Shown piece after piece: positions 1-64,000 of a stretch of DNA of 64,000 nt. Below the pieces are notes generated by a model. The model was not told the origin of the DNA, did not search any database, and saw only the letters and a program-made list of their open reading frames with translations. The DNA lies in IMG/VR virus record IMGVR_UViG_3300043448_000837, positions 50,041 to 114,040 of that record, one strand, 5' to 3'. Every line of letters starts with the position of its first letter. Position 1 is the stretch's first letter. Position numbers and translations under genes: made by a program. The DNA comes from a virus.

Positions 1-518
1 CGCGCGAAGCCGCAGAAGTAACGACCTTCCAGTTGGCCATGAGGTTTTTCAACTACGTAATCTTCAATCACGGTAGCCAGCTGCAGGTTTCGCGGACTCA
101 GTGATTTGTGCAGGAAGGTGAAATAAACTGAATTGTCAAGATCTGAACTCAGCAGAACTCGTTCTGCAATTGGCATTACCCCTTGATAGTAGTTGTCCCC
201 AAACAATACGGTAAACGGTCCGTCAATCACACCGGCCCACGTTGTAATGGCAGCGCCAGGACCATAGGTGTCTTCACTCTGGAAGCGCACGATCGGATCA
301 CAAATCTTTGATACTTCGTCAAGAACCGGGTGGTAGATCCGTGTCCCGTCCGTTTTCACTGCCGACCTTGAAAGTGTCAGGTAAATGTTCTCGGCTCCGT
401 TATCCAGAGCGAACAGTGCCGCCAAGTAGGGAAGCGACATGCCATCAAACTTCTCCTCAAGTTTATTTCGGCCGAACCGAGTGCTACGACCGGCAGCAAG
501 AATGAGTGCGTTCTTCAT
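1..518 (-). CDS. Sugar-nucleotide-type nucleotidyltransferase (3' end cut by window)
   Basis: The reading frame stays open from an ATG at 518 to the window edge, giving about 172 N-terminal residues. The N-terminus, LILAAGRSTRFG followed by a lysine, is the G-x-G-T-R-like NTP-binding signature of the NTP_transferase (GlmU/MobA-like) superfamily, and FGDNYY fits the metal-binding aspartate position. Such enzymes activate a sugar phosphate with an NTP. The ATG overlaps the stop of the HAD phosphatase gene (ATGA), so the two are co-translated. A role in making the sugar donor for DNA glycosylation is an inference from position near the TET/glycosyltransferase pair; capsule- or LPS-type sugar metabolism is an alternative. 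Confidence 0.72.
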   Translation of the reverse strand, partial: MKNALILAAGRSTRFGRNKLEEKFDGMSLPYLAALFALDNGAENIYLTLSRSAVKTDGTRIYHPVLDEVSKICDPIVRFQSEDTYGPGAAITTWAGVIDGPFTVLFGDNYYQGVMPIAERVLLSSDLDNSVYFTFLHKSLSPRNLQLATVIEDYVVEKPHGQLEGRYFCGFA

Positions 519-871
519 TGTGCGATTTCTTTGTATTTTGCGGAGAACTGAGCGGGTGTCACCGCTTTGTCGTCAACGTAGTACGCCGCCCACGGTTTTC
601 CAATCTGAATGGAATCGTAAGGCACATCGTATTTAGTGCAGAATTTTTCGATTTCCTCGATAACTTCTTGCCTCACACTTTCGATATTTCCGTTTGAGCG
701 CCCCATTCCACGAGCCGTATGAAGAATAATCGTCCACCCTGCCTCCTTCATTGCTCGCATACCCGTGATAACTTCCATCTTTGGGCGCGAGTTCTCGTAG
801 TCCCTGTTTACCGTGATAAGGATTGTGTCGTCAACGTCGAAGACAATGGTTTTCTTTGGGTCGGGAATCAT
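515..871 (-). CDS. HAD-superfamily phosphatase (capsule-biosynthesis type)
   Basis: 118 residues. Motif I DVDDT lies near residue 12 and HTARGMG near residue 50 is motif II. The compact length and the YVDDKA segment resemble small HAD phosphatases that sit beside sugar nucleotidyltransferases in surface-polysaccharide clusters. It is the first gene of a two-gene operon with the nucleotidyltransferase, preceded by a terminator-promoter element. The substrate is unknown; a sugar phosphate is the likely guess from the partner gene. Confidence 0.7.
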   Translation of the reverse strand: MIPDPKKTIVFDVDDTILITVNRDYENSRPKMEVITGMRAMKEAGWTIILHTARGMGRSNGNIESVRQEVIEEIEKFCTKYDVPYDSIQIGKPWAAYYVDDKAVTPAQFSAKYKEIAQ

Positions 872-942
872 AGAGAGTCAGGAGCTGATCTAAACATAGG
901 TCGCGAGAGCTGCAAGTAAAGGGCGGAAACCCGCCCAGTTTC
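872..942 (-). promoter_or_regulatory. Terminator plus promoter ahead of the HAD operon
   Basis: Read on the minus strand, a GGGCGGGTTTCCGCCC hairpin followed by TTTAC ends the glycosyltransferase transcript. TATGTT about 16 nt after TTTACT can serve as -10 for the HAD gene, leaving a leader of about 25 nt, unlike the leaderless elements elsewhere. Confidence 0.5.
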
Positions 943-1767
943 TCACACAGGAATGACTTCTGTCGTCAGAGTTTTTAGGCGAATCTCAGCGTATCGAGAA
1001 AGCCACTCGTCCTTCGTCCGTCTGGTCTTAGGTGTTGCCAGCTCAGAGAACTCAGCGCAGATTCGCTCAACCGTCTCGTTGTTGGTTTGAAGTTTCCGTT
1101 CCAGGTCTTCGCAAGTGCCACCACCACCGGTGTGTTGCTTTGCCTTGACGCAAACGTTGTCGAACCGTAGGGTTCCCTTTCCGTGCACAGTGTGGTACAG
1201 CGACAGGAAGTAATCGTCTTTCATGCTGTACTCCGTGATTCGATCAAACGCTGGGTCGCCAGCGTAGAAACCGAAGGCGTGGCCCATAATGAACTTAAGA
1301 CCCACGGTGATCTTAGGGTGGAGGAAGCCTTTGTTACGCACTGCGTAGAAACCCCAGAGGCCGACATCTCGTCGCCCGCTCATTCGAAACCCTCGCTCAA
1401 TCAGCTCGGACATATTTTCCACCGAGTTTAGGCGGCTCGGGTGGTCCAGCGGCTTTTGCGTCCCGGTCAGCGGGGCAAGCAGTTCGAGTTCCTCAACGGC
1501 GCTAACATCGTCGTCAAATGAAAAAACAGCTGTTCCCTTGTCGTAATAGTTGGAAATGAAGCGACGTTGATTCGTCAATCCTTTCTCACCAACAACAATC
1601 TTGTACTGCGGGTTTGAACTTTGATATTTTTCCAACTCCTGGTCGTTGGCCACGAACAAAGTCACTCGGGACAGATCGACGTCGGTTTTTTCAAGATAAT
1701 TCAGAGTCAGTTTTCGGACGCCGTCTGGGCGCCCGTAAGTTGGTATGGCAATCTGGTAATCAAGCAT
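943..1767 (-). CDS. Glycosyltransferase next to the TET/JBP gene (TAGT-like)
   Basis: 274 residues from the ATG at 1765-1767 (MLDYQIAIPTYGR). The frame is open further upstream, but that part lies inside the dioxygenase gene. A GT-A fold is suggested by the IAIPTYGRP start, a Rossmann-like alternation, and the metal-binding FDDDV motif near residue 89. The ATG overlaps the dioxygenase stop. TET-associated glycosyltransferases (TAGT) are known phage partners of TET/JBP oxygenases and are related to the glucosyltransferase that makes base J. The predicted role is transfer of a sugar to the hydroxymethyl group of an oxidised DNA base. The identification is by motif and neighbour. Confidence 0.7.
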   Translation of the reverse strand: MLDYQIAIPTYGRPDGVRKLTLNYLEKTDVDLSRVTLFVANDQELEKYQSSNPQYKIVVGEKGLTNQRRFISNYYDKGTAVFSFDDDVSAVEELELLAPLTGTQKPLDHPSRLNSVENMSELIERGFRMSGRRDVGLWGFYAVRNKGFLHPKITVGLKFIMGHAFGFYAGDPAFDRITEYSMKDDYFLSLYHTVHGKGTLRFDNVCVKAKQHTGGGGTCEDLERKLQTNNETVERICAEFSELATPKTRRTKDEWLSRYAEIRLKTLTTEVIPV

Positions 1768-3124
1768 TGGGAGTAACGTCGGGTTGTCCTTTGATGTTGG
1801 TGTTGGAGCAGCGCTCCATCTTTTGAAGCTTCTTGTACTCATCCCACTCAGGGCTGCACCACATTCCGGGGAAGGAACCGTTCCACTTCGGCTCACCTGT
1901 TCCTCGCTCAGGGTGGTTGGTTGTAACCCATTCCATGAAGGATCGTCGGCAAGCTTCACATTCCAGGTCATCCAGGGTAACGATTGCGTCCCGTGAGTAA
2001 AACACAAGAACAAGGTTCTCAGCATCCTCGCTCAGTGGAACGAATGGAGTTTGACCGTGAACAAAGCCCTGGTTGTCTCCAATCAGAATGTCACCGTGGC
2101 GCATGTGGAAACCAAGGCCAAGTTGAGGCATCACAAAGTCAACGCCATCGTAGGAACCCCGGTCCATACAAACGAGAGCGGCCACAGCGTCCTTTGCGTT
2201 CTGACCGTCGTAATGCCAGCAGGTGGAAAAGTTGTAGTTACAGGTGATTGAGGAGAAGACCGTGTCAAACAGGCTGTAACGGGTATCTGCGATATCCTTG
2301 TACCTATTTCGCAGGATCCCCCACTCCCTCGGAAAGAGGTCTTTTGTCAGAGAATCAACTTCCTTGTAGAAAGGTGCGAAAGAAGCGAAGTCGTCGTACC
2401 GCTCCATCGTCGGGGCAGTCAACCGGGCAAAGGGTGTTCTCCCTGAGCGAGTGATTGTGCCTAGAACGGCTGAGAAAACTTTCTGCCCCCGAGGTTGCTT
2501 CGTTACGTAACGTGCTTTCCCTGCGATCGCAGCCGCTTTCCGGTCCCCAGAGGGAGCCCACTCTCGAACCAACCAATTGTCGAACCACGCCAGTTTGGCA
2601 GCATTTCTGTTCAAGATGGCCGTCTGTTTCAGGTCAAACGGCGTGCTCTTTTTTCGGACGAGGCTGTCCCACTTTTCAATCTCGTCGAGATCCACTAAAC
2701 CATCCGTTTCGACTTTTCCTACAAAGTAGGTTGTTCTAGAAACGCGAGTATCAGCGGCGACGATTGCTCTGGCTTCTTCCAAGTCGGCCACAAGGCCCTT
2801 CACAGCCTTACTGAAGAACACTTTCTGACCTTCGGTTAGCCGGATTTCCACGTTCGTGGTGATTTCCGAACCAGCGGCGTTCCCGCGTTGATCTGACAGA
2901 AGGGACTTACAGGCCCAGCGCCAGTACTCAAATTCTTTGCTGTTGGGTCGGATATTGGCTGCTGCTTTCAGACCTTTTTTGCGAAAAGCGACGGCAAGTG
3001 AACCATCGGGGCGGTACACGTTGCAATCTTCATCGATAAGTTCAAGGAAATCCGTCGATGAAGGCACTCCACCAAGTCGTTTGTCGTCAAACGGAACTAG
3101 CGCGTCTAAGTAAATTTCTCTCAT
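1760..3124 (-). CDS. TET/JBP-family 2-oxoglutarate/Fe(II) DNA-base dioxygenase
   Basis: 454 residues. The C-terminal half holds the double-stranded beta-helix signature: H304-Y-D306 (CWHYDGQ), a glycine-rich strand, the distal histidine H356 (GFVHGQ) and R378 (YSRD), which would hold 2-oxoglutarate. This H-x-D...H...R arrangement with Y/W-rich flanks is that of the TET/JBP nucleic-acid hydroxylases, which oxidise the methyl group of 5-methylpyrimidines. The N-terminal about 230 residues are not recognised. It forms an operon with the glycosyltransferase just downstream. Expected product: hydroxymethylated C or T in phage DNA. Which base is modified cannot be told from sequence, and no thymidylate- or dCMP-hydroxymethylase is seen in this window. 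Confidence 0.75.
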   Translation of the reverse strand: MREIYLDALVPFDDKRLGGVPSSTDFLELIDEDCNVYRPDGSLAVAFRKKGLKAAANIRPNSKEFEYWRWACKSLLSDQRGNAAGSEITTNVEIRLTEGQKVFFSKAVKGLVADLEEARAIVAADTRVSRTTYFVGKVETDGLVDLDEIEKWDSLVRKKSTPFDLKQTAILNRNAAKLAWFDNWLVREWAPSGDRKAAAIAGKARYVTKQPRGQKVFSAVLGTITRSGRTPFARLTAPTMERYDDFASFAPFYKEVDSLTKDLFPREWGILRNRYKDIADTRYSLFDTVFSSITCNYNFSTCWHYDGQNAKDAVAALVCMDRGSYDGVDFVMPQLGLGFHMRHGDILIGDNQGFVHGQTPFVPLSEDAENLVLVFYSRDAIVTLDDLECEACRRSFMEWVTTNHPERGTGEPKWNGSFPGMWCSPEWDEYKKLQKMERCSNTNIKGQPDVTPNA

Positions 3125-3235
3125 GATGTTTAAGGAGTAACCTCACAGTTTTACCCACCTCATTATAACGGTTCGGGTCAGCGGTAAGCAAAATAAAAGG
3201 CGGTTTCCCGCCCATCCGACCAACAAGTTAAGGTC
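3125..3235 (-). promoter_or_regulatory. Terminator and promoter for the dioxygenase operon
   Basis: On the minus strand a GGCGGGAAACCGCC hairpin followed by TTTTATTTT is a good intrinsic terminator for the SprT operon. TATAAT follows about 40 nt later and gives the dioxygenase mRNA a leader of about 45 nt. Confidence 0.6.
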
Positions 3236-3850
3236 TTACTGCGTGTATTCGCAGAGGATATCGGACTCTTGGTCAAAGGCGCAGTTGAGCAATTTTCGCA
3301 TTTGGCGGGCGACATCAAGGTCTTTACCGAGGTAAAGAGTCGTTTTCAGAAGGTCGCTGTACACAACCGGTTGCTCTTTGGTGATTTCCTCGTCATAGAA
3401 GTTGACTCGGTAAGCAACGCCATTTGATTCGCAAAGTTCGTTTATTCGCTTTGCGTGCAGAATGAAATTCTCTCCGTGACCCTTGATTCCATCATCAAGA
3501 TTCTTCATGTCGAGATAAGCGTGAAGCATCTCGTGAAGCAAGGTGCTGCGAACTTCCAGGGGATCTTTCGCAGCGTGGCGGGCGAGTTTGATTTCCCCAG
3601 TTCCTCCGTTATTTGGCTTGTAAGTCCCCCACTTAGTTCTGTAACGACCTTCCCACTTGAGACGCGGATACGAGTTCCAGGTCTCTCCGTTTTCGTCGGT
3701 GCGAGAGACAACCTTGGGGACCGGGAGTTCTCCGTTGAAATACTTCGCATTGAACTCGGCGTACAACTCGCCAAGGTCATAAATCGCGCAAGGGTTGGGG
3801 CAGAACCGTTCAAGAAACGAGTTTGAAACTACCGTTTTGAATTCCGTCAT
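3236..3850 (-). CDS. SprT-like zinc metallopeptidase
   Basis: 204 residues from the ATG at 3848-3850; a longer ORF upstream overlaps the preceding gene and is rejected. The HEMLH motif (HExxH zinc site) is followed by GHGENF with the third histidine, and the N-terminal AEFNAKYFNGELP resembles the SprT domain. SprT/Spartan-type proteases act on DNA-protein crosslinks in cells; phage versions are common but their substrate is unknown. TGATG overlap with the upstream 80-residue gene indicates coupling. Confidence 0.75.
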   Translation of the reverse strand: MTEFKTVVSNSFLERFCPNPCAIYDLGELYAEFNAKYFNGELPVPKVVSRTDENGETWNSYPRLKWEGRYRTKWGTYKPNNGGTGEIKLARHAAKDPLEVRSTLLHEMLHAYLDMKNLDDGIKGHGENFILHAKRINELCESNGVAYRVNFYDEEITKEQPVVYSDLLKTTLYLGKDLDVARQMRKLLNCAFDQESDILCEYTQ

Positions 3851-4092
3851 CAGTCGCGAGCGGAGTGGATGGACTCGTTGATCTTCGCGGCGTAGGCCGT
3901 GGGGCTCATGCCGGTGACGGCGGACCTCCACTCCAGGAAGGCCACCTCGGCCCGGTCGCAGAGGTCTTCGTACTTGGCGATGGCATGCGGTGCCCAGGGG
4001 CTGGCCATGGCACCCTGCTTGTGGTAGAAGGCCAGCTTGACCTGGGTGGCTTCTTCGTAGAGGGCTTTGAGTTGGGTTTGAACGTCTTTCAT
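3850..4092 (-). CDS. Hypothetical 80-residue protein
   Basis: Unrecognised, helical and charged. First gene after a terminator-promoter element, with CATAAT ending exactly 6 nt before the ATG. Translationally coupled to the SprT-like gene. Confidence 0.6.
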   Translation of the reverse strand: MKDVQTQLKALYEEATQVKLAFYHKQGAMASPWAPHAIAKYEDLCDRAEVAFLEWRSAVTGMSPTAYAAKINESIHSARD

Positions 4093-4164
4093 GCTTTAAT
4101 TATGGCTCATTTTGTCGCGTTTGTAAAGGGGGCAAACCGCCCTCCCAGGTACGGTTAACCGCCC
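4093..4164 (-). promoter_or_regulatory. Fused terminator-promoter element 1
   Basis: Minus strand: AGGGCGGTTAACCG, then GGGCGGTTTGCCC, CCTTTACA, a 17-nt spacer, CATAAT, 6 nt, ATG. TTTACA serves as -35 and also as the U-tract of the terminator. Confidence 0.7.
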
Positions 4165-4416
4165 TCACATCCACCAGCCGATCTCGCGATCGCCATTCAT
4201 TTGCTCCAGCTGGTAATCGTGGAAGGTTTCGCAAACGTATTCAACAGTAGCGTTATCCGGCAGTTCGTCGCGGCAGATTACGTACACTTCGTTGTAAAGA
4301 TTGTCAAAGGCTTCTTTGTCACCATCGTAACCGGCGTAGCAGCAATCGTTGAGAAGCTCCTTGTGAAGCTGAAAGCTGGCGGCGAGGGCTTTCTGGGAGA
4401 GGTCGGTTTTCTTCAT
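4165..4416 (-). CDS. Hypothetical 83-residue acidic protein
   Basis: Unrecognised acidic protein (ends GDREIGWWM). A single-gene unit between two fused terminator-promoter elements. Confidence 0.6.
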   Translation of the reverse strand: MKKTDLSQKALAASFQLHKELLNDCCYAGYDGDKEAFDNLYNEVYVICRDELPDNATVEYVCETFHDYQLEQMNGDREIGWWM

Positions 4417-4488
4417 GTAATTACTATAGCGCCTTTTGCCCGTTTTCGAAAGGGGGGCAAACCGCCCTCCCAGGTACGGTTAACCGCC
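4417..4488 (-). promoter_or_regulatory. Fused terminator-promoter element 2
   Basis: GGGCGGTTTGCCCCCC hairpin, TTTCGA (-35-like), 17 nt, TATAGT, then AATTAC and the ATG at 4416: 6-nt spacing. Confidence 0.7.
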
Positions 4489-4716
4489 CTAGTCCAGCTT
4501 GGATTCAGGTTCGTTAAACTGGTCGAGCAATTCGGGGGCGTAATCTTCAGCCAGGTCCCACAGATCCGTCCAATCTTGCCAAACTGTTTGCTCGTAGTGC
4601 AGATCCCAAACAATCTGACGAAGCTGCTCTAACGTCAACTGGGAGACCAATCCGTCTACGATCGCGGAAACAACCTCTTCGCGATCTTCTTCAATCCACT
4701 CAGTAGGACGATTCAT
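4489..4716 (-). CDS. Hypothetical 75-residue acidic protein
   Basis: Unrecognised, rich in Glu, Asp and Trp, predicted helical. Its start overlaps the stop of the DUF1599-like gene by 4 nt. Confidence 0.6.
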   Translation of the reverse strand: MNRPTEWIEEDREEVVSAIVDGLVSQLTLEQLRQIVWDLHYEQTVWQDWTDLWDLAEDYAPELLDQFNEPESKLD

Positions 4717-5000
4717 ACCACTCCGTAGTCGACACGAGATTGTTGCATCAGGGCAACTTTGTACAGAATCAGGTACCCGATCAGGTCAGAAGTTACATCC
4801 TCGTCTTCATCCTCTTGGGCGTTTCTCAGCCGGGAAAGTTTATCATCTAGACGAACTTTGATCTGCTCAAGGGTGCTTGCTTTGCTGAAGACTCGGACCG
4901 GGCGCAAAGCCGAGTCCCCGTATTTACGGTTCTTTTCAAGAAGCAACTCACGTATTTCATCGCAAACTTGGGCAATGTCTTGTTGAGACTGAGTGATCAT
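4713..5000 (-). CDS. DUF1599/Nmad1-like protein
   Basis: 95 residues. The pattern LLLEKNRKYGDSA...RLDDKLSRLRN...DLIGYLIL is typical of the small all-helical DUF1599 family, which I recall as nucleotide modification associated domain 1 and which resembles MazG-type folds. Its role is unproven; it could act on nucleotides and would fit the hypermodification module at 1-3 kb. It is coupled to small genes on both sides. Confidence 0.55.
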   Translation of the reverse strand: MITQSQQDIAQVCDEIRELLLEKNRKYGDSALRPVRVFSKASTLEQIKVRLDDKLSRLRNAQEDEDEDVTSDLIGYLILYKVALMQQSRVDYGVV

Positions 5001-5137
5001 GATTGGGGCAGAATTGAACGGTAGTACGCTTGGTAGCGGGCGAATCTGTGCACGGAGGGTTCAAACCCGAGCGACCAGCAACATTCACAGTACGAGAGAA
5101 ACTCAAACCACGGAGTTGTCGGGTCGAGGGCAGGCAT
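4997..5137 (-). CDS. Hypothetical 46-residue protein
   Basis: Short gene MPALDPTTPWFEFL...ending LPQS. Supported by TGATG and TCATGA overlaps with both neighbours. Contains a CECC cluster; function unknown. Confidence 0.55.
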   Translation of the reverse strand: MPALDPTTPWFEFLSYCECCWSLGFEPSVHRFARYQAYYRSILPQS

Positions 5138-5349
5138 CACAGTTTTCCACCAACCACGCTATCATAGCTTTTGCTACTGTCGGGAAAACCGTCTTGCTCG
5201 GCTTTGAGGTACCACCGTGTTGCTTCAACGCACTGTTCCTCAGTCAGGGAAGTTAGGAGCTCTCTTCCGCTTTTGTGCATGGACACGAAAGTGCCCCAGC
5301 GTTGTTTCTTGATGTAGAAACAATCGTCAATCAGTGTTTGCTCAATCAT
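5137..5349 (-). CDS. Hypothetical 70-residue protein
   Basis: Unrecognised; overlaps its upstream neighbour by 8 nt and its downstream neighbour by 1 nt. Confidence 0.55.
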   Translation of the reverse strand: MIEQTLIDDCFYIKKQRWGTFVSMHKSGRELLTSLTEEQCVEATRWYLKAEQDGFPDSSKSYDSVVGGKL

Positions 5350-5659
5350 GCTGTAACCAATCGTTTTCTTTATCTTGCCGGAACCATTCGGCCAAGTCCA
5401 CCGGGTTTTGCGGCCCGATAAGGTGGTTGGAAGGGTCGGGGTCGCCCAAATCCATTACATCAAGAAGTTCGTCAAGGGAGCCTTTCTCGGGCTCGCCGTT
5501 GATTGCTCGGCGCCGTGCTCTCCTCAGAATTTCAGCAGCCGAGCGGTTCGCATTCGCCCACTTCTGGGCAAATTGCATTTCTTCGAAGGAAACGCTCAAG
5601 CCACCCGAAATTCGAGCGGCAATGTCTTCTAGGCGAATCCGTGTTTGAGTTGAGAGCAT
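5342..5659 (-). CDS. Hypothetical 105-residue protein
   Basis: Helical N-terminal half (RLEDIAARISGG) with an arginine cluster, acidic C-terminal half. Not recognised. Confidence 0.6.
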   Translation of the reverse strand: MLSTQTRIRLEDIAARISGGLSVSFEEMQFAQKWANANRSAAEILRRARRRAINGEPEKGSLDELLDVMDLGDPDPSNHLIGPQNPVDLAEWFRQDKENDWLQHD

Positions 5660-5687
5660 TTTACTTTTCCCGTTGGATAATTTTACC

Positions 5688-5969
5688 TCACCTGCCGTGT
5701 TTGTTGATCGTGTCCCTCCAGAAATCGGATGTCATTTCCTGAGAGCCTGTCATTTTGGCAACGGGCACGCCATCAACCAGTGCGATAAGAGTTGGAGTCG
5801 CTTCAACTTCGCACTGTTTTGCAAACTCGGACCACTCTCCGTTCTCTTTGGCGGTGGTAATAGTAACGACACTTTCCCAGTTGGGAACCTTCTTCAGTTG
5901 TGTTTCGGCGTACATACAGGGTCGGCACCCTTCTTGTACGAATAGGTGGATTTCAGTACCGATAGCCAT
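5688..5969 (-). CDS. Thioredoxin-like protein (CRPC active site)
   Basis: 93 residues. LFVQEGCRPCMYAETQL carries a C-x-x-C dithiol site at the end of the first strand, and EATPTLIALVDG supplies the cis-proline TP turn, as in thioredoxins. Cytoplasmic disulfide reductase, possibly an electron donor to ribonucleotide reductase or other phage enzymes. A second thioredoxin-like gene lies at 63.1 kb. Confidence 0.75.
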   Translation of the reverse strand: MAIGTEIHLFVQEGCRPCMYAETQLKKVPNWESVVTITTAKENGEWSEFAKQCEVEATPTLIALVDGVPVAKMTGSQEMTSDFWRDTINKHGR

Positions 5970-6162
5970 GGTAGTTGCAAGAGGGGCAGTGGACGTTGTA
6001 CTGGGGCGGATAAGATGTCAGCATGACACTTGGGCTCGAATCCCACAGTTCGTTTCCGCAAAGTGGGCACGCGATGCCATTCGGTGCGGGGGATCCCCAC
6101 CGAGCTCGCTGAACTTCAAAGTTGTGCTCTTCCAGGGACTTGAGATTGTTGAGTTTGGTCAT
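5953..6162 (-). CDS. Zinc-ribbon protein, 69 residues
   Basis: Two C-x-x-C pairs (CPLC and CPSC) form a probable zinc ribbon in the C-terminal half. The start MTKLNNLK at 6162 avoids a longer overlap. Overlaps the thioredoxin gene by 17 nt. Confidence 0.6.
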   Translation of the reverse strand: MTKLNNLKSLEEHNFEVQRARWGSPAPNGIACPLCGNELWDSSPSVMLTSYPPQYNVHCPSCNYHGYRY

Positions 6163-6163
6163 G

Positions 6164-6364
6164 TCAACCTCCAACGTCTCCGCTCACAACGACGGGCTCC
6201 ACATCGCCACAGAGGACCTCGACCTCAATTCGGCCCATGATACTCAGGACATGGTCTCTCACCCGCTCTCTCGTTTCCTTTGTGAATCCCTCGTAGTTGG
6301 AAATCCTCAAACTCTTGTTGAGCGTGTCAGCGATCACCATCAAGTCACCGGCGGATAGTTTCAT
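6164..6364 (-). CDS. Hypothetical 66-residue protein
   Basis: Unrecognised; MKLSAGDLMVIADTLNKSL pattern typical of small phage helical proteins. Tightly packed with neighbours. Confidence 0.55.
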   Translation of the reverse strand: MKLSAGDLMVIADTLNKSLRISNYEGFTKETRERVRDHVLSIMGRIEVEVLCGDVEPVVVSGDVGG

Positions 6365-6366
6365 TG

Positions 6367-6621
6367 TTACTCCTCCCTCACAACTACAAAGTGGCGTTGC
6401 GCCTCTGCGGGCAACTGATCGTAAACTTTCTGCTCGTCTCGCAGGGACTTATTCCAGGCTTGCACCATCAGCAGGTAAATGCAGAGGGAGAGTTCATACG
6501 TGGTAATGTCAGGTTTGGGGCGATACTTGAAACTTCGCCCATCCTCAAGCGCCTCCTGCAGGGAGGTATCCCCAAAGAAGTGAGCGAAGAAGTTAGCGGT
6601 GGCGCGATCGGTGTCAGTCAT
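6367..6621 (-). CDS. Hypothetical 84-residue protein
   Basis: Unrecognised, mainly helical. Overlaps the upstream 64-residue gene by 8 nt. Confidence 0.55.
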   Translation of the reverse strand: MTDTDRATANFFAHFFGDTSLQEALEDGRSFKYRPKPDITTYELSLCIYLLMVQAWNKSLRDEQKVYDQLPAEAQRHFVVVREE

Positions 6622-6808
6622 TGCTATCAGTGTGAAGACGCCAGTTTACATCACGAGCGGTTGGAATCTTGAGAGCCATCCGCAGCGTGTTGTTTTCGTG
6701 AATCAGCAGCTTGACCATGTCGAGCGTTGTAACCTCGCACTCGGGAAACTGCTTGCCCACTTCGTGAGCGATTCGCATGTATTCGGTTTTGTAGTCAAGT
6801 TCAATCAT
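6614..6808 (-). CDS. Hypothetical 64-residue protein
   Basis: Unrecognised; 4-nt overlap with the upstream TPPPE-family gene. Confidence 0.55.
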   Translation of the reverse strand: MIELDYKTEYMRIAHEVGKQFPECEVTTLDMVKLLIHENNTLRMALKIPTARDVNWRLHTDSND

Positions 6809-7161
6809 TCGGGCAAAGCCTCCAGTGCGCGGCGGATGTTGGCAAGATCTTTCATCTGGTCACTGAAGAATTCTCCCGTTGCTACAAGGCGTTTGAGTCC
6901 CTCCAGTGCTACCTCCTTCAAGCTCGGTGGCCTTGGACGGCGATAGTTGTAGAACTCAATCACATCTTCTTCCTCCCACCCAGCACACTGCTTGAGGTAA
7001 TTTCCGCAAGCCAGTAGCTCCTGATCTGCGCCCCATTGGGCGGCACTGGCAGCCAAGTGCAGATCGCTTTGCGCTACTCGCACTGGCGTGCCTTCATGCC
7101 AGATCTCGCCAATCCATTTCTCTACGATCTCCGGCGGTGGGGTAAGTTTGGGGTCAGTCAC
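6805..7161 (-). CDS. TPPPE-family protein, copy 1
   Basis: 118 residues from a GTG at 7161, chosen because it aligns with paralogues at 11.8 and 22.7 kb. Shared pattern: TPPPE near the start, AAQWGAD(Q/T)EL in the middle, RRP(R/K)PPSLKE, and RRALE at the end. Small proteins of this pattern are familiar from marine cyanobacteria and their phages; function unknown. Overlaps its upstream neighbour by 8 nt. Confidence 0.6.
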   Translation of the reverse strand: MTDPKLTPPPEIVEKWIGEIWHEGTPVRVAQSDLHLAASAAQWGADQELLACGNYLKQCAGWEEEDVIEFYNYRRPRPPSLKEVALEGLKRLVATGEFFSDQMKDLANIRRALEALPE

Positions 7162-7345
7162 TACATGCCTCCTCTCGAAGTTCAGTTGTAATCCAATCAA
7201 TCTGAGGACCAAACGCCTCCTCCAACCATATCGCCACTTCTCGAATAGCAGCGCGAGCTTCCGGTTGGCCAGTAGTTTTTGAACGTGCGTATTCAACGTA
7301 GATTGCGTGTTGAACCCGATTCACTAACGAGTCGTAGTCACTCAT
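7154..7345 (-). CDS. Hypothetical 63-residue protein
   Basis: Starts at MSDYDSL (7345), overlapping the upstream stop (ATGAGTGA). Helical; function unknown. Confidence 0.5.
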   Translation of the reverse strand: MSDYDSLVNRVQHAIYVEYARSKTTGQPEARAAIREVAIWLEEAFGPQIDWITTELREEACSD

Positions 7346-7946
7346 TTCCCGAACCCTCACCTCCCTTCAGTGCCATGAAGGCGTCCCTGAACCCCCACCA
7401 TCGCATTTCGTACTCCCCGGCCCCCCACTCACCATACTTTTCGTAGTAGGCTTTCAAAGCCGGGGACAGTTCGTATTTCACGCAGTAGTCGTCGTACAAG
7501 TCAAAGACTTTGTTGATAGCGGCCTTGCAAGGATCATCCAGCTCGTACTCTTCGTGTTCTTCCACGAATTCCAGCATATCCTTAAGAGCCGCAACCTCAT
7601 CTTCGTTAAAACTGCAAGAAATCTCACCTTGCTCGTAACTCGGAATCAGTTCCGCCTCCAGCGCCTCGTCAGTCATGATTGGTTGCATATTTGCAAACAG
7701 GTGTTTAGCTACTTCTTTGCTTTGCTCTTTGATGTTTGCCTGGGCTCTTGCCATCGCGATTCCTTTGGCAAGGTAACCCCAGTCGCGCACTTCGGTGACG
7801 GGTTTCGTTTCACCGCAAACCTCACATTGCCCTTCATAGATGCTTGAGCACCCGACAGAATACTTGCCGTATGCTTGACCGCAATCTTTGCACACAACGT
7901 CGGCTTGGGTCAGCCTTGTGACTAGGTTTTCACTCAAGGGTTTCAT
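7338..7946 (-). CDS. Zinc-finger protein, 202 residues
   Basis: An N-terminal C-x-x-C pair (CKDC) and a second pair (CEVC) about 20 residues on form a zinc ribbon. The rest is acidic and helical. Function unknown. Confidence 0.6.
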   Translation of the reverse strand: MKPLSENLVTRLTQADVVCKDCGQAYGKYSVGCSSIYEGQCEVCGETKPVTEVRDWGYLAKGIAMARAQANIKEQSKEVAKHLFANMQPIMTDEALEAELIPSYEQGEISCSFNEDEVAALKDMLEFVEEHEEYELDDPCKAAINKVFDLYDDYCVKYELSPALKAYYEKYGEWGAGEYEMRWWGFRDAFMALKGGEGSGNE

Positions 7947-8137
7947 CTGCCTTGCTCCTGGTTTTGATTGTAATAGTAAGGAAAGAGTTCTCTCAGAATT
8001 GTGTCAACGGCGTTGTAGGTTTTACCTCCAATCTTGCAACTCTCAAGCTGGTAACGGCGAAGGAGTTGGTAAAGGGTACGGTACTCAGAGGGGGTCATAG
8101 TTTCTTTGTGCAGCGCACAGAAATTGGGCTCAGTCAT
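7943..8137 (-). CDS. Hypothetical 64-residue protein
   Basis: Unrecognised basic/helical protein, coupled (4-nt overlap) on both sides. Confidence 0.55.
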   Translation of the reverse strand: MTEPNFCALHKETMTPSEYRTLYQLLRRYQLESCKIGGKTYNAVDTILRELFPYYYNQNQEQGR

Positions 8138-8346
8138 TTCTTCTCCTTAAGCTTCAGGTAATTATACTCCGTGGCGCACTGTTTGGGTTGTTCGGTGCAG
8201 TAGATGATTCCGGCGTTTCTGCCACGTTCGATGTTACCTTTCTCTGGCAGAGTTGCGCCGATAGAAATTAACATTCCCGAAACCACAAGGACGATAAAGC
8301 ATGTCATAAATCCGACAAACACTGATTCTCCTTCTGTTCTTATCAT
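8134..8346 (-). CDS. Small membrane protein, 70 residues
   Basis: One transmembrane helix (VFVGFMTCFIVLVVSGML), then a conserved-looking tail NAGIIYCTEQPKQC...YLKLKE that I associate with many T4-like cyanophages. Function unknown; probably inner membrane. Confidence 0.65.
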   Translation of the reverse strand: MIRTEGESVFVGFMTCFIVLVVSGMLISIGATLPEKGNIERGRNAGIIYCTEQPKQCATEYNYLKLKEKK

Positions 8347-8579
8347 TCTCCACCCTCCAGTTCGTCGGCGATGAGCTCCAGGGTGCTTGCGCGGATGTAC
8401 TCAACGCCGCCTATGAACTCAGTGTCTACCCGCCAATCGTTTGCAACAGCTCGCAGTGAAGCGGCGATAGTGGATGCCATCCGCGCTGCTTCATTGGAAA
8501 CGTCGCAAGGATTAAGGTCGTATTCCTTGCGTATAGCTGCTGCAAGCACCGCATGCGCGGCGGGGGAGAGTTCAATCAT
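8343..8579 (-). CDS. LSPAAQAVL-family protein, copy 1
   Basis: 78 residues; start MIELSPAAHAVL at 8579. Shares ELSPAA.AVL, a central A-L-R-A-V helix and the ending LIADELEGG with three other genes in this window. Function unknown; a tandemly amplified family. Confidence 0.6.
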   Translation of the reverse strand: MIELSPAAHAVLAAAIRKEYDLNPCDVSNEAARMASTIAASLRAVANDWRVDTEFIGGVEYIRASTLELIADELEGGE

Positions 8580-8778
8580 TGGCACCCTCCAGCTCCTCGG
8601 CGATCAGGCGGATCTGGGAGGAATCCACAGCGCGGACACCAAGAACGTCGTAACCAAGTTGCTCGTCAAGGGCACGCAGTGCGGCGGCAAGAGCTTTGCG
8701 ATCGGTTTCGAACGAAGGCTCATTGTAAAGGCCAATTCGGTTGAAGGCAGTGTAAACTGCAAGAGCTTGAGAAGTCAT
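8572..8778 (-). CDS. LSPAAQAVL-family protein, copy 2 (diverged)
   Basis: 68 residues. Keeps AAALRAL and IRLIAEELEGAND but has lost the LSPAA start. Adjacent to copy 1 with an 8-nt overlap: a tandem duplicate. Confidence 0.55.
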   Translation of the reverse strand: MTSQALAVYTAFNRIGLYNEPSFETDRKALAAALRALDEQLGYDVLGVRAVDSSQIRLIAEELEGAND

Positions 8779-8978
8779 TCGGGCAAAATAAAGTCAATGT
8801 CGGAGGCGATTGCGTTGAGAATCGCGGTCTCTTCCCACAGAAGAGTGCCGTAGTCGCGGGAACCCTTCTCGCAGGCACGATTGCACTCGTGGGTCAGATT
8901 GTGCGCCTCGTTGCGAAGGGCTTGGATCACACGCTCCCAATCGGCGCGGCAGAGGGTGAAGGTGTACAAAGGTTCCAT
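8775..8978 (-). CDS. Hypothetical 67-residue protein
   Basis: Unrecognised; two cysteines in a helical HECNRACEKG segment. Sits between family copies 2 and 3. Confidence 0.5.
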   Translation of the reverse strand: MEPLYTFTLCRADWERVIQALRNEAHNLTHECNRACEKGSRDYGTLLWEETAILNAIASDIDFILPE

Positions 8979-9256
8979 CAGTTGAAACCCTCCAGTTCGT
9001 CGGCGATGGCGAGGATTGCCTCACGGATTGAGTCACTTCTTGCCTCCATTCCTTGGTCCCACTCGATGTGGCCAGTGAATGAGGCATAGTCATCGGGTGC
9101 TACCTGATCAGCAGCAGCTCGCAGAGCGGCGGCCACTTCCAATCGCGTGCATTGAAAAGCAACGATTTCGGTTTCCGGGTGACAAACGGAAGTTGCTGCA
9201 TTCAGCACCGCCTGCGCGGCGGGAGAGAGAGTGGTCACAGCGGTTTCGTTTTCCAT
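8978..9256 (-). CDS. LSPAAQAVL-family protein, copy 3
   Basis: 92 residues with TTLSPAAQAVLNAA, EVAAALRAAADQ and AILAIADELEG. First gene of its operon: TATAGT ends 6 nt before the ATG. Confidence 0.6.
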   Translation of the reverse strand: MENETAVTTLSPAAQAVLNAATSVCHPETEIVAFQCTRLEVAAALRAAADQVAPDDYASFTGHIEWDQGMEARSDSIREAILAIADELEGFN

Positions 9257-9309
9257 GAATTAACTATAGCGCCTTTTGCCCGTTTTCGAAAGGGGGGCAA
9301 ACCGCCCCA
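9257..9309 (-). promoter_or_regulatory. Fused terminator-promoter element 3
   Basis: GGGCGGTTTGCCCCCC hairpin, TTTCGA, 17 nt, TATAGT, TAATTC, ATG. Confidence 0.7.
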
Positions 9310-9474
9310 TCAGGTAGGGGAAACCGTCCCTCGGATGGGACCGTCGCCTTTGCCTTCCAGAGACTTTACAAGTAGCTCGGTGAACTTCTCTTGAGCCTCG
9401 GAATCGTACGCCATCATATTGCCGTTCAGCTCTCGAAGTAATTCGGTCAGATCCTTCCACTCCTCTTGCTCCAT
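9310..9474 (-). CDS. Hypothetical 54-residue acidic protein
   Basis: Frame MEQEEWKDLTELLRELN, with its stop inside the downstream terminator. A 75-residue ORF in another frame is basic, runs through the terminator and looks spurious. Confidence 0.5.
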   Translation of the reverse strand: MEQEEWKDLTELLRELNGNMMAYDSEAQEKFTELLVKSLEGKGDGPIRGTVSPT

Positions 9475-9487
9475 GTTTCGTCCTCAA

Positions 9488-9766
9488 TCAAAAAACATCG
9501 TTTGGTGTGAATACTAGGCTAGCGTCTGCTGCCCACTCCACGATTCTATCTCCCAAGTCAAGTGCTTCTTCCGGGGATAGAAGAATCTCCTCAAAGTCAC
9601 CATACTCAGATCGCCGCCCCAGAATATAGCGAGCAGCGTGTACAACTCGCTTCCAGAACGGTAACGGGCTTAGGTGTATTTCGATAAACAGGTCTTCGGT
9701 GTCCGAGGTAACTACGAGCGAATGCTGAATACTTCCGCAGCGGCAAAGGTATAGCGTTCGCTTCAT
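9488..9766 (-). CDS. Hypothetical 92-residue protein
   Basis: Unrecognised; CRC motif near the N-terminus and an acidic C-terminus (SPEEALDLGDRIVEW). Overlaps the HAD phosphatase stop/start by 4 nt. Confidence 0.55.
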   Translation of the reverse strand: MKRTLYLCRCGSIQHSLVVTSDTEDLFIEIHLSPLPFWKRVVHAARYILGRRSEYGDFEEILLSPEEALDLGDRIVEWAADASLVFTPNDVF

Positions 9767-10155
9767 CGCTTCACGTGAATTACAGGAACGTTGTTCCTCT
9801 GCAGCATCTCGATATTCCCAGCGTTATCGTCAGCCCAAACAAGCGGATCACCGTAGAACGAACGGATCCTGTTTAGGTGATCTTCCTTGATAACGTGATC
9901 CGGAACTCCCTCTTGATCGTCTGGGCGCATGAAGATTTGAATCGGAAGAAGGCCGCGCATCTTCAACCATTCGGTTGTTTGTGGGCGCAGTCGTTCAGGG
10001 CGAGCGGTCGAGATTAGCAGAGGACGTTCAGCCTGGAGGGCGATTGCCACAAGAAGCATCGCGGCATTTTCTCTCAGGGTTAGGAGGTTGTTCTCGTCGT
10101 AATGCTCTGAGGTAAGGGTGCCATCAATGTCAAAGACAACAGGTTGTTTTCTCAT
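9763..10155 (-). CDS. HAD phosphatase like the 3'-phosphatase half of T4 Pnkp
   Basis: 130 residues. DIDGTLT (motif I, residues 8-14), STARPERLRPQTTEWL (motif II region with the R-P-E...T..WL pattern of polynucleotide 3'-phosphatase domains) and WADDNAGN (motif IV). In T4 this domain is fused to a 5'-kinase; here a kinase-like P-loop protein is encoded separately at 14.1 kb. With the RNA ligase at 28.2 kb it could heal broken tRNA. A more general HAD function is possible. Confidence 0.65.
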   Translation of the reverse strand: MRKQPVVFDIDGTLTSEHYDENNLLTLRENAAMLLVAIALQAERPLLISTARPERLRPQTTEWLKMRGLLPIQIFMRPDDQEGVPDHVIKEDHLNRIRSFYGDPLVWADDNAGNIEMLQRNNVPVIHVKR

Positions 10156-10409
10156 ACCAATTTTGCTTGCAGTTTGTCCAGGGTCTGAAGAAGGTTGTTC
10201 ATTCGGTTTGCCTCTTGCTGAGCCTCGTCCAGTTGCCCCCTCGTAACGTAGGTGGCGATTGTTTTCGAGCGCCCCGCGCGATAAGTTTCTGCGTAGGCGT
10301 CGGCGCATAGTGCCAGAATCGCCCACTGTTCGTTGGTCAGGGTTACCGAGCGACTGATTTCGTTCTCAGGCTCTCCTGCGAAAACAACTAGCTCTGTGTC
10401 AGTCAACAT
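10152..10409 (-). CDS. Hypothetical 85-residue protein
   Basis: Unrecognised; helical C-terminus (QLDEAQQEANRMNNLL). Coupled by 4 nt to the phosphatase gene. Confidence 0.55.
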   Translation of the reverse strand: MLTDTELVVFAGEPENEISRSVTLTNEQWAILALCADAYAETYRAGRSKTIATYVTRGQLDEAQQEANRMNNLLQTLDKLQAKLV

Positions 10410-10638
10410 TTTCTCTCTCTTTGAAGAATTCCGCTGCGATTCTGTCCGCGTTTCGCTTTATTTCGTAGCGCACCCATGGGCTGTCCGGGTGATAGCGAAC
10501 CTTGAACCAGAAACGTTGAAGCTCGATGCGGAGGAGCTTGGATTGCAACACTAACCAGTCATACACGTTGCTATCTTGAACAACAACGTAAACGAGGCAA
10601 GCGCCAATCGTGAACCAAGTTAGTGTGGCGACGTTCAT
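10399..10638 (-). CDS. Small membrane-anchored protein, 79 residues
   Basis: N-terminal hydrophobic segment (LTWFTIGACLVYVVV) then a basic amphipathic tail. Probably inner membrane; function unknown. Confidence 0.55.
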   Translation of the reverse strand: MNVATLTWFTIGACLVYVVVQDSNVYDWLVLQSKLLRIELQRFWFKVRYHPDSPWVRYEIKRNADRIAAEFFKERENVD

Positions 10639-10820
10639 AGTATATTTGCCGAGTCAACTACTACAAGAGTTGAATCGATAGCAACTAGCCACGTGTTCAA
10701 CAGTTTTTTCAGTTTATCGTTATCAACGTTCTCACCGTTGATGTTTAGGTTGAGGTCAGTGTCGTGATCGCCGTTGTAAGACCGGTAGGAAAAGTCAACG
10801 GTGTTCTTTTCAGAGCTCAT
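10635..10820 (-). CDS. Hypothetical 61-residue protein
   Basis: Starts at MSSEKNTVDFSYRSYNGD. A two-strand, one-helix pattern seen in small cyanophage proteins; function unknown. Confidence 0.55.
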   Translation of the reverse strand: MSSEKNTVDFSYRSYNGDHDTDLNLNINGENVDNDKLKKLLNTWLVAIDSTLVVVDSANIL

Positions 10821-11082
10821 TTTGTTTCTTGATGTTGAGTAGGAGAAGGAAGCCTTCGTATTTTGAGAAGGTGGCAACAGGTTGCCAGTGGTTCAGATAA
10901 GAGGTCGAAAGATACCACTCGTCGTCTTTTTTGTAGACGCGAGCGACAGGAACACCCCCATAACTAGCAGCGTAAATCACCTCCGCTTCCGAGGAGGAGA
11001 CGATCCACAATGGTGACTGATAGTCCAAGGGTTTACCGTACTCGACGAATGTTCTCCCAGTAAGGAGAGTCTGGACGTTCAT
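10810..11082 (-). CDS. Hypothetical 90-residue protein
   Basis: Unrecognised, predicted beta-rich. The start overlaps the upstream gene by 50 nt; a later start is possible. Confidence 0.5.
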   Translation of the reverse strand: MNVQTLLTGRTFVEYGKPLDYQSPLWIVSSSEAEVIYAASYGGVPVARVYKKDDEWYLSTSYLNHWQPVATFSKYEGFLLLLNIKKQNEL

Positions 11083-11341
11083 TGGGTTGCACCTTGATCG
11101 GAGTGAGAGTTGCTTTGCGACGCTTGAGAATTTCCCAGAGTCCCGCTTTCAATCGCGGGTCGGTAGTAGTATTATAGGCAGTCACGAGTTTCGTAAATGC
11201 CTCGTCGCGTTCGGGAATGCGGAGGTTTTCACGCGAGAGAATGTCTTTCGTGAGGTCAAGATCGCCAGGTTTGCCTTGAACTTTTGCCCTGCCGAAATTG
11301 CCGGTGTGAACGCCAGTAGTTCGTAGTCCGTGATTTGCCAT
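11033..11341 (-). CDS. Hypothetical 102-residue basic protein
   Basis: Unrecognised; GNFGRAKVQGKPGDLDL start and KRRKATLTPIKV tail. Its start ATG shares a base with the stop of the upstream family gene. Confidence 0.55.
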   Translation of the reverse strand: MANHGLRTTGVHTGNFGRAKVQGKPGDLDLTKDILSRENLRIPERDEAFTKLVTAYNTTTDPRLKAGLWEILKRRKATLTPIKVQPNERPDSPYWENIRRVR

Positions 11342-11547
11342 CAGTTAGCACCCTCCAGCTCGTCGGCGATGGCGAGGAGGATGTCAACAGGGACTACCTC
11401 AATCGTTTTATTTACCGCTACGTCGGCAAAGGTACTTTGTTTTGCAGCAGCTCGCAGCACGGCGGCAACCGACAGCCTGTTGTCGCAAGGTGCTTTCAGG
11501 TAGGCATCCAGTACCGCCTGCGCGGCGGGGGAGAGAGGTTCAGTCAT
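11341..11547 (-). CDS. LSPAAQAVL-family protein, copy 4
   Basis: 68 residues: MTEPLSPAAQAVLDA, AVLRAAAKQ, LLAIADELEGAN. Closest in pattern to copy 3. Start chosen at the ATG giving the family N-terminus. Confidence 0.6.
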   Translation of the reverse strand: MTEPLSPAAQAVLDAYLKAPCDNRLSVAAVLRAAAKQSTFADVAVNKTIEVVPVDILLAIADELEGAN

Positions 11548-11750
11548 AGATTTGAAAGAAAAACGAGTAGTTGTGCGATCAGAAGCAAAGTCAGGCCTAT
11601 CGGGCCCATAATGACAAAGTAGGCGTAGAAAATCAACAGCATCATTGCGTCTACAAGTTCCATGCCTCTGATCCAATGGCGCTCGCTGAACGCGAAAATC
11701 AAGCACGAAAAGATGCCAGCGATGATCCAGAGGGTGGTGCTGCCAGTCAT
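11544..11750 (-). CDS. Small membrane protein with two TM helices
   Basis: 68 residues, hydrophobic segments IIAGIFSCLIFAF and MLLIFYAYFVIMGPIGLTLLL. Function unknown. Confidence 0.6.
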   Translation of the reverse strand: MTGSTTLWIIAGIFSCLIFAFSERHWIRGMELVDAMMLLIFYAYFVIMGPIGLTLLLIAQLLVFLSNL

Positions 11751-12091
11751 TCAGGCAGCGCCTCCAGTGCGCGGCGGATCAGGTCAGAGTCCCCGCCAGA
11801 TGTTTCAAATGCCGCTGCAAATGACTCAAAGTGGATCAGCGCCTGCTCCTTCAAGCTCGGCGGCTTGGGGCGGCGAATCATACGAAGATCTGTTGAAACA
11901 TGCTTGCCGTCGCAAATCAATTCACGGGCAAGCACCTCGCAGCACGCCTCCAGCTCAGTGTCGGCGCCCCATTGAGCGGCGCGATCAATCATGTAATCTT
12001 CGCGCTCAACGCTAATAACCTTGAACGGCGACTCTGATAGCCATTCACACCGCAGCTCCGGCGGTGGGGTGATGGGGTGTTGGTTAGTCAT
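11747..12091 (-). CDS. TPPPE-family protein, copy 2
   Basis: 114 residues: ITPPPELRCEW, AAQWGADTEL, RRPKPPSLKE, IRRALEALPE. Same architecture as the copies at 6.8 and 22.6 kb. Like copy 1 it neighbours an LSPAAQAVL-family gene cluster. Confidence 0.6.
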   Translation of the reverse strand: MTNQHPITPPPELRCEWLSESPFKVISVEREDYMIDRAAQWGADTELEACCEVLARELICDGKHVSTDLRMIRRPKPPSLKEQALIHFESFAAAFETSGGDSDLIRRALEALPE

Positions 12092-12101
12092 GTTGGTTAA
12101 T

Positions 12102-12338
12102 TCAGTTGCCAGGAAAGGTGATCGTGAGCTCATCGCTCCAGAGAGCAGAACTTTCACAGCGAGACAGGTGCATCACGCAGCCTCCGCCAACCATTGTGAA
12201 GTCAGGGTCAAGTCGAACTAGGAAAGGTTGGTTGGAGTATTCAACTCGGCAGCAAAGGTAGTGACCCGGTGCGGTAGGTCTGTTGCGAGGTTTAAGGGTT
12301 AGGTTCGTTGTGAGGGGCACGGGGTCGTTTTCGTTCAT
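12102..12338 (-). CDS. Hypothetical 78-residue protein
   Basis: Unrecognised; TAPGHYLCCRVEY strand segment. Directly downstream of a fused terminator-promoter with 6-nt spacing. Confidence 0.55.
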   Translation of the reverse strand: MNENDPVPLTTNLTLKPRNRPTAPGHYLCCRVEYSNQPFLVRLDPDFTMVGGGCVMHLSRCESSALWSDELTITFPGN

Positions 12339-12409
12339 GAATTAACTATAGCGCCTTTTGCCCGTTTTCGAAAGGGGGCAAACCGCCCTCCCAGGTACGG
12401 TTAACCGCC
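12339..12409 (-). promoter_or_regulatory. Fused terminator-promoter element 4
   Basis: Nearly identical to element 3; TATAGT, TAATTC, ATG. Confidence 0.7.
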
Positions 12410-12538
12410 CTACTCGTGATAACCGATAATCACGTATCCTTGCTTCCTCAGGTCGTCCAAAGCGTGTTTCCCCCAGGGAACCCATCGCCACTCAGTTTTT
12501 CCACCTGTAAGAAGCAAGTGAACGCACATGTACCTCAT
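12410..12538 (-). CDS. Hypothetical 42-residue protein
   Basis: MRYMCVHLLLTGGKTEWRW start one base after the exonuclease stop; ends at TAG in the terminator. WVPWGKHALDDLRKQGY is helical. Function unknown. Confidence 0.45.
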   Translation of the reverse strand: MRYMCVHLLLTGGKTEWRWVPWGKHALDDLRKQGYVIIGYHE

Positions 12539-12539
12539 C

Positions 12540-13421
12540 TCAGCACCCAAGTGTCTGCAGGATTTTACCTTTGCGCTTCAACATCTGCTTGAACTCAAGC
12601 GCCTCGAAGAGCGCCTCGACGTGAAGGGGAATGGGCGGACTCGACGCAAACCAGATCAGATCCGGAACGTCGTGCTCCAGCGTTACCAAACGCAGGTTAG
12701 CGAGGAAAGTCCCGGCATTGTCTTTCACCTTCGGGTGAAGGCAAATTCGGTCGGCACCGGTGAGTCCCGAGAAAACGTCCTCCTTGGGGCGACTTTCCTC
12801 GATAATTTTGACGGCAGTCTTCGGACCGATCTTAGGAATCCCTGCCACGTTATCGCTGGAATCACCGCTGAGCGCCTTGAAGTATTTGACCTCTGCCGGG
12901 AACACACCGAAGTGATTAAGCACGCCGTCAATGTCAACAAGCTCGATCTTCTTCGTCGAGCTAAACAGCAGGACCTTCACCCTGTTGCTAACTAACTGAA
13001 GCAAATCTTTGTCACAAGTTAAGATGTGAATTTCGTCGTAGGCCGTTGAATGACGTGAAATATGCGCGATTACGTCGTCAGCCTCGTAGCCTGGTGCCTT
13101 CGCGATCGTCATGCCCAGCGTGGGCAAAACTTCATCCAGCAGCAGGCTTTGATCGGCGTAGTGGGCAATGTCGCCACCCTCACGATTGGCCTTGTAGGCA
13201 GTTGACTCTTTCTTGCGCCAGTTGTTTCCACCTTCGGCGCAGGGAATCACGCAGCTATACTCTTCCTTCGCCATGATGGCAAAGAGTGCGTTTAGGAACC
13301 CCATTGTCCCGGTAACGGGAATTCCGGCCGAAGTTGTGAGCTCACCGCAGGTGCGTGTGAGTGCAGATCGCGAGCGGTGGAACAGGGCGGAGCAGTCGAT
13401 TAGCAGCAGGCGGTTCTTCAT
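12540..13421 (-). CDS. 5'-3' exonuclease (Pol I / RNase H type flap nuclease)
   Basis: 293 residues. LLLIDCSALFHRS supplies the first metal aspartate, APGYEADDVI the EADD motif, LTCDKDLLQLV the D-K-D motif, and SGDSSDNVAGIPKIGPKTA the SGDxSDN plus helix-hairpin-helix DNA-binding motif. This is the full set for the 5'-nuclease family that removes RNA primers and flaps (T4 RNase H/T5 exonuclease relatives). Its start overlaps the phosphoesterase stop by 4 nt. Confidence 0.85.
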   Translation of the reverse strand: MKNRLLLIDCSALFHRSRSALTRTCGELTTSAGIPVTGTMGFLNALFAIMAKEEYSCVIPCAEGGNNWRKKESTAYKANREGGDIAHYADQSLLLDEVLPTLGMTIAKAPGYEADDVIAHISRHSTAYDEIHILTCDKDLLQLVSNRVKVLLFSSTKKIELVDIDGVLNHFGVFPAEVKYFKALSGDSSDNVAGIPKIGPKTAVKIIEESRPKEDVFSGLTGADRICLHPKVKDNAGTFLANLRLVTLEHDVPDLIWFASSPPIPLHVEALFEALEFKQMLKRKGKILQTLGC

Positions 13422-14113
13422 TGAGGGTCGGTTTCGATCTGAAAGAAGGTGTCTTGGGTGGCGTTGTAGGCAGTTAGCACTCCGGTTTTGTACGCAAGAG
13501 TGTCAATGCAAATACCGTTCGGAATTCGGTAGGGCAATGCGCCTTTCGGAGTGTGACCGAAGACAACTTTCTTGAGGTTCGGGGTCCACTTTTCAAATTG
13601 CGGCCCATCGTCCAGAAAGGGTTTCCGCATCCATAGAAATTGCTCTCGAAGGAAGTGCGTCCCCATCATCGTTTGGGGATCCTCACCAGGCGGGCACCCT
13701 GCGTGCGTAAACAGTGTGTCACCGATTACAGCGTAGTACGGCAGCTCGCGAAGCCATTCGGCGTGTTTCCGTAGTTTTTCGAAATCTTCCCAGTTTCCAC
13801 CATTCTTGACCCAGTCTTCCCACCCGCAACCCTCGTCAGCGTTTAGAAACATCTGCTCGTGATTGCCACGAATCACGGTGAATGCCTCAAGACCGTTGCG
13901 AGTGGGATCCTCGAGAAGGCAGCGAGTGAGTTCCAGGACGACCAAGTCCTCCCCGCCACGATCAATCAAGTCGCCAAGAAGAATGACATGGGCTCCGCTG
14001 TCGCGAACCCAGTCAAGAAACATTAGGTAAGGTTCTGCAGTTGCGTGAATGTCACCAACGGCGATCACGTCGCCGGGATTGATAACATCGCAGAAGTTAA
14101 AAATATCCATCAA
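13418..14113 (-). CDS. Calcineurin-like phosphoesterase / protein phosphatase
   Basis: 231 residues with the metallophosphatase signature GDIHAT, GDLIDRG, RGNHE and GHTP. Overall resembles lambda-type serine/threonine phosphatase (PPP family). Substrate unknown: protein or nucleotide. Downstream of, and overlapping by 4 nt, the kinase-like gene. First of three metallophosphoesterases here. Confidence 0.8.
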   Translation of the reverse strand: MMDIFNFCDVINPGDVIAVGDIHATAEPYLMFLDWVRDSGAHVILLGDLIDRGGEDLVVLELTRCLLEDPTRNGLEAFTVIRGNHEQMFLNADEGCGWEDWVKNGGNWEDFEKLRKHAEWLRELPYYAVIGDTLFTHAGCPPGEDPQTMMGTHFLREQFLWMRKPFLDDGPQFEKWTPNLKKVVFGHTPKGALPYRIPNGICIDTLAYKTGVLTAYNATQDTFFQIETDPQ

Positions 14114-14568
14114 AAGATAAAGTTGATTCGATCAAAAGATTCGTTATAGATGTTCTTCAGAGAAGCGTTCAGCTTCTGGTGCATGGTGCGAATCACATGC
14201 TCGGGAACTTTGCGAGTCCGAGAAGCGTTGCGCTTCAGGCAGGTTTCAACAGTCGGGTTGACGACCACGGCTTCAATCTTGGTGTAACCGTAAGACTTCA
14301 GAAGAGCGATAGCCTCCTTCCGATAAGACGCTCGATAATGAGTACCGTCCAGAATAACAGGCATACCGCAAGCTTCAGAAACCAGTTCCTCAATTCGGTC
14401 CTGGATTTCCACCCAGTTGCCCTGGATATCAGCGGACCCGTAGAGTTCAGCGCGGATGTCGTCACCGGAGATAACAAAAGCATTCTCAGACTCTGCCAGT
14501 TCGGAAGCAAAGGTGGATTTGCCGGAGCCAGGAGCTCCAACCATCACGTAAGCGCGGAATTCGTTCAT
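14110..14568 (-). CDS. P-loop kinase like the T4 polynucleotide 5'-kinase domain
   Basis: 152 residues from the ATG at 14566-14568, fixed by TATAGT 6 nt upstream (a longer ORF to 14688 runs through the promoter). VGAPGSGKST is the Walker A, SGDDIR matches the kinase catalytic Asp region, ILDGTHYRASYRKE and CLKRNASRTRKVP give lid-type arginines. Fits AAA_33/polynucleotide-kinase proteins. Possible partner of the separate 3'-phosphatase at 9.8 kb and the RNA ligase at 28.2 kb in RNA repair. Confidence 0.75.
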   Translation of the reverse strand: MNEFRAYVMVGAPGSGKSTFASELAESENAFVISGDDIRAELYGSADIQGNWVEIQDRIEELVSEACGMPVILDGTHYRASYRKEAIALLKSYGYTKIEAVVVNPTVETCLKRNASRTRKVPEHVIRTMHQKLNASLKNIYNESFDRINFIF

Positions 14569-14630
14569 GGTATAACTATAGCGTTTTTTGGCCGAAAGGT
14601 AAAGGGGGCAAACCGCCCTCCCAGGTACGG
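14569..14630 (-). promoter_or_regulatory. Fused terminator-promoter element 5
   Basis: TTTACC as terminator tract and -35, 17 nt, TATAGT, TATACC, ATG. Confidence 0.7.
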
Positions 14631-14855
14631 TTAACCGCCCTTTCGAGAAGCTTCGTAGAACCGCCAACGATCGAGCCACTCCTTCCAAGGGTTGGAATCG
14701 TCGATTACTCCTTGATCAAGGTTCACAAAGTCTTGAACGATTCGCGCAGCGTCCTGAAGATCTTCGTCACTCCATGGTTCTTTCGGGAAAATGTTCTGGT
14801 TAGGAGTTGCGAGTAGGAGGTTACGCAGCTTGGACTTTAGAATTTCTGTTGTCAC
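14631..14855 (-). CDS. Hypothetical 74-residue protein
   Basis: Unrecognised; acidic helical middle, ends in ASRKGG with the stop inside the terminator. Overlaps the nucleotidyltransferase 3' end by 35 nt. Confidence 0.5.
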   Translation of the reverse strand: MTTEILKSKLRNLLLATPNQNIFPKEPWSDEDLQDAARIVQDFVNLDQGVIDDSNPWKEWLDRWRFYEASRKGG

Positions 14856-15387
14856 GGTGAAGCTCCTCTTTACGAAGGATCATAGCCAAGGCAGTCGCGT
14901 ATTCATCTCCACCGTACAGACCGATAAGATCCTGGAGGAATTCCTCCGCATCGATGAAGAATCGCATTTGCGTCGAAGAGTTGGTTCGGCGGTTGATGAT
15001 TGTCGGACAGTCATAGACTTCTCCGAGTTTTCTCGCCATTTCCTGCTGATCGGAACCGAGAACAATCGCGGCTTCCTTCCAGTAGGAAGATTCTACAGCT
15101 TTTGAGACTGCTTCGTACGGGCTCTTGGCTTTGTTAAAGTATACCCGATTCATGTCCAGTTTCGCTTCTCGGCATAGGTGCGTTAGAAGAAGCACACGAA
15201 GGTCCCAATCGTTGTTTTTCACTCCGTCGGACACGTAAACGTGGGCTTCATCGCCGTGGGCGAGCATCATTTGAATAAGCTCAATATGCCCCGAATGAGG
15301 TATATTCATCCGAGCAAAAGTTACGGTGCGCTCATAACGGATGGGTTGTTGTTTCAAGATCGTCTTTTCTCTAACTATAGTAATCAT
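14821..15387 (-). CDS. Cytidylyltransferase/NMNAT-like nucleotidyltransferase
   Basis: 188 residues as drawn. FARMNIPHSGHIELI has the HxGH nucleotide-binding motif after strand 1, and NSSTQMR is the ISSTxxR-like C-terminal motif. Resembles the nucleotidyltransferases found in T4-like cyanophages, perhaps in NAD metabolism. The start is uncertain: the ATG at 15387 lies within a possible -10 (TATGAT), so a TTG start further in is an alternative. Confidence 0.65.
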   Translation of the reverse strand: MITIVREKTILKQQPIRYERTVTFARMNIPHSGHIELIQMMLAHGDEAHVYVSDGVKNNDWDLRVLLLTHLCREAKLDMNRVYFNKAKSPYEAVSKAVESSYWKEAAIVLGSDQQEMARKLGEVYDCPTIINRRTNSSTQMRFFIDAEEFLQDLIGLYGGDEYATALAMILRKEELHRDNRNSKVQAA

Positions 15388-15418
15388 ACCGCGAAACGGT
15401 GTCTAAGTAAAGGCGGGT
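15388..15418 (-). promoter_or_regulatory. Variant terminator-promoter element 6
   Basis: Shortened copy of the element: GGTAAACCCGCCTTTACTT, then TATGAT overlapping the annotated ATG. Less regular than the others. Confidence 0.4.
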
Positions 15419-16276
15419 TTACCGTCTGTCTTGGGCGGTTAACCGCCCCTTCACCCATCCTAAGGGTTCTTCACCAGGGATGAACATTTTTTCGACAACT
15501 TGCTTCAGGTTTTTGTACCACCTCATGCTCTTAGTTTTAGGTTCCACCCCAAACATAGGGTTATTGCTCCCGGCGACGGCCAAACTTTTCAGTTTACGGG
15601 TCTCCTCCAAGATAGGTTTTCTCCCGTTCCTCCACCCCTCGGGTAAATCGGAGTTTGGGGGTATCATTGTTTCTCGCTCACCATTGGTAATCCACACCCA
15701 TTCATCAATCCTGAAGCAGTTTTCTCTCATTTTTTGGAGGGTCTCTTCTGAGGCTTTTTTGCCCTTCCTGCCTAGTCCGATTTTTCTTTTTCTCTCCTCC
15801 GAGTGGGGTCCTCGGATTTGCCCTCGATTTTTTGAGCCACCTGTCTTACCCATTTCGGAGTAAAATTCAAAAGATCGTTTCGGGAAGTTCGCTGTTCTGT
15901 TATGGTGGGCCTGCCACTTTACACGTAGTGTTTCAAACAACGGGGGAAGAACTTCCCTAGGCACCATAGCAAAGCATTTCCTGCCGGTAACTTCACTCTG
16001 GATAACACCGGCAATCCAATGCTGATAGGTTGTTAGTGACTGAGAGTTTAATGGAGTCAGTAAACCTCCCTCGCAGTCAGGGACTTCAATATGATGAATT
16101 TCTCTACCGTACCAATCCCAATCTTCTTCTGATAAGCGAAGGTTAGCAATGTGGCAATCGTACAAAAAGTCGCTGTAAATGTCTTCTACAGAACGCATGA
16201 CATCAGAATAACTAACGTTATTATACCCGTGTCCGGTATGAGGTAAGTTAAAGTCTGTGCTAGCCGCCCTCCTCAC
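15419..16276 (-). CDS. Putative homing endonuclease (HNH-like with NUMOD3-type repeats)
   Basis: About 285 residues from GTG 16276; start uncertain, there is no ATG near the AGGAGG. The N-terminal half has an HH motif (REIHHIEVP) followed by GGLLTPLNSQSLTTYQHW and KWQAHHN, reminiscent of HNH-type mobile nucleases. The second half has serine/glutamate-rich helix repeats (HSEERKRKIG, SEETLQKMRE) like NUMOD3 DNA-binding modules, and NPMFG. It sits beside a degraded terminator-promoter element, consistent with insertion of a free-standing mobile gene. Confidence 0.55.
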   Translation of the reverse strand: MRRAASTDFNLPHTGHGYNNVSYSDVMRSVEDIYSDFLYDCHIANLRLSEEDWDWYGREIHHIEVPDCEGGLLTPLNSQSLTTYQHWIAGVIQSEVTGRKCFAMVPREVLPPLFETLRVKWQAHHNRTANFPKRSFEFYSEMGKTGGSKNRGQIRGPHSEERKRKIGLGRKGKKASEETLQKMRENCFRIDEWVWITNGERETMIPPNSDLPEGWRNGRKPILEETRKLKSLAVAGSNNPMFGVEPKTKSMRWYKNLKQVVEKMFIPGEEPLGWVKGRLTAQDRR

Positions 16277-16442
16277 TGTCAAACGTGAAATACTCGTAGA
16301 TTTCGCTCATAACGCATTGCTCGATGTGCGCTATGATTGACCCTTCGTTCGGATTTTCCACGTGTTTGTGGGCTCGTGCGTATCCCCGTCTCACACCCTG
16401 CTCGATTGCCATCTCCAGGATGACTCTAGTCTTCGGTTTCAT
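16260..16442 (-). CDS. Hypothetical 60-residue protein
   Basis: MKPKTRVILEMAIEQGVRRGYARAHKHVENP pattern, which I associate with many cyanophages. Function unknown. Overlaps its neighbours by 17 nt on each side. Confidence 0.6.
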   Translation of the reverse strand: MKPKTRVILEMAIEQGVRRGYARAHKHVENPNEGSIIAHIEQCVMSEIYEYFTFDSEEGG

Positions 16443-16605
16443 CGTCGTCTCCCCACCTTAGAACAAGGTGATCATAGGTTCCTGCGAAGTAGTGGTAAAG
16501 TTGTCTGGCGAAGATCTCGTACGGCTCGCCTTGCCCTTCGATTGCGGAAGTTACCGCCACTTGCCAGAAGATTCGAAGGTGGTCTTTTTCAGGGAGTGGT
16601 TTCAT
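16426..16605 (-). CDS. Hypothetical 59-residue protein
   Basis: MKPLPEKDHLRIFWQVA... ending DDDETED, small and acidic. Supported by overlaps with both neighbours. Confidence 0.55.
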   Translation of the reverse strand: MKPLPEKDHLRIFWQVAVTSAIEGQGEPYEIFARQLYHYFAGTYDHLVLRWGDDDETED

Positions 16606-16772
16606 CGTACCCTACTATCAAAGATTTTCTTGAGTTCGTTATGAACTGTTCGCAGTTCATCGTACCCATTGTTAATAGTCAATAAATCTTTATTGTGCCC
16701 AAAAAGACTGAAAAGTTGTCGCAGTTGCTCTTCTGAGAGTGTGAGTTTGTAGTTCTTTTGGATTTCAATCAT
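16602..16772 (-). CDS. Hypothetical 56-residue protein
   Basis: MIEIQKNYKLTLSEEQLRQLFSLFG, helical. ATGA overlap with the next gene. First gene of the AT-rich cassette by composition. Confidence 0.55.
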   Translation of the reverse strand: MIEIQKNYKLTLSEEQLRQLFSLFGHNKDLLTINNGYDELRTVHNELKKIFDSRVR

Positions 16773-16939
16773 AGTTTATTCCTGTAAGTGTATGTAATTT
16801 CTCCAGTTTCCTTATTCATCAGGTGTGCCCAGTCAGTTGGAAGTGTATCACAACAATCCCGAAACTTTTCAGTTGAAGATACTTCCATCACAATAGGAAG
16901 ATTGTTAGAATGATGATAAAAGATTGCTACAAGAGTCAT
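16769..16939 (-). CDS. Hypothetical 56-residue protein
   Basis: MTLVAIFYHHSNNLPIVME..., with AGGAA ribosome-binding site and TATAAT about 22 nt further upstream. Function unknown. Confidence 0.55.
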   Translation of the reverse strand: MTLVAIFYHHSNNLPIVMEVSSTEKFRDCCDTLPTDWAHLMNKETGEITYTYRNKL

Positions 16940-17011
16940 AAGAGGTTCCTGTGTGTATGAGAATATTATAAGGCACTCACAGGGTCTGCGGTGAGGTCTT
17001 GTGCCAGTTCT
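16940..17011 (-). promoter_or_regulatory. Promoter with leader, AT-rich cassette (copy a)
   Basis: GTGCCTTATAATATTCTCATACACACAGGAACCTC is split as TATAAT, a leader of about 20 nt and an AGGAA ribosome-binding site. The same layout recurs at 17.2 and 17.8 kb and differs from the leaderless elements. Confidence 0.6.
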
Positions 17012-17197
17012 TCAAGTGTCAAGTCGTTCCCAAAACATATCAATCATACCACAATTTACTGATGTCCAGAAAACTTGATAGGATTTTCCATCAATAAACA
17101 TAGTCGTGCCAGTTTGGTTCCTAATCTCATCAGGGTCAAGAATTTCTTGGGTTATCCAAAACTTCCAATCATTAAAGCATCTTATAAAATCACACAT
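17012..17197 (-). CDS. Hypothetical 61-residue protein
   Basis: Starts at MCDFIRCFNDWKFW after AAAGGAAC. AT-rich codons. Function unknown. Confidence 0.55.
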   Translation of the reverse strand: MCDFIRCFNDWKFWITQEILDPDEIRNQTGTTMFIDGKSYQVFWTSVNCGMIDMFWERLDT

Positions 17198-17265
17198 TAA
17201 AGTTCCTTTGTTTGTCCTACTATTATAAGGCATTTACAGGGTCTATGGTGAGGTCTTGTGCCAGT
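17198..17265 (-). promoter_or_regulatory. Promoter with leader, AT-rich cassette (copy b)
   Basis: TTATAATAG with a short leader and GGAAC before the ATG at 17197. Confidence 0.55.
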
Positions 17266-17766
17266 TTAGGGAGTGTCCAGAAGTGCCTTGAGTGCTTCTT
17301 TGAGTTTCTTATTTTCTTCCTCAAGTTCTTTAACTTTTTGAGAAAGAGAAGTATCATCTTGAGTTTCTTCTTTCTTCTCAAGAATAGTTCCAGTTACATT
17401 AGCACCCTCAAGGTTAGCACACCTAAGGTTAGCATACTCAAGGTAAGCACCCCGAAGGTAAGCACCCACAAGGTTAGCATCCCTAAGGTTAGCATACCTA
17501 AGGTTAGCACCCCGAAGGTTAGCATCCACAAGGTCAGCACCCCGAAGGTTAGCACCCACAAGGTTAGCACCCCGAAGGTTAGCATCCACAAGGTCAGCAC
17601 CCACAAGGTTAGCACCCCGAAGGTTAGCATCCACAAGGTCAGCACCCCGAAGGTTAGCACCCACAAGGTTAGCACCCCGAAGGTTAGCATCCACAAGGTC
17701 AGCACCCCGAAGGTTAGCACCCACAAGGTAAGCACCAGGTTTGATTTCGTATCCGTTGATTTTCAT
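17266..17766 (-). CDS. Pentapeptide-repeat protein with C-terminal coiled coil
   Basis: 166 residues from [11 protein letters not shown]. Roughly residues 10-125 are tandem A-(N/D)-L-x-x pentapeptides ([15 protein letters not shown]...), which fold as a right-handed quadrilateral beta-helix. The tail from about residue 130 ([11 protein letters not shown]...[18 protein letters not shown]) is a coiled coil. The DNA is itself a 15/30-bp tandem array of near-identical units, so the repeat number has probably changed recently. Pentapeptide proteins can mimic DNA (gyrase inhibitors) or act as scaffolds; the role here is unknown. Confidence 0.75.
17400..17740 (-). repeat. Tandem 15-bp repeat inside the pentapeptide gene
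   Basis: About 22 head-to-tail copies of a 15-bp unit of the form AACCTT(C/G)GGGGTGCT and variants, grouped into 45-60-bp higher-order units that recur exactly. Confidence 0.85.
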
Positions 17767-17836
17767 AAGAGGTGTCTGTGTGTATGAGAGTATTATAAGG
17801 CAAAACACACTCCATCACAAGGAGGAGTGTGCCAGT
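17767..17836 (-). promoter_or_regulatory. Terminator and promoter, AT-rich cassette (copy c)
   Basis: CACACTCCTCCTTGTGATGGAGTGTG hairpin followed by TTTTGCCTTATAAT, then a short leader with AGACACC before the pentapeptide gene. Confidence 0.55.
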
Positions 17837-18022
17837 TTAGGGAGTGTCCTGATAATACATATCCTCTTCATATTTTACATAATCACTTTGAAGATAGTTA
17901 AAGAACTCTCCGTCTTCACTTCTCATAGTATAGCACCACTCATCAAAGATTTCTCCAATCCAATACCACCCGACTTGGATTTTTTCAAAGAAGTTCATAG
18001 GACGATTGTAGAGTTTAGTCAT
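17837..18022 (-). CDS. Hypothetical 61-residue protein
   Basis: Acidic, aromatic-rich (GWYWIGEIFDEWCY). Function unknown; ATGA overlap with the upstream membrane-protein gene. Confidence 0.55.
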   Translation of the reverse strand: MTKLYNRPMNFFEKIQVGWYWIGEIFDEWCYTMRSEDGEFFNYLQSDYVKYEEDMYYQDTP

Positions 18023-18192
18023 TTATCGTGAAACCAATTGTAAGCAATCATCCACAATACTCCCCAAGCAGTTCCAAACATAAACCACAAAACATACTGT
18101 GGAAAGAACAAAGCAACTAACAGAACACCAAACCAAAGTGAAGGAACATAGATTGTTTTTAGAGATTTGATGTATTTGAGTAGTTTAGTCAT
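18019..18192 (-). CDS. Small membrane protein, 57 residues
   Basis: Two hydrophobic helices (VPSLWFGVLLVALFF and VLWFMFGTAWGVLWMIA). Overlaps both neighbours by 4 nt. Confidence 0.6.
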   Translation of the reverse strand: MTKLLKYIKSLKTIYVPSLWFGVLLVALFFPQYVLWFMFGTAWGVLWMIAYNWFHDK

Positions 18193-18356
18193 TCTTCATC
18201 CTCATTATAAAACTCATCCCAATCAGGATGAGGAAGTCCAGCAACTACCATTTCACCACATTCAGGACAGTGAAACATACCAATAGGAGCATCTTTGTAG
18301 ATGTCTGCTGTTGGGTCAAAAGTGCATTTAGTCATTTCAATTTTGTAATTAGTCAT
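18189..18356 (-). CDS. Zinc-ribbon-like small protein, 55 residues
   Basis: FHCPECGEMVV gives one C-x-x-C pair; acidic tail DWDEFYNEDEE. Function unknown. Confidence 0.5.
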   Translation of the reverse strand: MTNYKIEMTKCTFDPTADIYKDAPIGMFHCPECGEMVVAGLPHPDWDEFYNEDEE

Positions 18357-18362
18357 AAGTCT

Positions 18363-18524
18363 TTAAATAGTATGATACGAACTTAGGTGTTCATTAACAT
18401 AAGCAATCGCTTTCTTAATATCTCCATTTGTTGAGTATAATGCCTTCTTGCAATCCATTATCCCGGCACCAGTTATTTCACGCAACTCTTTAATTAACTT
18501 AGGGTCTTTATGAGGTTCAGTCAT
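18363..18524 (-). CDS. Stand-alone EF-Ts N-terminal (UBA-like) domain protein
   Basis: 53 residues. [21 protein letters not shown] followed by [11 protein letters not shown] is the hallmark N-terminal helical domain of elongation factor Ts, including the T-G-A-G-x-M-D-C-K-K-A-L block that contacts EF-Tu. The rest of EF-Ts (core and dimerisation domains) is absent and the frame ends with a normal TAA 4 nt before the neighbouring gene. The ATG overlaps the upstream stop, so it is a deliberately kept small gene. It may bind host EF-Tu; the effect is unknown. Confidence 0.7.
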
Positions 18525-18721
18525 TTCAAGTTATCCATAAGAAATTGTTTGTAATCATCTTGTCCTTTATAATACTCATCGGAATAATCAGGATTATCAA
18601 TTGTATAATCGGGCAACCACTCCTTCAGTAGTTTTATCATTTCTATGACAAACCTTGGGTCGTGTAGTCCTCCCGTTTTTTTAAGATAATAGAAAAAGAA
18701 AGATTCTTTGTTTATACTCAT
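18521..18721 (-). CDS. Hypothetical 66-residue protein
   Basis: Aromatic/acidic, AT-rich codons, coupled by ATGA overlaps. Function unknown. Confidence 0.55.
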
Positions 18722-18903
18722 TTTTTCACCTCACAAGAAGCAATAAGTTTTACGATGTGATAGTATTCTTTGTAGTGCTCTGTATTATTCCATTCTTCAT
18801 AGGCATCTTCTATTGTAAGATAAATGTGCTGATTGGTCTTATGTAAATCAGCATAGACTTTACCATCCTGCCTCTTCAACATAATCACATAGAATTCAGT
18901 CAT
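18718..18903 (-). CDS. Hypothetical 61-residue protein
   Basis: MTEFYVIMLKRQDGKVYADLH, likely a small alpha/beta fold. Last upstream gene with the AT-rich composition. Confidence 0.55.
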   Translation of the reverse strand: MTEFYVIMLKRQDGKVYADLHKTNQHIYLTIEDAYEEWNNTEHYKEYYHIVKLIASCEVKK

Positions 18904-19124
18904 TCTTCATCCTCTGCAATTTTCCAGTGTTTGTCCTGCAAGTTTCCGAAACGGTTGGATCCAGTCCGAGTAGACACCCAGAAGAAGTATTTGCGGTTCT
19001 CGGATGCCAGAAACAACTCACCGCCAGTGTCCTGTTCGACAATGCACAGTGGGTTGCCATCCATTGAGTTTGCTAGGCGATTCTTCGCCTTGGCGCTGAG
19101 TGCTTCGACTCTGACTTTCCTCAT
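18900..19124 (-). CDS. Hypothetical 74-residue protein
   Basis: MRKVRVEALSAKAKNRLANSMDG, basic start and acidic end. Composition returns to the GC-richer norm here. Function unknown. Confidence 0.6.
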   Translation of the reverse strand: MRKVRVEALSAKAKNRLANSMDGNPLCIVEQDTGGELFLASENRKYFFWVSTRTGSNRFGNLQDKHWKIAEDEE

Positions 19125-19723
19125 TTAAAACTAATCACAGTGGGCATCGGAGCGTTGTAGGCAAGCTCCTTCAGGTTGAGACGCTTCGCGTCGTGAGCGT
19201 AGTGGAAGAACCCGCTGTTGGTTCCTTGCCACATGCGGGTAGGATTGCAAGCATGCTTATCAGCAAGGTTGCCAGACTGAGCACGCATAGCTTTCAGGGC
19301 GCGAGCACACTCGTCGTATGACAGATTCAGGTCGGTTTCAACACGCCACAGCAGGCGGTAGGATTGGTTGCGGAAACGACCGTCGTTGGAAAAGGTGAAG
19401 TAACCGAGCCAAGGCTTCATGTCGAAGTAGTTAAACCACTGGACCATATCGTTACCGGAAACTTCGCAAACGTCAAAGTCGAGACCGACAAGCGTTTGAG
19501 TGCGCCAGCAGAGCTTTTCAAACTGGAGTTCCATCAGATCGCGACCGTTCAGGAGACCACCGTAAAAAGGGCAACCTTTCTCGGTCACAAGGCGAATGAA
19601 TTCGTGCTCGTGCAGCGCCTCCCAGGGACGCTGAATCATACGCTCGCGGAGCTTACCGTACTCCTGGAGAGTTTCGGGCTTGGACTGACGGGGATCGCCG
19701 AGGTGGCAGAGGACTTTGTTCAT
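19121..19723 (-). CDS. Possible archaeo-eukaryotic-primase-like (PrimPol) protein
   Basis: 200 residues. VGLDFDVCEV has the h-D-x-D metal motif of primase-polymerases; it is followed by a phenylalanine-rich strand with S/N, YRLLWRVE, and a C-terminal DKHACNPTRMWQGT segment resembling the D...N-P-x-R pattern of plasmid/phage AEP proteins. Could prime replication. The call is by motif order only. Starts 6 nt after TATAGT. Confidence 0.4.
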   Translation of the reverse strand: MNKVLCHLGDPRQSKPETLQEYGKLRERMIQRPWEALHEHEFIRLVTEKGCPFYGGLLNGRDLMELQFEKLCWRTQTLVGLDFDVCEVSGNDMVQWFNYFDMKPWLGYFTFSNDGRFRNQSYRLLWRVETDLNLSYDECARALKAMRAQSGNLADKHACNPTRMWQGTNSGFFHYAHDAKRLNLKELAYNAPMPTVISFK

Positions 19724-19796
19724 GATATAACTATAGCGTGGTTTGGCTGTTTTGGAAAGGGGGGCAAACCGCCCTCCCAGGTACGGTTAACCGCCC
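19724..19796 (-). promoter_or_regulatory. Fused terminator-promoter element 7
   Basis: GGGCGGTTTGCCCCCC hairpin, weak TTTCCA -35, TATAGT, TATATC, ATG. Confidence 0.7.
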
Positions 19797-20600
19797 TCAC
19801 GGCAAAGTAAGTTCAAGAAGTGGGTTAAAGTCTGGATTAAGATCGCTGGAGTTTACCCCGGTGTAGTAACCACGCGGATTACATATTACACGACAATCGC
19901 CGATGTTGTAATCGAATGAGTTATGTGTGTGTCCGTGCGACCAAACTTTAATTTGAGGGTGCGCCAAGATGTAATCGTTCATGTCGGTAACATACGCCCC
20001 GTTCGCAATACCTGCAGAACGATATTTCGGGTGAACGGACTGGTAAGAAGGGGCATGATGTGTCATTACCCATATTTTTCTCATCTTCATCTCGTTGAGT
20101 TTCTCTGTCAGAAATTTGCGAGATCTTTTATGAAAAGACAAAGTATCGTCCGGGGTCATCTTTCGGTATTTTGATGTTATTCGAACGGTCTTATAGTCGT
20201 TCATGCACTGAGCCGCCTCCATCATTTCCAGTGCATTCTCGTTGCGAAAATCTGTCCAAAACGTTGAACCAATGAACATCCAGTCTTCGACCTCAGCGAT
20301 GTTGTCTTCCAGCAACTCAATACCTTTGGGAAGGTTATCGCGAAGAGCAACCCAGGTTCCCTCGTAGTTGTATCCGTAGTGCTCGTGATTTCCAGCGATG
20401 TAAAGAACCCGATCAAAGTTTTTCAGACACTTATCCAGAAAGTCAAGATAGACTTTCCGAAGGGGTCCGTTTGTTTTCAGGTGCTTTGCGCACAGAATGT
20501 CTCCCCCGAGAACCAGAACATCGCCGGTGCCGAGGTCAGGAACTTCCCCACCACTACAAAACTCGAGGTGCAGATCGGATACGACTCTTACTGTTGTCAT
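19797..20600 (-). CDS. Metallophosphoesterase
   Basis: 267 residues. VVSDLHLEF, GGDILC, AGNHEHYG, THHAPS and GHTHNSFD form the five metal-binding blocks of calcineurin-like phosphoesterases. Closest in style to cellular YfcE/ICC-type enzymes; substrate unknown. Overlaps the upstream small basic gene by 4 nt. Confidence 0.8.
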   Translation of the reverse strand: MTTVRVVSDLHLEFCSGGEVPDLGTGDVLVLGGDILCAKHLKTNGPLRKVYLDFLDKCLKNFDRVLYIAGNHEHYGYNYEGTWVALRDNLPKGIELLEDNIAEVEDWMFIGSTFWTDFRNENALEMMEAAQCMNDYKTVRITSKYRKMTPDDTLSFHKRSRKFLTEKLNEMKMRKIWVMTHHAPSYQSVHPKYRSAGIANGAYVTDMNDYILAHPQIKVWSHGHTHNSFDYNIGDCRVICNPRGYYTGVNSSDLNPDFNPLLELTLP

Positions 20601-20728
20601 TTCACTAGCTCAAATTTCTTCTTCAGTGCATTGAGAGATTGTTTTCGTGCGCGAATTTGCCCTTTGCACAAACCTTTCGTCTGCTTACGCTTTCCGGAGT
20701 TATGCAGCCAGTTCGGTACTCTTTTCAT
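20597..20728 (-). CDS. Small basic 43-residue protein
   Basis: MKRVPNWLHNSGKRKQTKG, very Lys/Arg-rich, with a helical C-terminus. Starts 6 nt after TATGCT and ends in an ATGA overlap with the phosphoesterase gene. Probably nucleic-acid binding; function unknown. Confidence 0.55.
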   Translation of the reverse strand: MKRVPNWLHNSGKRKQTKGLCKGQIRARKQSLNALKKKFELVK

Positions 20729-20854
20729 GCTTCAAGCATAGCTCAAAAGGCGGTCCCCGTAAAGCCGGGAAACCGCCCTAAGAAGGTAGGGGAAACCCTA
20801 CCCGTCGAAAACAGCCTGCAGCGGGCCTCAACCGGTGGCTAGGCCCACCGTCCC
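20729..20854 (-). promoter_or_regulatory. Two terminator hairpins plus promoter element 8
   Basis: Minus strand: GGTGGGCCTAGCCACC hairpin, then GGTAGGGTTTCCCCTACC followed by TTCTT, then GGCGGTTTCCCGGC..., and TATGCT 6 nt before the ATG at 20728. Confidence 0.6.
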
Positions 20855-21097
20855 TCACACAGCGGCAGGCTCCGCAGCGGGCTCCTCGGTGGCCTCAGGG
20901 AGCGTCAGGCCGAAGGCCTCAAGGATGTCAGGGTAACCAGCTTGAACGATCGCACGGAGAAGTCCGTCGTCGTCCATTTGGCTTACAGCAGCTTGGACAG
21001 CTTCGCTGTAAACACGAATCAGCTCGCGCAGGGGAGCGTTTTCACAAACGCGGGAAACGAGAACGTTTACCACGTCGTCACGATTTTCGATAGCCAT
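20855..21097 (-). CDS. Hypothetical 80-residue protein
   Basis: Helical acidic protein with an Ala/Pro/Glu-rich tail (EEPAAEPAAV). Directly downstream of three tRNAs on the same strand. Function unknown. Confidence 0.6.
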   Translation of the reverse strand: MAIENRDDVVNVLVSRVCENAPLRELIRVYSEAVQAAVSQMDDDGLLRAIVQAGYPDILEAFGLTLPEATEEPAAEPAAV

Positions 21098-21152
21098 AGT
21101 ATGTTGTTACTAAGATTGTAAATTGGGTAGTTACGGGGAAGTTCGTAACTAA

Positions 21153-21238
21153 CGGAGAGAACAGGACTCGAACCTGCGAAGGGTTTTATCCCCCGACCGC
21201 TCTCGAAACGGCGTCCTCGACCGAACCGGACTCTCTCC
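21153..21238 (-). tRNA. trnS-CGA: tRNA-Ser(CGA)
   Basis: Acceptor GGAGAGA/TCTCTCC, loop TTCGAGA, long variable arm. Anticodon CGA. Confidence 0.85.
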
Positions 21239-21242
21239 AAGG

Positions 21243-21324
21243 TGTCCCCTGCCGGACTTGAACCGGCACGACTACTGTCAGCGCATTTTAAGTGCGCCGC
21301 GCCTACCAATTACGCCAAGGGGAC
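21243..21324 (-). tRNA. trnL-UAA: tRNA-Leu(UAA)
   Basis: Acceptor GTCCCCT/AGGGGAC, anticodon arm GCGCA-CTTAAAA-TGCGC, long variable arm, encoded CC after the discriminator. No intron. Confidence 0.85.
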
Positions 21325-21326
21325 AA

Positions 21327-21401
21327 GGTGCTCAGTGCGAGGATCGAACTCGCCTGTATCCGATTATGAGTCGGGTGCTTTCACCAGATAGCTAACTGAG
21401 C
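21327..21401 (-). tRNA. tRNA with CAU anticodon (Met or Ile2)
   Basis: Acceptor GCTCAGT/ACTGAGC, loop CTCATAA. With CAU the identity could be elongator Met or lysidine-dependent Ile; sequence alone does not decide. Confidence 0.8.
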
Positions 21402-21429
21402 AAAACTTGTGTTGAACTCCGAAAACAGT

Positions 21430-21705
21430 TTAGCTAGAACTCACGAGCCGGTAAATTGGGCCGATTCGGTTTCGGAACATGAGCTCGATCGTTGCAAGTT
21501 CTGGCGACCTTTCAGCTTTCTTGCGAGATTGAGAATCCTTCCAGAAGATTAACGTCTCGACCATTCCCCCAGGGTTGACTGAGTGGGTCTTGCGCAAGAA
21601 GCCACGTTGACGTTGAAGCCAAGGGAGCCAGACTTGATTGTCGGCGGTGATGAAATCTTCTACAAGGTGGGGCGTAACCTGGAATAGCAGACGCTCAATT
21701 TCCAC
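21430..21705 (-). CDS. TIGR03792-like ferredoxin-fold protein
   Basis: 91 residues from a GTG at 21705 (VEIERLLFQV), overlapping the upstream zinc-finger gene. The pattern LV..F...D...W.P.LQ.Q.GFL.K....P....E....FW matches a small cyanobacterial family related to antibiotic monooxygenase-type dimeric barrels. Host-derived; function unknown. Confidence 0.5.
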   Translation of the reverse strand: MEIERLLFQVTPHLVEDFITADNQVWLPWLQRQRGFLRKTHSVNPGGMVETLIFWKDSQSRKKAERSPELATIELMFRNRIGPIYRLVSSS

Positions 21706-21958
21706 GCTTCCACTCCTCCCACTTGTCAACGGGGCACCGCATATTGGCTGACGCAGTCTTCAGCGGCATGAAACAACCGCAAACCTCACAGGTTTGACTG
21801 TCGCTGCGGTAACGGTCGCAGCTTTCACAGATTGCCATCCGCTCTTTCGCCACGGCGCGAGGGGCAATCGTTGGATCCTCGAGAAGTCGCTTCGCCGTGT
21901 CTTTGATCGAGGCTGCGAAACTTCGACGACAACAATCCGGATCGTTCACATCCCCCAT
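21695..21958 (-). CDS. Zinc-finger protein, 87 residues
   Basis: ICESCDRY, CEVCGCFMPLK and CPVDKW give three cysteine pairs, a small phage zinc-binding pattern. N-terminal CC. Function unknown. Confidence 0.6.
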   Translation of the reverse strand: MGDVNDPDCCRRSFAASIKDTAKRLLEDPTIAPRAVAKERMAICESCDRYRSDSQTCEVCGCFMPLKTASANMRCPVDKWEEWKRGN

Positions 21959-22131
21959 GCTTTTCTCCGTTGAGCGTTTTCAGGGTCGCAATTTTTCGCG
22001 TATTCCATTGGAGTAACCATGAGCCATTCCCCCGAGTTTTCTCCAGAAATTAGAGGGAGAGTTTCGTCGTGGGTTAAATTCTCGTATTCGGATCCGTCTC
22101 GCATTCTGACTCGATAAAGAGGTTCACCCAT
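21946..22131 (-). CDS. Hypothetical 61-residue protein
   Basis: Starts at MGEPLYRVRMRDGSEYENL (TGATG overlap with the upstream stop). Small beta-rich protein; function unknown. Confidence 0.5.
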   Translation of the reverse strand: MGEPLYRVRMRDGSEYENLTHDETLPLISGENSGEWLMVTPMEYAKNCDPENAQRRKAWGM

Positions 22132-22613
22132 CAGTCCCAATACGAATGAAGTGTGCGAAGATGCGAGAGTATTATACCGTCCTCGACAGAGCGGTAAACT
22201 GAGGGCAGCTTTCCGTGTTGCTTGTAGTATGCCAGCTCAGAAACAACGGCACGAGTCACGGTGCAATCGGCAACCCACTCACGAAACCAGAAACAATCGA
22301 ACTTTTCAATATACCGCCAAGTGGGATCTTCGTGGGTCCACGCTCTGCCATAACCATCGTACTTACTAGAAAGACTCCAGCCCAGATCGTCGCAAATCCA
22401 GGCATCGTAACGCTCAGGGTCGTCGATAGTGAGGACCTGTTTATACTCTTCGGATCCGCCCTTTGCTTGACACCAGACGAAGTCTTCGCCGGGATCGTTT
22501 GAACGACTGCATTTGAAAACGCAGTTGACTATCATGTAGGGGACATTGGGCCACGGTTTAGGCGACTCCGAGGTACGAAAGTCCACCCGAAGGTTTGTGA
22601 TTTGCAAAGCCAT
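22131..22613 (-). CDS. Hypothetical 160-residue protein
   Basis: Tryptophan-rich, predicted alpha/beta; unrecognised. A TATAAT box lies inside its 3' end (about 22165) and may drive the downstream genes. Confidence 0.55.
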   Translation of the reverse strand: MALQITNLRVDFRTSESPKPWPNVPYMIVNCVFKCSRSNDPGEDFVWCQAKGGSEEYKQVLTIDDPERYDAWICDDLGWSLSSKYDGYGRAWTHEDPTWRYIEKFDCFWFREWVADCTVTRAVVSELAYYKQHGKLPSVYRSVEDGIILSHLRTLHSYWD

Positions 22614-22635
22614 GATTTATCTCTCAGAAGAATAA

Positions 22636-22986
22636 TCAGTCATCGAGTTGCTCCAGTGCGCGGCGGATAAGTGCGAGCTCTTCAGGGCCAAACGTGACAT
22701 AGGCTCCGTCTGTTCCCGCTGGTTTTGCCAATTCCAACGCTTGTTCCTTCAAGCTCGGCGGCTTGGGACGGCGGGCGGCGCGGAGGGCAGGGATGGCCAT
22801 GCCGTCTTCGCCCCAATAGCCCATGCGCTTCATCCATTCAATGACGGCATCCAGCTCCTGGTCGGCACCCCATTGGGCGGCTTTTCTGGCAACGTAGTGT
22901 ACTACCGATTTCTTTTTGTTTGAAGCTTCGTCCATCCACTGGTGCAGCAAGTTTACCGGTGGTGGGGTGATGTTGTAGTCAGTCAT
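22636..22986 (-). CDS. TPPPE-family protein, copy 3
   Basis: 116 residues: ITPPPVNLLHQW, AAQWGADQEL, RRPKPPSLKE, IRRALEQLDD. Third paralogue of the family. Confidence 0.6.
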   Translation of the reverse strand: MTDYNITPPPVNLLHQWMDEASNKKKSVVHYVARKAAQWGADQELDAVIEWMKRMGYWGEDGMAIPALRAARRPKPPSLKEQALELAKPAGTDGAYVTFGPEELALIRRALEQLDD

Positions 22987-23233
22987 TGGAACCCTCGAGA
23001 ATCGCCTTGAAGAAAGCTAGCCGATCGGACGTGTAAGAACCGTCCACACCGTGACGAGCGCAGAACGCCAAAATAGCCTTGGTGGTTTCGCTTGGGTAAG
23101 GACTGGCGAAAGGACCGTACTCGATGTGATCGAGGAACTCTTGGCGCATGATTTTGCGCAGAGTTGCGATGTCGTCTTGATCCACGGTGATGGATCGTTC
23201 GCGCGGAGCGTAGCCGTAAAAGGTAATTTGCAT
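22979..23233 (-). CDS. Hypothetical 84-residue protein
   Basis: MQITFYGYAPRERSITV start, helical C-terminus; overlaps the TPPPE gene by 8 nt. Function unknown. Confidence 0.55.
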   Translation of the reverse strand: MQITFYGYAPRERSITVDQDDIATLRKIMRQEFLDHIEYGPFASPYPSETTKAILAFCARHGVDGSYTSDRLAFFKAILEGSND

Positions 23234-23264
23234 TGCGGTAGAAAGTGATGTGGACGCAGTTGGG

Positions 23265-23672
23265 TCACTTGTTCATTTGCAGAGTAGGAACAGGCATTCC
23301 ACCTTCAGTGGGAACGTAGATGGTTACGTTACCTTTGTTGGAACCTTCTTCCAGTCCAGTGATGTACAGATACTGGAGGTACTCGCGATTGTCCTTCAGA
23401 GAATCGCCAATGATCTGGTTTGCCTTGGCAACACCAGAAGCACGGATGATTTCGGCATCAGCAAGTTGTTGTGCAGAATCTTTCTTTGCTTGTGCTTCCA
23501 GAACTGCTACCTGGCGAGTGTATTCTGCCTTCTGAAGTTCTGCCTTACCGGCAAGAGATTGTTGCCACACATTATATTGTGGACCACCAATGAATACGAT
23601 GGCAGCAAATACACCTACACCAAGCAAAATAGCAGCAACGGTGGGGTCAATAAATCCGTTTTGAGTTTTCAT
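23265..23672 (-). CDS. SPFH/prohibitin-like membrane protein (C-terminal type)
   Basis: 135 residues. N-terminal transmembrane helix (AAILLGVGVFAAIVFIGG), then a long Ala/Gln/Lys-rich helix (AKKDSAQQLADAEIIRASGVAKANQIIGDSL) like the C-terminal part of band-7 proteins, often labelled membrane protease subunit in T4-like cyanophages. May influence membrane proteolysis; the N-terminal SPFH domain itself is missing. Confidence 0.6.
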   Translation of the reverse strand: MKTQNGFIDPTVAAILLGVGVFAAIVFIGGPQYNVWQQSLAGKAELQKAEYTRQVAVLEAQAKKDSAQQLADAEIIRASGVAKANQIIGDSLKDNREYLQYLYITGLEEGSNKGNVTIYVPTEGGMPVPTLQMNK

Positions 23673-23675
23673 GGT

Positions 23676-23978
23676 TTAGTGAGTAATAACGACAAGTTTT
23701 TCTTGGGGAATCAGACTCAGAATCTCATTCATCGTGGTAGATTCTTTCTCACCCAGAAACTCTTTACAAATTTCCCCATAGTTTAGTCCAAATTCGTGAG
23801 TGAATACAGGACGACCCAGTGACTTCTCAACTGCTTCGTGAAAGACATCGAAGGGGCAACAAAGTTCTTTTGTGAAAAGTTGAAATTCAGCAATTTCACG
23901 ATAAGACTTTTCTTTCCACCACTCAGTATCATACAATGCAATTGCCTTTTCCGCACCAATAGAATTTTTAGGAGACAT
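23676..23978 (-). CDS. Hypothetical 100-residue cyanophage protein
   Basis: Start MSPKNSIGAEKAIALYD. The block YREIAEFQLF...PFDVFHEAVEKSLGRPVFTHEF looks conserved among cyanophages. Function unknown. Confidence 0.6.
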   Translation of the reverse strand: MSPKNSIGAEKAIALYDTEWWKEKSYREIAEFQLFTKELCCPFDVFHEAVEKSLGRPVFTHEFGLNYGEICKEFLGEKESTTMNEILSLIPQEKLVVITH

Positions 23979-23982
23979 ATTT

Positions 23983-24510
23983 TCAGATTGCCTCCGTAAC
24001 GATCTTGGCACCCTTGAACTTAGAGCGAGCACCTTTGTTCTTGGTGTCAACGCCGGTCACCACCGCAACTTGCGGCGTGGCGGAACCAGTGTGCAGCAGA
24101 ATATCACCTTTCTTCAGAACATCGGGAGTGCCGATGTAATGGATTTCCTTGCCATTGATAGAGGCGCTGAAGGTGTAAGGCACAACTTCTTCCAGTTGGT
24201 CCTTATCCAGAACGTGGATGGCACCGGTGGTCTTTTCCTCAATCAGATACTTGTTCTGACTGTTGGTACCGATGTGAACGCCGTATGCGGTTTTGCCGTC
24301 AACAGTGAAGGAGTACAGGTTTTTGGTGTCAGTCATTTCAGTTTCTTGTTCGTAGGGTTTCAGGTCGATGCCGTAGGCATAGAAGGTTTGGCGAGAGTCT
24401 TGGTAGACGCACTTGTAGTAACCTTGCATATTGGCTTCTTGACGCCAAACTACTTCTGCGGGTTTTTTGCCGTTGGACTTGGTGACGAGGTCACCGATTT
24501 GAAATTTCAT
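23983..24510 (-). CDS. Hypothetical 175-residue protein
   Basis: Start MKFQIGDLVTKSNGK, a KOW/SH3-like beta start; C-terminal GVDTKNKGARSKFKGAKIV basic segment. An alternative GTG at 24519 lies in frame. Function unknown. Confidence 0.6.
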   Translation of the reverse strand: MKFQIGDLVTKSNGKKPAEVVWRQEANMQGYYKCVYQDSRQTFYAYGIDLKPYEQETEMTDTKNLYSFTVDGKTAYGVHIGTNSQNKYLIEEKTTGAIHVLDKDQLEEVVPYTFSASINGKEIHYIGTPDVLKKGDILLHTGSATPQVAVVTGVDTKNKGARSKFKGAKIVTEAI

Positions 24511-24515
24511 GGTGG

Positions 24516-24806
24516 TCACAGGTTTTCAACTTCGTAAAGGAGGACTTCAACTTCTTCCTCAGATAGATGCCCAAGAACATCATCAGTGATAGGAGTATCA
24601 TAGCAGATATTCCAATCATCTTCAATTCCTTTGATGACTGCTACCTCATACATTCCTTCATCAGCACCATATGAACCGCCAAATCCAAAAGGACTTGTAA
24701 AACGGACAACACTTACACCATATCCATTATCAAAGAATTGACGGGCAGCAATACCACGATCAGGATAGTTAGTGTGGGGTTGAAAATTAAGATCCGAAAA
24801 TTTCAT
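24516..24806 (-). CDS. Hypothetical 96-residue acidic protein
   Basis: Beta-rich with an acidic C-terminus (LSEEEVEVLLYEVENL); familiar in style from cyanophages. Function unknown. Confidence 0.55.
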   Translation of the reverse strand: MKFSDLNFQPHTNYPDRGIAARQFFDNGYGVSVVRFTSPFGFGGSYGADEGMYEVAVIKGIEDDWNICYDTPITDDVLGHLSEEEVEVLLYEVENL

Positions 24807-24837
24807 GTCGATTTATCTTGGGAAAATTTGTTGTTTC

Positions 24838-24864
24838 GAAGAACGGGGGGCCGAAGCCCCAGGC
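24838..24864 (-). terminator. Terminator after the DUF932 gene
   Basis: GGGGCTTCGGCCCC hairpin with UUCG tetraloop, then CCGTTCTT. Confidence 0.6.
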
Positions 24865-25698
24865 TCAGACCGCAGCGAGTTCGGTCAGCACGCGCATCGC
24901 ACGCTGGTTGATGCGAGAACCTTGCCCAAAGTTGGCGTAGTTGAAGCGACCAGCGGCAGACTTCCGCGAGTAGTTGGAAGCGTATTCGGTCACAGCGTTG
25001 AACGCATCGTAGAAGGTGCGACCTTCGTTACCGCGACCCGTGTAGAACAGGCCGTTCAGTTGGGTCACAAAGGAGTCACGCATGGTGTCAACATCTTTCT
25101 GGTAGATCGCCTCCAGAGCGTTACGGAACTGCGCCTGAGAGCAAGGCGTAACGGCCAGCTTATCCACGTACTCGGCGTATTTCTTCATCGCACCGTTGAC
25201 GTAGTCAACCACAGCGGTGGATTCAAGCACACGCTCGTTCACACCAGCCTGGTGGCGGTACTTCTCGCTCAGGTCAGAGTAGGCCATTGCGAAGGTGTTA
25301 CCGCAGATGACGCGAGTGGCCGAAGGGCCGATTGCAACGCTGGCGTTACCAACGTGGCCGTTCAGAAGGGTGATGTAAGCCTTGTAGTTCTCGCCGATGA
25401 CTTTGAACTCTTGGTTAACTTGGGCTTGGGCGAAGACCCGAGCACCGTTGTTCAGGTAACCCATGTTCTCAACGGAGAGCAAACCTTCTTCAACCATGGG
25501 GTTGATCAGTTTCAGAAGGTCGCTGTTTTGAACCGTCTCGTAATTGGGGGACACGGAGCCAAGGCACTTACCGTTGTCATCGCGGACGACGGCAACCTTC
25601 TCGTCCCACTTGATGGGCTGACCGTCGTTCCCGGTGAAGAACAGGGGACGGTGAGACACGGTCCAGTCGAGGTTGTTGGTGACAGCAAAAGCAGGCAT
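24865..25698 (-). CDS. DUF932 (phage/plasmid-like protein)
   Basis: 277 residues from MPAFAVTNNLDWTVSHRPLFF; a longer ORF upstream covers the promoter. Matches the DUF932 pattern: W...VVRDD.G..LG.VSP.Y.....D....I, a central beta-rich segment (AYITLLNGHVG) and a helical C-terminal half. Widespread in phages and plasmids; function unsettled, a recombination-linked role has been proposed. Confidence 0.7.
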   Translation of the reverse strand: MPAFAVTNNLDWTVSHRPLFFTGNDGQPIKWDEKVAVVRDDNGKCLGSVSPNYETVQNSDLLKLINPMVEEGLLSVENMGYLNNGARVFAQAQVNQEFKVIGENYKAYITLLNGHVGNASVAIGPSATRVICGNTFAMAYSDLSEKYRHQAGVNERVLESTAVVDYVNGAMKKYAEYVDKLAVTPCSQAQFRNALEAIYQKDVDTMRDSFVTQLNGLFYTGRGNEGRTFYDAFNAVTEYASNYSRKSAAGRFNYANFGQGSRINQRAMRVLTELAAV

Positions 25699-25796
25699 GT
25701 TGTTTTCGGAAGTTGTTTGAACTGTAAGTATTATAGCGGGTTTTGGGACGGAAGTAAAGCGGGTAAACCGCCCCGGCAAGGTACGGTTAACCGCCC
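25699..25796 (-). promoter_or_regulatory. Terminator-promoter element 9, with leader
   Basis: GGGCGGTTAACCG...GGGGCGGTTTACCCGC hairpins, TTTACT, 17 nt, TATAAT, then a leader of about 35 nt. Same promoter class but not leaderless, and with the consensus TATAAT. Confidence 0.65.
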
Positions 25797-26009
25797 TCAG
25801 CGCACGCAGTAGTCGCGCGAGCGAGTCCAGCCGATGGGGCAGGTTTCTCCACCATTGTAGAAAACTTGGGTGTTACCTTCAGGAACGCAGGCACCACCGG
25901 ACGCAAACGTTCGGATTGGGCAGCTGCCAAATTTCTGCACAGGAATGCTCTGTGCCAGGACAACTTGGCCGAAGATCACAGAGCTGAGGCAAAACAGAAA
26001 CGGTTTCAT
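25797..26009 (-). CDS. Secreted cysteine-containing protein, 70 residues
   Basis: MKPFLFCLSSVIFGQVVLAQ is a signal peptide with a likely cut after AQ. The mature part has four cysteines (GSCPIR, GACVPEG, ETCPIGW, DYCVR) that could form two disulfides in the periplasm. Function unknown. Confidence 0.55.
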   Translation of the reverse strand: MKPFLFCLSSVIFGQVVLAQSIPVQKFGSCPIRTFASGGACVPEGNTQVFYNGGETCPIGWTRSRDYCVR

Positions 26010-26242
26010 TCTGAGAGATTCAGGTCGTTTACGAACAGAAAAGAAAGACCAGCGTCGCAAGCGTCCGCCATGAAAAGACCTTCGTGGCGAAGCAGTTCCG
26101 CATCAGCATGGTTTCCTTGTTTATAGAGGAACTCAACCTGATCAGCCATGTCTTCAAGACGACTCGCAACGAGCGTCTGAAGTTCAATTCCGCGCATATT
26201 TTCGAATTCCTCGATGAAATAAGAGTGTTCGGTGTGGTTCAC
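26006..26242 (-). CDS. Hypothetical 78-residue protein
   Basis: GTG start overlapping the upstream TGA (GTGA). Helical acidic protein; function unknown. Confidence 0.5.
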   Translation of the reverse strand: MNHTEHSYFIEEFENMRGIELQTLVASRLEDMADQVEFLYKQGNHADAELLRHEGLFMADACDAGLSFLFVNDLNLSE

Positions 26243-26379
26243 AGGTACTTGAGCTCCAGGGCTTGAATGATCGGCTCAATCTCACGAGCAGTGTAAGCAG
26301 TGGCGCTGTAAACACCGTCAACGTAAATGTCGTATCGGGGGCCGAGGTGGGTACGGCGAACCTTGGTAGTGATCTTCAT
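26239..26379 (-). CDS. Hypothetical 46-residue protein
   Basis: MKITTKVRRTHLGPRYDIYVDG, with a short beta/helix layout. Start fixed by TATAGT 6 nt upstream; the stop overlaps the next GTG. Confidence 0.55.
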   Translation of the reverse strand: MKITTKVRRTHLGPRYDIYVDGVYSATAYTAREIEPIIQALELKYL

Positions 26380-26452
26380 GTTATAACTATAGCTGGTTTT
26401 GGCACGGGAGTAAAGGGGGTAAACCGCCCTGGCGTGGGCGGGTAACCGCCCC
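26380..26452 (-). promoter_or_regulatory. Fused terminator-promoter element 10
   Basis: GGGCGGTTACCCGCCC and GGGCGGTTTACCC, TTTACT, 17 nt, TATAGT, TATAAC, ATG. Confidence 0.7.
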
Positions 26453-26746
26453 TCAGGCGTCCCCGAACTCTTTCTTCAGGCGTTCGTACTCCTGGCGACG
26501 ACTGTTTCGAATGAACTCTTCTCTTTTGAGACGAGCGTTAAATTCCTCGTCATTTTCCTCCCTTTGCTTGGTTACCGTAAAGATTGCGGTAACGCAGTCG
26601 TAATATCCTCGCTCGGCTTCCAGTTCCACTTGCGTGAAACCTTGTTCCATCGCTTCCGTCAAATTTGCAATAGCTGTTTGGATGGAACAATAGTCGATGT
26701 CGAGTTGACGAGTCTCGGTAATTTGTTGACGTTTTTGTGCAGTCAT
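26453..26746 (-). CDS. Coiled-coil protein, 97 residues
   Basis: Highly charged helix throughout (QREENDEEFNARLKREEFIRN). Function unknown. Confidence 0.55.
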   Translation of the reverse strand: MTAQKRQQITETRQLDIDYCSIQTAIANLTEAMEQGFTQVELEAERGYYDCVTAIFTVTKQREENDEEFNARLKREEFIRNSRRQEYERLKKEFGDA

Positions 26747-26758
26747 TGTTTTGTAATT

Positions 26759-26992
26759 TTAGGTTTTAGTAAGGGCTTGTTTTTGAGCCTCGATCCAGCG
26801 GCTCTCAAAAAACTCTCTCATCGCGTCGCGAAAGGCGAGGATGGCTTCTTGCTGAGCTTTACTGTGCAGAGAGTCTGCCAAGTAAGTCGCGTGGCGATGA
26901 ACCAAGCTCTCGAAGTCTCTCGCCCCGGCTTCGTACGCCTTTGCGTAGAACTCTTTCAGGTCGGATGTCAGTGAATCGATGGCGTCAGTCAT
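26759..26992 (-). CDS. Hypothetical 77-residue helical protein
   Basis: Starts at MTDAIDSLTSDLKEFYAKAYEAGARDF. Overlaps the upstream gene by 8 nt. Function unknown. Confidence 0.55.
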   Translation of the reverse strand: MTDAIDSLTSDLKEFYAKAYEAGARDFESLVHRHATYLADSLHSKAQQEAILAFRDAMREFFESRWIEAQKQALTKT

Positions 26993-27236
26993 TGTTGTCC
27001 CAGTCAGCAACTGTGGTATAGGTTTCGATAAGAACAAGTGTTTGTCCTAACAATCTGTGGTTTTGATAGTCTGCAAACGCTTCTTCGCGAGTCGGATAAC
27101 CATACGTGTTGAAGACATATTCACCCCAACTGGTTTGGGGGTCTAGCAGATGCCCCTCTTTAGAGAGAAGCTTCCAGCAGTAGCTGATTTCGACTTTTGT
27201 TTTCATTTTGCGGGGTTCATAAACAACAAGTGGCAT
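26985..27236 (-). CDS. Hypothetical 83-residue protein
   Basis: Start MPLVVYEPRKMKTKVEIS at 27236, just after the phosphoesterase stop; MKTKVEIS is an alternative start. Function unknown. Confidence 0.5.
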   Translation of the reverse strand: MPLVVYEPRKMKTKVEISYCWKLLSKEGHLLDPQTSWGEYVFNTYGYPTREEAFADYQNHRLLGQTLVLIETYTTVADWDNND

Positions 27237-27241
27237 TGTGA

Positions 27242-27955
27242 TCAAGCTCGAATTTCAACGAGTTCCTTCCGGTGGCAGTCCCAGAGGACCAGGGCAGGCG
27301 ACTCTTCGCAGAACCACGACCGCTTGACCCCACCGCAACCGGCATCGAGCACCAAAGAATTTTCGGTTGAACAAACCACGTGGTAGTGTCCGGCGACGCG
27401 CACCCAGGGCCGCTCGCTGGCGTGCTCCCACCAGAATACACGACCTTTCCCTTCTTTACTGTTCGGTCCGTACATCATCAGGCTCTTCGCCTTCTTCGGC
27501 ACGTCAAATACCATGTGAAACAGCGGGTATTCAGGCACTTCGAGCCAGGAAGGGAAGTATGCGTGTGAGCATCTGTACTCCTGGTTTGAATCATCGCGAA
27601 AACAGAAGCCGTAAGGCATCGTTTCCAGCCACTGGCCCACCTCCGACAGCGGAATCTCAGCCGCCGCGAAATCCTCAATCGTGCGAGCCAACTCAGGCGA
27701 AACGTGAACGTTATTTCCGCGAATGTATCGCTCCAGCTTGTCCTGGTGGTTGGAACGCAGAACAATCGCACCCAGTTCTTTCTGAGCTTGCTTCAGCAGC
27801 TGGTACACACCAGCGGAATCGCTGAAGTCGCAGCGGGAGTCAAACACATCGCCCAGAATTACGGGAATCAGAGCGTTGGTTTGGCAGTATGCGAGCGCCT
27901 CCCACAGAGGGCGATACTGCGAGTGAATATCGCCGATCAGAGCGTAGCTACGCAT
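27242..27955 (-). CDS. Metallophosphoesterase (third copy)
   Basis: 237 residues from MRSYALIGDIHSQYR. GDIHSQ, GDVFDSR, RSNHQDK (N-H of the GNHE block), and AGHYHVV are the metal blocks. Diverged from the other two and likely with a different substrate. Upstream gene ends 2 nt away. Confidence 0.75.
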   Translation of the reverse strand: MRSYALIGDIHSQYRPLWEALAYCQTNALIPVILGDVFDSRCDFSDSAGVYQLLKQAQKELGAIVLRSNHQDKLERYIRGNNVHVSPELARTIEDFAAAEIPLSEVGQWLETMPYGFCFRDDSNQEYRCSHAYFPSWLEVPEYPLFHMVFDVPKKAKSLMMYGPNSKEGKGRVFWWEHASERPWVRVAGHYHVVCSTENSLVLDAGCGGVKRSWFCEESPALVLWDCHRKELVEIRA

Positions 27956-27957
27956 GT

Positions 27958-28167
27958 CTAGCCCACCTCCACTTCTTTGATCTTGTAGTAATCGTATTCT
28001 CTCAAGTCGCCATCGCAATCTACGAAAGAACCGTCTTTCAACGATTCCCCATAGTTCTTCGCATCTTCCTTATTCATGAAGACCGACACCGAGTATTCTA
28101 CATCCTCACCCTCGTAGTCCATGCCACCGCAAACCACGTAAACCACCATCCCTTTCTTCATTTCCAT
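27958..28167 (-). CDS. Hypothetical 69-residue acidic protein
   Basis: Start MEMKKGMVVYVVCGGMDYEGEDVEY at 28167, set by TATACT exactly 6 nt upstream; an ORF starting at 28185 would begin inside the promoter. Beta-rich, acidic; function unknown. Confidence 0.6.
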   Translation of the reverse strand: MEMKKGMVVYVVCGGMDYEGEDVEYSVSVFMNKEDAKNYGESLKDGSFVDCDGDLREYDYYKIKEVEVG

Positions 28168-28240
28168 ACCTTTAGTATAGCTCATCCTGCCGGTTTTCGA
28201 AAGGGGGGCAAACCGCCCTCCCAGGTACGGTTAACCGCCC
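28168..28240 (-). promoter_or_regulatory. Fused terminator-promoter element 11
   Basis: GGGCGGTTTGCCCCCC hairpin, TATACT, AAAGGT, ATG. Confidence 0.7.
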
Positions 28241-29332
28241 TCACAGGCCCAGCAAGGCGTCCAGCTGCTTGGGCTTCATTTTCCCCACGAATTCCATGAA
28301 GTTCGCGTACTTGCCGGCACGAATGCCGAACATTGCACCGGAAACATTCGGGTGGTTTTCGAGGACAATGCCCGCAAATTCCTTCTGGGAGTAACCTTCG
28401 TACAGTCGCACGAAGCCCTCAACCATGAACCCGATATCGCCGATACGATCGCGCAAAGCGTTGAACTCTGCGGAATAGTCGGGGAAGTGCAGCAGGAACT
28501 CGTCCAGATCGTCGTTCAGGTACAGCTCGGAGAAGTCAGGATCCCCGTTACCGCGAACGCGATGCAACTGAACGTAAACGTCGGACTTGACCTTGATTCG
28601 GTTACCGTTCGCGTCGCAAACGATGAAGCCTTCGTGGTCGGCACCGCGAGCGTTGACTGCGTCAACGATGTTGTCAGCACCGAAATTGAAGGACTCAGCC
28701 ACCCAGAATACGCGGGAGAAATCACCCAGCGGCAACTCTACGAAATCGTTCGCACGATCCCGCACTGCCAGCAGCCGTAACATCGGCTCGTCGTACTTCA
28801 CAACGATCCGGTTCTCGGCAGCGCACAACTCAAACACGTAGCAGTAATTCGGGTTCAGATCGAAAGCGTTATAGCGCATGTACCGGAAGGTATCCCAGAA
28901 CAGCTCTTCAAACGACATACCGGAATCACCAACGCTGCCAGCACCGCCGACAGAACCGGAGGTAGAAACAACCCACTGCACACCGTTCCAGAACAGTTTA
29001 ATCAGCGAGCCATCATACTTCTCGTATACGTTCGCGGAGGACCAATCAATCTCATCAGCTTCAGCTTCGCCCAGGTTGAAGAAACGGTCGAAAGCGTAAG
29101 CAACCAGGCGAAAGTACGGCGAATGATCACCGTCGTTATCCACTCGCTCTACGACGGCACCACGGCAAGCACGTACGATCGGGTTACCCTTGTCGGTACC
29201 AATTACTCCGTACTTCAGGTTGAACAAACCAGGGAAACGGTCGTCCGTAGAAACGCGGATGTCCAGGTCCGCCAGGGGACCCAGCCCATAGTCGTTCAGC
29301 CAGTTGATCAGGTTGTTTCGCAAGTTATCCAT
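28241..29332 (-). CDS. RNA ligase (T4 Rnl1-like)
   Basis: 363 residues. ACRGAVVE upstream of VYEKYDGSLIKLFW (K-x-D-G nucleotidyl-lysine motif I), FELCAAENRIVV (motif III/IIIa), EGFIVCD (motif IV) and IKVKSDVY (motif V). Order and spacing are as in the Rnl1/nucleotidyltransferase ligases that reseal tRNA cut by host anticodon nucleases. The P-loop kinase at 14.1 kb and 3'-phosphatase at 9.8 kb could supply end-healing. Starts 6 nt after TATGCT. Confidence 0.75.
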   Translation of the reverse strand: MDNLRNNLINWLNDYGLGPLADLDIRVSTDDRFPGLFNLKYGVIGTDKGNPIVRACRGAVVERVDNDGDHSPYFRLVAYAFDRFFNLGEAEADEIDWSSANVYEKYDGSLIKLFWNGVQWVVSTSGSVGGAGSVGDSGMSFEELFWDTFRYMRYNAFDLNPNYCYVFELCAAENRIVVKYDEPMLRLLAVRDRANDFVELPLGDFSRVFWVAESFNFGADNIVDAVNARGADHEGFIVCDANGNRIKVKSDVYVQLHRVRGNGDPDFSELYLNDDLDEFLLHFPDYSAEFNALRDRIGDIGFMVEGFVRLYEGYSQKEFAGIVLENHPNVSGAMFGIRAGKYANFMEFVGKMKPKQLDALLGL

Positions 29333-29394
29333 GCTATAAGCATAGCGCTTTTTGGCCCAGGGGTAAAGGGGGTAAACCGCCCTCCCAGGTACGG
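29333..29394 (-). promoter_or_regulatory. Fused terminator-promoter element 12
   Basis: GGGCGGTTTACCCCC hairpin, TTTACC, 17 nt, TATGCT, TATAGC, ATG. The stop codon of the upstream 56-residue gene lies in the first repeat. Confidence 0.7.
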
Positions 29395-29565
29395 TTAACC
29401 GTCCACTTTCTCTTTCTTGAGCTCTTCCAACGTTCTTTCAATTGAAACCAAACGATTTCCGATTTGCATCAAAAGGTCGGTTAAACCCTCGATCTCTTCG
29501 TGAATATCCTGATGGTGAAACCGCAAGGGTTTCTGAATAATTTTTCTGAGCTTTGCTTTTTTCAT
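29395..29565 (-). CDS. Small coiled-coil protein, 56 residues
   Basis: Start MKKAKLRKIIQKPLRFHHQDI; basic N-terminus then heptads (TDLLMQIGNRLVSIERTLEEL). Stop TAA is in the first half-site of element 12. The longer ORF start would lie in tRNA-Val. Confidence 0.5.
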   Translation of the reverse strand: MKKAKLRKIIQKPLRFHHQDIHEEIEGLTDLLMQIGNRLVSIERTLEELKKEKVDG

Positions 29566-29580
29566 TTTACAGAAAAAACA

Positions 29581-29652
29581 TACTCCCAGCCAGATTTGAA
29601 CTGACGACATCCCACTTGTAAGGAGGGCGCTCTACCGCTGAGCTATAGGAGC
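29581..29652 (-). tRNA. trnV-UAC: tRNA-Val(UAC)
   Basis: Loop CTTACAA; acceptor GCTCCTA/TGGGAGT with wobble pairs; one U-U mismatch in the anticodon stem. Confidence 0.75.
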
Positions 29653-29724
29653 TGGCGGCCCTTTTGTTGACGGAGTGAAGCCGAACTCCGAGGGTACTTG
29701 CAAGTTTGGACCTTACTTTCCCCG

Positions 29725-29799
29725 ATCCGCCGTGCGGGAATCGAACCCGCTATCGATCTCCCTTGTCGGGGTGTCATTGCCATTTAGACTACCGACGGA
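29725..29799 (-). tRNA. Atypical tRNA, probably Val(GAC)-like
   Basis: Acceptor TCCGTCG/CGGCGGA and T arm GCGGG-TTCGATT-CCCGC are good, but the anticodon arm ACACCCCGACAAGGGAG gives only CCC/GGG around a 6-nt CGACAA loop. Anticodon GAC is the best reading. Confidence 0.45.
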
Positions 29800-29894
29800 A
29801 GGAGCCGCTTACGGCGGCAAGTCGTCACACGGAAGGGGATTTACCACCTCGAAAGGGGGTGGAACCACCCCGGAAAGGGGTGGAAGCGACTAGC

Positions 29895-31391
29895 TCAGAA
29901 GGTGAACTTCGTTTGAATTACGCCACCAAAGTTAGACGAAGCGCCGGTGAACGCTTGGTTGTTGGTTACGTAGAAGACAGCGGGAGTGATCGAGATGTTG
30001 TCGCTCACACGGTACTTGTAGAAGGCTTCCCACATCAGAGCATCCTTGGAAAGACTTGCGGCATTTCCAGGTTGGCCGATAGCGAAACCAGCACCGTTGC
30101 CTTTCGCGAAGACGTCACTCCACTGAAGGCCAGCGTACCACGATTCAGCGTTGGTTGCACCTGCAGGAGTGGTCTTGTTTTGAGCGGTCAGGCTCACAGT
30201 GTTCCAGCCGTAGCCAGCGCTCACAGAGGGCACGATTCCAGACTTGGAAGGTTGCCAGTAGGCGCTGATTGCGTAGCCGTTGGAAGTTTGACCGGGAGCA
30301 AGAACGCCAGAACCACCGTTCAGAGCGTTAAAAGTGCGAACCCGAGTTCCTTCCGTACCGTAGCGGTAACCGAACGCAACACCGTAATTAGAAGCACGGT
30401 AGCCAACTTGAGCCATCGTGTTCAGGGCGCCGGATTCGTTGAACTCACCCTTGGTGGAATCGTTTCCATTCTGGGCAACGTAGTTCAGACCAGCCACGAA
30501 ACCTTTCTTGCCGGGCTGCCTCCACTGGGCGCCGAAACCTGCACCGGTTGCCTTGTTGTAAACACCAGGCGCACCAGCAAGCTGGAAGAAGTCAAGGATT
30601 TCCGACTTGTACGCGGAAGGAATCCAGGCCATCTCCGTGTTACGAACCAGGGGGCCAGCGGTCAGGGTTAGACCCTTCGTGAAGGCGGGGAACTGGTAGT
30701 ACAGGCGATCCAGTTTGACAGTGTCGGCGGTGCTTTCAGCCTTGTCCAGCTTGAACAGCGAGGAGCTTGATCCGAAAGGTTGAGCCGAGAAGTTACCGGA
30801 ACGCAGGCGAGTGCGCAGCAGATCTTTGCCGGTGAACGACGTGTCGAAGTTCAGGCGAAGGTCGTAGTTGAAGGCGGTTTCCCCAACGTTCGTGCTGGGA
30901 GCGTTTTTGCCAACACCGGGAGTCTTGGCGCCATCAACTCCACCCAGAATGAAATTTGCTTCACCGCGAAGTTTGGTGGTGGTTGAGAACTGAGTTGCTT
31001 CCAGTTGACCAACCTTGGCTTCCAGCTTACTCACGCGACCGCGAATCACGGCCAGTTCAGCGGCGAACTCACGGGCAAGACGATTGAGTTCGTCCGTGAC
31101 TTCAGTTACGCGATCCAGGCAGGCATTCAGCAGGGCGGCAGCTTCGTAACGGGTCATCGCTTGACCGCCACCGTAAGTTCCGTCCGGGTAACCTGCAACG
31201 CAACCGTAGTTTTCTACGAGTTTTTGCAGAGCACCGTACGCCCAGTCGGTAGGCTTGACGTCTGAGAATTGAGCAATGCTCGTCACTTGCTCGGAAGAGT
31301 ATTGATTGACTGCGGCGATATTAAGATCAGCTGCAGATGCTACCAGCGGCGTCGTAACAACAGCACCGGCAACAATAAAAGATTTGATCAT
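29895..31391 (-). CDS. Cyanobacterial-type outer-membrane porin with SLH domain
   Basis: 498 residues. Signal peptide MIKSFIVAGAVVTTPLVASA; then an SLH domain (FSDVKPTDWAYGALQKLVENYGCVAGYPDGTYGGGQAMTRYEAA, about residues 42-90) that would bind peptidoglycan; a short coiled coil (ELNRLAREFAAELAVIRGRVSKLEAKVGQLEA); and an OprB/Som-like beta-barrel ending in phenylalanine (TKFTF). This is the full architecture of the major Synechococcus porins, intact and in frame, so it was probably taken from a host. Possible roles: nutrient uptake (iron, carbohydrate), changing the infected cell surface or blocking superinfection. The gene lies alone among tRNA genes with its own promoter region and terminator-like hairpin upstream. 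Confidence 0.8.
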   Translation of the reverse strand: MIKSFIVAGAVVTTPLVASAADLNIAAVNQYSSEQVTSIAQFSDVKPTDWAYGALQKLVENYGCVAGYPDGTYGGGQAMTRYEAAALLNACLDRVTEVTDELNRLAREFAAELAVIRGRVSKLEAKVGQLEATQFSTTTKLRGEANFILGGVDGAKTPGVGKNAPSTNVGETAFNYDLRLNFDTSFTGKDLLRTRLRSGNFSAQPFGSSSSLFKLDKAESTADTVKLDRLYYQFPAFTKGLTLTAGPLVRNTEMAWIPSAYKSEILDFFQLAGAPGVYNKATGAGFGAQWRQPGKKGFVAGLNYVAQNGNDSTKGEFNESGALNTMAQVGYRASNYGVAFGYRYGTEGTRVRTFNALNGGSGVLAPGQTSNGYAISAYWQPSKSGIVPSVSAGYGWNTVSLTAQNKTTPAGATNAESWYAGLQWSDVFAKGNGAGFAIGQPGNAASLSKDALMWEAFYKYRVSDNISITPAVFYVTNNQAFTGASSNFGGVIQTKFTF

Positions 31392-31446
31392 GCTCTATAT
31401 AGTTAGAGTGTTTTGTACAAAACCCCCGATTAGAGTGATCGGGGAA
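31392..31446 (-). promoter_or_regulatory. Terminator, palindrome and promoter upstream of the porin
   Basis: CCCCGAT...ATCGGGG hairpin followed by GTTTTG terminates the tRNA transcript. The perfect palindrome GTTTTGTACAAAAC (31410-31423) sits just upstream of TATATA and the ATG at 31391. A candidate operator. Confidence 0.5.
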
Positions 31447-31518
31447 AGCGGAATACCGGGATCGAACCGGTGACATCTTGCTTGGAAGGCGAGCGTTCTA
31501 CCGCTGAACTAATTCCGC
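31447..31518 (-). tRNA. trnG-UCC: tRNA-Gly(UCC)
   Basis: Acceptor GCGGAAT/ATTCCGC, loop CTTCCAA. Its 5' end overlaps the HNH gene stop. Confidence 0.85.
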
Positions 31519-31898
31519 GAATTTCTGTAAGTTCGAGTGGACTTACCTTTGTTTAAATTCCTAAAGTTAGGTGTGAGCGAATGGCAGTTTGGACACAGCA
31601 ACTCAAGGTTGGACGGGTTGTTGTTTGTAGCGTCCCCATCGATGTGATTGATTTCTAGGGGAACGTTTCTGGTGACAGGGTGAACTTCACCCCACCCGCA
31701 CCTTGGGCAACGGTTGTTGGCCTGCTCAAGTAAGAACCTCCGAATGTGATTTGATTGCTTAACCTGTGAGCCCAGGGTTATCTCACCGGATAACCACTTA
31801 CGGATGGCCTCTTGATACTGATAATCTATCTGACAGCGGTTGCTGCAGTATTTGTTAGTTTTTCGGCGGCAGGTTGCCCCGCAAGTTAAGCAAGTCAT
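31509..31898 (-). CDS. HNH endonuclease (free-standing mobile gene)
   Basis: 129 residues from MTCLTCGATCRRK. Two zinc pairs at the N-terminus (CLTC, CSNRC), NRCPRCGW, then LEINHIDGDATNNNPSNLELLCPNCHS: H-N-H with structural cysteines. Its TAG stop lies inside tRNA-Gly (10-nt overlap), typical of a mobile endonuclease wedged next to a tRNA. Confidence 0.8.
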   Translation of the reverse strand: MTCLTCGATCRRKTNKYCSNRCQIDYQYQEAIRKWLSGEITLGSQVKQSNHIRRFLLEQANNRCPRCGWGEVHPVTRNVPLEINHIDGDATNNNPSNLELLCPNCHSLTPNFRNLNKGKSTRTYRNSRN

Positions 31899-31907
31899 AA
31901 TTGAAGG

Positions 31908-31979
31908 AGCCCCCGACATGATTTGAACACGCGACATCCTCATTACAAGTGAGGCGCTCTACCACTGAGCTACAAGGGC
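31908..31979 (-). tRNA. trnT-UGU: tRNA-Thr(UGU)
   Basis: Acceptor GCCCTTG/CGGGGGC, anticodon arm CCTCA-CTTGTAA-TGAGG. Confidence 0.85.
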
Positions 31980-32031
31980 AGAAGAAAAGGTGCTTTCGCA
32001 CCTAGCATAGTCACAAGCGAAGTTCGTAAAC

Positions 32032-32400
32032 TTAGGCTCGCGAGTAACACACGTTAATGTGGCCACGGCCAGGATTTGCCAGCGCCTGGAAAGCAGCGTA
32101 GGAGAGATCAAGGTCTCGCCCAGCCACGAATGGGCCACGATCGTTGATTCGCACGACGACCGAACGGCCCCCGTGAGTTACTCGAAGTCGGGTTCCGAAC
32201 GGAAGATTACGGTGTGCCGCTGTCAAGGCATAGGTGTTAAACCGTTCTCCGCTCGCTGTAGTTTGACCGTGATAACCGTCACCTACTCCATAATAGCTGG
32301 CGCCAGAGCATGACGAAGCTAGAGAAGGCGATGGAGCCAGGAAAGTCATTCCGGCAACGGCGGCCAAACCAAACAAACCCTTCAGTTTCGAAACAAGCAT
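32032..32400 (-). CDS. RlpA-like double-psi beta-barrel protein, secreted
   Basis: 122 residues. Signal peptide ending SPSLAS, then ASYYG...[28 protein letters not shown] and VRINDRGPF...DLDLSYAAF, the RlpA domain with its catalytic-site region. RlpA proteins cleave denuded peptidoglycan. In a phage this could aid wall remodelling or lysis. The SPOR domain of cellular RlpA is absent. No lipobox is evident. Confidence 0.75.
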
Positions 32401-32564
32401 TTAATTAGATAGAAATCAACATCCACCTCGCAAAGTGTGGGTCCGTGTTTCAACGGCACTTGTGGGTGGCTCTAGGAGTTTAAGGAATGACTGCATTCCC
32501 GAGTTGCTCCCCGCAGTGTATCGTGGGGCCGACCTCATAAATCGGTGTTAAAAGCAACGCCGCT
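32401..32564 (-). promoter_or_regulatory. Long structured leader of the rlpA-like gene
   Basis: TATAAT at 32565-32570 precedes about 160 nt with several hairpins: GGAATG-CAGT-CATTCC, CCGT-TGAAAC-ACGG, and CCACC...GGTGG enclosing the latter. No ORF. Not matched to a riboswitch class I know. Confidence 0.45.
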
Positions 32565-32574
32565 ATTATAACGG

Positions 32575-32599
32575 AAAAAAGGGAGGCGTAAACCTCCCC
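32575..32599 (-). terminator. tmRNA terminator
   Basis: GGGAGGTTTACGCCTCCC followed by TTTTTT, directly upstream of the TATAAT for the next gene. Confidence 0.8.
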
Positions 32600-32785
32600 G
32601 TTCGCTCAGAGTGTGTTGCTCAAACGGCAACAGCAGTCCTGCGGAATGAAACGATGTTGTTGAGATTTATTCTCACTTCACCCTGCACGGTCGATAACCA
32701 GTTTACCCCCGTGAAGTGGAGGTAAGGCGATTCGAACGCCTGTGTCGCACAGAGCGCCCCAGTTTATAGTCTTGTGAGAGGACTG
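32600..32785 (-). ncRNA. ssrA: Permuted two-piece tmRNA (ssrA)
   Basis: Minus strand order is the acceptor piece first (T arm AGGCG-TTCGAAT-CGCCT, then TACCTCC and discriminator A, 32717-32724), a 6-nt intervening CTTCAC (32711-32716), then the coding piece beginning GGGGGTAAACTGGTTATCGACC (32710 downward), which matches the tmRNA 5' consensus. GGGGGTA pairs with TACCTCC over 7 bp (one G-U). The tag frame at 32620-32661 reads NNIVSFRRTAVAV then TGA, close to the NNIV.F.R.A.PVAA-type tag of marine Synechococcus/Prochlorococcus, which also use permuted two-piece tmRNA. Adjacent to an HNH gene and followed by a strong terminator. Piece boundaries are approximate. Confidence 0.8.
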
Positions 32786-32788
32786 ATT

Positions 32789-33289
32789 TCAGCGTAATTT
32801 TCTACCTTTACGGTAATTTTCTGGGATAGGGTCACCTACCCTTATCTTCAAGTTTTTCTCCCCATTGGTAACCCACATAGTGCCGAATTGAGAATTTCTC
32901 TCCCCTTGTTGGTGTTTCATTTCAGCAAGAGTTTTTCGTCTCTTAGCTTTAGCCTCAGGAGATAGGGCAGCTTTTACGGCTAGAAGTCTATTCTTGCGTA
33001 GATTATTTAGCTGGTTCGATCTGTATTCTTCGTCGTTTTTCCACAGGAACGAAGTTCTCTCCCACATCTTCTCTAAGCCGCCGCTATTTCGAGCAAGTTG
33101 GTTAATAATTTCTTCTTTTCCAATTTCTCCTACCAATCCCTTCCACGCAATAAAATCACGTTTGTCTCCCCATAGTTGCCAGTTGCAGTAATGAAACATT
33201 GCATGTTGAGTTACCGAGACCTCGACTAGGTTTGAAAGATCATCGGTTCCCCCTTTATACTTCGGCAGAATGTGATGTTTGTGGGTCAT
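32789..33289 (-). CDS. HNH homing endonuclease next to tmRNA
   Basis: 166 residues. The N-terminus HKHHILPKYKGGTDDLSN..VSVTQHAMFHYCNWQLWG is nearly the same as that of the psbA-intron endonuclease at 50.7 kb, indicating one mobile family. The C-terminal half has Lys/Arg-rich repeats (SPEAKAKRRKTLAEM) for DNA binding. It ends 4 nt before the tmRNA start. Confidence 0.75.
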   Translation of the reverse strand: MTHKHHILPKYKGGTDDLSNLVEVSVTQHAMFHYCNWQLWGDKRDFIAWKGLVGEIGKEEIINQLARNSGGLEKMWERTSFLWKNDEEYRSNQLNNLRKNRLLAVKAALSPEAKAKRRKTLAEMKHQQGERNSQFGTMWVTNGEKNLKIRVGDPIPENYRKGRKLR

Positions 33290-33315
33290 TGTAATCGGTA
33301 ATCCGATTACTTTTA

Positions 33316-33372
33316 CCCCAACGCTAGAATCGAACCTCTATTGAAACGGAGTTGTTACCACCCGAAGGTAGA
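33316..33372 (-). pseudogene. tRNA 3'-half remnant
   Basis: TAGAGGTTCGATTCTAGCG...GGGG resembles a T arm and acceptor, but no matching 5' acceptor is present. Confidence 0.3.
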
Positions 33373-33444
33373 TTGGCGATACTGGACTTGAACCAGTGAC
33401 TTCTTCCGTGTCAAGGAAGTACTCTACCTCTGAGTTAATCGCCC
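33373..33444 (-). tRNA. trnV-GAC: tRNA-Val(GAC)
   Basis: Anticodon arm CTTCC-TTGACAC-GGAAG; D stem ACTC/GAGT; first acceptor pair mismatched. Confidence 0.75.
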
Positions 33445-33447
33445 TGG

Positions 33448-33534
33448 CGGAAGATACTGGATTCGAACCAGTGGTGCCGTTACCGACACAACGGTTTAGC
33501 AAACCGTCGCCTTAAACCACTCGGCCAATCTTCC
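33448..33534 (-). tRNA. trnS-GCU: tRNA-Ser(GCU)
   Basis: Acceptor GGAAGAT/ATCTTCC, loop TTGCTAA, long variable arm, CC encoded. Confidence 0.85.
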
Positions 33535-33538
33535 AAGG

Positions 33539-33612
33539 TGCCCCCTGTAGGATTCGAACCTACGACTTCCTGGTTCGAAGCCAGGCGCTCTACTCCACTG
33601 AGCTAAGAGGGC
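33539..33612 (-). tRNA. trnR-UCG: tRNA-Arg(UCG)
   Basis: CCTGG-CTTCGAA-CCAGG; acceptor GCCCTCT/AGGGGGC; CC encoded. Confidence 0.85.
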
Positions 33613-33614
33613 GA

Positions 33615-33690
33615 ATGAGAGATGGTGGATTTGAACCACCGACCATAGGCATATGAGACCCGTACTCTGCCAGACTGAGCTAATCTCTCA
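33615..33690 (-). tRNA. tRNA with CAU anticodon (elongator Met or Ile2)
   Basis: Acceptor TGAGAGA/TCTCTCA, loop CTCATAT. Identity depends on possible lysidine modification. Confidence 0.75.
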
Positions 33691-33707
33691 AATTCCCTTT
33701 CGGGAAA

Positions 33708-33788
33708 TGCCCCCAGTCGGACTTGAACCGACAAACCTTTCGGCGGCTGATTTTGAATCAGCTGTGTTTACCATTTCACCACAAGGGC
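33708..33788 (-). tRNA. trnL-CAA: tRNA-Leu(CAA)
   Basis: GCTGA-TTCAAAA-TCAGC, variable arm present, acceptor GCCCTTG/TGGGGGC. Confidence 0.85.
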
Positions 33789-33792
33789 AAGG

Positions 33793-33865
33793 CACCCTCG
33801 GCAGGATTTGAACCTGCGACTAACCGCTTAGAAGGCGGATGCTCTAGCCACTGAGCTACGAGGGC
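33793..33865 (-). tRNA. trnR-UCU: tRNA-Arg(UCU)
   Basis: CCGC-CTTCTAA-GCGG; acceptor GCCCTCG/CGAGGGT. Confidence 0.85.
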
Positions 33866-33868
33866 AAA

Positions 33869-33942
33869 CGCTCTCTGTAGGATTCGAACCTACGACCTTC
33901 TGATCCGTAGTCAGACGCTCTAATCCGCTGAGCTAAGAGAGC
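33869..33942 (-). tRNA. trnR-ACG: tRNA-Arg(ACG)
   Basis: TCTGA-CTACGGA-TCAGA; acceptor GCTCTCT/AGAGAGC. A34 would need host TadA editing to read all CGN codons. Confidence 0.85.
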
Positions 33943-33946
33943 ATGG

Positions 33947-34017
33947 CACCGAAACAAGGACTTGAACCTTGGATAACAGTTTTGGAGACTGTCGTGTTAC
34001 CACTACACTATTTCGGT
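33947..34017 (-). tRNA. trnW-CCA: tRNA-Trp(CCA)
   Basis: ACAGT-CTCCAAA-ACTGT; acceptor ACCGAAA/TTTCGGT. Confidence 0.85.
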
Positions 34018-34037
34018 AAAGTTGCCCGTCAGGGCAA

Positions 34038-34111
34038 TGTCCGTGAGAGGACTCGAACCTCCAACAACTACCACCTCAAAGTAGCGCGTCTGCCAATTGC
34101 GCCACACGGAC
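34038..34111 (-). tRNA. tRNA-Leu(GAG)-like with short variable arm
   Basis: Best arm is CTACT-TTGAGGT-GGTAG, anticodon GAG. The D arm is Leu-like, but the variable region is only TTGTT (class I size, 74 nt total). Confidence 0.6.
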
Positions 34112-34116
34112 ATTGG

Positions 34117-34188
34117 TTCTGGAGCTAGGACTCGAACCCAGGAATGGCGGGACCAAAACCCGCTGCCTTACCACTTGGCTACTCCAGA
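34117..34188 (-). tRNA. trnQ-UUG: tRNA-Gln(UUG)
   Basis: GCGGG-TTTTGGT-CCCGC; acceptor TCTGGAG/CTCCAGA. Confidence 0.85.
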
Positions 34189-34207
34189 TTACTTGGCACG
34201 AGGCCAA

Positions 34208-34279
34208 AGTTTCGGGTCGGAATCGAACCGACGCATGAAGGTTTTGCAGACCTTCGCCTTACCACTTGGCTACCGAAAC
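34208..34279 (-). tRNA. trnC-GCA: tRNA-Cys(GCA)
   Basis: AAGGT-CTGCAAA-ACCTT; acceptor GTTTCGG/CCGAAAC. Confidence 0.85.
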
Positions 34280-34281
34280 GG

Positions 34282-34354
34282 GGTGGTCGATGAGATTTGA
34301 ACTCACATGAACCAGATCCACAATCTGGCGCATTAACCATTATGCTACGACCAC
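34282..34354 (-). tRNA. trnH-GUG: tRNA-His(GUG)
   Basis: CCAGA-TTGTGGA-TCTGG; acceptor GTGGTCG/CGACCAC. Confidence 0.85.
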
Positions 34355-34356
34355 AG

Positions 34357-34441
34357 CGGAGAGGGTGGGATTCGAACCCACGGAGGCTTTCACCTCGCTA
34401 GTTTTCAAGACTAGAGCCATCAACCACTCGACCACCTCTCC
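34357..34441 (-). tRNA. trnS-UGA: tRNA-Ser(UGA)
   Basis: CTAGT-CTTGAAA-ACTAG, long variable arm; acceptor GGAGAGG/CCTCTCC. Confidence 0.85.
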
Positions 34442-34445
34442 AAGG

Positions 34446-34517
34446 AGCGGATGAAGGGATTTGAACCCTCGACTTTCTCCTTGGCAAGGAGATGCTCTAC
34501 CACTGAGCTACATCCGC
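34446..34517 (-). tRNA. trnG-GCC: tRNA-Gly(GCC)
   Basis: TCTCC-TTGCCAA-GGAGA; acceptor GCGGATG/CATCCGC. Confidence 0.85.
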
Positions 34518-34537
34518 GAACGTTCCCGAAGGAACGA

Positions 34538-34610
34538 TGGAGAATAGGAGACTCGAACTCCTGACATCCTGCTTGCAAAGCAGGCGCTCTACCAGCTGAG
34601 CTAATTCCCC
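34538..34610 (-). tRNA. trnA-UGC: tRNA-Ala(UGC)
   Basis: CCTGC-TTTGCAA-GCAGG; acceptor GGGGAAT/ATTCTCC. Confidence 0.85.
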
Positions 34611-34815
34611 GAGCAGGGCGAGAGTATCTGCCTACGATTAACGACTTGCGTAAAGATTAGAACTGAGTCACGCAACTTGGTCGCCTAACCCAGACTTTGC
34701 TTTGTCGCAGTACCGTTACTTTACGATGCAGCTTACGGGACTCTTCATTTAATGCAACATTCCTCGTTGCACCCTCTTTGGCCTCCTTCCTGGCTATCTG
34801 CCAGACGAGTACCAA
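34611..34815 (-). other. Structured spacer without a gene
   Basis: About 200 nt, no supported ORF or tRNA. Contains TTGCGT...ACGCAA complementarity. Possibly part of the RNA-rich spacer class described in the findings. Confidence 0.3.
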
Positions 34816-34887
34816 AGCCATCACTGAGGCTTGAACTCAGGACCTCCATCTTACCAAGATGGCGCACTACCACTGTGCTATGACGGC
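34816..34887 (-). tRNA. trnT-GGU: tRNA-Thr(GGU)
   Basis: CCATC-TTGGTAA-GATGG; acceptor GCCGTCA/TGATGGC. Confidence 0.85.
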
Positions 34888-34891
34888 GAAG

Positions 34892-34973
34892 TGGGAAAGA
34901 CTGGATTTGAACCAGTGTAGGCAGAGCCAAAGGTTTTACAGACCTCCTCCTTTAACCACTCGGACACTTTCCC
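34892..34973 (-). tRNA. trnY-GUA: tRNA-Tyr(GUA)
   Basis: GAGGT-CTGTAAA-ACCTT, bacterial-type long variable arm; acceptor GGGAAAG/CTTTCCC. Confidence 0.85.
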
Positions 34974-35227
34974 AAAATCCCCTTGCGGGGGGATTTGACG
35001 GTCTCTGCAGAGTAGATTGTCAGTTCAATACCTTCAATCACCGTCGTCCGCCCAGTTACCAGCTGGGCGGTGTAGCATTCAGTAACCCATGAGAATGCCA
35101 GCGGGGACCACTCGTATCAGGTCATTAGCCTCCCTTTTGCCTCAGGAGCTCGGCGCACGGCATACTCTCCGTACTGGAGTCGCACTTTTTGGTCAAGGCA
35201 GCAAAACTCCTTGTTGCCCGAAGGCAA
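34974..35227 (-). other. Hairpin-rich spacer
   Basis: CCGCCCAG...CTGGGCGG (8 bp), GACGGT...ACCGTC and GCATTC...GAATGC hairpins; no tRNA T-loop, no credible ORF. Confidence 0.4.
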
Positions 35228-35301
<74 letters not shown>

Positions 35302-35588
35302 TGATGGCCCCATTTAACACGTGAAACGCTTCAAGAACGCACAGAGGTGGGGGCTCGTGGCTTCCAGCAGGGCTCGCATATTGGCCGGTAAGAGTGTTTC
35401 ATCCAGCAGCACCAACGGCAAGACAGCCCTCAAGGAAGCACCACACATTAACGACTGTATGAGTGGCCGTGTCGGGAACTTAACGACGTATTCCATACGA
35501 CTCCGGTGTCTAGAACGGAGGGGTTGGTAGGAGGGGCGGCCTCCTGAGTGCGTCACCGCCCGCTTTTGCGTCACCCAGCCAGTGACCG
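35302..35588 (-). other. Inter-tRNA spacer, 3' part
   Basis: About 290 nt. A 96-residue minus-strand ORF is open here but has phage-atypical composition (Arg/Ser/Pro-rich, no start signal), so I treat it as chance. Confidence 0.3.
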
Positions 35589-35666
35589 GGGAGAGGCATT
35601 GCACTTCCTACGTTTGCCGGTTTTCAACCGGCCCCTGGAATGAAATCCAGGATGCTTCGTTCTCCC
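35589..35666 (-). ncRNA. Cloverleaf-like small RNA without consensus T loop
   Basis: Closing helix GGGAGA/TCTCCC, internal hairpins CCTGGA-TTTCAT-TCCAGG and GCCGGTT-GAA-AACCGGC, and GCAT/ATGC. tRNA-sized (78 nt) but no TTCGA arm. Confidence 0.35.
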
Positions 35667-36193
35667 TTGAGCGATCCGAAGAACGCGGGACGGTGATTGC
35701 AGACCGCAGCCCGATGCTATGCCCGGACATTTCCGGACCACGCAGAGCGGGAACGCGAACCAGCGAACTGGCCGCACCACACCGACAGAGCAGTGTGGGT
35801 GGTTGGTGAGGCAGGTGTCTCTACGCTGTACTTCCACAAGTGTCTACGCTATACGTTACACAAGTGTCACGAACAGTTCAACTCCTTTTGCTTTCCTTAC
35901 CTCGGCAGGGTGCCGCTACCTCCCTTGTTGCGGCGTGTTTGTACGTTTCGTTCATCCAGGTACGTTACTAGACCTAGGACACTTTTTCTTTTCCCGCATC
36001 AAGTCGTCAGTGTCGTTAACGCTTGAGCATGGAATGGGAGTTCACCCATTCGTAACTTATTTGGGAGCCTGAACTATGACTCTTACAGGCAGTTTGGCAT
36101 TTTTCTCGCTCCCGGACTACGCAAACTGCCAAATGGCATCCGGGCACAAGCCTACTCCCCCCTCGTCTAGTAGGCATCGCATGGACGAGGGAA
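35667..36193 (-). other. Inter-tRNA spacer with hairpins and a pseudoknot
   Basis: More than 500 nt without a supported gene. Holds GGCAGTTTG...CAAACTGCC and CCCGGA...TCCGGG helices (36087-36143), a pseudoknot at 36150-36190, and a CACAAGTGTC near-repeat at about 35834 and 35859. Confidence 0.4.
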
Positions 36194-36265
36194 CTGGCCC
36201 GGCAGGGATCGAACCTGCGACAACTTGATTAACAGTCAAGCGTTCTACCGCTGAACTACAGGCCA
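36194..36265 (-). tRNA. trnN-GUU: tRNA-Asn(GUU)
   Basis: Loop CTGTTAA with TTGA/TCAA stem; acceptor TGGCCTG/CGGGCCA. Confidence 0.85.
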
Positions 36266-36306
36266 TTGTGGGAGTGTCTTTAGGGCGCATCTCATTCCCA
36301 AAAGCG

Positions 36307-36448
36307 TACCGAGTGATGGAATCGAACTATCACCGTTCTTTCAGTGAGTTACCATCTCACCTAGGTTTCCGCAGCATTCATCTGACGACTGGTTAAGTCA
36401 ACAAATCAAATGCTCGTCCACCTGAACTACCTACCCTTAGAACTCGGC
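36307..36448 (-). ncRNA. tRNA-like element with about 65 nt of extra sequence
   Basis: Ends pair as an acceptor stem (GCCGAGT/ACTCGGT) and a TTCGATT T loop is present, but the body is 142 nt. It contains a second D-arm-like segment (GTTC...GAGC) and a TTTGA/TCAGA helix with a 20-nt loop. A decayed or interrupted tRNA. Confidence 0.35.
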
Positions 36449-36474
36449 TTATGCTGAAGTTTGCCTTACGGCAA

Positions 36475-36548
36475 TGGCGGAGGCAGGATTCGAACCTGCG
36501 ACCTCCAGGTTATGAGCCTGGCGAGCTACCGGACTGCTCTACTCCACG
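36475..36548 (-). tRNA. trnfM-CAU: Initiator tRNA-fMet(CAU)
   Basis: C1 unpaired opposite C72, GAGCAGTCCGGTAGCTCG D arm typical of initiators, CCAGG-CTCATAA-CCTGG. Lacks the full three G-C pairs (AGG/CCT instead). Confidence 0.8.
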
Positions 36549-36662
36549 ATTCAACCCCCAGTTGTAACAAGCGTTGCCAGCTGGACGCACTTGAAACCGG
36601 ATTTTACAACGCTAATGGCCCCAGGGGCGGTGACCGGCGTTGTGCCCACCAAAATGGGCAAA

Positions 36663-36736
36663 TGGGAACTGACGGATTTGAACCATCGACACCACGGGCT
36701 TCAACCGTGTGCTCTACCAAGCTGAGCTAAGTCCCC
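36663..36736 (-). tRNA. trnF-GAA: tRNA-Phe(GAA)
   Basis: CACGG-TTGAAGC-CCGTG; acceptor GGGGACT/AGTTCCC. Confidence 0.85.
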
Positions 36737-36740
36737 GAGG

Positions 36741-36812
36741 TGGAACCGACAAGACTTGAACTTGTGACCGCTCGGTTATCAGCCGAGTGCTCTACCACTG
36801 AGCTACGGTTCC
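36741..36812 (-). tRNA. trnI-GAU: tRNA-Ile(GAU)
   Basis: CTCGG-CTGATAA-CCGAG; acceptor GGAACCG/CGGTTCC, CC encoded. Confidence 0.85.
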
Positions 36813-36987
36813 ATGATTGGGCGGGATTGCTGCTAACTGTTACTTTCACTGACGGAAAGAACTCCCAGCAGTCCCTAACAGTTTTAGTCTTGTTTAGGAC
36901 TCCCATGCGGGCAGCTCACTTTCGTATCACTCTTGCAGAACCAAGAGGTATCAGATGAGCGGTGCAGTTTTGTGTCATGCCGGACAA
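36813..36987 (-). other. Spacer with H-type pseudoknot
   Basis: 36823-36832 pairs with 36866-36875 (10 bp, one G-U) and 36835-36841 pairs with 36877-36883 (7 bp) in interleaved order. No ORF. Confidence 0.45.
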
Positions 36988-37059
36988 CGACCCTAACGGG
37001 ATTTGAACCCGTGATACTACCGTGACAGGGTAGCGTGATCACCGCTTCACTATAGGGTC
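36988..37059 (-). tRNA. trnD-GUC: tRNA-Asp(GUC)
   Basis: CTACC-CTGTCAC-GGTAG; acceptor GACCCTA/TAGGGTC. Confidence 0.85.
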
Positions 37060-37081
37060 AAGACGAGGTTTGTAACCTCTA

Positions 37082-37153
37082 TGGGTCGTCTGAGATTCGA
37101 ACTCAGGGCCAATCGGTTAAAAGCCGAGTGCTCTACCGCTGAGCTAACGACCC
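37082..37153 (-). tRNA. trnK-UUU: tRNA-Lys(UUU)
   Basis: CTCGG-CTTTTAA-CCGAT; acceptor GGGTCGT/ACGACCC. Confidence 0.85.
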
Positions 37154-37157
37154 GTGG

Positions 37158-37215
37158 ATCTCTGGCTGGGATGGTACCGCCGTCATTAACCTCCTACCCA
37201 GAGGTTACCAGAGAT
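37158..37215 (-). ncRNA. Paralogous structured RNA, copy 1
   Basis: Closing helix 37158-37165/37208-37215 (ATCTCTGG/CCAGAGAT), inner AACCTC/GAGGTT hairpin, shared core ending CCGTCATTAACC with copy 2. Confidence 0.4.
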
Positions 37216-37240
37216 GTTGTTCGCTTTCGTGGGCCTGAGA

Positions 37241-37303
37241 ACGGATTGGTTACCGCCAGGTGTACCTTTCTCGTGCGGCGCTGAAACGGATTGGTTACCG
37301 CCA
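37241..37303. repeat. Direct 18-bp repeat
   Basis: ACGGATTGGTTACCGCCA at 37241-37258 and again at 37286-37303, between the two paralogous RNAs. Confidence 0.7.
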
Positions 37304-37349
37304 ACTTACCGCCTCTTGTCTTTCCGAAGGAAAGTATCAGGCGAATGGA

Positions 37350-37405
37350 CTCTTGGCTGGGGCGATGCGTCCGTCATTAACCAGCTGTTCACTGATTACC
37401 AAGAG
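37350..37405 (-). ncRNA. Paralogous structured RNA, copy 2
   Basis: Closing helix CTCTTGG/CCAAGAG; core shares GGCTGGG and CCGTCATTAACC with copy 1 while the helix bases differ. Confidence 0.4.
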
Positions 37406-37468
37406 GCGGGCGTCCCTAGTCCCCGCGATTTGCCAGAACTGATGAAGTGGCCGGAGACCGAAGTCATA

Positions 37469-37530
37469 ACCCACCTCTCGTTTCGAGTGCGTTTTAGCTC
37501 TTAAACTACGCTACTGAAGTAGCGGTGGGT
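37469..37530 (-). ncRNA. Cloverleaf-like RNA, 62 nt
   Basis: 7-bp closing helix ACCCACC/GGTGGGT with hairpins GCTAC-TTCA-GTAGC and CTCG-AAA-CGAG inside; no standard T arm. Confidence 0.35.
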
Positions 37531-37554
37531 CTGACACCACACGTTTCACTCTAA

Positions 37555-37626
37555 TAGTCCCAACGGGATTCGAACCCGTGCTACAACCTTGAAAGGGTTG
37601 TGACCTAACCGCTAGTCGATAGGACC
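37555..37626 (-). tRNA. trnE-UUC: tRNA-Glu(UUC)
   Basis: CAACC-CTTTCAA-GGTTG; acceptor GGTCCTA/TGGGACT. Confidence 0.85.
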
Positions 37627-37751
37627 ATTTGAAAACCTTTGGCTCAGTTCATGCCGTGCGATTTACCCTGGACCGCATATCCAGGCACCAAAGGTTTTTG
37701 GTAATTTCTATTGAGTTTTCAAGTTTCGTGTGACCTTGGAGAAGAACCTCT

Positions 37752-37830
37752 TTCAACCACCCTTTTATCATAGCGCCTTTTGCGCCAGAAGTAAAGGGGT
37801 GGAAACCGCCCAGAGAGGGCGGGAAACCGT
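37752..37830 (-). promoter_or_regulatory. Terminator-promoter element 13 (tRNA operon)
   Basis: GGGCGGTTTCCACCCC, TTTACT, 17 nt, TATGAT; predicted start about 7 nt on, no ORF follows, so it should drive the tRNA-Glu to tRNA-Pro operon. Confidence 0.6.
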
Positions 37831-37890
37831 CCTAGTGACTGAAGCGTCGGCAGCGCCGACCTGGTCACGCACGGAGGTGGGTTTTTCACT

Positions 37891-37972
37891 TTTCAAGGTT
37901 CGGGGCGAGGCTTTCCTCAACCACCCTTTAACTATAGCGCCTTTTGCGCCAGAAGTAAAGGGGTGGAAACCG
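37891..37972 (-). repeat. 82-bp direct repeat containing promoter 14, copy 1
   Basis: Same sequence as 38192-38273, including TTTACT, TATAGT and a following GTGGTTGAGGAAAGCC leader. Sits downstream of tRNA-Leu(UAG). Confidence 0.75.
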
Positions 37973-37998
37973 TACCGAGGGTACGGGAAACCGCCCTA

Positions 37999-38079
37999 TG
38001 CCCTCCGGGAGACTCGAACTCCCACGCACAAGGCACTGGTACCTAAAACCAGGGCGTCTACCAATTCCGCCAGGAGGGC
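37999..38079 (-). tRNA. trnL-UAG: tRNA-Leu(UAG)
   Basis: CTGGT-TTTAGGT-ACCAG; acceptor GCCCTCC/GGAGGGC; long variable arm. Confidence 0.85.
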
Positions 38080-38093
38080 AAATAAGACTGGAA

Positions 38094-38179
38094 TGGAATG
38101 AACGGGAATCGAACCCGTCACTGAAGAGTTCCTTCTGGAGGTTTTTCTCTCCGAGCACCGCCGAGGCACCCCACGTTCC
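38094..38179 (-). ncRNA. tRNA-like RNA with unreadable anticodon
   Basis: T arm ACGGG-TTCGATT-CCCGT and a Ser-like variable hairpin GAAG-GAACT-CTTC, but the anticodon arm GGAG-AGAAAAAC-CTCC has an 8-nt loop. Flanks carry a 9-bp inverted repeat AGACTGGAA/TTCCAGTCT. Confidence 0.4.
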
Positions 38180-38191
38180 AGTCTATCGAAT

Positions 38192-38273
38192 TTTCAAGGT
38201 TCGGGGCGAGGCTTTCCTCAACCACCCTTTAACTATAGCGCCTTTTGCGCCAGAAGTAAAGGGGTGGAAACCG
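38192..38273 (-). repeat. 82-bp direct repeat containing promoter 15, copy 2
   Basis: Second copy, 301 bp from the first, upstream of the tRNA-like RNA. Confidence 0.75.
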
Positions 38274-38367
38274 CCCAGAGAGGGCGGTAACCCGGTGGTT
38301 GTGTCCGGGTCCACACAAGAGAATCCCCGGACCGGTGACCCGCCAGCCGTAAAGCCGACGGAGCACC

Positions 38368-38435
38368 CAACCACCCTTTAACTATAACCCGTTTAGGGGC
38401 TCGAGTAAAGGGGGCAAACCGGCCTTTTCAGGCGG
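38368..38435 (-). promoter_or_regulatory. Terminator-promoter element 16
   Basis: GGGCGGTTAACCGCC and GGTTTGCCCCC, TTTACT, TATAGT, then TAAAGG and GTGGTTGG: same start region as the 82-bp repeats, no ORF. Followed by a GC-rich hairpin GGGTCACCGGTCCGG. Confidence 0.6.
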
Positions 38436-38564
38436 TTAACCGCCCTTTCGTCGCTCTTGCTCGTAAATATACTGCAGTCCAAGCATTGGAACAACAATTA
38501 CACCAAACCCGCAGAGTCCGAGCCAAATGGGACTGTCGGCAAGTGTGCGTACGAGGTGAAGCAT
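38436..38564 (-). CDS. Small membrane protein, 42 residues
   Basis: MLHLVRTLADSPIWLGLCGFG followed by a hydrophobic stretch VIVVPMLGL and a basic tail. Start overlaps the upstream TAATG; stop lies inside element 16. Confidence 0.5.
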   Translation of the reverse strand: MLHLVRTLADSPIWLGLCGFGVIVVPMLGLQYIYEQERRKGG

Positions 38565-38818
38565 TAGGCTCCCTGGAAGTATTCAAGCGTTGGCCACTTA
38601 TCCTCGATCCATATCATGGTTTTCACGATATCTGCGCGAGCTTTCATCTTTGTAGGTGCGATTCCGTTGTGCATGTGAGTTCCCCATGGTCCTCCATCTT
38701 CCCAAACAAGACACCAGTGCCACTCTTGTTTTCCTTCGCACCACCACACCTCTGCCGAGCAGTTTCGACTGTCAAGGCGAACGGTGGTCACATGTCTGTT
38801 TCCAGAACCGGTAATCAC
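38564..38818 (-). CDS. Hypothetical 84-residue tryptophan-rich protein
   Basis: WWCEGKQEWHWCLVWEDGGPW, beta-rich. Function unknown. Confidence 0.55.
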   Translation of the reverse strand: MITGSGNRHVTTVRLDSRNCSAEVWWCEGKQEWHWCLVWEDGGPWGTHMHNGIAPTKMKARADIVKTMIWIEDKWPTLEYFQGA

Positions 38819-38824
38819 AGATCG

Positions 38825-39040
38825 TCAATCCGATACTTCGACTGAAGTAGCAGGTCGAGCTCCGTCTTCAACCTTTCGGAAGACGATTTGCTTGTGAACG
38901 GCATAAATTTCGAGAGTGTCTCCTTCACCCCAGCCGAGGGCATCAAGGAGCTCGTCAGGAAACGGAAAAACGAGGTTACCTTCGTCATCTTCTTCAAGGG
39001 TGATCGTGAATGAGTCGGGATCTGTGTTAAACCCAGGCAT
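38825..39040 (-). CDS. AbrB/MazE-like DNA-binding domain protein
   Basis: 71 residues; GNLVFPFPDELLDALGWGEGDTLEI is the swapped-hairpin AbrB motif found in antitoxins and regulators. No toxin partner is evident beside it, so regulation is the default guess. Confidence 0.6.
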   Translation of the reverse strand: MPGFNTDPDSFTITLEEDDEGNLVFPFPDELLDALGWGEGDTLEIYAVHKQIVFRKVEDGARPATSVEVSD

Positions 39041-39182
39041 TGTTCTCTGAAATGATGATTGTTTTCGTAGGGTTCACAATGAGAATGTCGTTTCGCATTG
39101 TGTGCATCCTTTCTCGATTTCTCGACGAAGTTGGAAGCTCTTGTAGTAGAAGTTTAGTTCCATTGGGATCAACCTCGTACAT
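39027..39182 (-). CDS. Hypothetical 51-residue protein
   Basis: MYEVDPNGTKLLLQEL... ending IIISENNAWV. Overlaps both neighbours by 14 nt. Confidence 0.5.
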   Translation of the reverse strand: MYEVDPNGTKLLLQELPTSSRNRERMHTMRNDILIVNPTKTIIISENNAWV

Positions 39183-39378
39183 TTGCAAGATCCCTGGGGG
39201 GAACGAACGCGGCGGAATCACTTGGGACCTCTGTAATCGTTAGCCATTTGGACTCCAAATCCTCGCCGTTTTCGTGAAGGGAACGAACTGCTCGTCCGAT
39301 GGTGCAGAACACTTTCCCCCTCTCCCCCCAGGCGCACCCGGTCCAGAATTTTCCGGACACGTTTTCAACCAGGAACAT
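39169..39378 (-). CDS. Hypothetical 69-residue protein
   Basis: MFLVENVSGKFWTGCAWGERGKVF, beta-rich start; a small family I recall in phages. Function unknown. Confidence 0.5.
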   Translation of the reverse strand: MFLVENVSGKFWTGCAWGERGKVFCTIGRAVRSLHENGEDLESKWLTITEVPSDSAAFVPPRDLANVRG

Positions 39379-39430
39379 TTCGAGTTAAGTCGCACTGAGC
39401 TCAGCATAGGTGCCGAGCTGGCGGGTAAAC

Positions 39431-39868
39431 TCAGTGACCTGCGAAAGCTTGGAGTAGATACAAATCGCTCAGAATTGATTCTGCCATCGCCTGCATGTGA
39501 CTACCGATTCCAACGAGCCGGGGGTCTTGACTGTTTTCTTCGCAGAACTTGTAAAAAATACCAACGGCGCTATTAAGAGCCATAAGGTAATCAAGATTAA
39601 GCTCCACCAGGGACTGCGCATCAAAAAACTCCATAGAGATTCCTGGACCTGAAAACAGACTGAAATCCGGGTCAAACCCACATGCGCGAAGGGTTTCAAC
39701 AAGGCCGTCCATCAGTTCTCCGAGATCGTTATAGATTCTCTCGAAAAGAAGGTGGGCCTCATAGAAGTTCGGACCCCGTACATTCCAATGCGAAAGACGG
39801 GCAACGATTATGGCGTCGTTCAGGTATTTTACCGATTTGTTGGAGTAGACCGTAAATTCTTCGTTCAT
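39431..39868 (-). CDS. Dps/ferritin-like four-helix protein
   Basis: 145 residues from MNEEFTVYSNK. ARLSHWNVRGPNFYEAHLLFERIYNDLGELMDGL matches the Dps core (HWNVKGPNF...HELFEELYEE), including the ferroxidase-site H and the following D/E ligands. Likely oligomeric. Could protect phage DNA from oxidative damage or store iron. The C-terminal helix is diverged. Confidence 0.6.
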   Translation of the reverse strand: MNEEFTVYSNKSVKYLNDAIIVARLSHWNVRGPNFYEAHLLFERIYNDLGELMDGLVETLRACGFDPDFSLFSGPGISMEFFDAQSLVELNLDYLMALNSAVGIFYKFCEENSQDPRLVGIGSHMQAMAESILSDLYLLQAFAGH

Positions 39869-39887
39869 GTTAGGGTTCCTCACTTGT

Positions 39888-40070
39888 TTATGATCGGTGG
39901 CTATGTTCAGGGTCACGATCAGGTTTTACCCTTTTCCGACACTCTTTGACATGCTCTGCCAACTCTTTCAGGTCGCAAATTAAAGAACCACTTTCTTCGT
40001 TGCATCCGATCACGAGGCCGCAAAGCGGGCACCGAAACTTGGATTTTATGTAATTATCTTCGAGTTTCAT
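39888..40070 (-). CDS. Zinc-finger protein, 60 residues
   Basis: FRCPLCGLVIGC and LAEHVKEC form a C-x-x-C...H-x-x-x-C finger. Function unknown. Confidence 0.5.
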   Translation of the reverse strand: MKLEDNYIKSKFRCPLCGLVIGCNEESGSLICDLKELAEHVKECRKRVKPDRDPEHSHRS

Positions 40071-40071
40071 T

Positions 40072-40344
40072 TTATTTCCTATACACTTGTCGAGAATGGG
40101 CGTAAAGCTCCACCGAAACTGAATCCCCGTGCTGATGAACGGCCAGGTATTCTCTGTTCGGGTCGTAATTTGCCAGTGTTTCCGTCAACTTCTCAGCGAA
40201 TACGTCCTCGGTGTCCCTTTGAGGCAGAGAACGAAGAAACTTGAAAACTTCTTCCCAAGTCAGAAAATTGCAGGCTTCCGAGTCATAGAAGTGGCATCCT
40301 CTTTGACCGATATGTTTTTGAAAGCTACGCGAGAGGTGATTCAT
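40072..40344 (-). CDS. Hypothetical 90-residue protein
   Basis: Start MNHLSRSFQKHIGQRG at 40344. Unrecognised; overlaps the upstream gene by 20 nt. Confidence 0.45.
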   Translation of the reverse strand: MNHLSRSFQKHIGQRGCHFYDSEACNFLTWEEVFKFLRSLPQRDTEDVFAEKLTETLANYDPNREYLAVHQHGDSVSVELYAHSRQVYRK

Positions 40345-40507
40345 CTTGATACCGCATTGGAACAAGAGCGCCTCTTACCCTTCTCTTCAAAACTGGCCGA
40401 GAATCGCTGATCATCTTCGCAGTGCGATACGACGCATCCTTGCCATTCAACTCCGAAGAGCCTTCACATGGGTGCGTTTCATCGTATTTTGATGACGTAT
40501 CGCTCAT
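40325..40507 (-). CDS. Hypothetical 60-residue basic protein
   Basis: Low-complexity polar N-terminus and Arg/Lys cluster. Weakly supported. Confidence 0.35.
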   Translation of the reverse strand: MSDTSSKYDETHPCEGSSELNGKDASYRTAKMISDSRPVLKRRVRGALVPMRYQDESPLA

Positions 40508-40514
40508 AGGAACC

Positions 40515-41123
40515 TTAATAGGAAATCTGCCAGTTGCCGTCTTTCTTCTCGGAGATTGTAAAGGAAAACTGCTTCGCCTTCTCGCCCGGTGCGGCGTCGT
40601 AGAAGATACCGCTGAAGGATTTACCGTCGTCCGCCATCAGATAGTTGTTGGCTTCATTCGGAGGGTTACCTTCGCTGTCGGTGATATCGGTTACGCCATC
40701 CAGGTACACGCTTGCGATAACTTTCTTCAAGAAAGTTTCCATCTTGGCGCTCAAATCGCCCTCAGCAAACTCAAACTCGTTGAATTCTACGGGCTCGGGC
40801 TCAATCTGAAACTCAAGCTTGTCTGCTTGAACCTGCAGAACCGAATCTGGATCAGGCCACTGGGAAGGATCCACACTCAGCAAAGCATCAACAACCTCGC
40901 AGTATTCGTCGTAGGTTGCTTCAGGGCCAAGATCGATACGGTCGATCAACTCGAGCATCGAGATACGACCATCTGCGAAATCGTGCCGCAGAGTCTGCAG
41001 GTAAGAACGTGGGAATTCCGAGAAGTTTCCCCCTGTTGTCTCCCACAGGAGATCAGTTACACGTTTTGCGCTTTCGGAGAACGACTGGTCCGCCCCGAAC
41101 TTCGGATTTCGATCGAACACCAT
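40515..41123 (-). CDS. Hypothetical 202-residue acidic protein
   Basis: Starts at MVFDRNPKFGADQ. Acidic central region (EPEPVEFNEFEFAEGD). Lies immediately downstream of the tail genes, so possibly virion-associated. Function unknown. Confidence 0.55.
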   Translation of the reverse strand: MVFDRNPKFGADQSFSESAKRVTDLLWETTGGNFSEFPRSYLQTLRHDFADGRISMLELIDRIDLGPEATYDEYCEVVDALLSVDPSQWPDPDSVLQVQADKLEFQIEPEPVEFNEFEFAEGDLSAKMETFLKKVIASVYLDGVTDITDSEGNPPNEANNYLMADDGKSFSGIFYDAAPGEKAKQFSFTISEKKDGNWQISY

Positions 41124-41174
41124 GGGAAGAGGCAATACTTTCCCTTATTTTACCCTCTTTTGACCACGAGTAAA

Positions 41175-41405
41175 CTACATTTCAGGTTCTTGCAATCGCG
41201 GGTTCCTTCTTCCACCGCTGAAATCAATCGACTTGAGCCGGATGCCGAGATCGTAATAATGATCGAAGATATCGACCATTCGTCGAGCTTTGATCACATC
41301 GGTGACACCGTCTCTACGGACAACGATGTAACAATCGTTGGTTAGATTTTTAGGGTCGATGTCACTCAGAAGGACATCTTGTGCGATAACTCGAATCTTT
41401 TCCAA
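41175..41405 (-). CDS. Hypothetical 76-residue protein (TTG start)
   Basis: Frame LEKIRVIAQDVLLSDIDP from TTG 41405, just after the fibre gene stop. VVRRDGVTDVIKARRMVDIFDHYYD looks conserved. The ORF is open further upstream but that part overlaps the fibre gene in another frame. Confidence 0.5.
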   Translation of the reverse strand: MEKIRVIAQDVLLSDIDPKNLTNDCYIVVRRDGVTDVIKARRMVDIFDHYYDLGIRLKSIDFSGGRRNPRLQEPEM

Positions 41406-41409
41406 GGGA

Positions 41410-43122
41410 TTAGCGGCTGATTTCTTCCCAGTCCATGCTGGCGTAAACAAGCTGGCTGGCGTTTGCTCCGGCAACCGCAACCGATAGCGTGTACGGGGTT
41501 CCCGTCAAACCGTCGCGCTCAAGCTGAAAGGCAAACAGAGCCTCTTTCAGAATGTCGATTGAAGGTGAGCCCTGGTTTGAGGCAGAGGTGTAACCCGAGG
41601 CAAGAACTCTGCCACCGGTGATTTCAGTACCTGTTAGATTGTATTCCACGGAAGAACTATCCCCGGCACTCACCCAAGTCCCGCCCGCAATTGTTCCGCT
41701 TGCAACTACGCGCCAGTTGTAAACCTCGTTATTTCCGCTCCCTAGAATCGAGATCGCAGTGAGAATTGCGATTGCATCGAGTCGAGAAGTTTTCAGTTGA
41801 AGAGACACAACCGGGTAGTAGGTTCCTGCCACGGTTAAAGCTTTTGGCGCTGTGATCGCAGTTCCGACGCTCTGCTGAGATCCTCGCAGTTCGTAACCAC
41901 CTTCTGAGATTACCGTCGTGCAAATTTGCTTCAGAGTGCTTGCTGACGCTGTCACCCCTATGTTAGCAACCTCGTAACGCATCGGCAAAGAAGCCGAGGT
42001 AATATAGGTGGAAGCAATCAGGTTAGCGTGTTGAAATTGGTGGCACAGGATGAATGTTCCGTCAATCACGAAACCGAGGCGAACTGTTCCGACACCCAGC
42101 CATTCCATGTCGAGGAATAGAATCTGCGCCTTTGTTGGGTCCAGGGTCAACCCTGAAGGACCTGTTCCGTTCAACGGGTCAACGTTCCAGCCAGTGTCGC
42201 TCGGTCCGTATACACCTCCGGCTTGACTGATTTTCGTTTCGACTAAGGAACCGGTAACGGAACTTCTTTCGACGAAACAAAGGCTGTTCGTCGTACCGCC
42301 TAGCTCAAGGTAGTAACCATTGGCAGAACCGTAGTAACCAACTCGTTGGCGAAGATTGGTCTTGGGTGTGTTGAACACAAATGTGTCCATCACTAGCAGA
42401 GACTTACCGGGTTGATATGAGAAAACTTTCGTGGTTTCTCGAATTACTTCGGCGCCCGATGCCGTGGTTACGTTCAAGTCGACCAAACCTTGGGCGGCGT
42501 TGAAAGATGTAGAACCGCCGGTTACAGTCGCGGTGCTCCAAAGATTGTTGTCTGCGTAACGATGGCTGGAGTCAAACAGCGTGTATGGGGCGGAAGTGCG
42601 CAGGCGCCCGAAAGCGTCTGTCGACATATAAGGAAATGCCGTAACAGTTGAAGTCGTCGTAACGTTCCCTGAAACAACCCAAGGAGAAGTTCCCTGGTTG
42701 GCGGTAACTGTGCCGCTGATTGGCAGAGGGTTACCAGCGTCGTTTTTAACTTCGACTTCACCAGTAATAGAAACCGCGCCGTTGATGTTCTGGGACGCAG
42801 GCCAGTTTGTGACTGCAACGTTTGATGCTGGTCCGCTACCTCCCCCGGAGTACAGATCGTACATCACAATCTGCAGCTCGTCAGCGGAATTGCAGAACGA
42901 AGTGTTTTGACGAAGAGTTAGAGTGGTGGCAACTCCATCGTCTGTCAGAATGATCGTCGCTTCGTACTCCTCAGGGTCGAAGAAAGGAATATTTCTTGTT
43001 AAGTTCGTGATGTGAGCGAATTGCTCAATTGTATAGACGCCAGGAATCTCGATTGTGCCTTCCCCTTCATTTCCAGGAGTAAATGTCCAATTTTGAAGAA
43101 CGTACATGGGGGAAGGTTTCAT
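41410..43122 (-). CDS. Tail/baseplate-associated structural protein
   Basis: 570 residues, Ser/Thr/Gly-rich and beta-strand-rich after about residue 95. FSYQPGKSLLVMDTFVF...LRQRVGYYGSANGYYLE is a block I associate with cyanophage structural proteins with a lectin-like jelly-roll. Probably receptor-side tail fibre or baseplate component. First ATG preferred over an in-frame TTG. Confidence 0.6.
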   Translation of the reverse strand: MKPSPMYVLQNWTFTPGNEGEGTIEIPGVYTIEQFAHITNLTRNIPFFDPEEYEATIILTDDGVATTLTLRQNTSFCNSADELQIVMYDLYSGGGSGPASNVAVTNWPASQNINGAVSITGEVEVKNDAGNPLPISGTVTANQGTSPWVVSGNVTTTSTVTAFPYMSTDAFGRLRTSAPYTLFDSSHRYADNNLWSTATVTGGSTSFNAAQGLVDLNVTTASGAEVIRETTKVFSYQPGKSLLVMDTFVFNTPKTNLRQRVGYYGSANGYYLELGGTTNSLCFVERSSVTGSLVETKISQAGGVYGPSDTGWNVDPLNGTGPSGLTLDPTKAQILFLDMEWLGVGTVRLGFVIDGTFILCHQFQHANLIASTYITSASLPMRYEVANIGVTASASTLKQICTTVISEGGYELRGSQQSVGTAITAPKALTVAGTYYPVVSLQLKTSRLDAIAILTAISILGSGNNEVYNWRVVASGTIAGGTWVSAGDSSSVEYNLTGTEITGGRVLASGYTSASNQGSPSIDILKEALFAFQLERDGLTGTPYTLSVAVAGANASQLVYASMDWEEISR

Positions 43123-43192
43123 CAATAGTTGATTTTACCCTCGAAGTGCTTCTTTACTGCGAGTTTCACCGAGATCTGGTACACAAAGCGTA

Positions 43193-44299
43193 TCAGTAGT
43201 CGGCCTCCAGGTAGCAGCTCATCAAGGCGATGCCGATCACGCTGCTGGTGCCGCCAACGCTCATCCAGCCGCGTTGGGTCAGAAGCGTGGTGGTGGTTGG
43301 CATGTTAGTGTTGATCGTGCCAGAGGTTGTGGCTCCGGTGCCGAGATCGGTCACGGCGTAGCTGACTGACTGCGTGCTGCCTGGGGGCGAGAACATAACC
43401 AGCTCATAGACCTTGGTGCGATCCGTTGTCGGTACGGGGAAGCTGGCGCCGAGGTCGACCTTGGTGATTGCAGCAGTGCCCCGGTGCATGATCTGGATGT
43501 TGGCGTCTGCTGCGTCCCAGCCCATGCCGATGATGTTGGTGATCGTGCTCGGCTGAACGTCGGTCGGCGCAGCAGTGGTGTTGGCCATGCCGACAAAAGC
43601 ACGGTTGGTGGTGGTTGCGACGCCGGTGGCTGGTCCCCAGCGGCAGACATAGAAGAAGCCGCCTTCGTCCGCAGCAGCGCCGCCAACAGTCCAGCCGAGG
43701 TTTGGGTAGCGCCAGCCAGCAACCGCTGAGGTTGATGCAGTGGTGACGAGATACTCAACACGCTGCGTTCGCGTGTATCTGTTGGTGGTGGCGATTGCAG
43801 CGGAGGTCGCAGTGCCTGTTGCAGTAAGGGCAACGGTCCCCATGACTGCAGGCGCGTTGGAGCCACTCACGCCCGACCACAGCATCACCCGGTTTTGAGC
43901 CAGTGTCGGCTGCAGTGCAGCATCGGCCGATGTAGTGCTGTTTTTGAAGGCCACCAAAGATCGCCCGCCGATTGATAGCGAGGTGATCTTTACGCCTGCA
44001 GTTGGAGTCGTAACTGTGGCGTTATCAGCGAGAACAAGATCGCCGTCGTGGATGGTTACATCGCTAGCGCCACCAAACGCTCCAGCGTTGTTATACTGCA
44101 CTTGGCCACTACTTCCAGCAGGGCTTCCCCCTCCGCCACCCGCTCCGACCTCAACAATGCTTTGTACTCCAGAAACGTCTTTCTTCAGAAAGAGTTTTCC
44201 GTCGTAGGTGTTAATCGCAAGCTCACCTAGGGCCAGCTGCGCAGTAGTGGGAACTGCCCCTTGAACGGCTGAGCGCCGTAATTTAATTGTCTGTGCCAT
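43193..44299 (-). CDS. Tail fibre protein with fibre-anchor N-terminus
   Basis: 368 residues. IKLRRS...PT..QLALGELAINTYDGKLFLKK is the N-terminal attachment pattern common in tail fibres; then Gly/Ala/Thr repeats and a C-terminal beta domain ending SCYLEADY. Adjacent to two other fibre genes. Confidence 0.65.
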   Translation of the reverse strand: MAQTIKLRRSAVQGAVPTTAQLALGELAINTYDGKLFLKKDVSGVQSIVEVGAGGGGGSPAGSSGQVQYNNAGAFGGASDVTIHDGDLVLADNATVTTPTAGVKITSLSIGGRSLVAFKNSTTSADAALQPTLAQNRVMLWSGVSGSNAPAVMGTVALTATGTATSAAIATTNRYTRTQRVEYLVTTASTSAVAGWRYPNLGWTVGGAAADEGGFFYVCRWGPATGVATTTNRAFVGMANTTAAPTDVQPSTITNIIGMGWDAADANIQIMHRGTAAITKVDLGASFPVPTTDRTKVYELVMFSPPGSTQSVSYAVTDLGTGATTSGTINTNMPTTTTLLTQRGWMSVGGTSSVIGIALMSCYLEADY

Positions 44300-44347
44300 G
44301 TGGCTATCCTCTTAGTTGCTATATAGCAGGATAAATGTGAAGTAAAC

Positions 44348-47113
44348 TCAGTATGTTCCGCCGTCAATCGTGTTGGTCCAGGTCGGAACGTTCGACGAGT
44401 TTACAGAAAGAATTGTACCAACACCGTTTGTAGCATCCCAAGTTCCAGCGGCTGTAACTCCTGCAGCACTCGTACCGTTGCCATAGACAACGCCATTCGC
44501 TGTCAGGGACGTTAAACCAGTTCCACCGTTGGCAACGACCACAGTTCCAGTAACGTTTGCCGCAGTTCCAGTGATGTTTGAATCAGTGAAGGCAATCGTT
44601 TTGGTTGCGGTTCCGTTGTAGAACTTGATGGTTCCGGAGTTGTTCCAGGAATCTCCGCTGGCTGGGGTTGTTGGGTCAGCAACACCTGTGCCGTAGTTAA
44701 TACTGGCGGTGGCTGCAGAGGCGTTCACCAGAGTGATCTTGCCAGTCATCGTGCCGCCGCTTCTTGCCAGCGCAGCGTTGGCTAGATCGTAGGCAGTCTT
44801 GACCGAGTTCGGTGAAGCAGCAGTTGTGATCGAAGTCGAGGCGACTGAATCAGTAACCTGCAGAATACCGGCGACAGAAGTCGTGCCACCCCGGACATCT
44901 GCCGAAACAGTTCCCGTTACGCGACCGTAAGCATCAATCGTCTGGGACTGAACAAAGTTGATTCCAGCAGTTCCCGACGTGTTAGTTTGAGAAACTGTGG
45001 CAAGGTCAACTTGGTCCGAGCCGTTGATGACAGTGCGGCCTGCGGCAACGTTGACGTCAAGGGTGTTGCCTGTTTTGGTGAGACCGTTTCCAGCGGTAAT
45101 TTGGCCCGCACCCGAGAATTGAGTGAACGAGATTGAGTCTCCGGTGAAGGTTGTGTAACCCGCTCCCGAAACTCCCATCCGAATCGGAGAGTTCTGAGTT
45201 TGAACGAATCCGTTTCCGCCGTTAGTTGTACCCGACGTTACAAAGATGAAGTCACCAGGCGAGATTTCCCCAGTGGGTGCGTTGTCGAAGTCAGTCGCAC
45301 GAGTCCATACACCGTTTGCGCCGGTTCCGATCGTAGTAATCGTGTAAACGCCGTTGTACGCAGCAGTTGTGTGATCTTTGACAAGGATTCTCAGTCCTGT
45401 TGCGGCGAATGTTCCAGAACCGTCTAGGCTGTTCGGCGTTCCAGTTAGTGTTGCCCCAACACCAGGGTTACCAATAACACCGATGCTCAGACCAGTTCCG
45501 TTAGTGAGAACAGCGTTCACACCGCCATAAGTGGCCGAAACTTTAACTTGATTACTTGCCGGAACAGCCGTGACGTAATAAGTCGTGTTGGCGGTAAGAC
45601 CGGTTCCTGTTACAGTGTTACCGGTGCGAAGCTGCGAGTTAACCAGAAGACCGTGATCGGCACTGAAGGTGATTGTATCTGTGCCCGTAATCGTGGTGAT
45701 TGTGAGCGCAGTACCACCCGACACGTAGGTGTAAGAAACTGCCGTGGTAGTGGCGTAATCTGCGGCAGCGTGAACGTTTAGGCTTTGGGCAATGGCGTCA
45801 GCGTACTGCTTTGTGACGGCATCGTTGGCAGCAACAGGTGCGCCAACCAGGGTGATTCTGGCGCCGTTGACATCAACTACACCAGTACCGTTGGGAACAA
45901 GGTTGACGTTCGTGTTAGTTCCACCTGCGGTGAATGTTAGAGCGCCGGTGCCGGTGATTGAACCGGTAGTTGTTCCAGTACCGCCATTCGCAACAGCAAT
46001 CGTAGAACCGTTCCAGGTTCCCGAAGTGATCGTTCCAACGGTAGCGAGACTGGAAAGTGCTGTTACACCCGTGTCAACCAGTGTGCCGGAAGTGGGAAGC
46101 GTAACGTTGGTGTTACCTGTAACAGTCAGTGTCGTTGTGAAAGCGCCGGAAGTTGTTAGGTTCCCACCCAGCGTAATCGTTCTTGCGCCGTTGTTGACGC
46201 CGGTTCCACCATAAGTCGGGCTGACAACTGAGCCGTTCCAGGTGCCGGAGGTAATGGTTCCAACGGTTGCCAGACTGGAAAGGGATGTAACAGCGGTGTT
46301 AACTAGCGTGCCCGTGGTAGGCAGAGTTACGTTGGTCGCACCAGTTGTCGTCAGGGTTAAAGCGTTTGCGCCAGAAGTAGTGAAGTTTCCAGCGATGTCA
46401 ATGTTGCCACCCAAACTCAGGGTTCTGTTGGCATTCTCGACATCAATCGTCAGAGCGCGAGCGGCGGTCAGGGCGATAGAAGAAGTTGCACCGATTGAAA
46501 CGTCGAACGCGGCGCTGGTGTCGCGAAGCGCCAGAGTTCCGAGTCCGGTGATGCTTGTCAAACCGGCGATCGTGGTTGCTGTGCCGCCAAGCGATACGGC
46601 TGTTGAACCCAGAGTTACTGAGCTGTTGACAAGTTTGCTGTTGGGGATCGAGTTGTTTGCGACCGACAGCGAAACAGTAACGTTGCTGCCTGAAGGTTGA
46701 GTCGCAGTGGAAGACAGAATCGTTCCGTCACCTGTGATCGAGAAAGTATTACCTGTCGCAAAAGTGAAGCTTCCTGCGTTGCCGGTGACTGTGAAGGTGG
46801 AAGCAACGGCGCTAACCGCAGTGCGCACATAGGCTGTTGAAGCCGCTTTCGTACTGTTGTCCGACTGAAGTTGGGTTGGGACTGTGATTGTTCCGGTGAA
46901 GTCCTTGGTTCCTGTGATTGTTGCGTTCGCACTCAGTGAAACGAAAGCACCAGCACCACCGATGGCAATGATCGAGGTCGCGTTACCCCCTAAGTTACCT
47001 GAACCGTAGTACAGGATTGCATCATTTTCGTTAAACGCTAATTCAGCGTTAGCGAGGGCAGAGGGAGCGCCTGAAGAGCCTGCTCGCCGTTTGATTCTGA
47101 TAATGTTGGCCAT
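44348..47113 (-). CDS. Long tail fibre protein, 921 residues
   Basis: Starts IIRIKRRAGSSGAPSALANAELAFNENDAILYYG, the same anchor type as its neighbour. The body has internal repeats (SSLATVGTITSGTWNGS repeated twice to three times; GGTG.... motifs), typical of trimeric fibres. C-terminus IDGGTY matches the NGGTY end of the next upstream protein. Its ATG shares the stop of that gene. Confidence 0.7.
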   Translation of the reverse strand: MANIIRIKRRAGSSGAPSALANAELAFNENDAILYYGSGNLGGNATSIIAIGGAGAFVSLSANATITGTKDFTGTITVPTQLQSDNSTKAASTAYVRTAVSAVASTFTVTGNAGSFTFATGNTFSITGDGTILSSTATQPSGSNVTVSLSVANNSIPNSKLVNSSVTLGSTAVSLGGTATTIAGLTSITGLGTLALRDTSAAFDVSIGATSSIALTAARALTIDVENANRTLSLGGNIDIAGNFTTSGANALTLTTTGATNVTLPTTGTLVNTAVTSLSSLATVGTITSGTWNGSVVSPTYGGTGVNNGARTITLGGNLTTSGAFTTTLTVTGNTNVTLPTSGTLVDTGVTALSSLATVGTITSGTWNGSTIAVANGGTGTTTGSITGTGALTFTAGGTNTNVNLVPNGTGVVDVNGARITLVGAPVAANDAVTKQYADAIAQSLNVHAAADYATTTAVSYTYVSGGTALTITTITGTDTITFSADHGLLVNSQLRTGNTVTGTGLTANTTYYVTAVPASNQVKVSATYGGVNAVLTNGTGLSIGVIGNPGVGATLTGTPNSLDGSGTFAATGLRILVKDHTTAAYNGVYTITTIGTGANGVWTRATDFDNAPTGEISPGDFIFVTSGTTNGGNGFVQTQNSPIRMGVSGAGYTTFTGDSISFTQFSGAGQITAGNGLTKTGNTLDVNVAAGRTVINGSDQVDLATVSQTNTSGTAGINFVQSQTIDAYGRVTGTVSADVRGGTTSVAGILQVTDSVASTSITTAASPNSVKTAYDLANAALARSGGTMTGKITLVNASAATASINYGTGVADPTTPASGDSWNNSGTIKFYNGTATKTIAFTDSNITGTAANVTGTVVVANGGTGLTSLTANGVVYGNGTSAAGVTAAGTWDATNGVGTILSVNSSNVPTWTNTIDGGTY

Positions 47114-48399
47114 TAATAGGTTCCCCCATTGGTTATGTCAAGAAGAGTGGTGTCGGTTTTCCAGAATGTGGTTGCAGAGTCGTACACAAGTGTACTTTGA
47201 TTCGTTAAGCCGGTAGTATCGACATCCGGTAAATTGTTGATGGGGACGCCACCACCTCCTGCCGCGATGTAATCTTGAACCCACTGAATCGTAACAAAAG
47301 CTAACGGGTCAGCCGGAATTGCGTAACCAGCGAGGATTGGGCCTTCAAAAGTTCCACCCTGAGTTGTAACCATTTCCTGGGGGTACGGTACAACGGAAAT
47401 CCACTGACCCCCGTTAACGTCAACATACCACATATTCAGGTTGCTGGTTTCGGCGTCGTACCAGAAATCCCCGGGAGAGGGGTTCGGTGGCGGCGAAGAG
47501 CTGATGGTTGTTCTTGTGCATTCGGATGGATTTGAAGTCACTTCGGTCAGCGTGATCCAGGCGTCCGGGGCACCAGAATTATCTCGAAGGTACAAGACGT
47601 TTTGAATCGTGTTGTACCAGAGGGCACCGTTCACAGGGTTGGCTGGTTCAGTGGCACTAATGAGAACCGGTGGGGGAGCCCTTCCCGGTTCGGGAGTAAT
47701 TGCAATCCACACACCACCTTGTGGACCTAGAGTCCAAATCTTGAGCAGGTCGCTTACGGTATCGTACCAAAGGTAGCCAACCAGAGGATTAACCGGCGGA
47801 GTGACACTTACGAAAACAGGACTTTCCTCCTCAGGGATCCCTTGAGAAATGAGAATCCAGCTCGATGTGCCAAATGGAGCCTCTTTCCAAACTTTTAACT
47901 CGTTTGTGTTATCGTTGAACCATAGTGCACCTTGTTGCGGATCGGGCGGAGGTGAAACGCTAACCGTAACTAAGTCGCAACAAGACGTTGAAGAGGAGGC
48001 AGCATTTTCCCAGGTGTTGCCTCCGGGGGTGCTGACGCGAACCTTCAATACCCTTTCAAGGAGGTCAAACCACAGGAAACCTGGCTCCGCATTCTGAGGT
48101 GCAGAAGAACTGATCAGAACCGGCGGCTCTGGCGTAGGGATTGATGACGTGATGTCAATCCAACGAGGGGCTGTTTCCCCATTCAAAAATCCCCAAATCT
48201 TCAGAGTTTCGTCAAGTGTGTCGTACCACAATGCCCCCTGTAAAGGGTTCTTGGGTGCGGCGGCACTAAAATATACGGGTGCTGAGGAAGATGTCGGAAC
48301 GTTTACAGCAAGCCACTGAGTCCCTGTCCACTTCCAGGATCTTCCGTTAAACGTATATACTTGGCCGAGAGTGGGATTTGATGGAAAATTGTATGCCAT
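47113..48399 (-). CDS. Repeat-containing fibre/adhesin, 428 residues
   Basis: About seven tandem repeats of roughly 45-50 residues of the form PV.(I/V)S...P.NP..G.LWYDT....L.IW.......WI.IT, preceded by MAYNFPSNPTLGQVYTFNGRSWKWTGTQW. Each is likely a small beta module of a tail fibre or adhesin. Ends ITNGGTY. Confidence 0.65.
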   Translation of the reverse strand: MAYNFPSNPTLGQVYTFNGRSWKWTGTQWLAVNVPTSSSAPVYFSAAAPKNPLQGALWYDTLDETLKIWGFLNGETAPRWIDITSSIPTPEPPVLISSSAPQNAEPGFLWFDLLERVLKVRVSTPGGNTWENAASSSTSCCDLVTVSVSPPPDPQQGALWFNDNTNELKVWKEAPFGTSSWILISQGIPEEESPVFVSVTPPVNPLVGYLWYDTVSDLLKIWTLGPQGGVWIAITPEPGRAPPPVLISATEPANPVNGALWYNTIQNVLYLRDNSGAPDAWITLTEVTSNPSECTRTTISSSPPPNPSPGDFWYDAETSNLNMWYVDVNGGQWISVVPYPQEMVTTQGGTFEGPILAGYAIPADPLAFVTIQWVQDYIAAGGGGVPINNLPDVDTTGLTNQSTLVYDSATTFWKTDTTLLDITNGGTY

Positions 48400-48457
48400 T
48401 AACCGGTGGGCTCAGCACTCTTTTCAAGGTTTTACCCCACCCAAAATGTTCGCATAC

Positions 48458-48482
48458 AAGAAAAGGGAGGTTTCCCTCCCTG
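48458..48482 (-). terminator. Intrinsic terminator upstream of the tail genes
   Basis: GGGAGGGAAACCTCCC followed by TTTTCTT, perfect GAAA tetraloop stem. Confidence 0.8.
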
Positions 48483-48487
48483 AAAGT

Positions 48488-48586
48488 TCAAACGATGCCC
48501 GAAGGTTTGTTAGAAGCGTATTGCTTTTCAATGCGGTCTTTTGCTTTGATCTTAGCAAACAACCAAACCAAGAATGCGGGTTTCAT
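48488..48586 (-). CDS. Hypothetical 32-residue protein
   Basis: MKPAFLVWLFAKIKAKDRIEK, amphipathic/hydrophobic start; ATGA overlap with the DUF4278-like gene. Confidence 0.4.
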   Translation of the reverse strand: MKPAFLVWLFAKIKAKDRIEKQYASNKPSGIV

Positions 48587-48735
48587 AGCTGGCACTCCTT
48601 TACTCCACGGTACTTGAGGCCACGGTATGTAAACCAGCGACTGGCGTCGCAGTGGACGCGATTCCACCAAACTTTGAAGTTAGATTGATGGGTTTTAGTG
48701 TCATACTTGACACCGCGATAAGTAGCGATTGACAT
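48583..48735 (-). CDS. DUF4278-like protein, 50 residues
   Basis: SIATYRGVKYDT and TYRGLKYRGVK carry the doubled Y-R-G-x-x-Y motif of the small cyanobacterial DUF4278 family, a host-derived gene of unknown function. Confidence 0.6.
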   Translation of the reverse strand: MSIATYRGVKYDTKTHQSNFKVWWNRVHCDASRWFTYRGLKYRGVKECQL

Positions 48736-48834
48736 TGGATTCACTCTATAAAGAAACAGAGTGCGTTCCTTCGGCGAAAAGCCTACTTCCGTTTGCTATT
48801 TGCAAATAACAAATGAACGTGAGTTGTTTTACCC

Positions 48835-48933
48835 TTAAAGTAGGATAATGAGGAGAGGAATCGCCAGGGCGGCAATTCCCAACAGAAAGCCTCCGATCTC
48901 AAGAATCAGAGGCATCAGACTGTACGGTTGCAT
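48835..48933 (-). CDS. Small hydrophobic peptide, 32 residues
   Basis: MQPYSLMPLILEIGGFLLGIAALAIPLLIILL, a single membrane helix. Overlaps the neighbouring gene in another frame by 35 nt. Confidence 0.45.
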   Translation of the reverse strand: MQPYSLMPLILEIGGFLLGIAALAIPLLIILL

Positions 48934-49069
48934 TTTTGCGAAGGGTGATTTCCCGCTTCGCCACGTTGCCGCTCGCAGTTGCCATTACGATGGCAACCGA
49001 AACGAAGCCAACGAGGCCAATCACAGCGAGAGCGAGGTCGGTACCAGTGAAGATGGCCCAGGTTTCCAT
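48899..49069 (-). CDS. Small membrane protein, 56 residues
   Basis: METWAIFTGTDLALAVIGLVG with one membrane helix and a basic tail. TATAAT and a 20-nt leader lie upstream. Confidence 0.55.
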   Translation of the reverse strand: METWAIFTGTDLALAVIGLVGFVSVAIVMATASGNVAKREITLRKNATVQSDASDS

Positions 49070-49155
49070 GTGTCGTTTTCTAACTGAGTTTATTATAGCC
49101 CGCCTTGCCGGCGGAGTAAAGGGCGGTTAACCGGTCTAGCAGGTACGGTAAACCG
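49070..49155 (-). promoter_or_regulatory. Terminator-promoter element 17, overlapped by an ORF
   Basis: GGTTTACCGTACCTGC..., GGTTAACCGCCC, TTTACT, 17 nt, TATAAT, 20-nt leader. The endonuclease frame upstream runs through it. Confidence 0.6.
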
Positions 49156-49769
49156 TCCGGATGGATGAGTTCGGTTGTTGTAGGAGAGGAATATCGCCAA
49201 CCCTGTTGTTTGCAGTAACGGAGGCAGTCTTGCTCAAGGTCGAAGCATTCGCCGAGGGTGGAGGTGTGAAGGTGGATGATGGAGATGAGTTGCCCCTTAC
49301 GAAATCGCTCGGAGAGAGTTAACCTGGTGATACCTAACTTAAAGTGTGTGCCAGATTCATCCAAGTAGCGGATAAGGTAGAGGGTCCCAGGTAGAAGGCG
49401 CTGTTTGGATGTTGGTATCCAGGAGTTTTCTACTCCTTTCATTATTTCGCTATGTTTTACTCTCTCATCAGGATTATCCCATCTTTGTCGTCTGGCTTGC
49501 AGATGTTTTTCTTTACCGGTTACCCACGATTTCACTGCTGCTTTCCGTTTCTGCTCAGGGTCATGTGCTTTTGATGCTTGGGACTTGCAACAGAACTGTC
49601 TTTCCACGAACCTAATAACCGTTGTCTCCTTGACAACTCCGTGGGGACAAGAGCAACGAACTCTCGTAAGAGCGGTCAGATGATTAGGCACGAATACGCA
49701 CATGCTGAGGCGAGCGGCAGTGTTTGCCATCTCCTGTTTCCAGTTGCGTTGTGCGTACTGATTTGCCAT
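49080..49769 (-). CDS. Putative GIY-YIG-type mobile endonuclease downstream of psbA
   Basis: 229 residues. The N-terminal part has cysteines and a basic region (QKRKAAVKSWVTGKEKHLQARRQRW); GTLYLIRYLDESGTHFKLGITRLTLSERFRKGQ resembles the Y-x-x..K-I-G-x-T..L..R-F GIY-YIG/T5orf172 core. Free-standing endonucleases beside psbA are known in cyanophages. The last about 20 codons read through a terminator-promoter element, so the gene may have been inserted or lost its stop. Confidence 0.5.
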   Translation of the reverse strand: MANQYAQRNWKQEMANTAARLSMCVFVPNHLTALTRVRCSCPHGVVKETTVIRFVERQFCCKSQASKAHDPEQKRKAAVKSWVTGKEKHLQARRQRWDNPDERVKHSEIMKGVENSWIPTSKQRLLPGTLYLIRYLDESGTHFKLGITRLTLSERFRKGQLISIIHLHTSTLGECFDLEQDCLRYCKQQGWRYSSPTTTELIHPDGLPYLLDRLTALYSAGKAGYNKLS

Positions 49770-49823
49770 ACAAAAAGACCTCTGCAGGTATTATACCGCA
49801 GAGGTCGAGAAGTAAACTGTAAC

Positions 49824-51702
49824 TCAGCCGATCGAGGGAGCGGTGAGGGCTACAGGTGTGAAGTCAACAGAAGCGAGGTCCAACGGAAAATTGTGGGCAT
49901 TTCTTTCGTGAGCTACTTCAAAACCAAGATTAGCACGATTCAGAATGTCAGCCCAAGTTGGAATAACACGATTCTGGCTATCAACCAAAGATTGGTTGAA
50001 GTTGAAGCCGTTTAGGTTGAAGGCCATGGTCGAGACGCCTAGCGCCGCGAACCATATTCCGACCACAGGCCAAGCAGCAAGAAAGAAATGAAGAGAACGG
50101 CTATTATTGAAGGATGCATACTGGAAGATCAAACGACCGAAGTAGCCATGGGCTGCAACAATGTTATAGGTTTCTTCTTCTTGTCCGAACTTGTATCCGT
50201 AGTTCTGGGAAATGTCCTCGGTCGTTTCACGAATCAGGCTGGAAGTCACCAGCGAACCGTGCATAGCACTGAACAAAGAACCACCAAAAACACCTGCAAC
50301 ACCCAGCATGTGGAAAGGGTGCATTAGAATGTTGTGCTCAGCTTGGAAAACGAGCATGTAGTTGAAGGTTCCGCTGATTCCGAGTGGCATACCATCGGAG
50401 AATGAACCTTGTCCGAAAGGATAAACCAGGAAAACGGCGGTTGCTGCTGCTACCGGAGCAGAGTAAGCAACAAAAATCCAAGGACGCATACCCAGGCGGT
50501 AGCTAAGCTCCCATTCACGGCCCATGTAGCAAAAAACGCCGAGAAGGAAGTGGAAGACGGTAAGTTGGTAAGGGCCACCGTTGTAGCAGGGTGGCATCCA
50601 CTTGTTTCCAAGTGGCGTGGACTATATCATCACTCTCACGAGTGTCGGGCGCTAATGTCGTATTACGAGTCACGCTTGACTCACCGACTAGTCTCTGAAC
50701 CTTCCGCTCAAGCGTGAGCGGCTTGGCTGCTGATTGCCATACTAATGGAACACGTAACCCCGTTGTGAATAAGGCGTTCCCCGATGGGTAACTTAGCCAG
50801 GTGGGCGGTTGACACCTTGACACCAAAGGCTTCCTCAATCATTTCTGCCACTTGACTGTAATCGACACCGGGTTCGGCAACGATTGTTCCGAGTTTCTTT
50901 CCGATCTTTCGTTCGGTAATCTTCTCGTGAACGTGGAAGTGGCGCTCCCATTTCCTACTGTCAAATACAGATTGGCGAGAGTTTCTCTTATTTTTTCCTC
51001 GATTATCGTCATTCCAGGTGGAGAGTTTTCTTCCTATGGCTTGACGAGTTTCCCGAGGTTGCTTAAGAGCGGCTTCTCGGAGTTGGCCGCTTTCTTTAGC
51101 GGCTTTACCACCTTTCTTCCCAGCAAAGGAAAGAATCAGCTCAACGATTTCCTCCTTGTTTATCGCACCGGACAAAGCCTTGTAAGCGATTCGGTCACCC
51201 TCGCTGCCCCAAAGTTGCCAGTTGGCGTAGTGGAACATTGCGTGACGAGTAACACTAATACCCTTAACAATGTTGGAAGGGTCGTCGGAGCCGCCGAGAT
51301 GTCTAGGTAGTAAATGGTGATTGTGTTTCATTTTCAGGTTTCCAGCAGTTCACCCGATTTATAGTGGCCCTACAGGCTGAGCCACTCATCCAAGGAAGCA
51401 GCTTCCCAGATAGGGTAGAAGTGCAGGCCAATAGCGTTACTGGACGGCACAACAGCGCCAGAAATGATGTTGTTCCCATACAGGAGAGAACCAGCGACTG
51501 GTTCACGAATTCCGTCGATATCGACAGGAGGAGCGGCGACGAACGCGACAATGAAGCAAATAGTTGCGGCAAGCAACGTCGGGATCATCAGTGTACCAAA
51601 CCAACCTACGTAGAGGCGGTTATTGGTTGAAGTCACCCATTGGCAGAAAGACTCCCAGGAATCAGCGAGGGGAGAACGACGAGTTAAAACAGAAGCGGTC
51701 AT
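49824..51702 (-). CDS. psbA: Photosystem II D1 protein, split by a group I intron
   Basis: Exon 1 is 51380-51702 and exon 2 is 49824-50586; joined they give 361 residues, the normal D1 length. Exon 1 reads [16 protein letters not shown]...LDEWL and exon 2 [13 protein letters not shown]...; the junction leucine codon CT|C is completed by exon 2. Histidines for chlorophyll and Mn/Fe ligands ([28 protein letters not shown]) are present. Replaces damaged host D1 so photosynthesis continues in infection. TATAAT at about 51757-51762 with TTTACA upstream gives a leader of about 54 nt. The C-terminal ending APSIG is close to cellular D1. Confidence 0.95.
50587..51379 (-). ncRNA. Group I intron in psbA
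   Basis: 793 nt. The 5' exon ends AGTGGCT and pairs with GGCCACT (51363-51369) to form P1 with the required U-G at the splice site; the intron ends in G before exon 2. The downstream part has GTTCAGAGACTAG and GATATAGTCC, the conserved P7/P9 region strands. Contains the HNH gene. Confidence 0.85.
50708..51331 (-). CDS. Intron-encoded HNH homing endonuclease
   Basis: 207 residues. [37 protein letters not shown] carries the H-H...H core seen also in the tmRNA-linked copy at 32.8 kb. C-terminal half has a DNA-binding helix region ([26 protein letters not shown]). Lies wholly inside the intron, starting after P3/P4. Expected to cleave intronless psbA and spread the intron. Confidence 0.8.
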   Translation of the reverse strand: MKHNHHLLPRHLGGSDDPSNIVKGISVTRHAMFHYANWQLWGSEGDRIAYKALSGAINKEEIVELILSFAGKKGGKAAKESGQLREAALKQPRETRQAIGRKLSTWNDDNRGKNKRNSRQSVFDSRKWERHFHVHEKITERKIGKKLGTIVAEPGVDYSQVAEMIEEAFGVKVSTAHLAKLPIGERLIHNGVTCSISMAISSQAAHA

Positions 51703-51798
51703 TAGTCATGATAAGTACGTTTGCATTTTAAGTACTCAGCGGAACTACCGCCTACATGACCATTATACCCTTTGTAAAGTTTTGTAAACTTTTATACC
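51703..51798 (-). promoter_or_regulatory. psbA promoter and leader
   Basis: TTTACA repeated twice, then TATAATGG, and about 54 nt to the ATG. Confidence 0.6.
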
Positions 51799-52344
51799 TC
51801 AGCCGCCCTTCGTCAGTTTGTTTGCTTCACGCTCCAGCTTGCGCTGCTCAGGAGTCATGGCAGCGTTGCTCTCACGCTTGGCGGCGGCGAAGTACTTGTC
51901 GGATGCCTTCAATGCGGCTCTCTCAGCTTTGTCCAGTGCCATGCTTGCGTTGAGTCGGCGGCGCAGAGACTCAGGGCTCTTGTCACCTTTCGTTGCAGCA
52001 TTGACGAGAGCAAGCTCACCCTTGGCGGCTTTGACCGCCTTTTCCGTTTTTGCCCACTCTTTCTTCAAGTCCTTGGACGAGGCGCGAGGTTTAGCTCCTT
52101 TCATCTTCTGAACCACCGCCTTCGCGTCAGAGTCGGTGGCTGCTCTCGGCCTACTTGCGGGTTTCTCAGCAGGTCCACCCTCGGTACCTTTCCGGCATTT
52201 CCCCCGAGTTCCGTAAGCTGAACCGTCAGGGCGCACGCAGCGAGTGAAATCGTAGAGGTCGCCCTCAGCGAAATCCGCAGCTTGAGTTTGGGCTGCGAGT
52301 TGAGCGAATTGCTCAAGCGCCTCCTCAGAAAAAGAACCGTACAT
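51799..52344 (-). CDS. Virion-type protein with RPDG...GKCRKG tag
   Basis: 181 residues. FSEEALEQFAQLAA start, then YDFTRCVRPDGSAYGTRGKCRKGTE (about residues 30-55), then a Lys/Ala-rich helical body. The tag recurs in the 56-kb protein. Likely packaged or maturation-related; that is inference. Confidence 0.6.
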   Translation of the reverse strand: MYGSFSEEALEQFAQLAAQTQAADFAEGDLYDFTRCVRPDGSAYGTRGKCRKGTEGGPAEKPASRPRAATDSDAKAVVQKMKGAKPRASSKDLKKEWAKTEKAVKAAKGELALVNAATKGDKSPESLRRRLNASMALDKAERAALKASDKYFAAAKRESNAAMTPEQRKLEREANKLTKGG

Positions 52345-52367
52345 GGTCAAACTGTTTCGATACCAAT

Positions 52368-52580
52368 TTATACCCTTCCTTCAGTGGAATGAATCCACTT
52401 TTTGAGCTCTAGGGTGTATTTACGCAAGACTTCCGCCTGGGTGAGATGCCACGAATTGCCTGTTTGAAGGTAAAGGCGCATGTGCTCGTCGACAGCGTTC
52501 AAACACTGCTTAATCACAGGGTTCCACGGTTCACGAACCGGTGTGTTCCAGGTTCGTTTATTCTCACCAGTGCTCTTCAT
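52368..52580 (-). CDS. Hypothetical 70-residue protein
   Basis: Helical basic protein; overlaps the DUF1003 gene by 17 nt. Function unknown. Confidence 0.5.
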   Translation of the reverse strand: MKSTGENKRTWNTPVREPWNPVIKQCLNAVDEHMRLYLQTGNSWHLTQAEVLRKYTLELKKWIHSTEGRV

Positions 52581-52950
52581 CGTTTGCGTCCAAACGTTTG
52601 GCTATTCTCTCAAGCTCCGACGCGATTCCTTCTACCAACTCGCTTTCGCGCACATCAAGCATATAGTGGTCAATATCACGAGTTCGGTCAAGTTCGCCTT
52701 GCCGATTGTTCGCCATCAAAATGATCGGCCCAAGCAACGCTGCCTGAGTCGAAAGCATCAAGTTTAGCAAAATGAAGGGGTATGGGTCCGGTTTCATCGG
52801 AGTTCCAACATTCAGGCAAACCCACAGAACCATTGCTGCGGATTGGCCTAGAATGAAGTTCCAACTTCCGACCACATTGACAAATCTGTCTGCTAGTGTT
52901 TTCCGCTCGGGTGGTTTCGGTCGCATGACACGAATCCTCTCGATTGGCAC
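52564..52950 (-). CDS. DUF1003 membrane protein
   Basis: 128 residues. LADRFVNVVGSWNFILG...W.CLNV.....DPYPFILLNLMLSTQAALLGPIILM..NRQ...DR is the DUF1003 signature with two membrane helices. Inner-membrane protein of unknown function, common in bacteria. Confidence 0.8.
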   Translation of the reverse strand: MPIERIRVMRPKPPERKTLADRFVNVVGSWNFILGQSAAMVLWVCLNVGTPMKPDPYPFILLNLMLSTQAALLGPIILMANNRQGELDRTRDIDHYMLDVRESELVEGIASELERIAKRLDANDEEHW

Positions 52951-52988
52951 AACTACCCCTTCAAAGTTTCATATGCTACTTTTACCCG

Positions 52989-53141
52989 TCAGTGGGCCAT
53001 CAAAGCATAAACTTCTTCAGTTGTTAGCCCGCCATTTTCAAGCACGTCTTGCAAGATTCGGTCCGCTTCATCTTCCGCCTCGTCAGTGCCCTTGCGAAGC
53101 AGCTCCTTCCGGCGAATCATCTCTTTCAGGTTGTCGCTCAT
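52989..53141 (-). CDS. Hypothetical 50-residue protein
   Basis: MSDNLKEMIRRKELLRKGTDEAEDEADRIL, charged helix. ATGA overlap with the kinase-like gene. Confidence 0.5.
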   Translation of the reverse strand: MSDNLKEMIRRKELLRKGTDEAEDEADRILQDVLENGGLTTEEVYALMAH

Positions 53142-53965
53142 TGTAACCTACCAAGTTCTTGAATGTACTCTTCTCCGAGGCGGGTTCTTTTATTCTTCGC
53201 CGCCTGACTGTGTCCTTGAATTTCCTTGTACCTGTCAAGGTATCGATTTACCATGCTCACGTAGGGATCGCTTGCGAGTTCTGGATTTTTCCAGTCCACA
53301 AGACTTGCGATCTTAGCGAGATCTTGCATGACACGAGAAGGCTGCCGAGAGGCTGGAACGCTCAAGCCGTAATCAACAAGTTGAACATTGTTGCCGCTGA
53401 CGATGAACTGCAGAGCGTGAAGATCGCCGTGGGCGTAACCCAGCTTGTGCAGGTCGCGAATCGCCGCCGACGCCTTTTTTGCCTGTGAAGCATTCATGAC
53501 AGGCTCATTCTCTCCACGGGAGTAACCCTCCCACAGCGGTTTGCCTTTGGCTGCCGCCATCTCGATATGCTCGGCCGAATGGGAATGGATCTTGGGTCCG
53601 TGACCCAGTTCACCCATCTTCTTCGCCAGCTCAACCTCAAACTCTCCAAACTCTCCCTTCTTCCCGTCCTTGCCAACCAGCAGTTGTTTCACAACTCGTT
53701 TGCCGTCCGGACTGATTGAAACCTTCCCGTAGTTGCCTTCAGCGAGTGGTTTCCACTTGTCGTATCCTACTTTAGTCGAGGAATTTTCGAATGTTCGACG
53801 ATTTCTGTCATAGGCCTTCGACATTCTTGCCAGTAGTTCCGCCGTCTTTCCGACTTCTTTCGAAGACGAAAAAGCGACCCGACAACTGCGCTGAGACGCA
53901 ATACATGTCGAGCCGCAGGATTTACCTCGGACACACCTTCTTTTACGTCGATTCTTTCCCACCAA
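53138..53965 (-). CDS. Protein-kinase-fold protein with cysteine-rich N-terminus
   Basis: 275 residues. N-terminal RRCVRGKSCGSTCIASQRSC is a Cys-rich tag. The kinase core has LAEGNYGKVSI (glycine loop), VVKQLL (ATP lysine), GYAHGDLHALQFIV (catalytic HGD loop) and QLVDYGLS (D-x-G metal motif). HGDLH is as in RIO/Bud32/aminoglycoside-type kinases. It might phosphorylate host proteins early, being perhaps injected with virion proteins (neighbours carry structural tags); that is inference. Confidence 0.65.
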   Translation of the reverse strand: MVGKNRRKRRCVRGKSCGSTCIASQRSCRVAFSSSKEVGKTAELLARMSKAYDRNRRTFENSSTKVGYDKWKPLAEGNYGKVSISPDGKRVVKQLLVGKDGKKGEFGEFEVELAKKMGELGHGPKIHSHSAEHIEMAAAKGKPLWEGYSRGENEPVMNASQAKKASAAIRDLHKLGYAHGDLHALQFIVSGNNVQLVDYGLSVPASRQPSRVMQDLAKIASLVDWKNPELASDPYVSMVNRYLDRYKEIQGHSQAAKNKRTRLGEEYIQELGRLQ

Positions 53966-53993
53966 GATTTAGCGTCTGATTGGTTTTACCCGG

Positions 53994-54506
53994 TCAACTT
54001 TCCTGGTAGACGGACACAAACACCGTGCCCTGCTTCACCAGAGGCAACAGTTTGTACAGGAGATCCTCATTATACATTCGGACGCAGCCGTGTGTTGGAA
54101 CCAGACGTTGCTTCGGAAGCCAAGCTCCAGGCCAGCCATTGGCTGAACCGCCTCCGTGGATCATAATTCCCGCCCGGCCGAACTTGGCCTCCTGGCGCTC
54201 TAGCTCAACAAGATCGAATGAAACCCAGCCGTACGCCATCAGAGTGCGATCGTAAGGTGGATTCGCACCTTCTTTGGCGTAGTCGTTGTACACGGTTCCG
54301 ATCTGGTAGAGACCCGGCGGTGTATCCGTGTTGGTGTACTTATATTCGGTGTCGCTACCTTGGCCGCGAGCCAGGCAATTCACTTCCCACAGCTTTCTGC
54401 CACCGTAGGCGTAGGCAGTCGCTTTTTCTGTGATGTCGTTAACAATGAGGTGCGTGTCGCCTTCTTTGAAGCCGAAATCTTGAGGTTTTCTGTTTGGGCC
54501 GATCAT
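53994..54506 (-). CDS. L,D-transpeptidase (YkuD-type)
   Basis: 170 residues from MIGPNRKPQDFG. AGIMIHGGG and THGCVRMYNEDL supply the H...H-G-C-V-R catalytic pair of YkuD enzymes, here without a signal peptide. Acts on peptidoglycan; a virion-borne role or lysis/wall-remodelling role is likely. The lack of a signal peptide suggests delivery by the virion or a holin. Confidence 0.75.
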   Translation of the reverse strand: MIGPNRKPQDFGFKEGDTHLIVNDITEKATAYAYGGRKLWEVNCLARGQGSDTEYKYTNTDTPPGLYQIGTVYNDYAKEGANPPYDRTLMAYGWVSFDLVELERQEAKFGRAGIMIHGGGSANGWPGAWLPKQRLVPTHGCVRMYNEDLLYKLLPLVKQGTVFVSVYQES

Positions 54507-54540
54507 AATCAAAAGAGGGGCCAAAGCCCCCCTGCGAAAG
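54507..54540 (-). terminator. Terminator upstream of the transpeptidase
   Basis: GGGGGCTTTGGCCCC followed by TCTTTT. Confidence 0.7.
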
Positions 54541-54753
54541 TTACTTCAGAAAAGGAATTTTTCCGATCATTTTAGTTAGCGGTTGAAGCGCCTTTAGCAG
54601 AGCTTCAATTCTGTTCAAAGTCAGAAGCAGAAGATCGAGTTTTTTCTCCAGGGAGTCAACCCTTTTCGTAATTGGCTCAAGACCTTGTTCGAGTTCGCCT
54701 CGAATGAACGATCCAGGGTCGTTAGCGGCTCCGAAGATTTGATCGATTTTCAT
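54541..54753 (-). CDS. Coiled-coil protein, 70 residues
   Basis: ITKRVDSLEKKLDLLLLTLNRIEALLKAL heptads. Overlaps the Hsp20 gene by 4 nt. Function unknown. Confidence 0.55.
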   Translation of the reverse strand: MKIDQIFGAANDPGSFIRGELEQGLEPITKRVDSLEKKLDLLLLTLNRIEALLKALQPLTKMIGKIPFLK

Positions 54754-55109
54754 GATTCCTCTAATACTTGAACTTCGACGATTCTTGCATCCCTCTTTGG
54801 AATGCGAATGGTCAGAAGACCGTGCTTCAAGGAAGCCGCTGCCTCGTCGGGGGACAACCTTTGTCCGATGGTAATATATGCGTTGCCGCGAGGTGTTTCC
54901 ACGGACAGAGATCTTCCTTCGATCCGAACTTTGACGTCTTCGGGTTTGACTCCAGGAACCTCAATCTCTGCGACTGCAGCGTGATCCTCGCTTAGAATGC
55001 GATAATTCAGTGCCGTATTTCGCGAGACTGGGGCCTGATACTGAGACATTTGATTAAGAAGTTGATCAAACTCAGCGAACAAGGGGTTGCGAATAATAGC
55101 GTTAGTCAT
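54750..55109 (-). CDS. Small heat-shock protein Hsp20
   Basis: 119 residues. Alpha-crystallin domain: AEIEVPGVKPEDVKVRIEGRSLSVE...HGLLTIRIPKRD, with the I-x-I-type tail lost. T4-like cyanophages commonly carry an Hsp20 gene. Holdase chaperone in host cytoplasm or virion assembly. Confidence 0.85.
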   Translation of the reverse strand: MTNAIIRNPLFAEFDQLLNQMSQYQAPVSRNTALNYRILSEDHAAVAEIEVPGVKPEDVKVRIEGRSLSVETPRGNAYITIGQRLSPDEAAASLKHGLLTIRIPKRDARIVEVQVLEES

Positions 55110-55187
55110 GGTTCTCAGGGCGCAAAGCGCAAAAGGTGAGATGGAGTTTCCTCCACCCTGATTATACCCCGGTCTTCCTTCCGTAAA
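55110..55187 (-). promoter_or_regulatory. Hsp20 promoter and structured leader
   Basis: TATAAT about 40 nt upstream of the ATG, then hairpin GTGGAG-GAAA-CTCCAT, GCGC-TTT-GCGC, and a long-range CAGGG...CCCTG pairing close to the start codon. Confidence 0.45.
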
Positions 55188-55427
55188 CTACTTCGGCTGC
55201 GGAACACACTTCGGTTTCTTCAGCTTCTGCTGTTGAGCCTGGAGCTGTGGATCCGGTTGCGAAGCCTGCACCACTTGCGGTTGAGGGGGCTGTGGAGGCT
55301 GCGGTGGTGGCTTCGGCTGCGGTGGTGGCTTGGGCGGGCAAGGCTCCGCAGCGGGCTGCCCCGGCTCCGCGTAGAGCATCGCTGAAACGGCTTCAAGCGC
55401 CTCTTGAGAGAATCCAGAAATGTTCAT
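55188..55427 (-). CDS. Proline-rich protein, 79 residues
   Basis: FSQEALEAVSAMLYAEPG start shared with the neighbours, then PPQPKPP repeats and a Gln/Pro/Lys tail. Intrinsically disordered; probably virion-associated. Confidence 0.55.
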   Translation of the reverse strand: MNISGFSQEALEAVSAMLYAEPGQPAAEPCPPKPPPQPKPPPQPPQPPQPQVVQASQPDPQLQAQQQKLKKPKCVPQPK

Positions 55428-55750
55428 CCGAGCATTCTCATCCCTTGAACTTCCTTGCTACTTCCACCCTGCGGGTTACCCGGACCCTTCGGATACGACG
55501 CAGGGGAGAGCATTTCGCTATCAATGTTTTCTTTGAGTTTTCCTTGGTCGCCGGGCTGTTTTCCGCGTCGGGAATCAATATCCGAGTTCAAGTTGGTATT
55601 GCGCTTGAACCACGGATCCGTTTCGTAGTTCTGCTTGTTTACAGGGCCACCCTTTCCGGTCTTGAACTGTTTCTTCCAGTCCGGGTCAGCAAACTCAAGC
55701 ATCAACGTCACTTCTGAAAGTGATTCCGGAGAGAAGCCAGGGATATCCAT
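55424..55750 (-). CDS. Hypothetical 108-residue basic protein
   Basis: MDIPGFSPESLSEVTLMLEF start like its neighbour, then Lys/Gly-rich. Likely a structural/packaged protein. Start codon is ATG at a 4-nt overlap. Confidence 0.5.
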   Translation of the reverse strand: MDIPGFSPESLSEVTLMLEFADPDWKKQFKTGKGGPVNKQNYETDPWFKRNTNLNSDIDSRRGKQPGDQGKLKENIDSEMLSPASYPKGPGNPQGGSSKEVQGMRMLG

Positions 55751-56643
55751 CAGTCGTTACCATATTTGTCTCTGATGAATTGCTCTTGGGTCTTGATTCT
55801 TTCGTCGTACATTTTCAGAATTTTGCCGATCATTTCTTCACCCGAACGGCTTCCAAACTGCTTCTTGTAATCTTCGGCTTCTTTCTTAAGGTCAGCGAGA
55901 CCGTCGATAGCCATGTTACGAGGGGAGGTTCCAATCAACTGACCACCTGGCCGCCTCACATCTTCTTCAGCTCGCCTCTTCGGCATTTCTTTTACAAGGC
56001 TTCGAACTGTGTCGGTGCTTCCTCCGCCTAGTTTCTTACGTGTGTCGCCAACCAAAGCGATGAAGTCGGTATCTTTAGGAACGCCACGGCGAATCATCTC
56101 CTCGATACGCTTCTTGTCCGACTTGAATTTTGAGTCAGACATGACTTCAGCAGCAATCTTCTCGCTCTTGGTCATTTTTGGCTTGCCTACTGTGTGGCTC
56201 TTTCCTGAGCTGTCCAGGATCTTCTCGCCTTCCGGAAGTAGGTCGGCTAGCTGGTTAATGGCGCTCTTTTCCTCTGCGCTGACTTCAGTTCCTTTGCGGC
56301 ACTTGCCACCTGTGCCGTAGCGAGAGCCATTGGGACGCTCACAAGTTGTGAAGTCGTAGGTGCCATCAAGCATCGCGGAAACTTCTTGAGCCACGTCTTC
56401 AGAGTAACCCATTGAGACCAGGCGCTCGGCATGATCAGAGGACTTACCTTTCGACTTCCCTGCCATTGAGAGGGCGATTGCGATTGCTTGGTCTTGCGAT
56501 TTCACCACCTTGCCTTCCTTTCCGCCTTTACCCCGGCCACTGTGCAACGGTTTCGGGTCGTGATGTTTCCACCGGTGCATCACCTGCCCCACCTCATCTT
56601 TGTGGGCTGACATAGAATGACCTTTGGGCAATTCCTTTGACAT
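55750..56643 (-). CDS. Virion-type protein, 297 residues, with RPNG...GKCRKG tag
   Basis: N-terminal MHRWKHHDPKPLHSGRG...QAIAIALSMAGKSK (a DUF6496-like start), GYSEDVAQEVSAMLDG, then YDFTTCERPNGSRYGTGGKCRKGTE at about residues 95-120, then a helical charged body. Function unknown; the tag links it to the 52.3-kb gene. Confidence 0.6.
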   Translation of the reverse strand: MSKELPKGHSMSAHKDEVGQVMHRWKHHDPKPLHSGRGKGGKEGKVVKSQDQAIAIALSMAGKSKGKSSDHAERLVSMGYSEDVAQEVSAMLDGTYDFTTCERPNGSRYGTGGKCRKGTEVSAEEKSAINQLADLLPEGEKILDSSGKSHTVGKPKMTKSEKIAAEVMSDSKFKSDKKRIEEMIRRGVPKDTDFIALVGDTRKKLGGGSTDTVRSLVKEMPKRRAEEDVRRPGGQLIGTSPRNMAIDGLADLKKEAEDYKKQFGSRSGEEMIGKILKMYDERIKTQEQFIRDKYGND

Positions 56644-56645
56644 GG

Positions 56646-56864
56646 CTATTGATCTAGATCACTTATTTTACCCTCAATTTGCTCCACATAGTCTCGCAAC
56701 TGAGTTACCTGGTGTGCCAATTTCGCCATGATTGAAAGCGCCTCGGTCAGAAACTCCTCAATTTCCTCTCGAGAGAGTTCGTGTAGCCTTCGTCTGATCG
56801 AAAGCACACGAAACTCCGTCTCAAGGGGAAACGGCTTAACCTCAAAGTTCTTCTCGGAGTCCAT
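56646..56864 (-). CDS. NblA-like protein, 72 residues
   Basis: LETEFRVLSIRRRLHELSREEIEEFLTEALSIM resembles the NblA pattern (L...EF.L......L.LSREQA..FL..L...M) of phycobilisome-degradation adaptors, known as a phage gene in freshwater cyanophages. The match covers only one helix pair; another small helical protein is possible. Confidence 0.4.
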   Translation of the reverse strand: MDSEKNFEVKPFPLETEFRVLSIRRRLHELSREEIEEFLTEALSIMAKLAHQVTQLRDYVEQIEGKISDLDQ

Positions 56865-57519
56865 GTGCAATCGCCTGAAGTTCAAAGAATTTTTCTGCGG
56901 CGTATTCTTTCTCCTCGTCACTCATGGGCTCACCCTCGACGTACTTTAGCAGCATCACCATCTCAGCGTCCGTCAAAGTGCGGATCTCGTGGATAAGGTT
57001 TGGGCTTAACAACGTTGCCTTGTGCTCTTCAAAGTTGTAGACGAACTCGGGAGTGCTCCAGTCCTCGGGCGAGCTATCGTAAGATACGTGGTAATTGTTC
57101 TCGGACATCTCGCAGTTGAGAACTTTACTCTCGTCAAGGCCCAAAATCTCGGCAATTTCCTTGTAGGTCTTGCCCTCTTTCACGAGGTCGGACACTTTGT
57201 TTCGATAGTTGGCAATCCAGCGTGGTGTCCTTACCATGCGAGAGTAATCTCGAAGGGCGTGTTGAATGTAGCCCCTCGCAGTGTTCCATGCGTAAGTGCT
57301 ATACTTAACGTCCATATCGGAGCGGTAACGGGTTGCGGCAACGCACAACGCGAACTTTGCCACCGACTCAAGATCTTCTCGCGTAAGTGATCCCGTGTGA
57401 CCTCCCGTCAAACACTTTGCGCCGTAGGCGAGTCTGCCTGCGATCCAAGTGTGTTCCGTCACAAGTTTCTGCTGCTCGGGCGTCAGTCTCGGGTATTTTT
57501 TGTTGCGACGGCGTGTCAT
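56842..57519 (-). CDS. RNA polymerase sigma factor, T4 gp55-like late sigma
   Basis: 225 residues from MTRRRNKKYPRL at 57519, overlapping the nrdA stop (TAAGATG region). LTREDLESVAKFALCVAATRY..D..VKYSTYAWNTARGYIQHALRDYSR is sigma region 2; IAEILGLDESKVL is a short helix-turn-helix. T4-like phages use such a sigma for late promoters. The longer ORF start is inside nrdA. Confidence 0.75.
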   Translation of the reverse strand: MTRRRNKKYPRLTPEQQKLVTEHTWIAGRLAYGAKCLTGGHTGSLTREDLESVAKFALCVAATRYRSDMDVKYSTYAWNTARGYIQHALRDYSRMVRTPRWIANYRNKVSDLVKEGKTYKEIAEILGLDESKVLNCEMSENNYHVSYDSSPEDWSTPEFVYNFEEHKATLLSPNLIHEIRTLTDAEMVMLLKYVEGEPMSDEEKEYAAEKFFELQAIAHGLREEL

Positions 57520-57520
57520 C

Positions 57521-59446
57521 TTAGGCTTCGCAGGAAGTGCATTCCGCATAGTTTGTTGTCCCAGTTTCTTGAGGAATTTCGGCTTTTTCAGTGTGAGCCA
57601 TGAAGTCAGTATAGCCGCCGATGTGCTTCTTGTATAGCCAAAGCTGGGGAACTGTCTGCCATTCAGGGTCCCAATACCCTTTATCTTGAGCCTCTTGTTT
57701 CGAGATTTCCTCGAAAACAATGTTTCTCTTTTGAAGTTCGTCTTTCAGTTTGACGCACCACGGGCAACCTTCCTTTGTAACCACCAGCGCTGGCACCACC
57801 TTTTTATTTGTTAGCAGAGAACTTGACTTTAGGTAGTACAAAGATTTCAGTCCCATCTTCCAGGCAGAAAGGTGAAGACGAGTGATATAAGCAGCGTCAG
57901 ACTCCGGGTCTACAAACAGATTCAAACTTTGCCCTTGGCAGATAAACGGTTGACGATCAGCTGCTTGCTTTACCAGTTCAAACTGGTCAATTTCCCGAGC
58001 TGTTTTGAAGATTTCTTTCTCCTCGTCACTCAGAACGGTAAGGTCCTGAACACTCCCCTTTGCTGTCAGAATCTGCTCCCAAATCCCTTCGCTGACTCCG
58101 CGCTCACAGAGAAGCTTTTCTAGAACAGGATTTTTTCGAACGTAAGTTCCTTTGGCTTGTTTCGCAACAAAATAGTTTGAGTCGATTGGCTCAATCCCTT
58201 GACTAAACGCCCCACTAATAACACTATTGGTCCGAGTAGGAGCAACAGCAATAAGATGAGTATGGCGTCTACCGGACCCCACGCACCACTCGGGCTCCCC
58301 AAACTTCTGTGCCAGTTCTCGTGAGGCAACTTCGGCTCGCTCTCGAATCCACTTATGCGTTTCGATGTTGAGTTCACGAGCGCCAGGCGAGCTGAAAGGT
58401 AATCCACGTTTCTGATACAGTGTGTGAAGGCCCATTGTGCCAAGACCTAGTGCCCGGCTTTTCTCAGCGAAGCGAACGGAGCGACCGAGTCCAACTTTGT
58501 CTTTTGCCTTGCGAATGAATTCCGAAACGACTGCATCGAGGAGATGAATCGCGAGTTCGGGGACTGTACGTCCAGTAGTAGGAGATTTCCAACCACTAAA
58601 CTCGTCGTACCGACTAAGATTGAGGCTGCTAAGGACGCAGACGAACGAATGATGCTCATCGGTGTGAAGGAAGATTTCTGAGCAAAGATTTGAGGTTTTC
58701 ACGGAGAGACCACGCTCAGTGTAACACTCCGGATTTTGCCGATTGGCGTTGTCAATGAAGACCAGATAAGGGGAGCCGGAGATCATCCTGGTTTTTAACA
58801 CCTCTCCAAACAATTCTTGTTTATGACTATCTCCTGCAATCATTGACTCTACCCAGTCATCGGTAATCGTTAGAGCTATGTTACCGTCTAGGAATTTCCT
58901 AGGATCCCCTTTAGAGTGGTCTTTGGAGCGGAGGATTTCTGGGACATCTTTATGGTCGATAGGGATGTAATGGGCGAAAGACCCTCGTCTTACACCCCCT
59001 TGGCTAACTACCCTGGCACACAAATCAAACTGTTGAGCCCAAGGAACCACCCCAGTTGACTTACCTCCCCCCGAGATTGGAGCGCCCGCAGGCCGGATGT
59101 CTCCGTAATATACGCCTACTCCTCCCCCGTTTTTAGACAGCTGAGCCGTCTCCTTAAGGTGAGAATAGATTGAAGATACGCTATCTGAAATGTGAACGGA
59201 GAAGCAGCTGATGGGCAATCCGCGACTGGTTCCGAAATTAGAGCAAACCGGGCTCGCTGGCCCCAGCCAACCTTCCCACAGGCAATGAAATAGGTCTTCC
59301 TCAAGAGTGGGATCTTGATTGACTTTTGCGGCAGTAGAAGCCAATCTAATCATCATGTCACGAGGGGTTTCTCCTGGTAGCAGGTAACCGGCGGACAGAG
59401 TGTGGAGTGCCTCTTCGGGCATCCATTCGGGGTGTGTTTCAAACAT
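57521..59446 (-). CDS. nrdA: Ribonucleotide reductase class I alpha subunit fused to glutaredoxin
   Basis: 641 residues. RNR core: SPVCSNFGT (first redox Cys), NGGGVGVYYGDIRP, SNLCSEI (catalytic Cys), SLNLSRYDEF, ALGLGTMGLHTLY. No N-terminal ATP cone. Then a glutaredoxin domain from about residue 550 with CPWC (561-564), TVPQLW and GGYTDF, followed by the CTSC C-terminal redox tail (636-639). Reduces ribonucleotides for phage DNA. The glutaredoxin can reduce its own shuttle cysteines. Separated from nrdB by a GIY-YIG gene. Confidence 0.85.
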   Translation of the reverse strand: MFETHPEWMPEEALHTLSAGYLLPGETPRDMMIRLASTAAKVNQDPTLEEDLFHCLWEGWLGPASPVCSNFGTSRGLPISCFSVHISDSVSSIYSHLKETAQLSKNGGGVGVYYGDIRPAGAPISGGGKSTGVVPWAQQFDLCARVVSQGGVRRGSFAHYIPIDHKDVPEILRSKDHSKGDPRKFLDGNIALTITDDWVESMIAGDSHKQELFGEVLKTRMISGSPYLVFIDNANRQNPECYTERGLSVKTSNLCSEIFLHTDEHHSFVCVLSSLNLSRYDEFSGWKSPTTGRTVPELAIHLLDAVVSEFIRKAKDKVGLGRSVRFAEKSRALGLGTMGLHTLYQKRGLPFSSPGARELNIETHKWIRERAEVASRELAQKFGEPEWCVGSGRRHTHLIAVAPTRTNSVISGAFSQGIEPIDSNYFVAKQAKGTYVRKNPVLEKLLCERGVSEGIWEQILTAKGSVQDLTVLSDEEKEIFKTAREIDQFELVKQAADRQPFICQGQSLNLFVDPESDAAYITRLHLSAWKMGLKSLYYLKSSSLLTNKKVVPALVVTKEGCPWCVKLKDELQKRNIVFEEISKQEAQDKGYWDPEWQTVPQLWLYKKHIGGYTDFMAHTEKAEIPQETGTTNYAECTSCEA

Positions 59447-60080
59447 TAGTCTTCTTTTTGTAAGGTCCTCTCTTTTTGCCTTTCGCGGCTTCTGACTTTT
59501 TGCGTCTGGTCTCCTCCGAATCTTTTTTGCCTTTTCGATTTTGATTTCCGATACGGGACTCAGATAACTTGCGTTTATGCTCCGCAGTTAAAGGTTTGCC
59601 TTTCTTTGCCTCCGACATTTTTTGTTTGGCTTCCGGGCTACGGGACGCGCCGAAAGAAGGATGAGACTCACCTGTTCTGCCAAACATGGGATTTTTCTCA
59701 CCCCTGTTGTCAAATCCTTTTTCTTGTAAGGCTTTTTTGGTTCCTTCGGAAATTGCTTGTTTTTCTTCCGGGGATCTTGGCTTGCCTTTATTGTGAGCTT
59801 GACTTCCAGTGGTGTCGAATTTTGTTGACGTTTGATAGGAGCGGTTAGAAAACTCTGGATTTGAAGCAACTTTGAAAGTTCTCTGCCACTGGATCTCAGA
59901 GATAACGGCAGCTTCTGCTGAGTTGAACACTCCCAGGATTATCCTGGAGTCTGGGGAGAAACTTTTATCGGAAAAGGAACCTAGGTAACCGTCGTGAAGA
60001 TTTTCTGTGCTGTGTTTTCCGATGTAGTTTCTGCCTCCGGGTTTGCTCTCATAGCTCAAATAGACAATGTGCCAAGTCAT
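59439..60080 (-). CDS. GIY-YIG homing endonuclease with NUMOD3-type repeats
   Basis: 213 residues. HIVYLSYESKPGGRNYIGKHS is the GIY-YIG core with R and H/Y; then E of a EI-Q-W motif. The C-terminal half has repeats of SPEEKQAISEGTKKA, SPEAKQKMSEAKKG, EHKRKLSESRIGN and SEETRRKKSEAAKG (NUMOD3-like), ending in a basic tail. It sits between nrdA and nrdB, the classic place for free-standing mob genes in T4-like phages. Confidence 0.8.
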   Translation of the reverse strand: MTWHIVYLSYESKPGGRNYIGKHSTENLHDGYLGSFSDKSFSPDSRIILGVFNSAEAAVISEIQWQRTFKVASNPEFSNRSYQTSTKFDTTGSQAHNKGKPRSPEEKQAISEGTKKALQEKGFDNRGEKNPMFGRTGESHPSFGASRSPEAKQKMSEAKKGKPLTAEHKRKLSESRIGNQNRKGKKDSEETRRKKSEAAKGKKRGPYKKKTNV

Positions 60081-61054
60081 GTCAAAACTAAGTCAAGGGT
60101 TCGTAAATTCACTCCACTAAAATCTTGAGTAGGTTTGGAAACATAGTTGCTTCCATCTTTGGCTTGAGCGAAGAAGTCTGTGCTGGTTGCACCTTCCATG
60201 ATCGGGTGAAACCACTCCTTGATTCGCGTGGCGGCAGCTTCGTCGTAGGTGTATCTTTTGCCAATGTTCAAACGCATGAGCCGGTCGTTTGCGCGGTAAT
60301 AAAGGTAGTTCTCAACGTCGTATTTGTCGATGGTGCTGAGCTTTCGGCCTTTGAAGATGTTGTCCAGGAAGACCAGCTCGTTCTTCACAACTTCATCGAA
60401 ACCGCGAACGATGTTGTATTCCTCGATTTCACCCAGGCCCTCTTCCTTCACCAACTGGTTGAACAGGGCTATTCCGGTTTCTGAATGTTGCTGCTCATCA
60501 AGAGCCGACCAAGAAATGATTTGAGCGATTCCCTTGAAACGCCCAGTAAGGTTAAGGGAGAGAAGAACAGCAAAAGAACTGAATAGAGAAACACCTTCCC
60601 CAGCACCGCTGAACACAGCAAGAGACTCTTTAACTCCTCGATTTTCAAGGAAGTAGCCGATCTTTTGTTGGGCGATTGGGTCGCCAAGGAATGCTTCAAA
60701 CTCATCTAACCCAAGAGTGTCGGATAGCAGATTGTACGCCTCAGCATGAACAATTTCCGAGAGGGCGAAAGCTCTTGCGACTGCAGCAACCTCGTGTTTG
60801 GGAAACCATTCTGGAATGTTTGACCAGTAATCGCTAACATGGCACTCAAGTTGAGTAAACCCCCGGAGGATACCGCCCACGATTTCCCGTTCGTCCTGGC
60901 TTGCGTTTTGCCAGTCGCGAATGTCACTCTCAAAGGAAGCCTCTTGAGGGCGCCATTGAGACGATTGAGCCTTGTGGTAGGCTTCGAAAAACTCAGGGAA
61001 TTCAAATTTCCCGTTCACTTTGTAGGGTTGCCGGTACTCGCGGATACTTGTCAT
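60077..61054 (-). CDS. nrdB: Ribonucleotide reductase class I beta subunit
   Basis: 325 residues. RGFTQLECHVSDYW, EIVHAEAYNLL (E-x-x-H ligands), DEQQHSETG (second E-x-x-H), and the radical tyrosine region. Contains ten conserved metal/radical-site helices and C-terminal VNLRTLDLVLT. Supplies the tyrosyl radical to NrdA. Overlaps the upstream gene by 53 nt; a later start would lose the N-terminal motif. Confidence 0.85.
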   Translation of the reverse strand: MTSIREYRQPYKVNGKFEFPEFFEAYHKAQSSQWRPQEASFESDIRDWQNASQDEREIVGGILRGFTQLECHVSDYWSNIPEWFPKHEVAAVARAFALSEIVHAEAYNLLSDTLGLDEFEAFLGDPIAQQKIGYFLENRGVKESLAVFSGAGEGVSLFSSFAVLLSLNLTGRFKGIAQIISWSALDEQQHSETGIALFNQLVKEEGLGEIEEYNIVRGFDEVVKNELVFLDNIFKGRKLSTIDKYDVENYLYYRANDRLMRLNIGKRYTYDEAAATRIKEWFHPIMEGATSTDFFAQAKDGSNYVSKPTQDFSGVNLRTLDLVLT

Positions 61055-61619
61055 TCTTACGTTTCAGGCGTTTTTCTTCTCGCTCGGCGAGATACTGTTT
61101 TCGGACGGGTTCGTGTTTGGTCTCGTCCCACCAATCTGGTTTCTTGCTGTAGCGCCACTCGGCGTAACCTTTGTAGCCGTTAATGTAGTTGCGGTATGCA
61201 GTAACAGGGTCGCCAGGAACTTTGAACTCTACGGGCATTGCTTGGACAAACTCGGTGTGGTCTCGGGAGTAATCTTTGTTGTGATTGGTGTACACCAGAG
61301 TTCTGATTTGGTTTAGTCCGTGTAGAGTTCCGTGGTATTTGTCATAACGCTGCCAATACTCGTCGGCCATGCCAAAAGCATGTTCAAGCAACCAATGAAC
61401 GTTTGCGGGACTTTCGTAGAGCCACTTTGCACAGGGATGGTGAGCGAACCCTTTCGTGCCGTAGTTGGTCCCGTCTGGTTTCTGGATGTAAACGTTATGC
61501 GTGTTGAAAGCCCATGGGGTCAGCAGTTGAAGCGACTCCGTGGGCATTTTCACTATGAGTTTGTCGGGTAGATCTTTGGCAGCAAGGCAAGGATCGTTGT
61601 TTACAGCAAAAATGTTCAC
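61002..61619 (-). CDS. Conserved phage protein near nrdB
   Basis: 205 residues from GTG 61619 (VNIFAVNNDPCLAAKDLPDKLIVKMPTESLQLL). The N-terminal N-x-F-x-x-x-x-D-P-x-x-A-A-x-x-x-x-D-K-x-x-V-K-M pattern is widespread in phages beside nucleotide genes. Function not established. Confidence 0.6.
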   Translation of the reverse strand: MNIFAVNNDPCLAAKDLPDKLIVKMPTESLQLLTPWAFNTHNVYIQKPDGTNYGTKGFAHHPCAKWLYESPANVHWLLEHAFGMADEYWQRYDKYHGTLHGLNQIRTLVYTNHNKDYSRDHTEFVQAMPVEFKVPGDPVTAYRNYINGYKGYAEWRYSKKPDWWDETKHEPVRKQYLAEREEKRLKRKNDKYPRVPATLQSEREI

Positions 61620-61671
61620 GGTAGTTTGGAACAGGTGAGTTTAATATAGGGCCGAAAGCTACAGGTAAACC

Positions 61672-61791
61672 TTAACTTTCCATTTTTGCATAACGTTGCA
61701 TTCTTTCGGTTTCTTTCTGCCGCATCTCCAGGAATGCGTTCTGCATCCGCTCAAGTTCCTTCTGTTGTTTCCTTTGCTGCCTCTCGGCCAT
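61672..61791 (-). CDS. Small charged helical protein, 39 residues
   Basis: MAERQQRKQQKELERMQNAF... A longer in-frame version starting at 61947 would add a membrane helix but overlaps the neighbour by 197 nt; I prefer the short form. Confidence 0.35.
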   Translation of the reverse strand: MAERQQRKQQKELERMQNAFLEMRQKETERMQRYAKMES

Positions 61792-62065
61792 TATACTGAT
61801 CAACCATAGCAGGGTTATGTTGCCAAGAAGGGTTCCCACTGCCGAAGCTACGGTAAGACTGATAATCAGGGACATAACGACCAAGAGAGAAATTGTTAAC
61901 CATGCGAATATCCGAGTTCGGAAAGCACCAGCATTCACCACCCTCATTCAAAAAGACCATCCACAGAAGATCGTGCTCCTGTGAATAGTCGATAACAGCG
62001 TGAGCCCACCCTCTTCCTTTCGGAGTTTCTAGGGGCAATGGTGGGTTCAACTGCGTAAGGCTCAT
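61751..62065 (-). CDS. Hypothetical 104-residue cyanophage protein
   Basis: NPPLPLETPKGRGWAHAVIDYSQEHDLLWMVFLNEGGECWCFPN pattern, which I recall as widespread in T4-like cyanophages. ATG overlaps the upstream stop. Function unknown. Confidence 0.65.
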   Translation of the reverse strand: MSLTQLNPPLPLETPKGRGWAHAVIDYSQEHDLLWMVFLNEGGECWCFPNSDIRMVNNFSLGRYVPDYQSYRSFGSGNPSWQHNPAMVDQYNGREAAKETTEGT

Positions 62066-62205
62066 GAACCTTGGCCCCGATACCGGCGTTTCCTTCCCCG
62101 GTTCGGCGTTGCAGCAAGATTCGTATTGCGAGAACGGCCCTGCGCCGTTTTCTTTTCAACCCGAACAATCACTTTCTGACCGGTCGGGGACTTCATTTTT
62201 GCCAT
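62062..62205 (-). CDS. Small basic protein, 47 residues
   Basis: MAKMKSPTGQKVIVRVEKKTA... ending RKRRYRGQGS. A recurrent cyanophage small protein; DNA/RNA binding possible. Confidence 0.55.
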   Translation of the reverse strand: MAKMKSPTGQKVIVRVEKKTAQGRSRNTNLAATPNRGRKRRYRGQGS

Positions 62206-62395
62206 CTTGTTCTCGGATGTAGTTTAGTAAACAAGTTTCAAATTCGGTTTGAAACTCTTGCCTGAGCTCTTCTGTCTCGGAAAAGTGGGCCAACCAGAGT
62301 CCGCACTCGGAGCCATCCGGAGCGGACAGATCGAACCCTTCTTCAGTTTCTTCAACTGTGAGATCTTTGAGCGATTCGGGGGTTGGCCACCACAT
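62156..62395 (-). CDS. Hypothetical 79-residue acidic protein
   Basis: MWWPTPESLKDLTVEETEEGFDL; start at ATG 62395 is more likely than the upstream TTG/GTG. Function unknown. Confidence 0.5.
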   Translation of the reverse strand: MWWPTPESLKDLTVEETEEGFDLSAPDGSECGLWLAHFSETEELRQEFQTEFETCLLNYIREQDGKNEVPDRSESDCSG

Positions 62396-62400
62396 TTGTG

Positions 62401-62598
62401 TCACCAAATTCCGGGAATGATTTGGCCGGTTAGGGCATAGGCACCAAGAGCAGCGATGACACCAAGCATTGCGAGGCGTCCATTCAGTTTTTCTGCGCGT
62501 TCGTTGTGAGGAACGCCGTAAGGATGGTCAACCATGGTAATTGGAGGTTCTTTTGCGAAGATGTTTTGCTGTCCCAGCTCGTTGGAAGTGACTGTCAT
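62401..62598 (-). CDS. hli: High-light-inducible protein
   Basis: 65 residues from MTVTSNELGQQN. ERAEKLNGRLAMLGVIAALGAYALTG is the Hlip/ELIP chlorophyll-binding helix (E-x-x-N-G-R-x-A-M). It protects or helps assemble photosystem II in the infected cell. TATACT with TTTACT lies upstream at about 62627-62648. Confidence 0.9.
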   Translation of the reverse strand: MTVTSNELGQQNIFAKEPPITMVDHPYGVPHNERAEKLNGRLAMLGVIAALGAYALTGQIIPGIW

Positions 62599-62651
62599 TA
62601 GTTTAGTGCGTAGGACACCACCAGTATAGGGGCTCGTTACAAAAGTAAACG

Positions 62652-62801
62652 TCAAGCCTCATCTTTGTTCTTCTGCTCTTTCTTTTCGAGTTTTCGCAGG
62701 CGACGGTGTTCCAGCCACTTATGAAAGAATGCCAGCTCACCGAATGAGAAAAGCTCGGGATTCTTGAGAGCTTCTTTAGCCAGTTTCTTTTTACTTGTCA
62801 T
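62652..62801 (-). CDS. Small basic protein, 49 residues
   Basis: MTSKKKLAKEALKNPELFSFGELAFFHKW..., Lys/Glu-rich C-terminus. ATGA overlap with speD. Function unknown. Confidence 0.5.
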   Translation of the reverse strand: MTSKKKLAKEALKNPELFSFGELAFFHKWLEHRRLRKLEKKEQKNKDEA

Positions 62802-63124
62802 CTGTTGATCTCCTGCATTGAAATTTCGATCGGTTGAAAGTAGTCAATCAAGACTTGCATTCCTTCTCGCGAATTCATGTCCCCGCAGGTATATACGTCG
62901 ATGGCGCAACACCCTCTCTCCGGGAAAGTGTGAATGCTGATGTGACTTTCTGCGAGAGCGTAAACGATTGTTACGCCTTGCGGAACAAATTGGTGAGAAA
63001 ACCGGTTGAGAACGGTTGCGCCGCACACTTCCACAGCTTTCTCAAAAGCCCGTTTGATTCCCTCAGAATCGTCAAGCAAGTTAAAAGCTATCCCGTAAAG
63101 GGATACAAGTACGTGATGTCCCAA
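62798..63124 (-). CDS. speD: S-adenosylmethionine decarboxylase
   Basis: 108 residues, the short prokaryotic SpeD type. The self-cleavage site ESHISIHTFPE (S before H-I-S) supplies the pyruvoyl serine; CCAIDVYTCG follows. Makes decarboxylated SAM for spermidine synthesis. A recurrent cyanophage auxiliary gene. Confidence 0.9.
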   Translation of the reverse strand: MGHHVLVSLYGIAFNLLDDSEGIKRAFEKAVEVCGATVLNRFSHQFVPQGVTIVYALAESHISIHTFPERGCCAIDVYTCGDMNSREGMQVLIDYFQPIEISMQEINR

Positions 63125-63138
63125 CCCTCATAAGCCTC

Positions 63139-63483
63139 CTACGAATCCGGAACTAGGATTTCTTTTGTTTTTTCACGAAGTTCGACAACAGTTGCTGAAC
63201 CGATGTGGTGTCCCACGTACTTCCCCTGTTTCGTTAAATACACGTAAACAGGTAGGTCGATCGTGTAGTCGTTGTTAAGCGCATAGCGCTCAAGGCACTG
63301 GTACAAGCGGAGTTTCGTAAAGTCATTGTCGTGGTTGATTACGTCATTCAGGTTAACTTCCTGATAAGCAACTTCCGAAAAACCTTCGTACACTGCTCGA
63401 TCATGTTTGCTCATGTGTTTGCAAACGTCGCAGTCCTCGTCGTAGACCTTCGTGACAATGAAAGTTTTACCCGTTTCAGTCAT
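63139..63483 (-). CDS. Thioredoxin-like protein (CDVC)
   Basis: 114 residues from MTETGKTFIV. VTKVYDEDCDVCKHMSKHD has the C-x-x-C site after strand 1 and IDLPVYVYL the cis-Pro. Less canonical than the 5.7-kb copy. Sits in the auxiliary cluster with speD and hli. Confidence 0.6.
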   Translation of the reverse strand: MTETGKTFIVTKVYDEDCDVCKHMSKHDRAVYEGFSEVAYQEVNLNDVINHDNDFTKLRLYQCLERYALNNDYTIDLPVYVYLTKQGKYVGHHIGSATVVELREKTKEILVPDS

Positions 63484-63728
63484 ACCCCCACCACCTTCCA
63501 AAGGTCGATATCCCGAGTTTTTTCTTCAGAGTGGTATATGCAACACATGGAATCCCATTTGAGCGGGTTGGGGAACTCTTTTGTAACTAGGGTGCAATCT
63601 ACAAACGGTGACTCAGTTTCCACGATCTCGCGAGCAAAATCCTCGGCATCCTCGTATTCCTCGGCAAGGACATACGCCTCGTACTCTACTCTCACAACGT
63701 AGAGTTTCTTTCCTTCGTATTCAATCAT
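63480..63728 (-). CDS. Hypothetical 82-residue acidic protein
   Basis: MIEYEGKKLYVVRVEYEAYVLAEEYEDAEDFAREIVE; ATGA overlap with the thioredoxin-like gene. Function unknown. Confidence 0.55.
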   Translation of the reverse strand: MIEYEGKKLYVVRVEYEAYVLAEEYEDAEDFAREIVETESPFVDCTLVTKEFPNPLKWDSMCCIYHSEEKTRDIDLWKVVGV

Positions 63729-63732
63729 TTGA

Positions 63733-63864
63733 TTAAGGCTTCCAGTTCGGTGGTGGCAATCTTAGCAGAAGAGGCAATAAACGCACAAATGCTACTTTTA
63801 GGCACAGTTCAATTGCTGCACCAAGAGCAATTAGTAGAGCGAAGGTGAATAGAGAGTTAAGCAT
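63733..63864 (-). CDS. Small membrane peptide, 43 residues
   Basis: MLNSLFTFALLIALGAAIELCLKVAFVRLLPLLL, mostly hydrophobic. The ATG overlaps the stop of the next gene. Confidence 0.45.
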   Translation of the reverse strand: MLNSLFTFALLIALGAAIELCLKVAFVRLLPLLLRLPPPNWKP

Positions 63865-64000
63865 CGGCACCCTCCACCCCAGGCACCGGCAGCGCCCAGT
63901 GGGGGAGCCAGGTCATGTCAGGCTCCAGATTTTTCCCCAGCATTTTTATAAGAGTCCACGACGGCAGCCCAAGCATGTCGTCAAACACCCAACACCTCCC
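63857..64000 (-). CDS. Partial gene at window end (C-terminus only)
   Basis: Open frame to 64000 giving the last 47 residues (WVFDDMLGLPSWTLIKMLGKNLEPDMTW...EGADA). Start lies beyond the window; not identified. Confidence 0.45.
   Translation of the reverse strand, partial: GRCWVFDDMLGLPSWTLIKMLGKNLEPDMTWLPHWALPVPGVEGADA

Follow-up and report, generated by a model that had tools for sequence, protein, structure and literature searches.

The locus at 32600-32785 raises the question of whether a virus carries a working tmRNA of its own and, if so, what it might gain from a tag that ends differently from those of cyanobacteria. The window, that is, the whole 64,000-nucleotide stretch analyzed here, comprises bases 50041-114040 of a 114,040-base IMG/VR virus record. 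It encodes photosystem II D1 (psbA), ribonucleotide reductase, and tail and virion proteins, and the matches of its psbA and of one structural protein, at the DNA or protein level, are Synechococcus phages. The source of the window is a T4-like, psbA-bearing cyanophage. A sequence-only reading had proposed a permuted two-piece tmRNA at this locus; its coordinates were right, and they are refined here by assigning the gene to the minus strand and following it on to a terminator at 32599-32575.

The locus sits in a tRNA-rich region, with 32 tRNAs called by ARAGORN within the window. Immediately upstream, an HNH-type ORF (32789-33289, minus strand) separates the tmRNA from the tRNA cluster, whereas the viral locus L003 has a tRNA-Val directly upstream of its tmRNA in that place. 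A gene for an RlpA-like lytic transglycosylase (32032-32400, minus strand) adjoins the tmRNA, and an RlpA-like gene is likewise close to the tmRNA of isolate S-CRM01. The same genome holds a glutamine riboswitch (48760-48821, minus strand, 53.9 bits), a rare combination with a tmRNA in one phage genome (PMC9004378). A group I intron (Rfam 68.3 bits, 50598-51476) apparently interrupts psbA itself (49824-51799, minus strand), and an endonuclease-like ORF (49080-49769) lies downstream. A protein of 498 aa that carries S-layer homology and OprB porin domains (29895-31391, minus strand) resembles a cyanobacterial outer-membrane porin and matched no PHROG family.

Anatomy and covariation of the tmRNA gene

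The whole gene occupies 32575-32784 of the minus strand and consists of acceptor piece, spacer, coding piece, and terminator, as read from the sequence, the sub-threshold Rfam matches, and a dedicated covariance model; the acceptor-first order already proposed was thus borne out. The acceptor piece has in its 5' part a weak hairpin, AGUC/GACU (32768-32784, read from the sequence), where relatives have a longer, covarying hairpin (5 of 7 pairs changed on both sides and 80.7% of cells paired). It is followed by the first strand of P2, CGCUCUGUGCG (32746-32756), the T-arm AGGCG-UUCGAAU-CGCCU (32725-32741), and the 3' strand of the acceptor stem, UACCUCC, with discriminator A (32717-32724); CCA is not encoded. 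The spacer CUUCAC (32711-32716), identical to that of a cyanobacterial tmRNA (L113), is presumably removed by processing. Across these 6 nt, UACCUCC pairs with GGGGGUA (32704-32710) in the 7-bp helix that the sequence-only reading had described, in which G3 pairs with U70. The 5' consensus GGGGGUAAACUGGUUAUCGACC was also found on the minus strand as claimed. With this acceptor stem, a T-arm, and no anticodon arm, the tRNA-like domain is of the alanyl type.

A putative D-loop-like SmpB-binding region, AACUGGUUAUCGAC (32690-32703), is one base longer than in hosts and precedes the second strand of P2, CGUGCAGGGUG (32679-32689), which pairs with 32756-32746. In the place of pseudoknot 1 stands a hairpin of 5 bp, UGAGA-AUAAA-UCUCA (32661-32675), containing an AUAA resume determinant (32670-32667). 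The tag reading frame (32620-32664) runs from CTC (32664-32662) through LNNIVSFRRTAVAV to the stop codon TGA (32622-32620), which lies in the loop of the P5 hairpin GUUGC-CGUUUGA-GCAAC (32615-32631, 98% of cells paired). An intrinsic terminator, GGGGAGGTTTACGCCTCCC followed by a T-run (32575-32599), ends the gene.

The AUAA tetramer lies two bases upstream of CTC, and since AUAA or AUAG is the determinant preferred at this distance before a resume codon (PMC4236655), CTC (Leu) is the likely resume codon. The frame AAC AAC ATC GTT TCA TTC CGC AGG ACT GCT GTT GCC GTT TGA, translated as NNIVSFRRTAVAV*, is present as the sequence-only reading stated, but the leading leucine had been omitted; the predicted tag, (A)LNNIVSFRRTAVAV, is probably one residue longer. 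Cyanobacterial genes and the phage locus L007 have GUAAC(U/A)-GCG at equal distance before the tag. We do not claim a covarying pre-tag hairpin: within the subclass described below it hardly varies, and the hairpin of L007 is a different one, shifted by one column.

The search tools suggested for checking the gene gave divided answers. ARAGORN called no tmRNA at the window locus, and no Rfam tmRNA family exceeded its own threshold there. The scores were 33.3 bits for RF01850, 32.2 bits over the full length for RF04321, and 37.3 bits for RF01851, the last two against gathering cut-offs of 47 and 70 bits, which are curated limits rather than biological features. An independent covariance model, for which 15 phage tmRNAs of related viral contigs were used and the window and its near kin left out, gave the window gene 137.2 bits at 32765-32612, its sole match in 64 kb (E 2e-37, a rough value). 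A blastn search of INPHARED phages with the window tmRNA found nothing, and relatives were gathered by pattern scans of IMG/VR.

Among 28 phage sequences, 96.5% of the pairs in the tRNA-like domain and P2 are standard, and 14 of 20 pairs have changed on both sides. No shuffle out of 500 did as well and slid structures were far worse, the slid control being the one that corrects for relatedness, which shuffles do not. Compensatory changes occur in the T-stem, the acceptor stem, and P2, that is, in all three helices counted: 5 of 5 pairs changed on both sides in the T-arm (100% of cells paired), and 6 of 8 in P2 (91.2%). The alanine-identity pair G3-U70 is kept in all 27 distinct phage sequences. 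Single-strand folding (z -1.8) is uninformative on its own. The window element is a complete, phage-borne, circularly permuted two-piece tmRNA of cyanobacterial type. This assignment and the NNIV-type tag agree with the sequence-only reading, but its attribution to marine cyanobacteria is not established, the isolate with a similar neighborhood, S-CRM01, being from freshwater.

A compact subclass and its detection

ARAGORN and Rfam overlook one subclass of cyanophage tmRNAs, which have a hairpin at the position of the longer PK1-type segment of hosts. ARAGORN gave no tmRNA or a wrong tag at the window-type loci L003, L004, L007, L134, L137, L150, L156, L176, and L180, whereas for cyanophage tmRNAs outside this set (L154, L184, L149, L269) it read the AVAV tag correctly. 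Most of the subclass, the window tmRNA included, falls below the Rfam thresholds: L134, L137, L150, L156, and L007 fail and L180 barely passes, while L154, L184, and S-CRM01 pass. The tmRNA of E. coli still tags when its PK1 is cut down to a hairpin (PMC4236655). Furthermore, tmRNAs are present in S-CRM01, S-CAM1, S-CAM3, and S-SSM7, whose records, as examined, carry no such annotation.

Several other loci deserve mention. L269 and L270 (records G658 and G657) share the tag ANNIVKFERIAVAV and an unusually long spacer, of about 85 nt, between acceptor and coding pieces. A genome of the Synechococcus family (G142) has an extra compact tmRNA (L279, 4964-5113, minus strand), whose tag, ANNIKRTERTLAIAA, keeps an AA end; the element that carries it also has an integrase-like gene. 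In Synechococcus WH7803, part of the coding piece of the host tmRNA occurs a second time, with no acceptor piece (L280, 861000-865000), perhaps as a remnant of an integration event.

Tag termini in cyanophages and their hosts

The sequence-only reading had remarked that the tag ends in AVAV rather than VAA. The altered terminus was confirmed; it recurs among phages, and none of the host genomes searched showed it. The 73 viral records with a cyanobacterial-type tmRNA, a set collected in part by tag-based patterns, contain 25 different tags. In a tag-agnostic sample of IMG/VR, 24 of 34 contigs of this type (17 of 24 distinct) are valine-ended, with the endings AVAV, APVAV, AQTV, and ALV; other tmRNA types in the same sample mostly end, as judged by eye, in ALAA or a similar alanine-ended sequence, and L192 ends in ALAV. 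On the host side, a pattern that left the last position free to be alanine or valine gave 77 matches in 76 of 292 cyanobacterial genomes, every one of them with a final alanine, where the window tag has valine. Patterns with a valine end found no match in 400 and in 300 picocyanobacterial genomes.

Isolates show further endings, namely, STVAA in S-CAM1 and S-CAM3, LVTA in S-SSM7, LATA in Sf-FS3 and AG-345-P14, and VAAL in S-CRM01. Some cyanophage tmRNAs keep VAA ends (APVAA and STVAA), and therefore a phage tag can do without valine. Taken together, the phage tags deviate from the ending used by hosts, most often by a change to valine, and the valine-ended cyanophage tag is a new, phage-specific terminus. 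Neither valine-ended cyanophage tags nor the compact subclass was found mentioned in the open-access literature searched.

The valine-ended tag recurs on different cyanophage tmRNA bodies. On a tree of the bodies, from which the tag was left out, the valine end needs 8 changes or more, and its confinement to one clade is rejected. The count of origins is approximate, given about 130 columns, a number of long branches, and a 3' module that has probably recombined. Recombination, as opposed to selection on the final residue, could explain why different bodies carry an identical 3' module.

Proposed function and comparison with known systems

Once transcribed, as we infer the gene to be, the RNA would be cut by host tRNA-processing enzymes into acceptor and coding pieces, which the acceptor stem and P2 would hold together. 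It would be charged with alanine via G3-U70 and carried to stalled ribosomes by host SmpB, whose use is presumed because no SmpB gene was found in the phage record, which is possibly incomplete, or in the related phages searched; the search for a phage-encoded ClpP also found none. Translation would resume at CUC, (A)LNNIVSFRRTAVAV would be appended, and release would follow. Because the tag ends in AVAV and not in PVAA, host ClpXP should recognize it less well, so that the phage would gain ribosome recycling during infection without equal proteolysis of the tagged proteins. The sequence-only reading had taken a phage copy to imply control of ribosome rescue and had suggested that ClpXP recognition could be changed; on the sequence, both may hold.

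In Synechocystis, two ssrA tags that end in valine, AAV and ASV, are reported to act less strongly as degrons than LVA (PMC3446811); in E. coli, AAV is likewise the slower tag (PMC9382460). Since valine-ended variants are weaker in both organisms, we judge a working phage two-piece tmRNA, rescuing ribosomes via host SmpB with reduced degradation, to be the most likely reading, with a probability of roughly 0.55. Cyanobacterial proteases might accept AVAV. What the phage-specific, recurrent change at the degradation-signal end offers is a testable idea: the virus wants ribosomes back, not host proteolysis. At rather less than even odds, we extend this to the proposal that cyanophages have repeatedly uncoupled rescue from destruction through degron-weakened, mostly valine-ended tags, assembled in part as different tmRNA bodies swapped a tag-plus-P5 module, and with a compact subclass that escapes standard annotation.

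Next in rank, and possible though doubtful, is an ordinary supplementary tmRNA whose tag is degraded normally, the valine being neutral or equally read, and which copes with mRNA breakage during takeover, as the tRNAs would. The tRNA-rich setting and its 32 calls suit such a role, as do the VAA ends kept by some related phages and the finding that the tag can be replaced after its second codon with tagging kept (PMC4236655). It is less easily squared with the weakness of valine-ended degrons in Synechocystis (PMC3446811) and with a valine that recurs in phages and was found in none of the hosts.

An improbable alternative is a decoy or inhibitor that titrates SmpB or occupies ribosomes, suppressing host trans-translation as proposed for mycobacteriophage DS6A, whose type of tRNA-like domain inhibits tmRNA (PMC4131195, PMC11915505). 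The lack of a detected SmpB gene in the phage record would suit a decoy, but such a molecule would have no need of the features seen here: an unbroken tag frame, a resume determinant, a P5 loop that holds the stop codon, and conserved N and C termini of the tag. Even less credit is due to a decaying relic or fragment without function, captured via integration at a host tmRNA gene. tmRNA genes do serve as integration sites (PMC11915505), and WH7803 shows that a tag-bearing fragment lacking the acceptor piece can exist, but the window has a complete two-piece gene with its own terminator, and the compensatory changes in three helices across divergent phages (14 of 20 pairs over 28 sequences) contradict decay. 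Chance resemblance within the tRNA-rich region, or a tRNA-derived artefact, is negligible in spite of the silence of ARAGORN and the sub-threshold Rfam scores, being ruled out by the covariation (0 of 500 shuffles) together with the 137.2 bits of the independent model.

Among the known systems that come close is the two-piece tmRNA of Synechococcus and Prochlorococcus (RF01851 cyano_tmRNA, RF04321 tmRNA_permuted). The window gene has in common with it the acceptor-first order, the short spacer, the absence of an encoded CCA, G3-U70, the NNIV-type tag, and P2 between the pieces. It differs from the host gene in that the PK1-type segment is a hairpin only, without the pseudoknot 1 typical of RF01851, which makes it a variant, and in the D-loop longer by one base and the Leu (CTC) resume codon in place of Ala. 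Host copies score about 300 bits with RF01851, against 37.3 bits for the window. Compared with the host tag A-NNIV...VAA, that of the window, LNNIV...AVAV, has its PVAA end replaced and is two residues shorter.

Among phages, the tmRNA of the Synechococcus phage S-CRM01 (NC_015569 88361-88533, unannotated) resembles the window gene in lying beside tRNAs and near an RlpA-like gene and in the tag core FRRTAV, but its tag is ANNVVKFRRTAVTSLVAAL and both ARAGORN and Rfam detect it. The DS6A RNA is, like that of the window, a phage tmRNA derivative, but it has no tag frame. Two-piece tmRNAs have been published in phage Melnitz and other aquatic phages, for a survey total of 53 (PMC9004378), and a 2025 database holds 79 phage tmRNAs of all forms (PMC11915505). 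Melnitz shares with the window a phage-borne permuted tmRNA accompanied by a glutamine riboswitch; its tmRNA is of the alphaproteobacterial type, whereas that of the window is cyanobacterial, and the Melnitz survey relied on ARAGORN, which misses the subclass of the window. The category of phage two-piece tmRNA was thus already known, whereas the compact subclass, with a hairpin for pseudoknot 1 and a Leu resume codon, is new.
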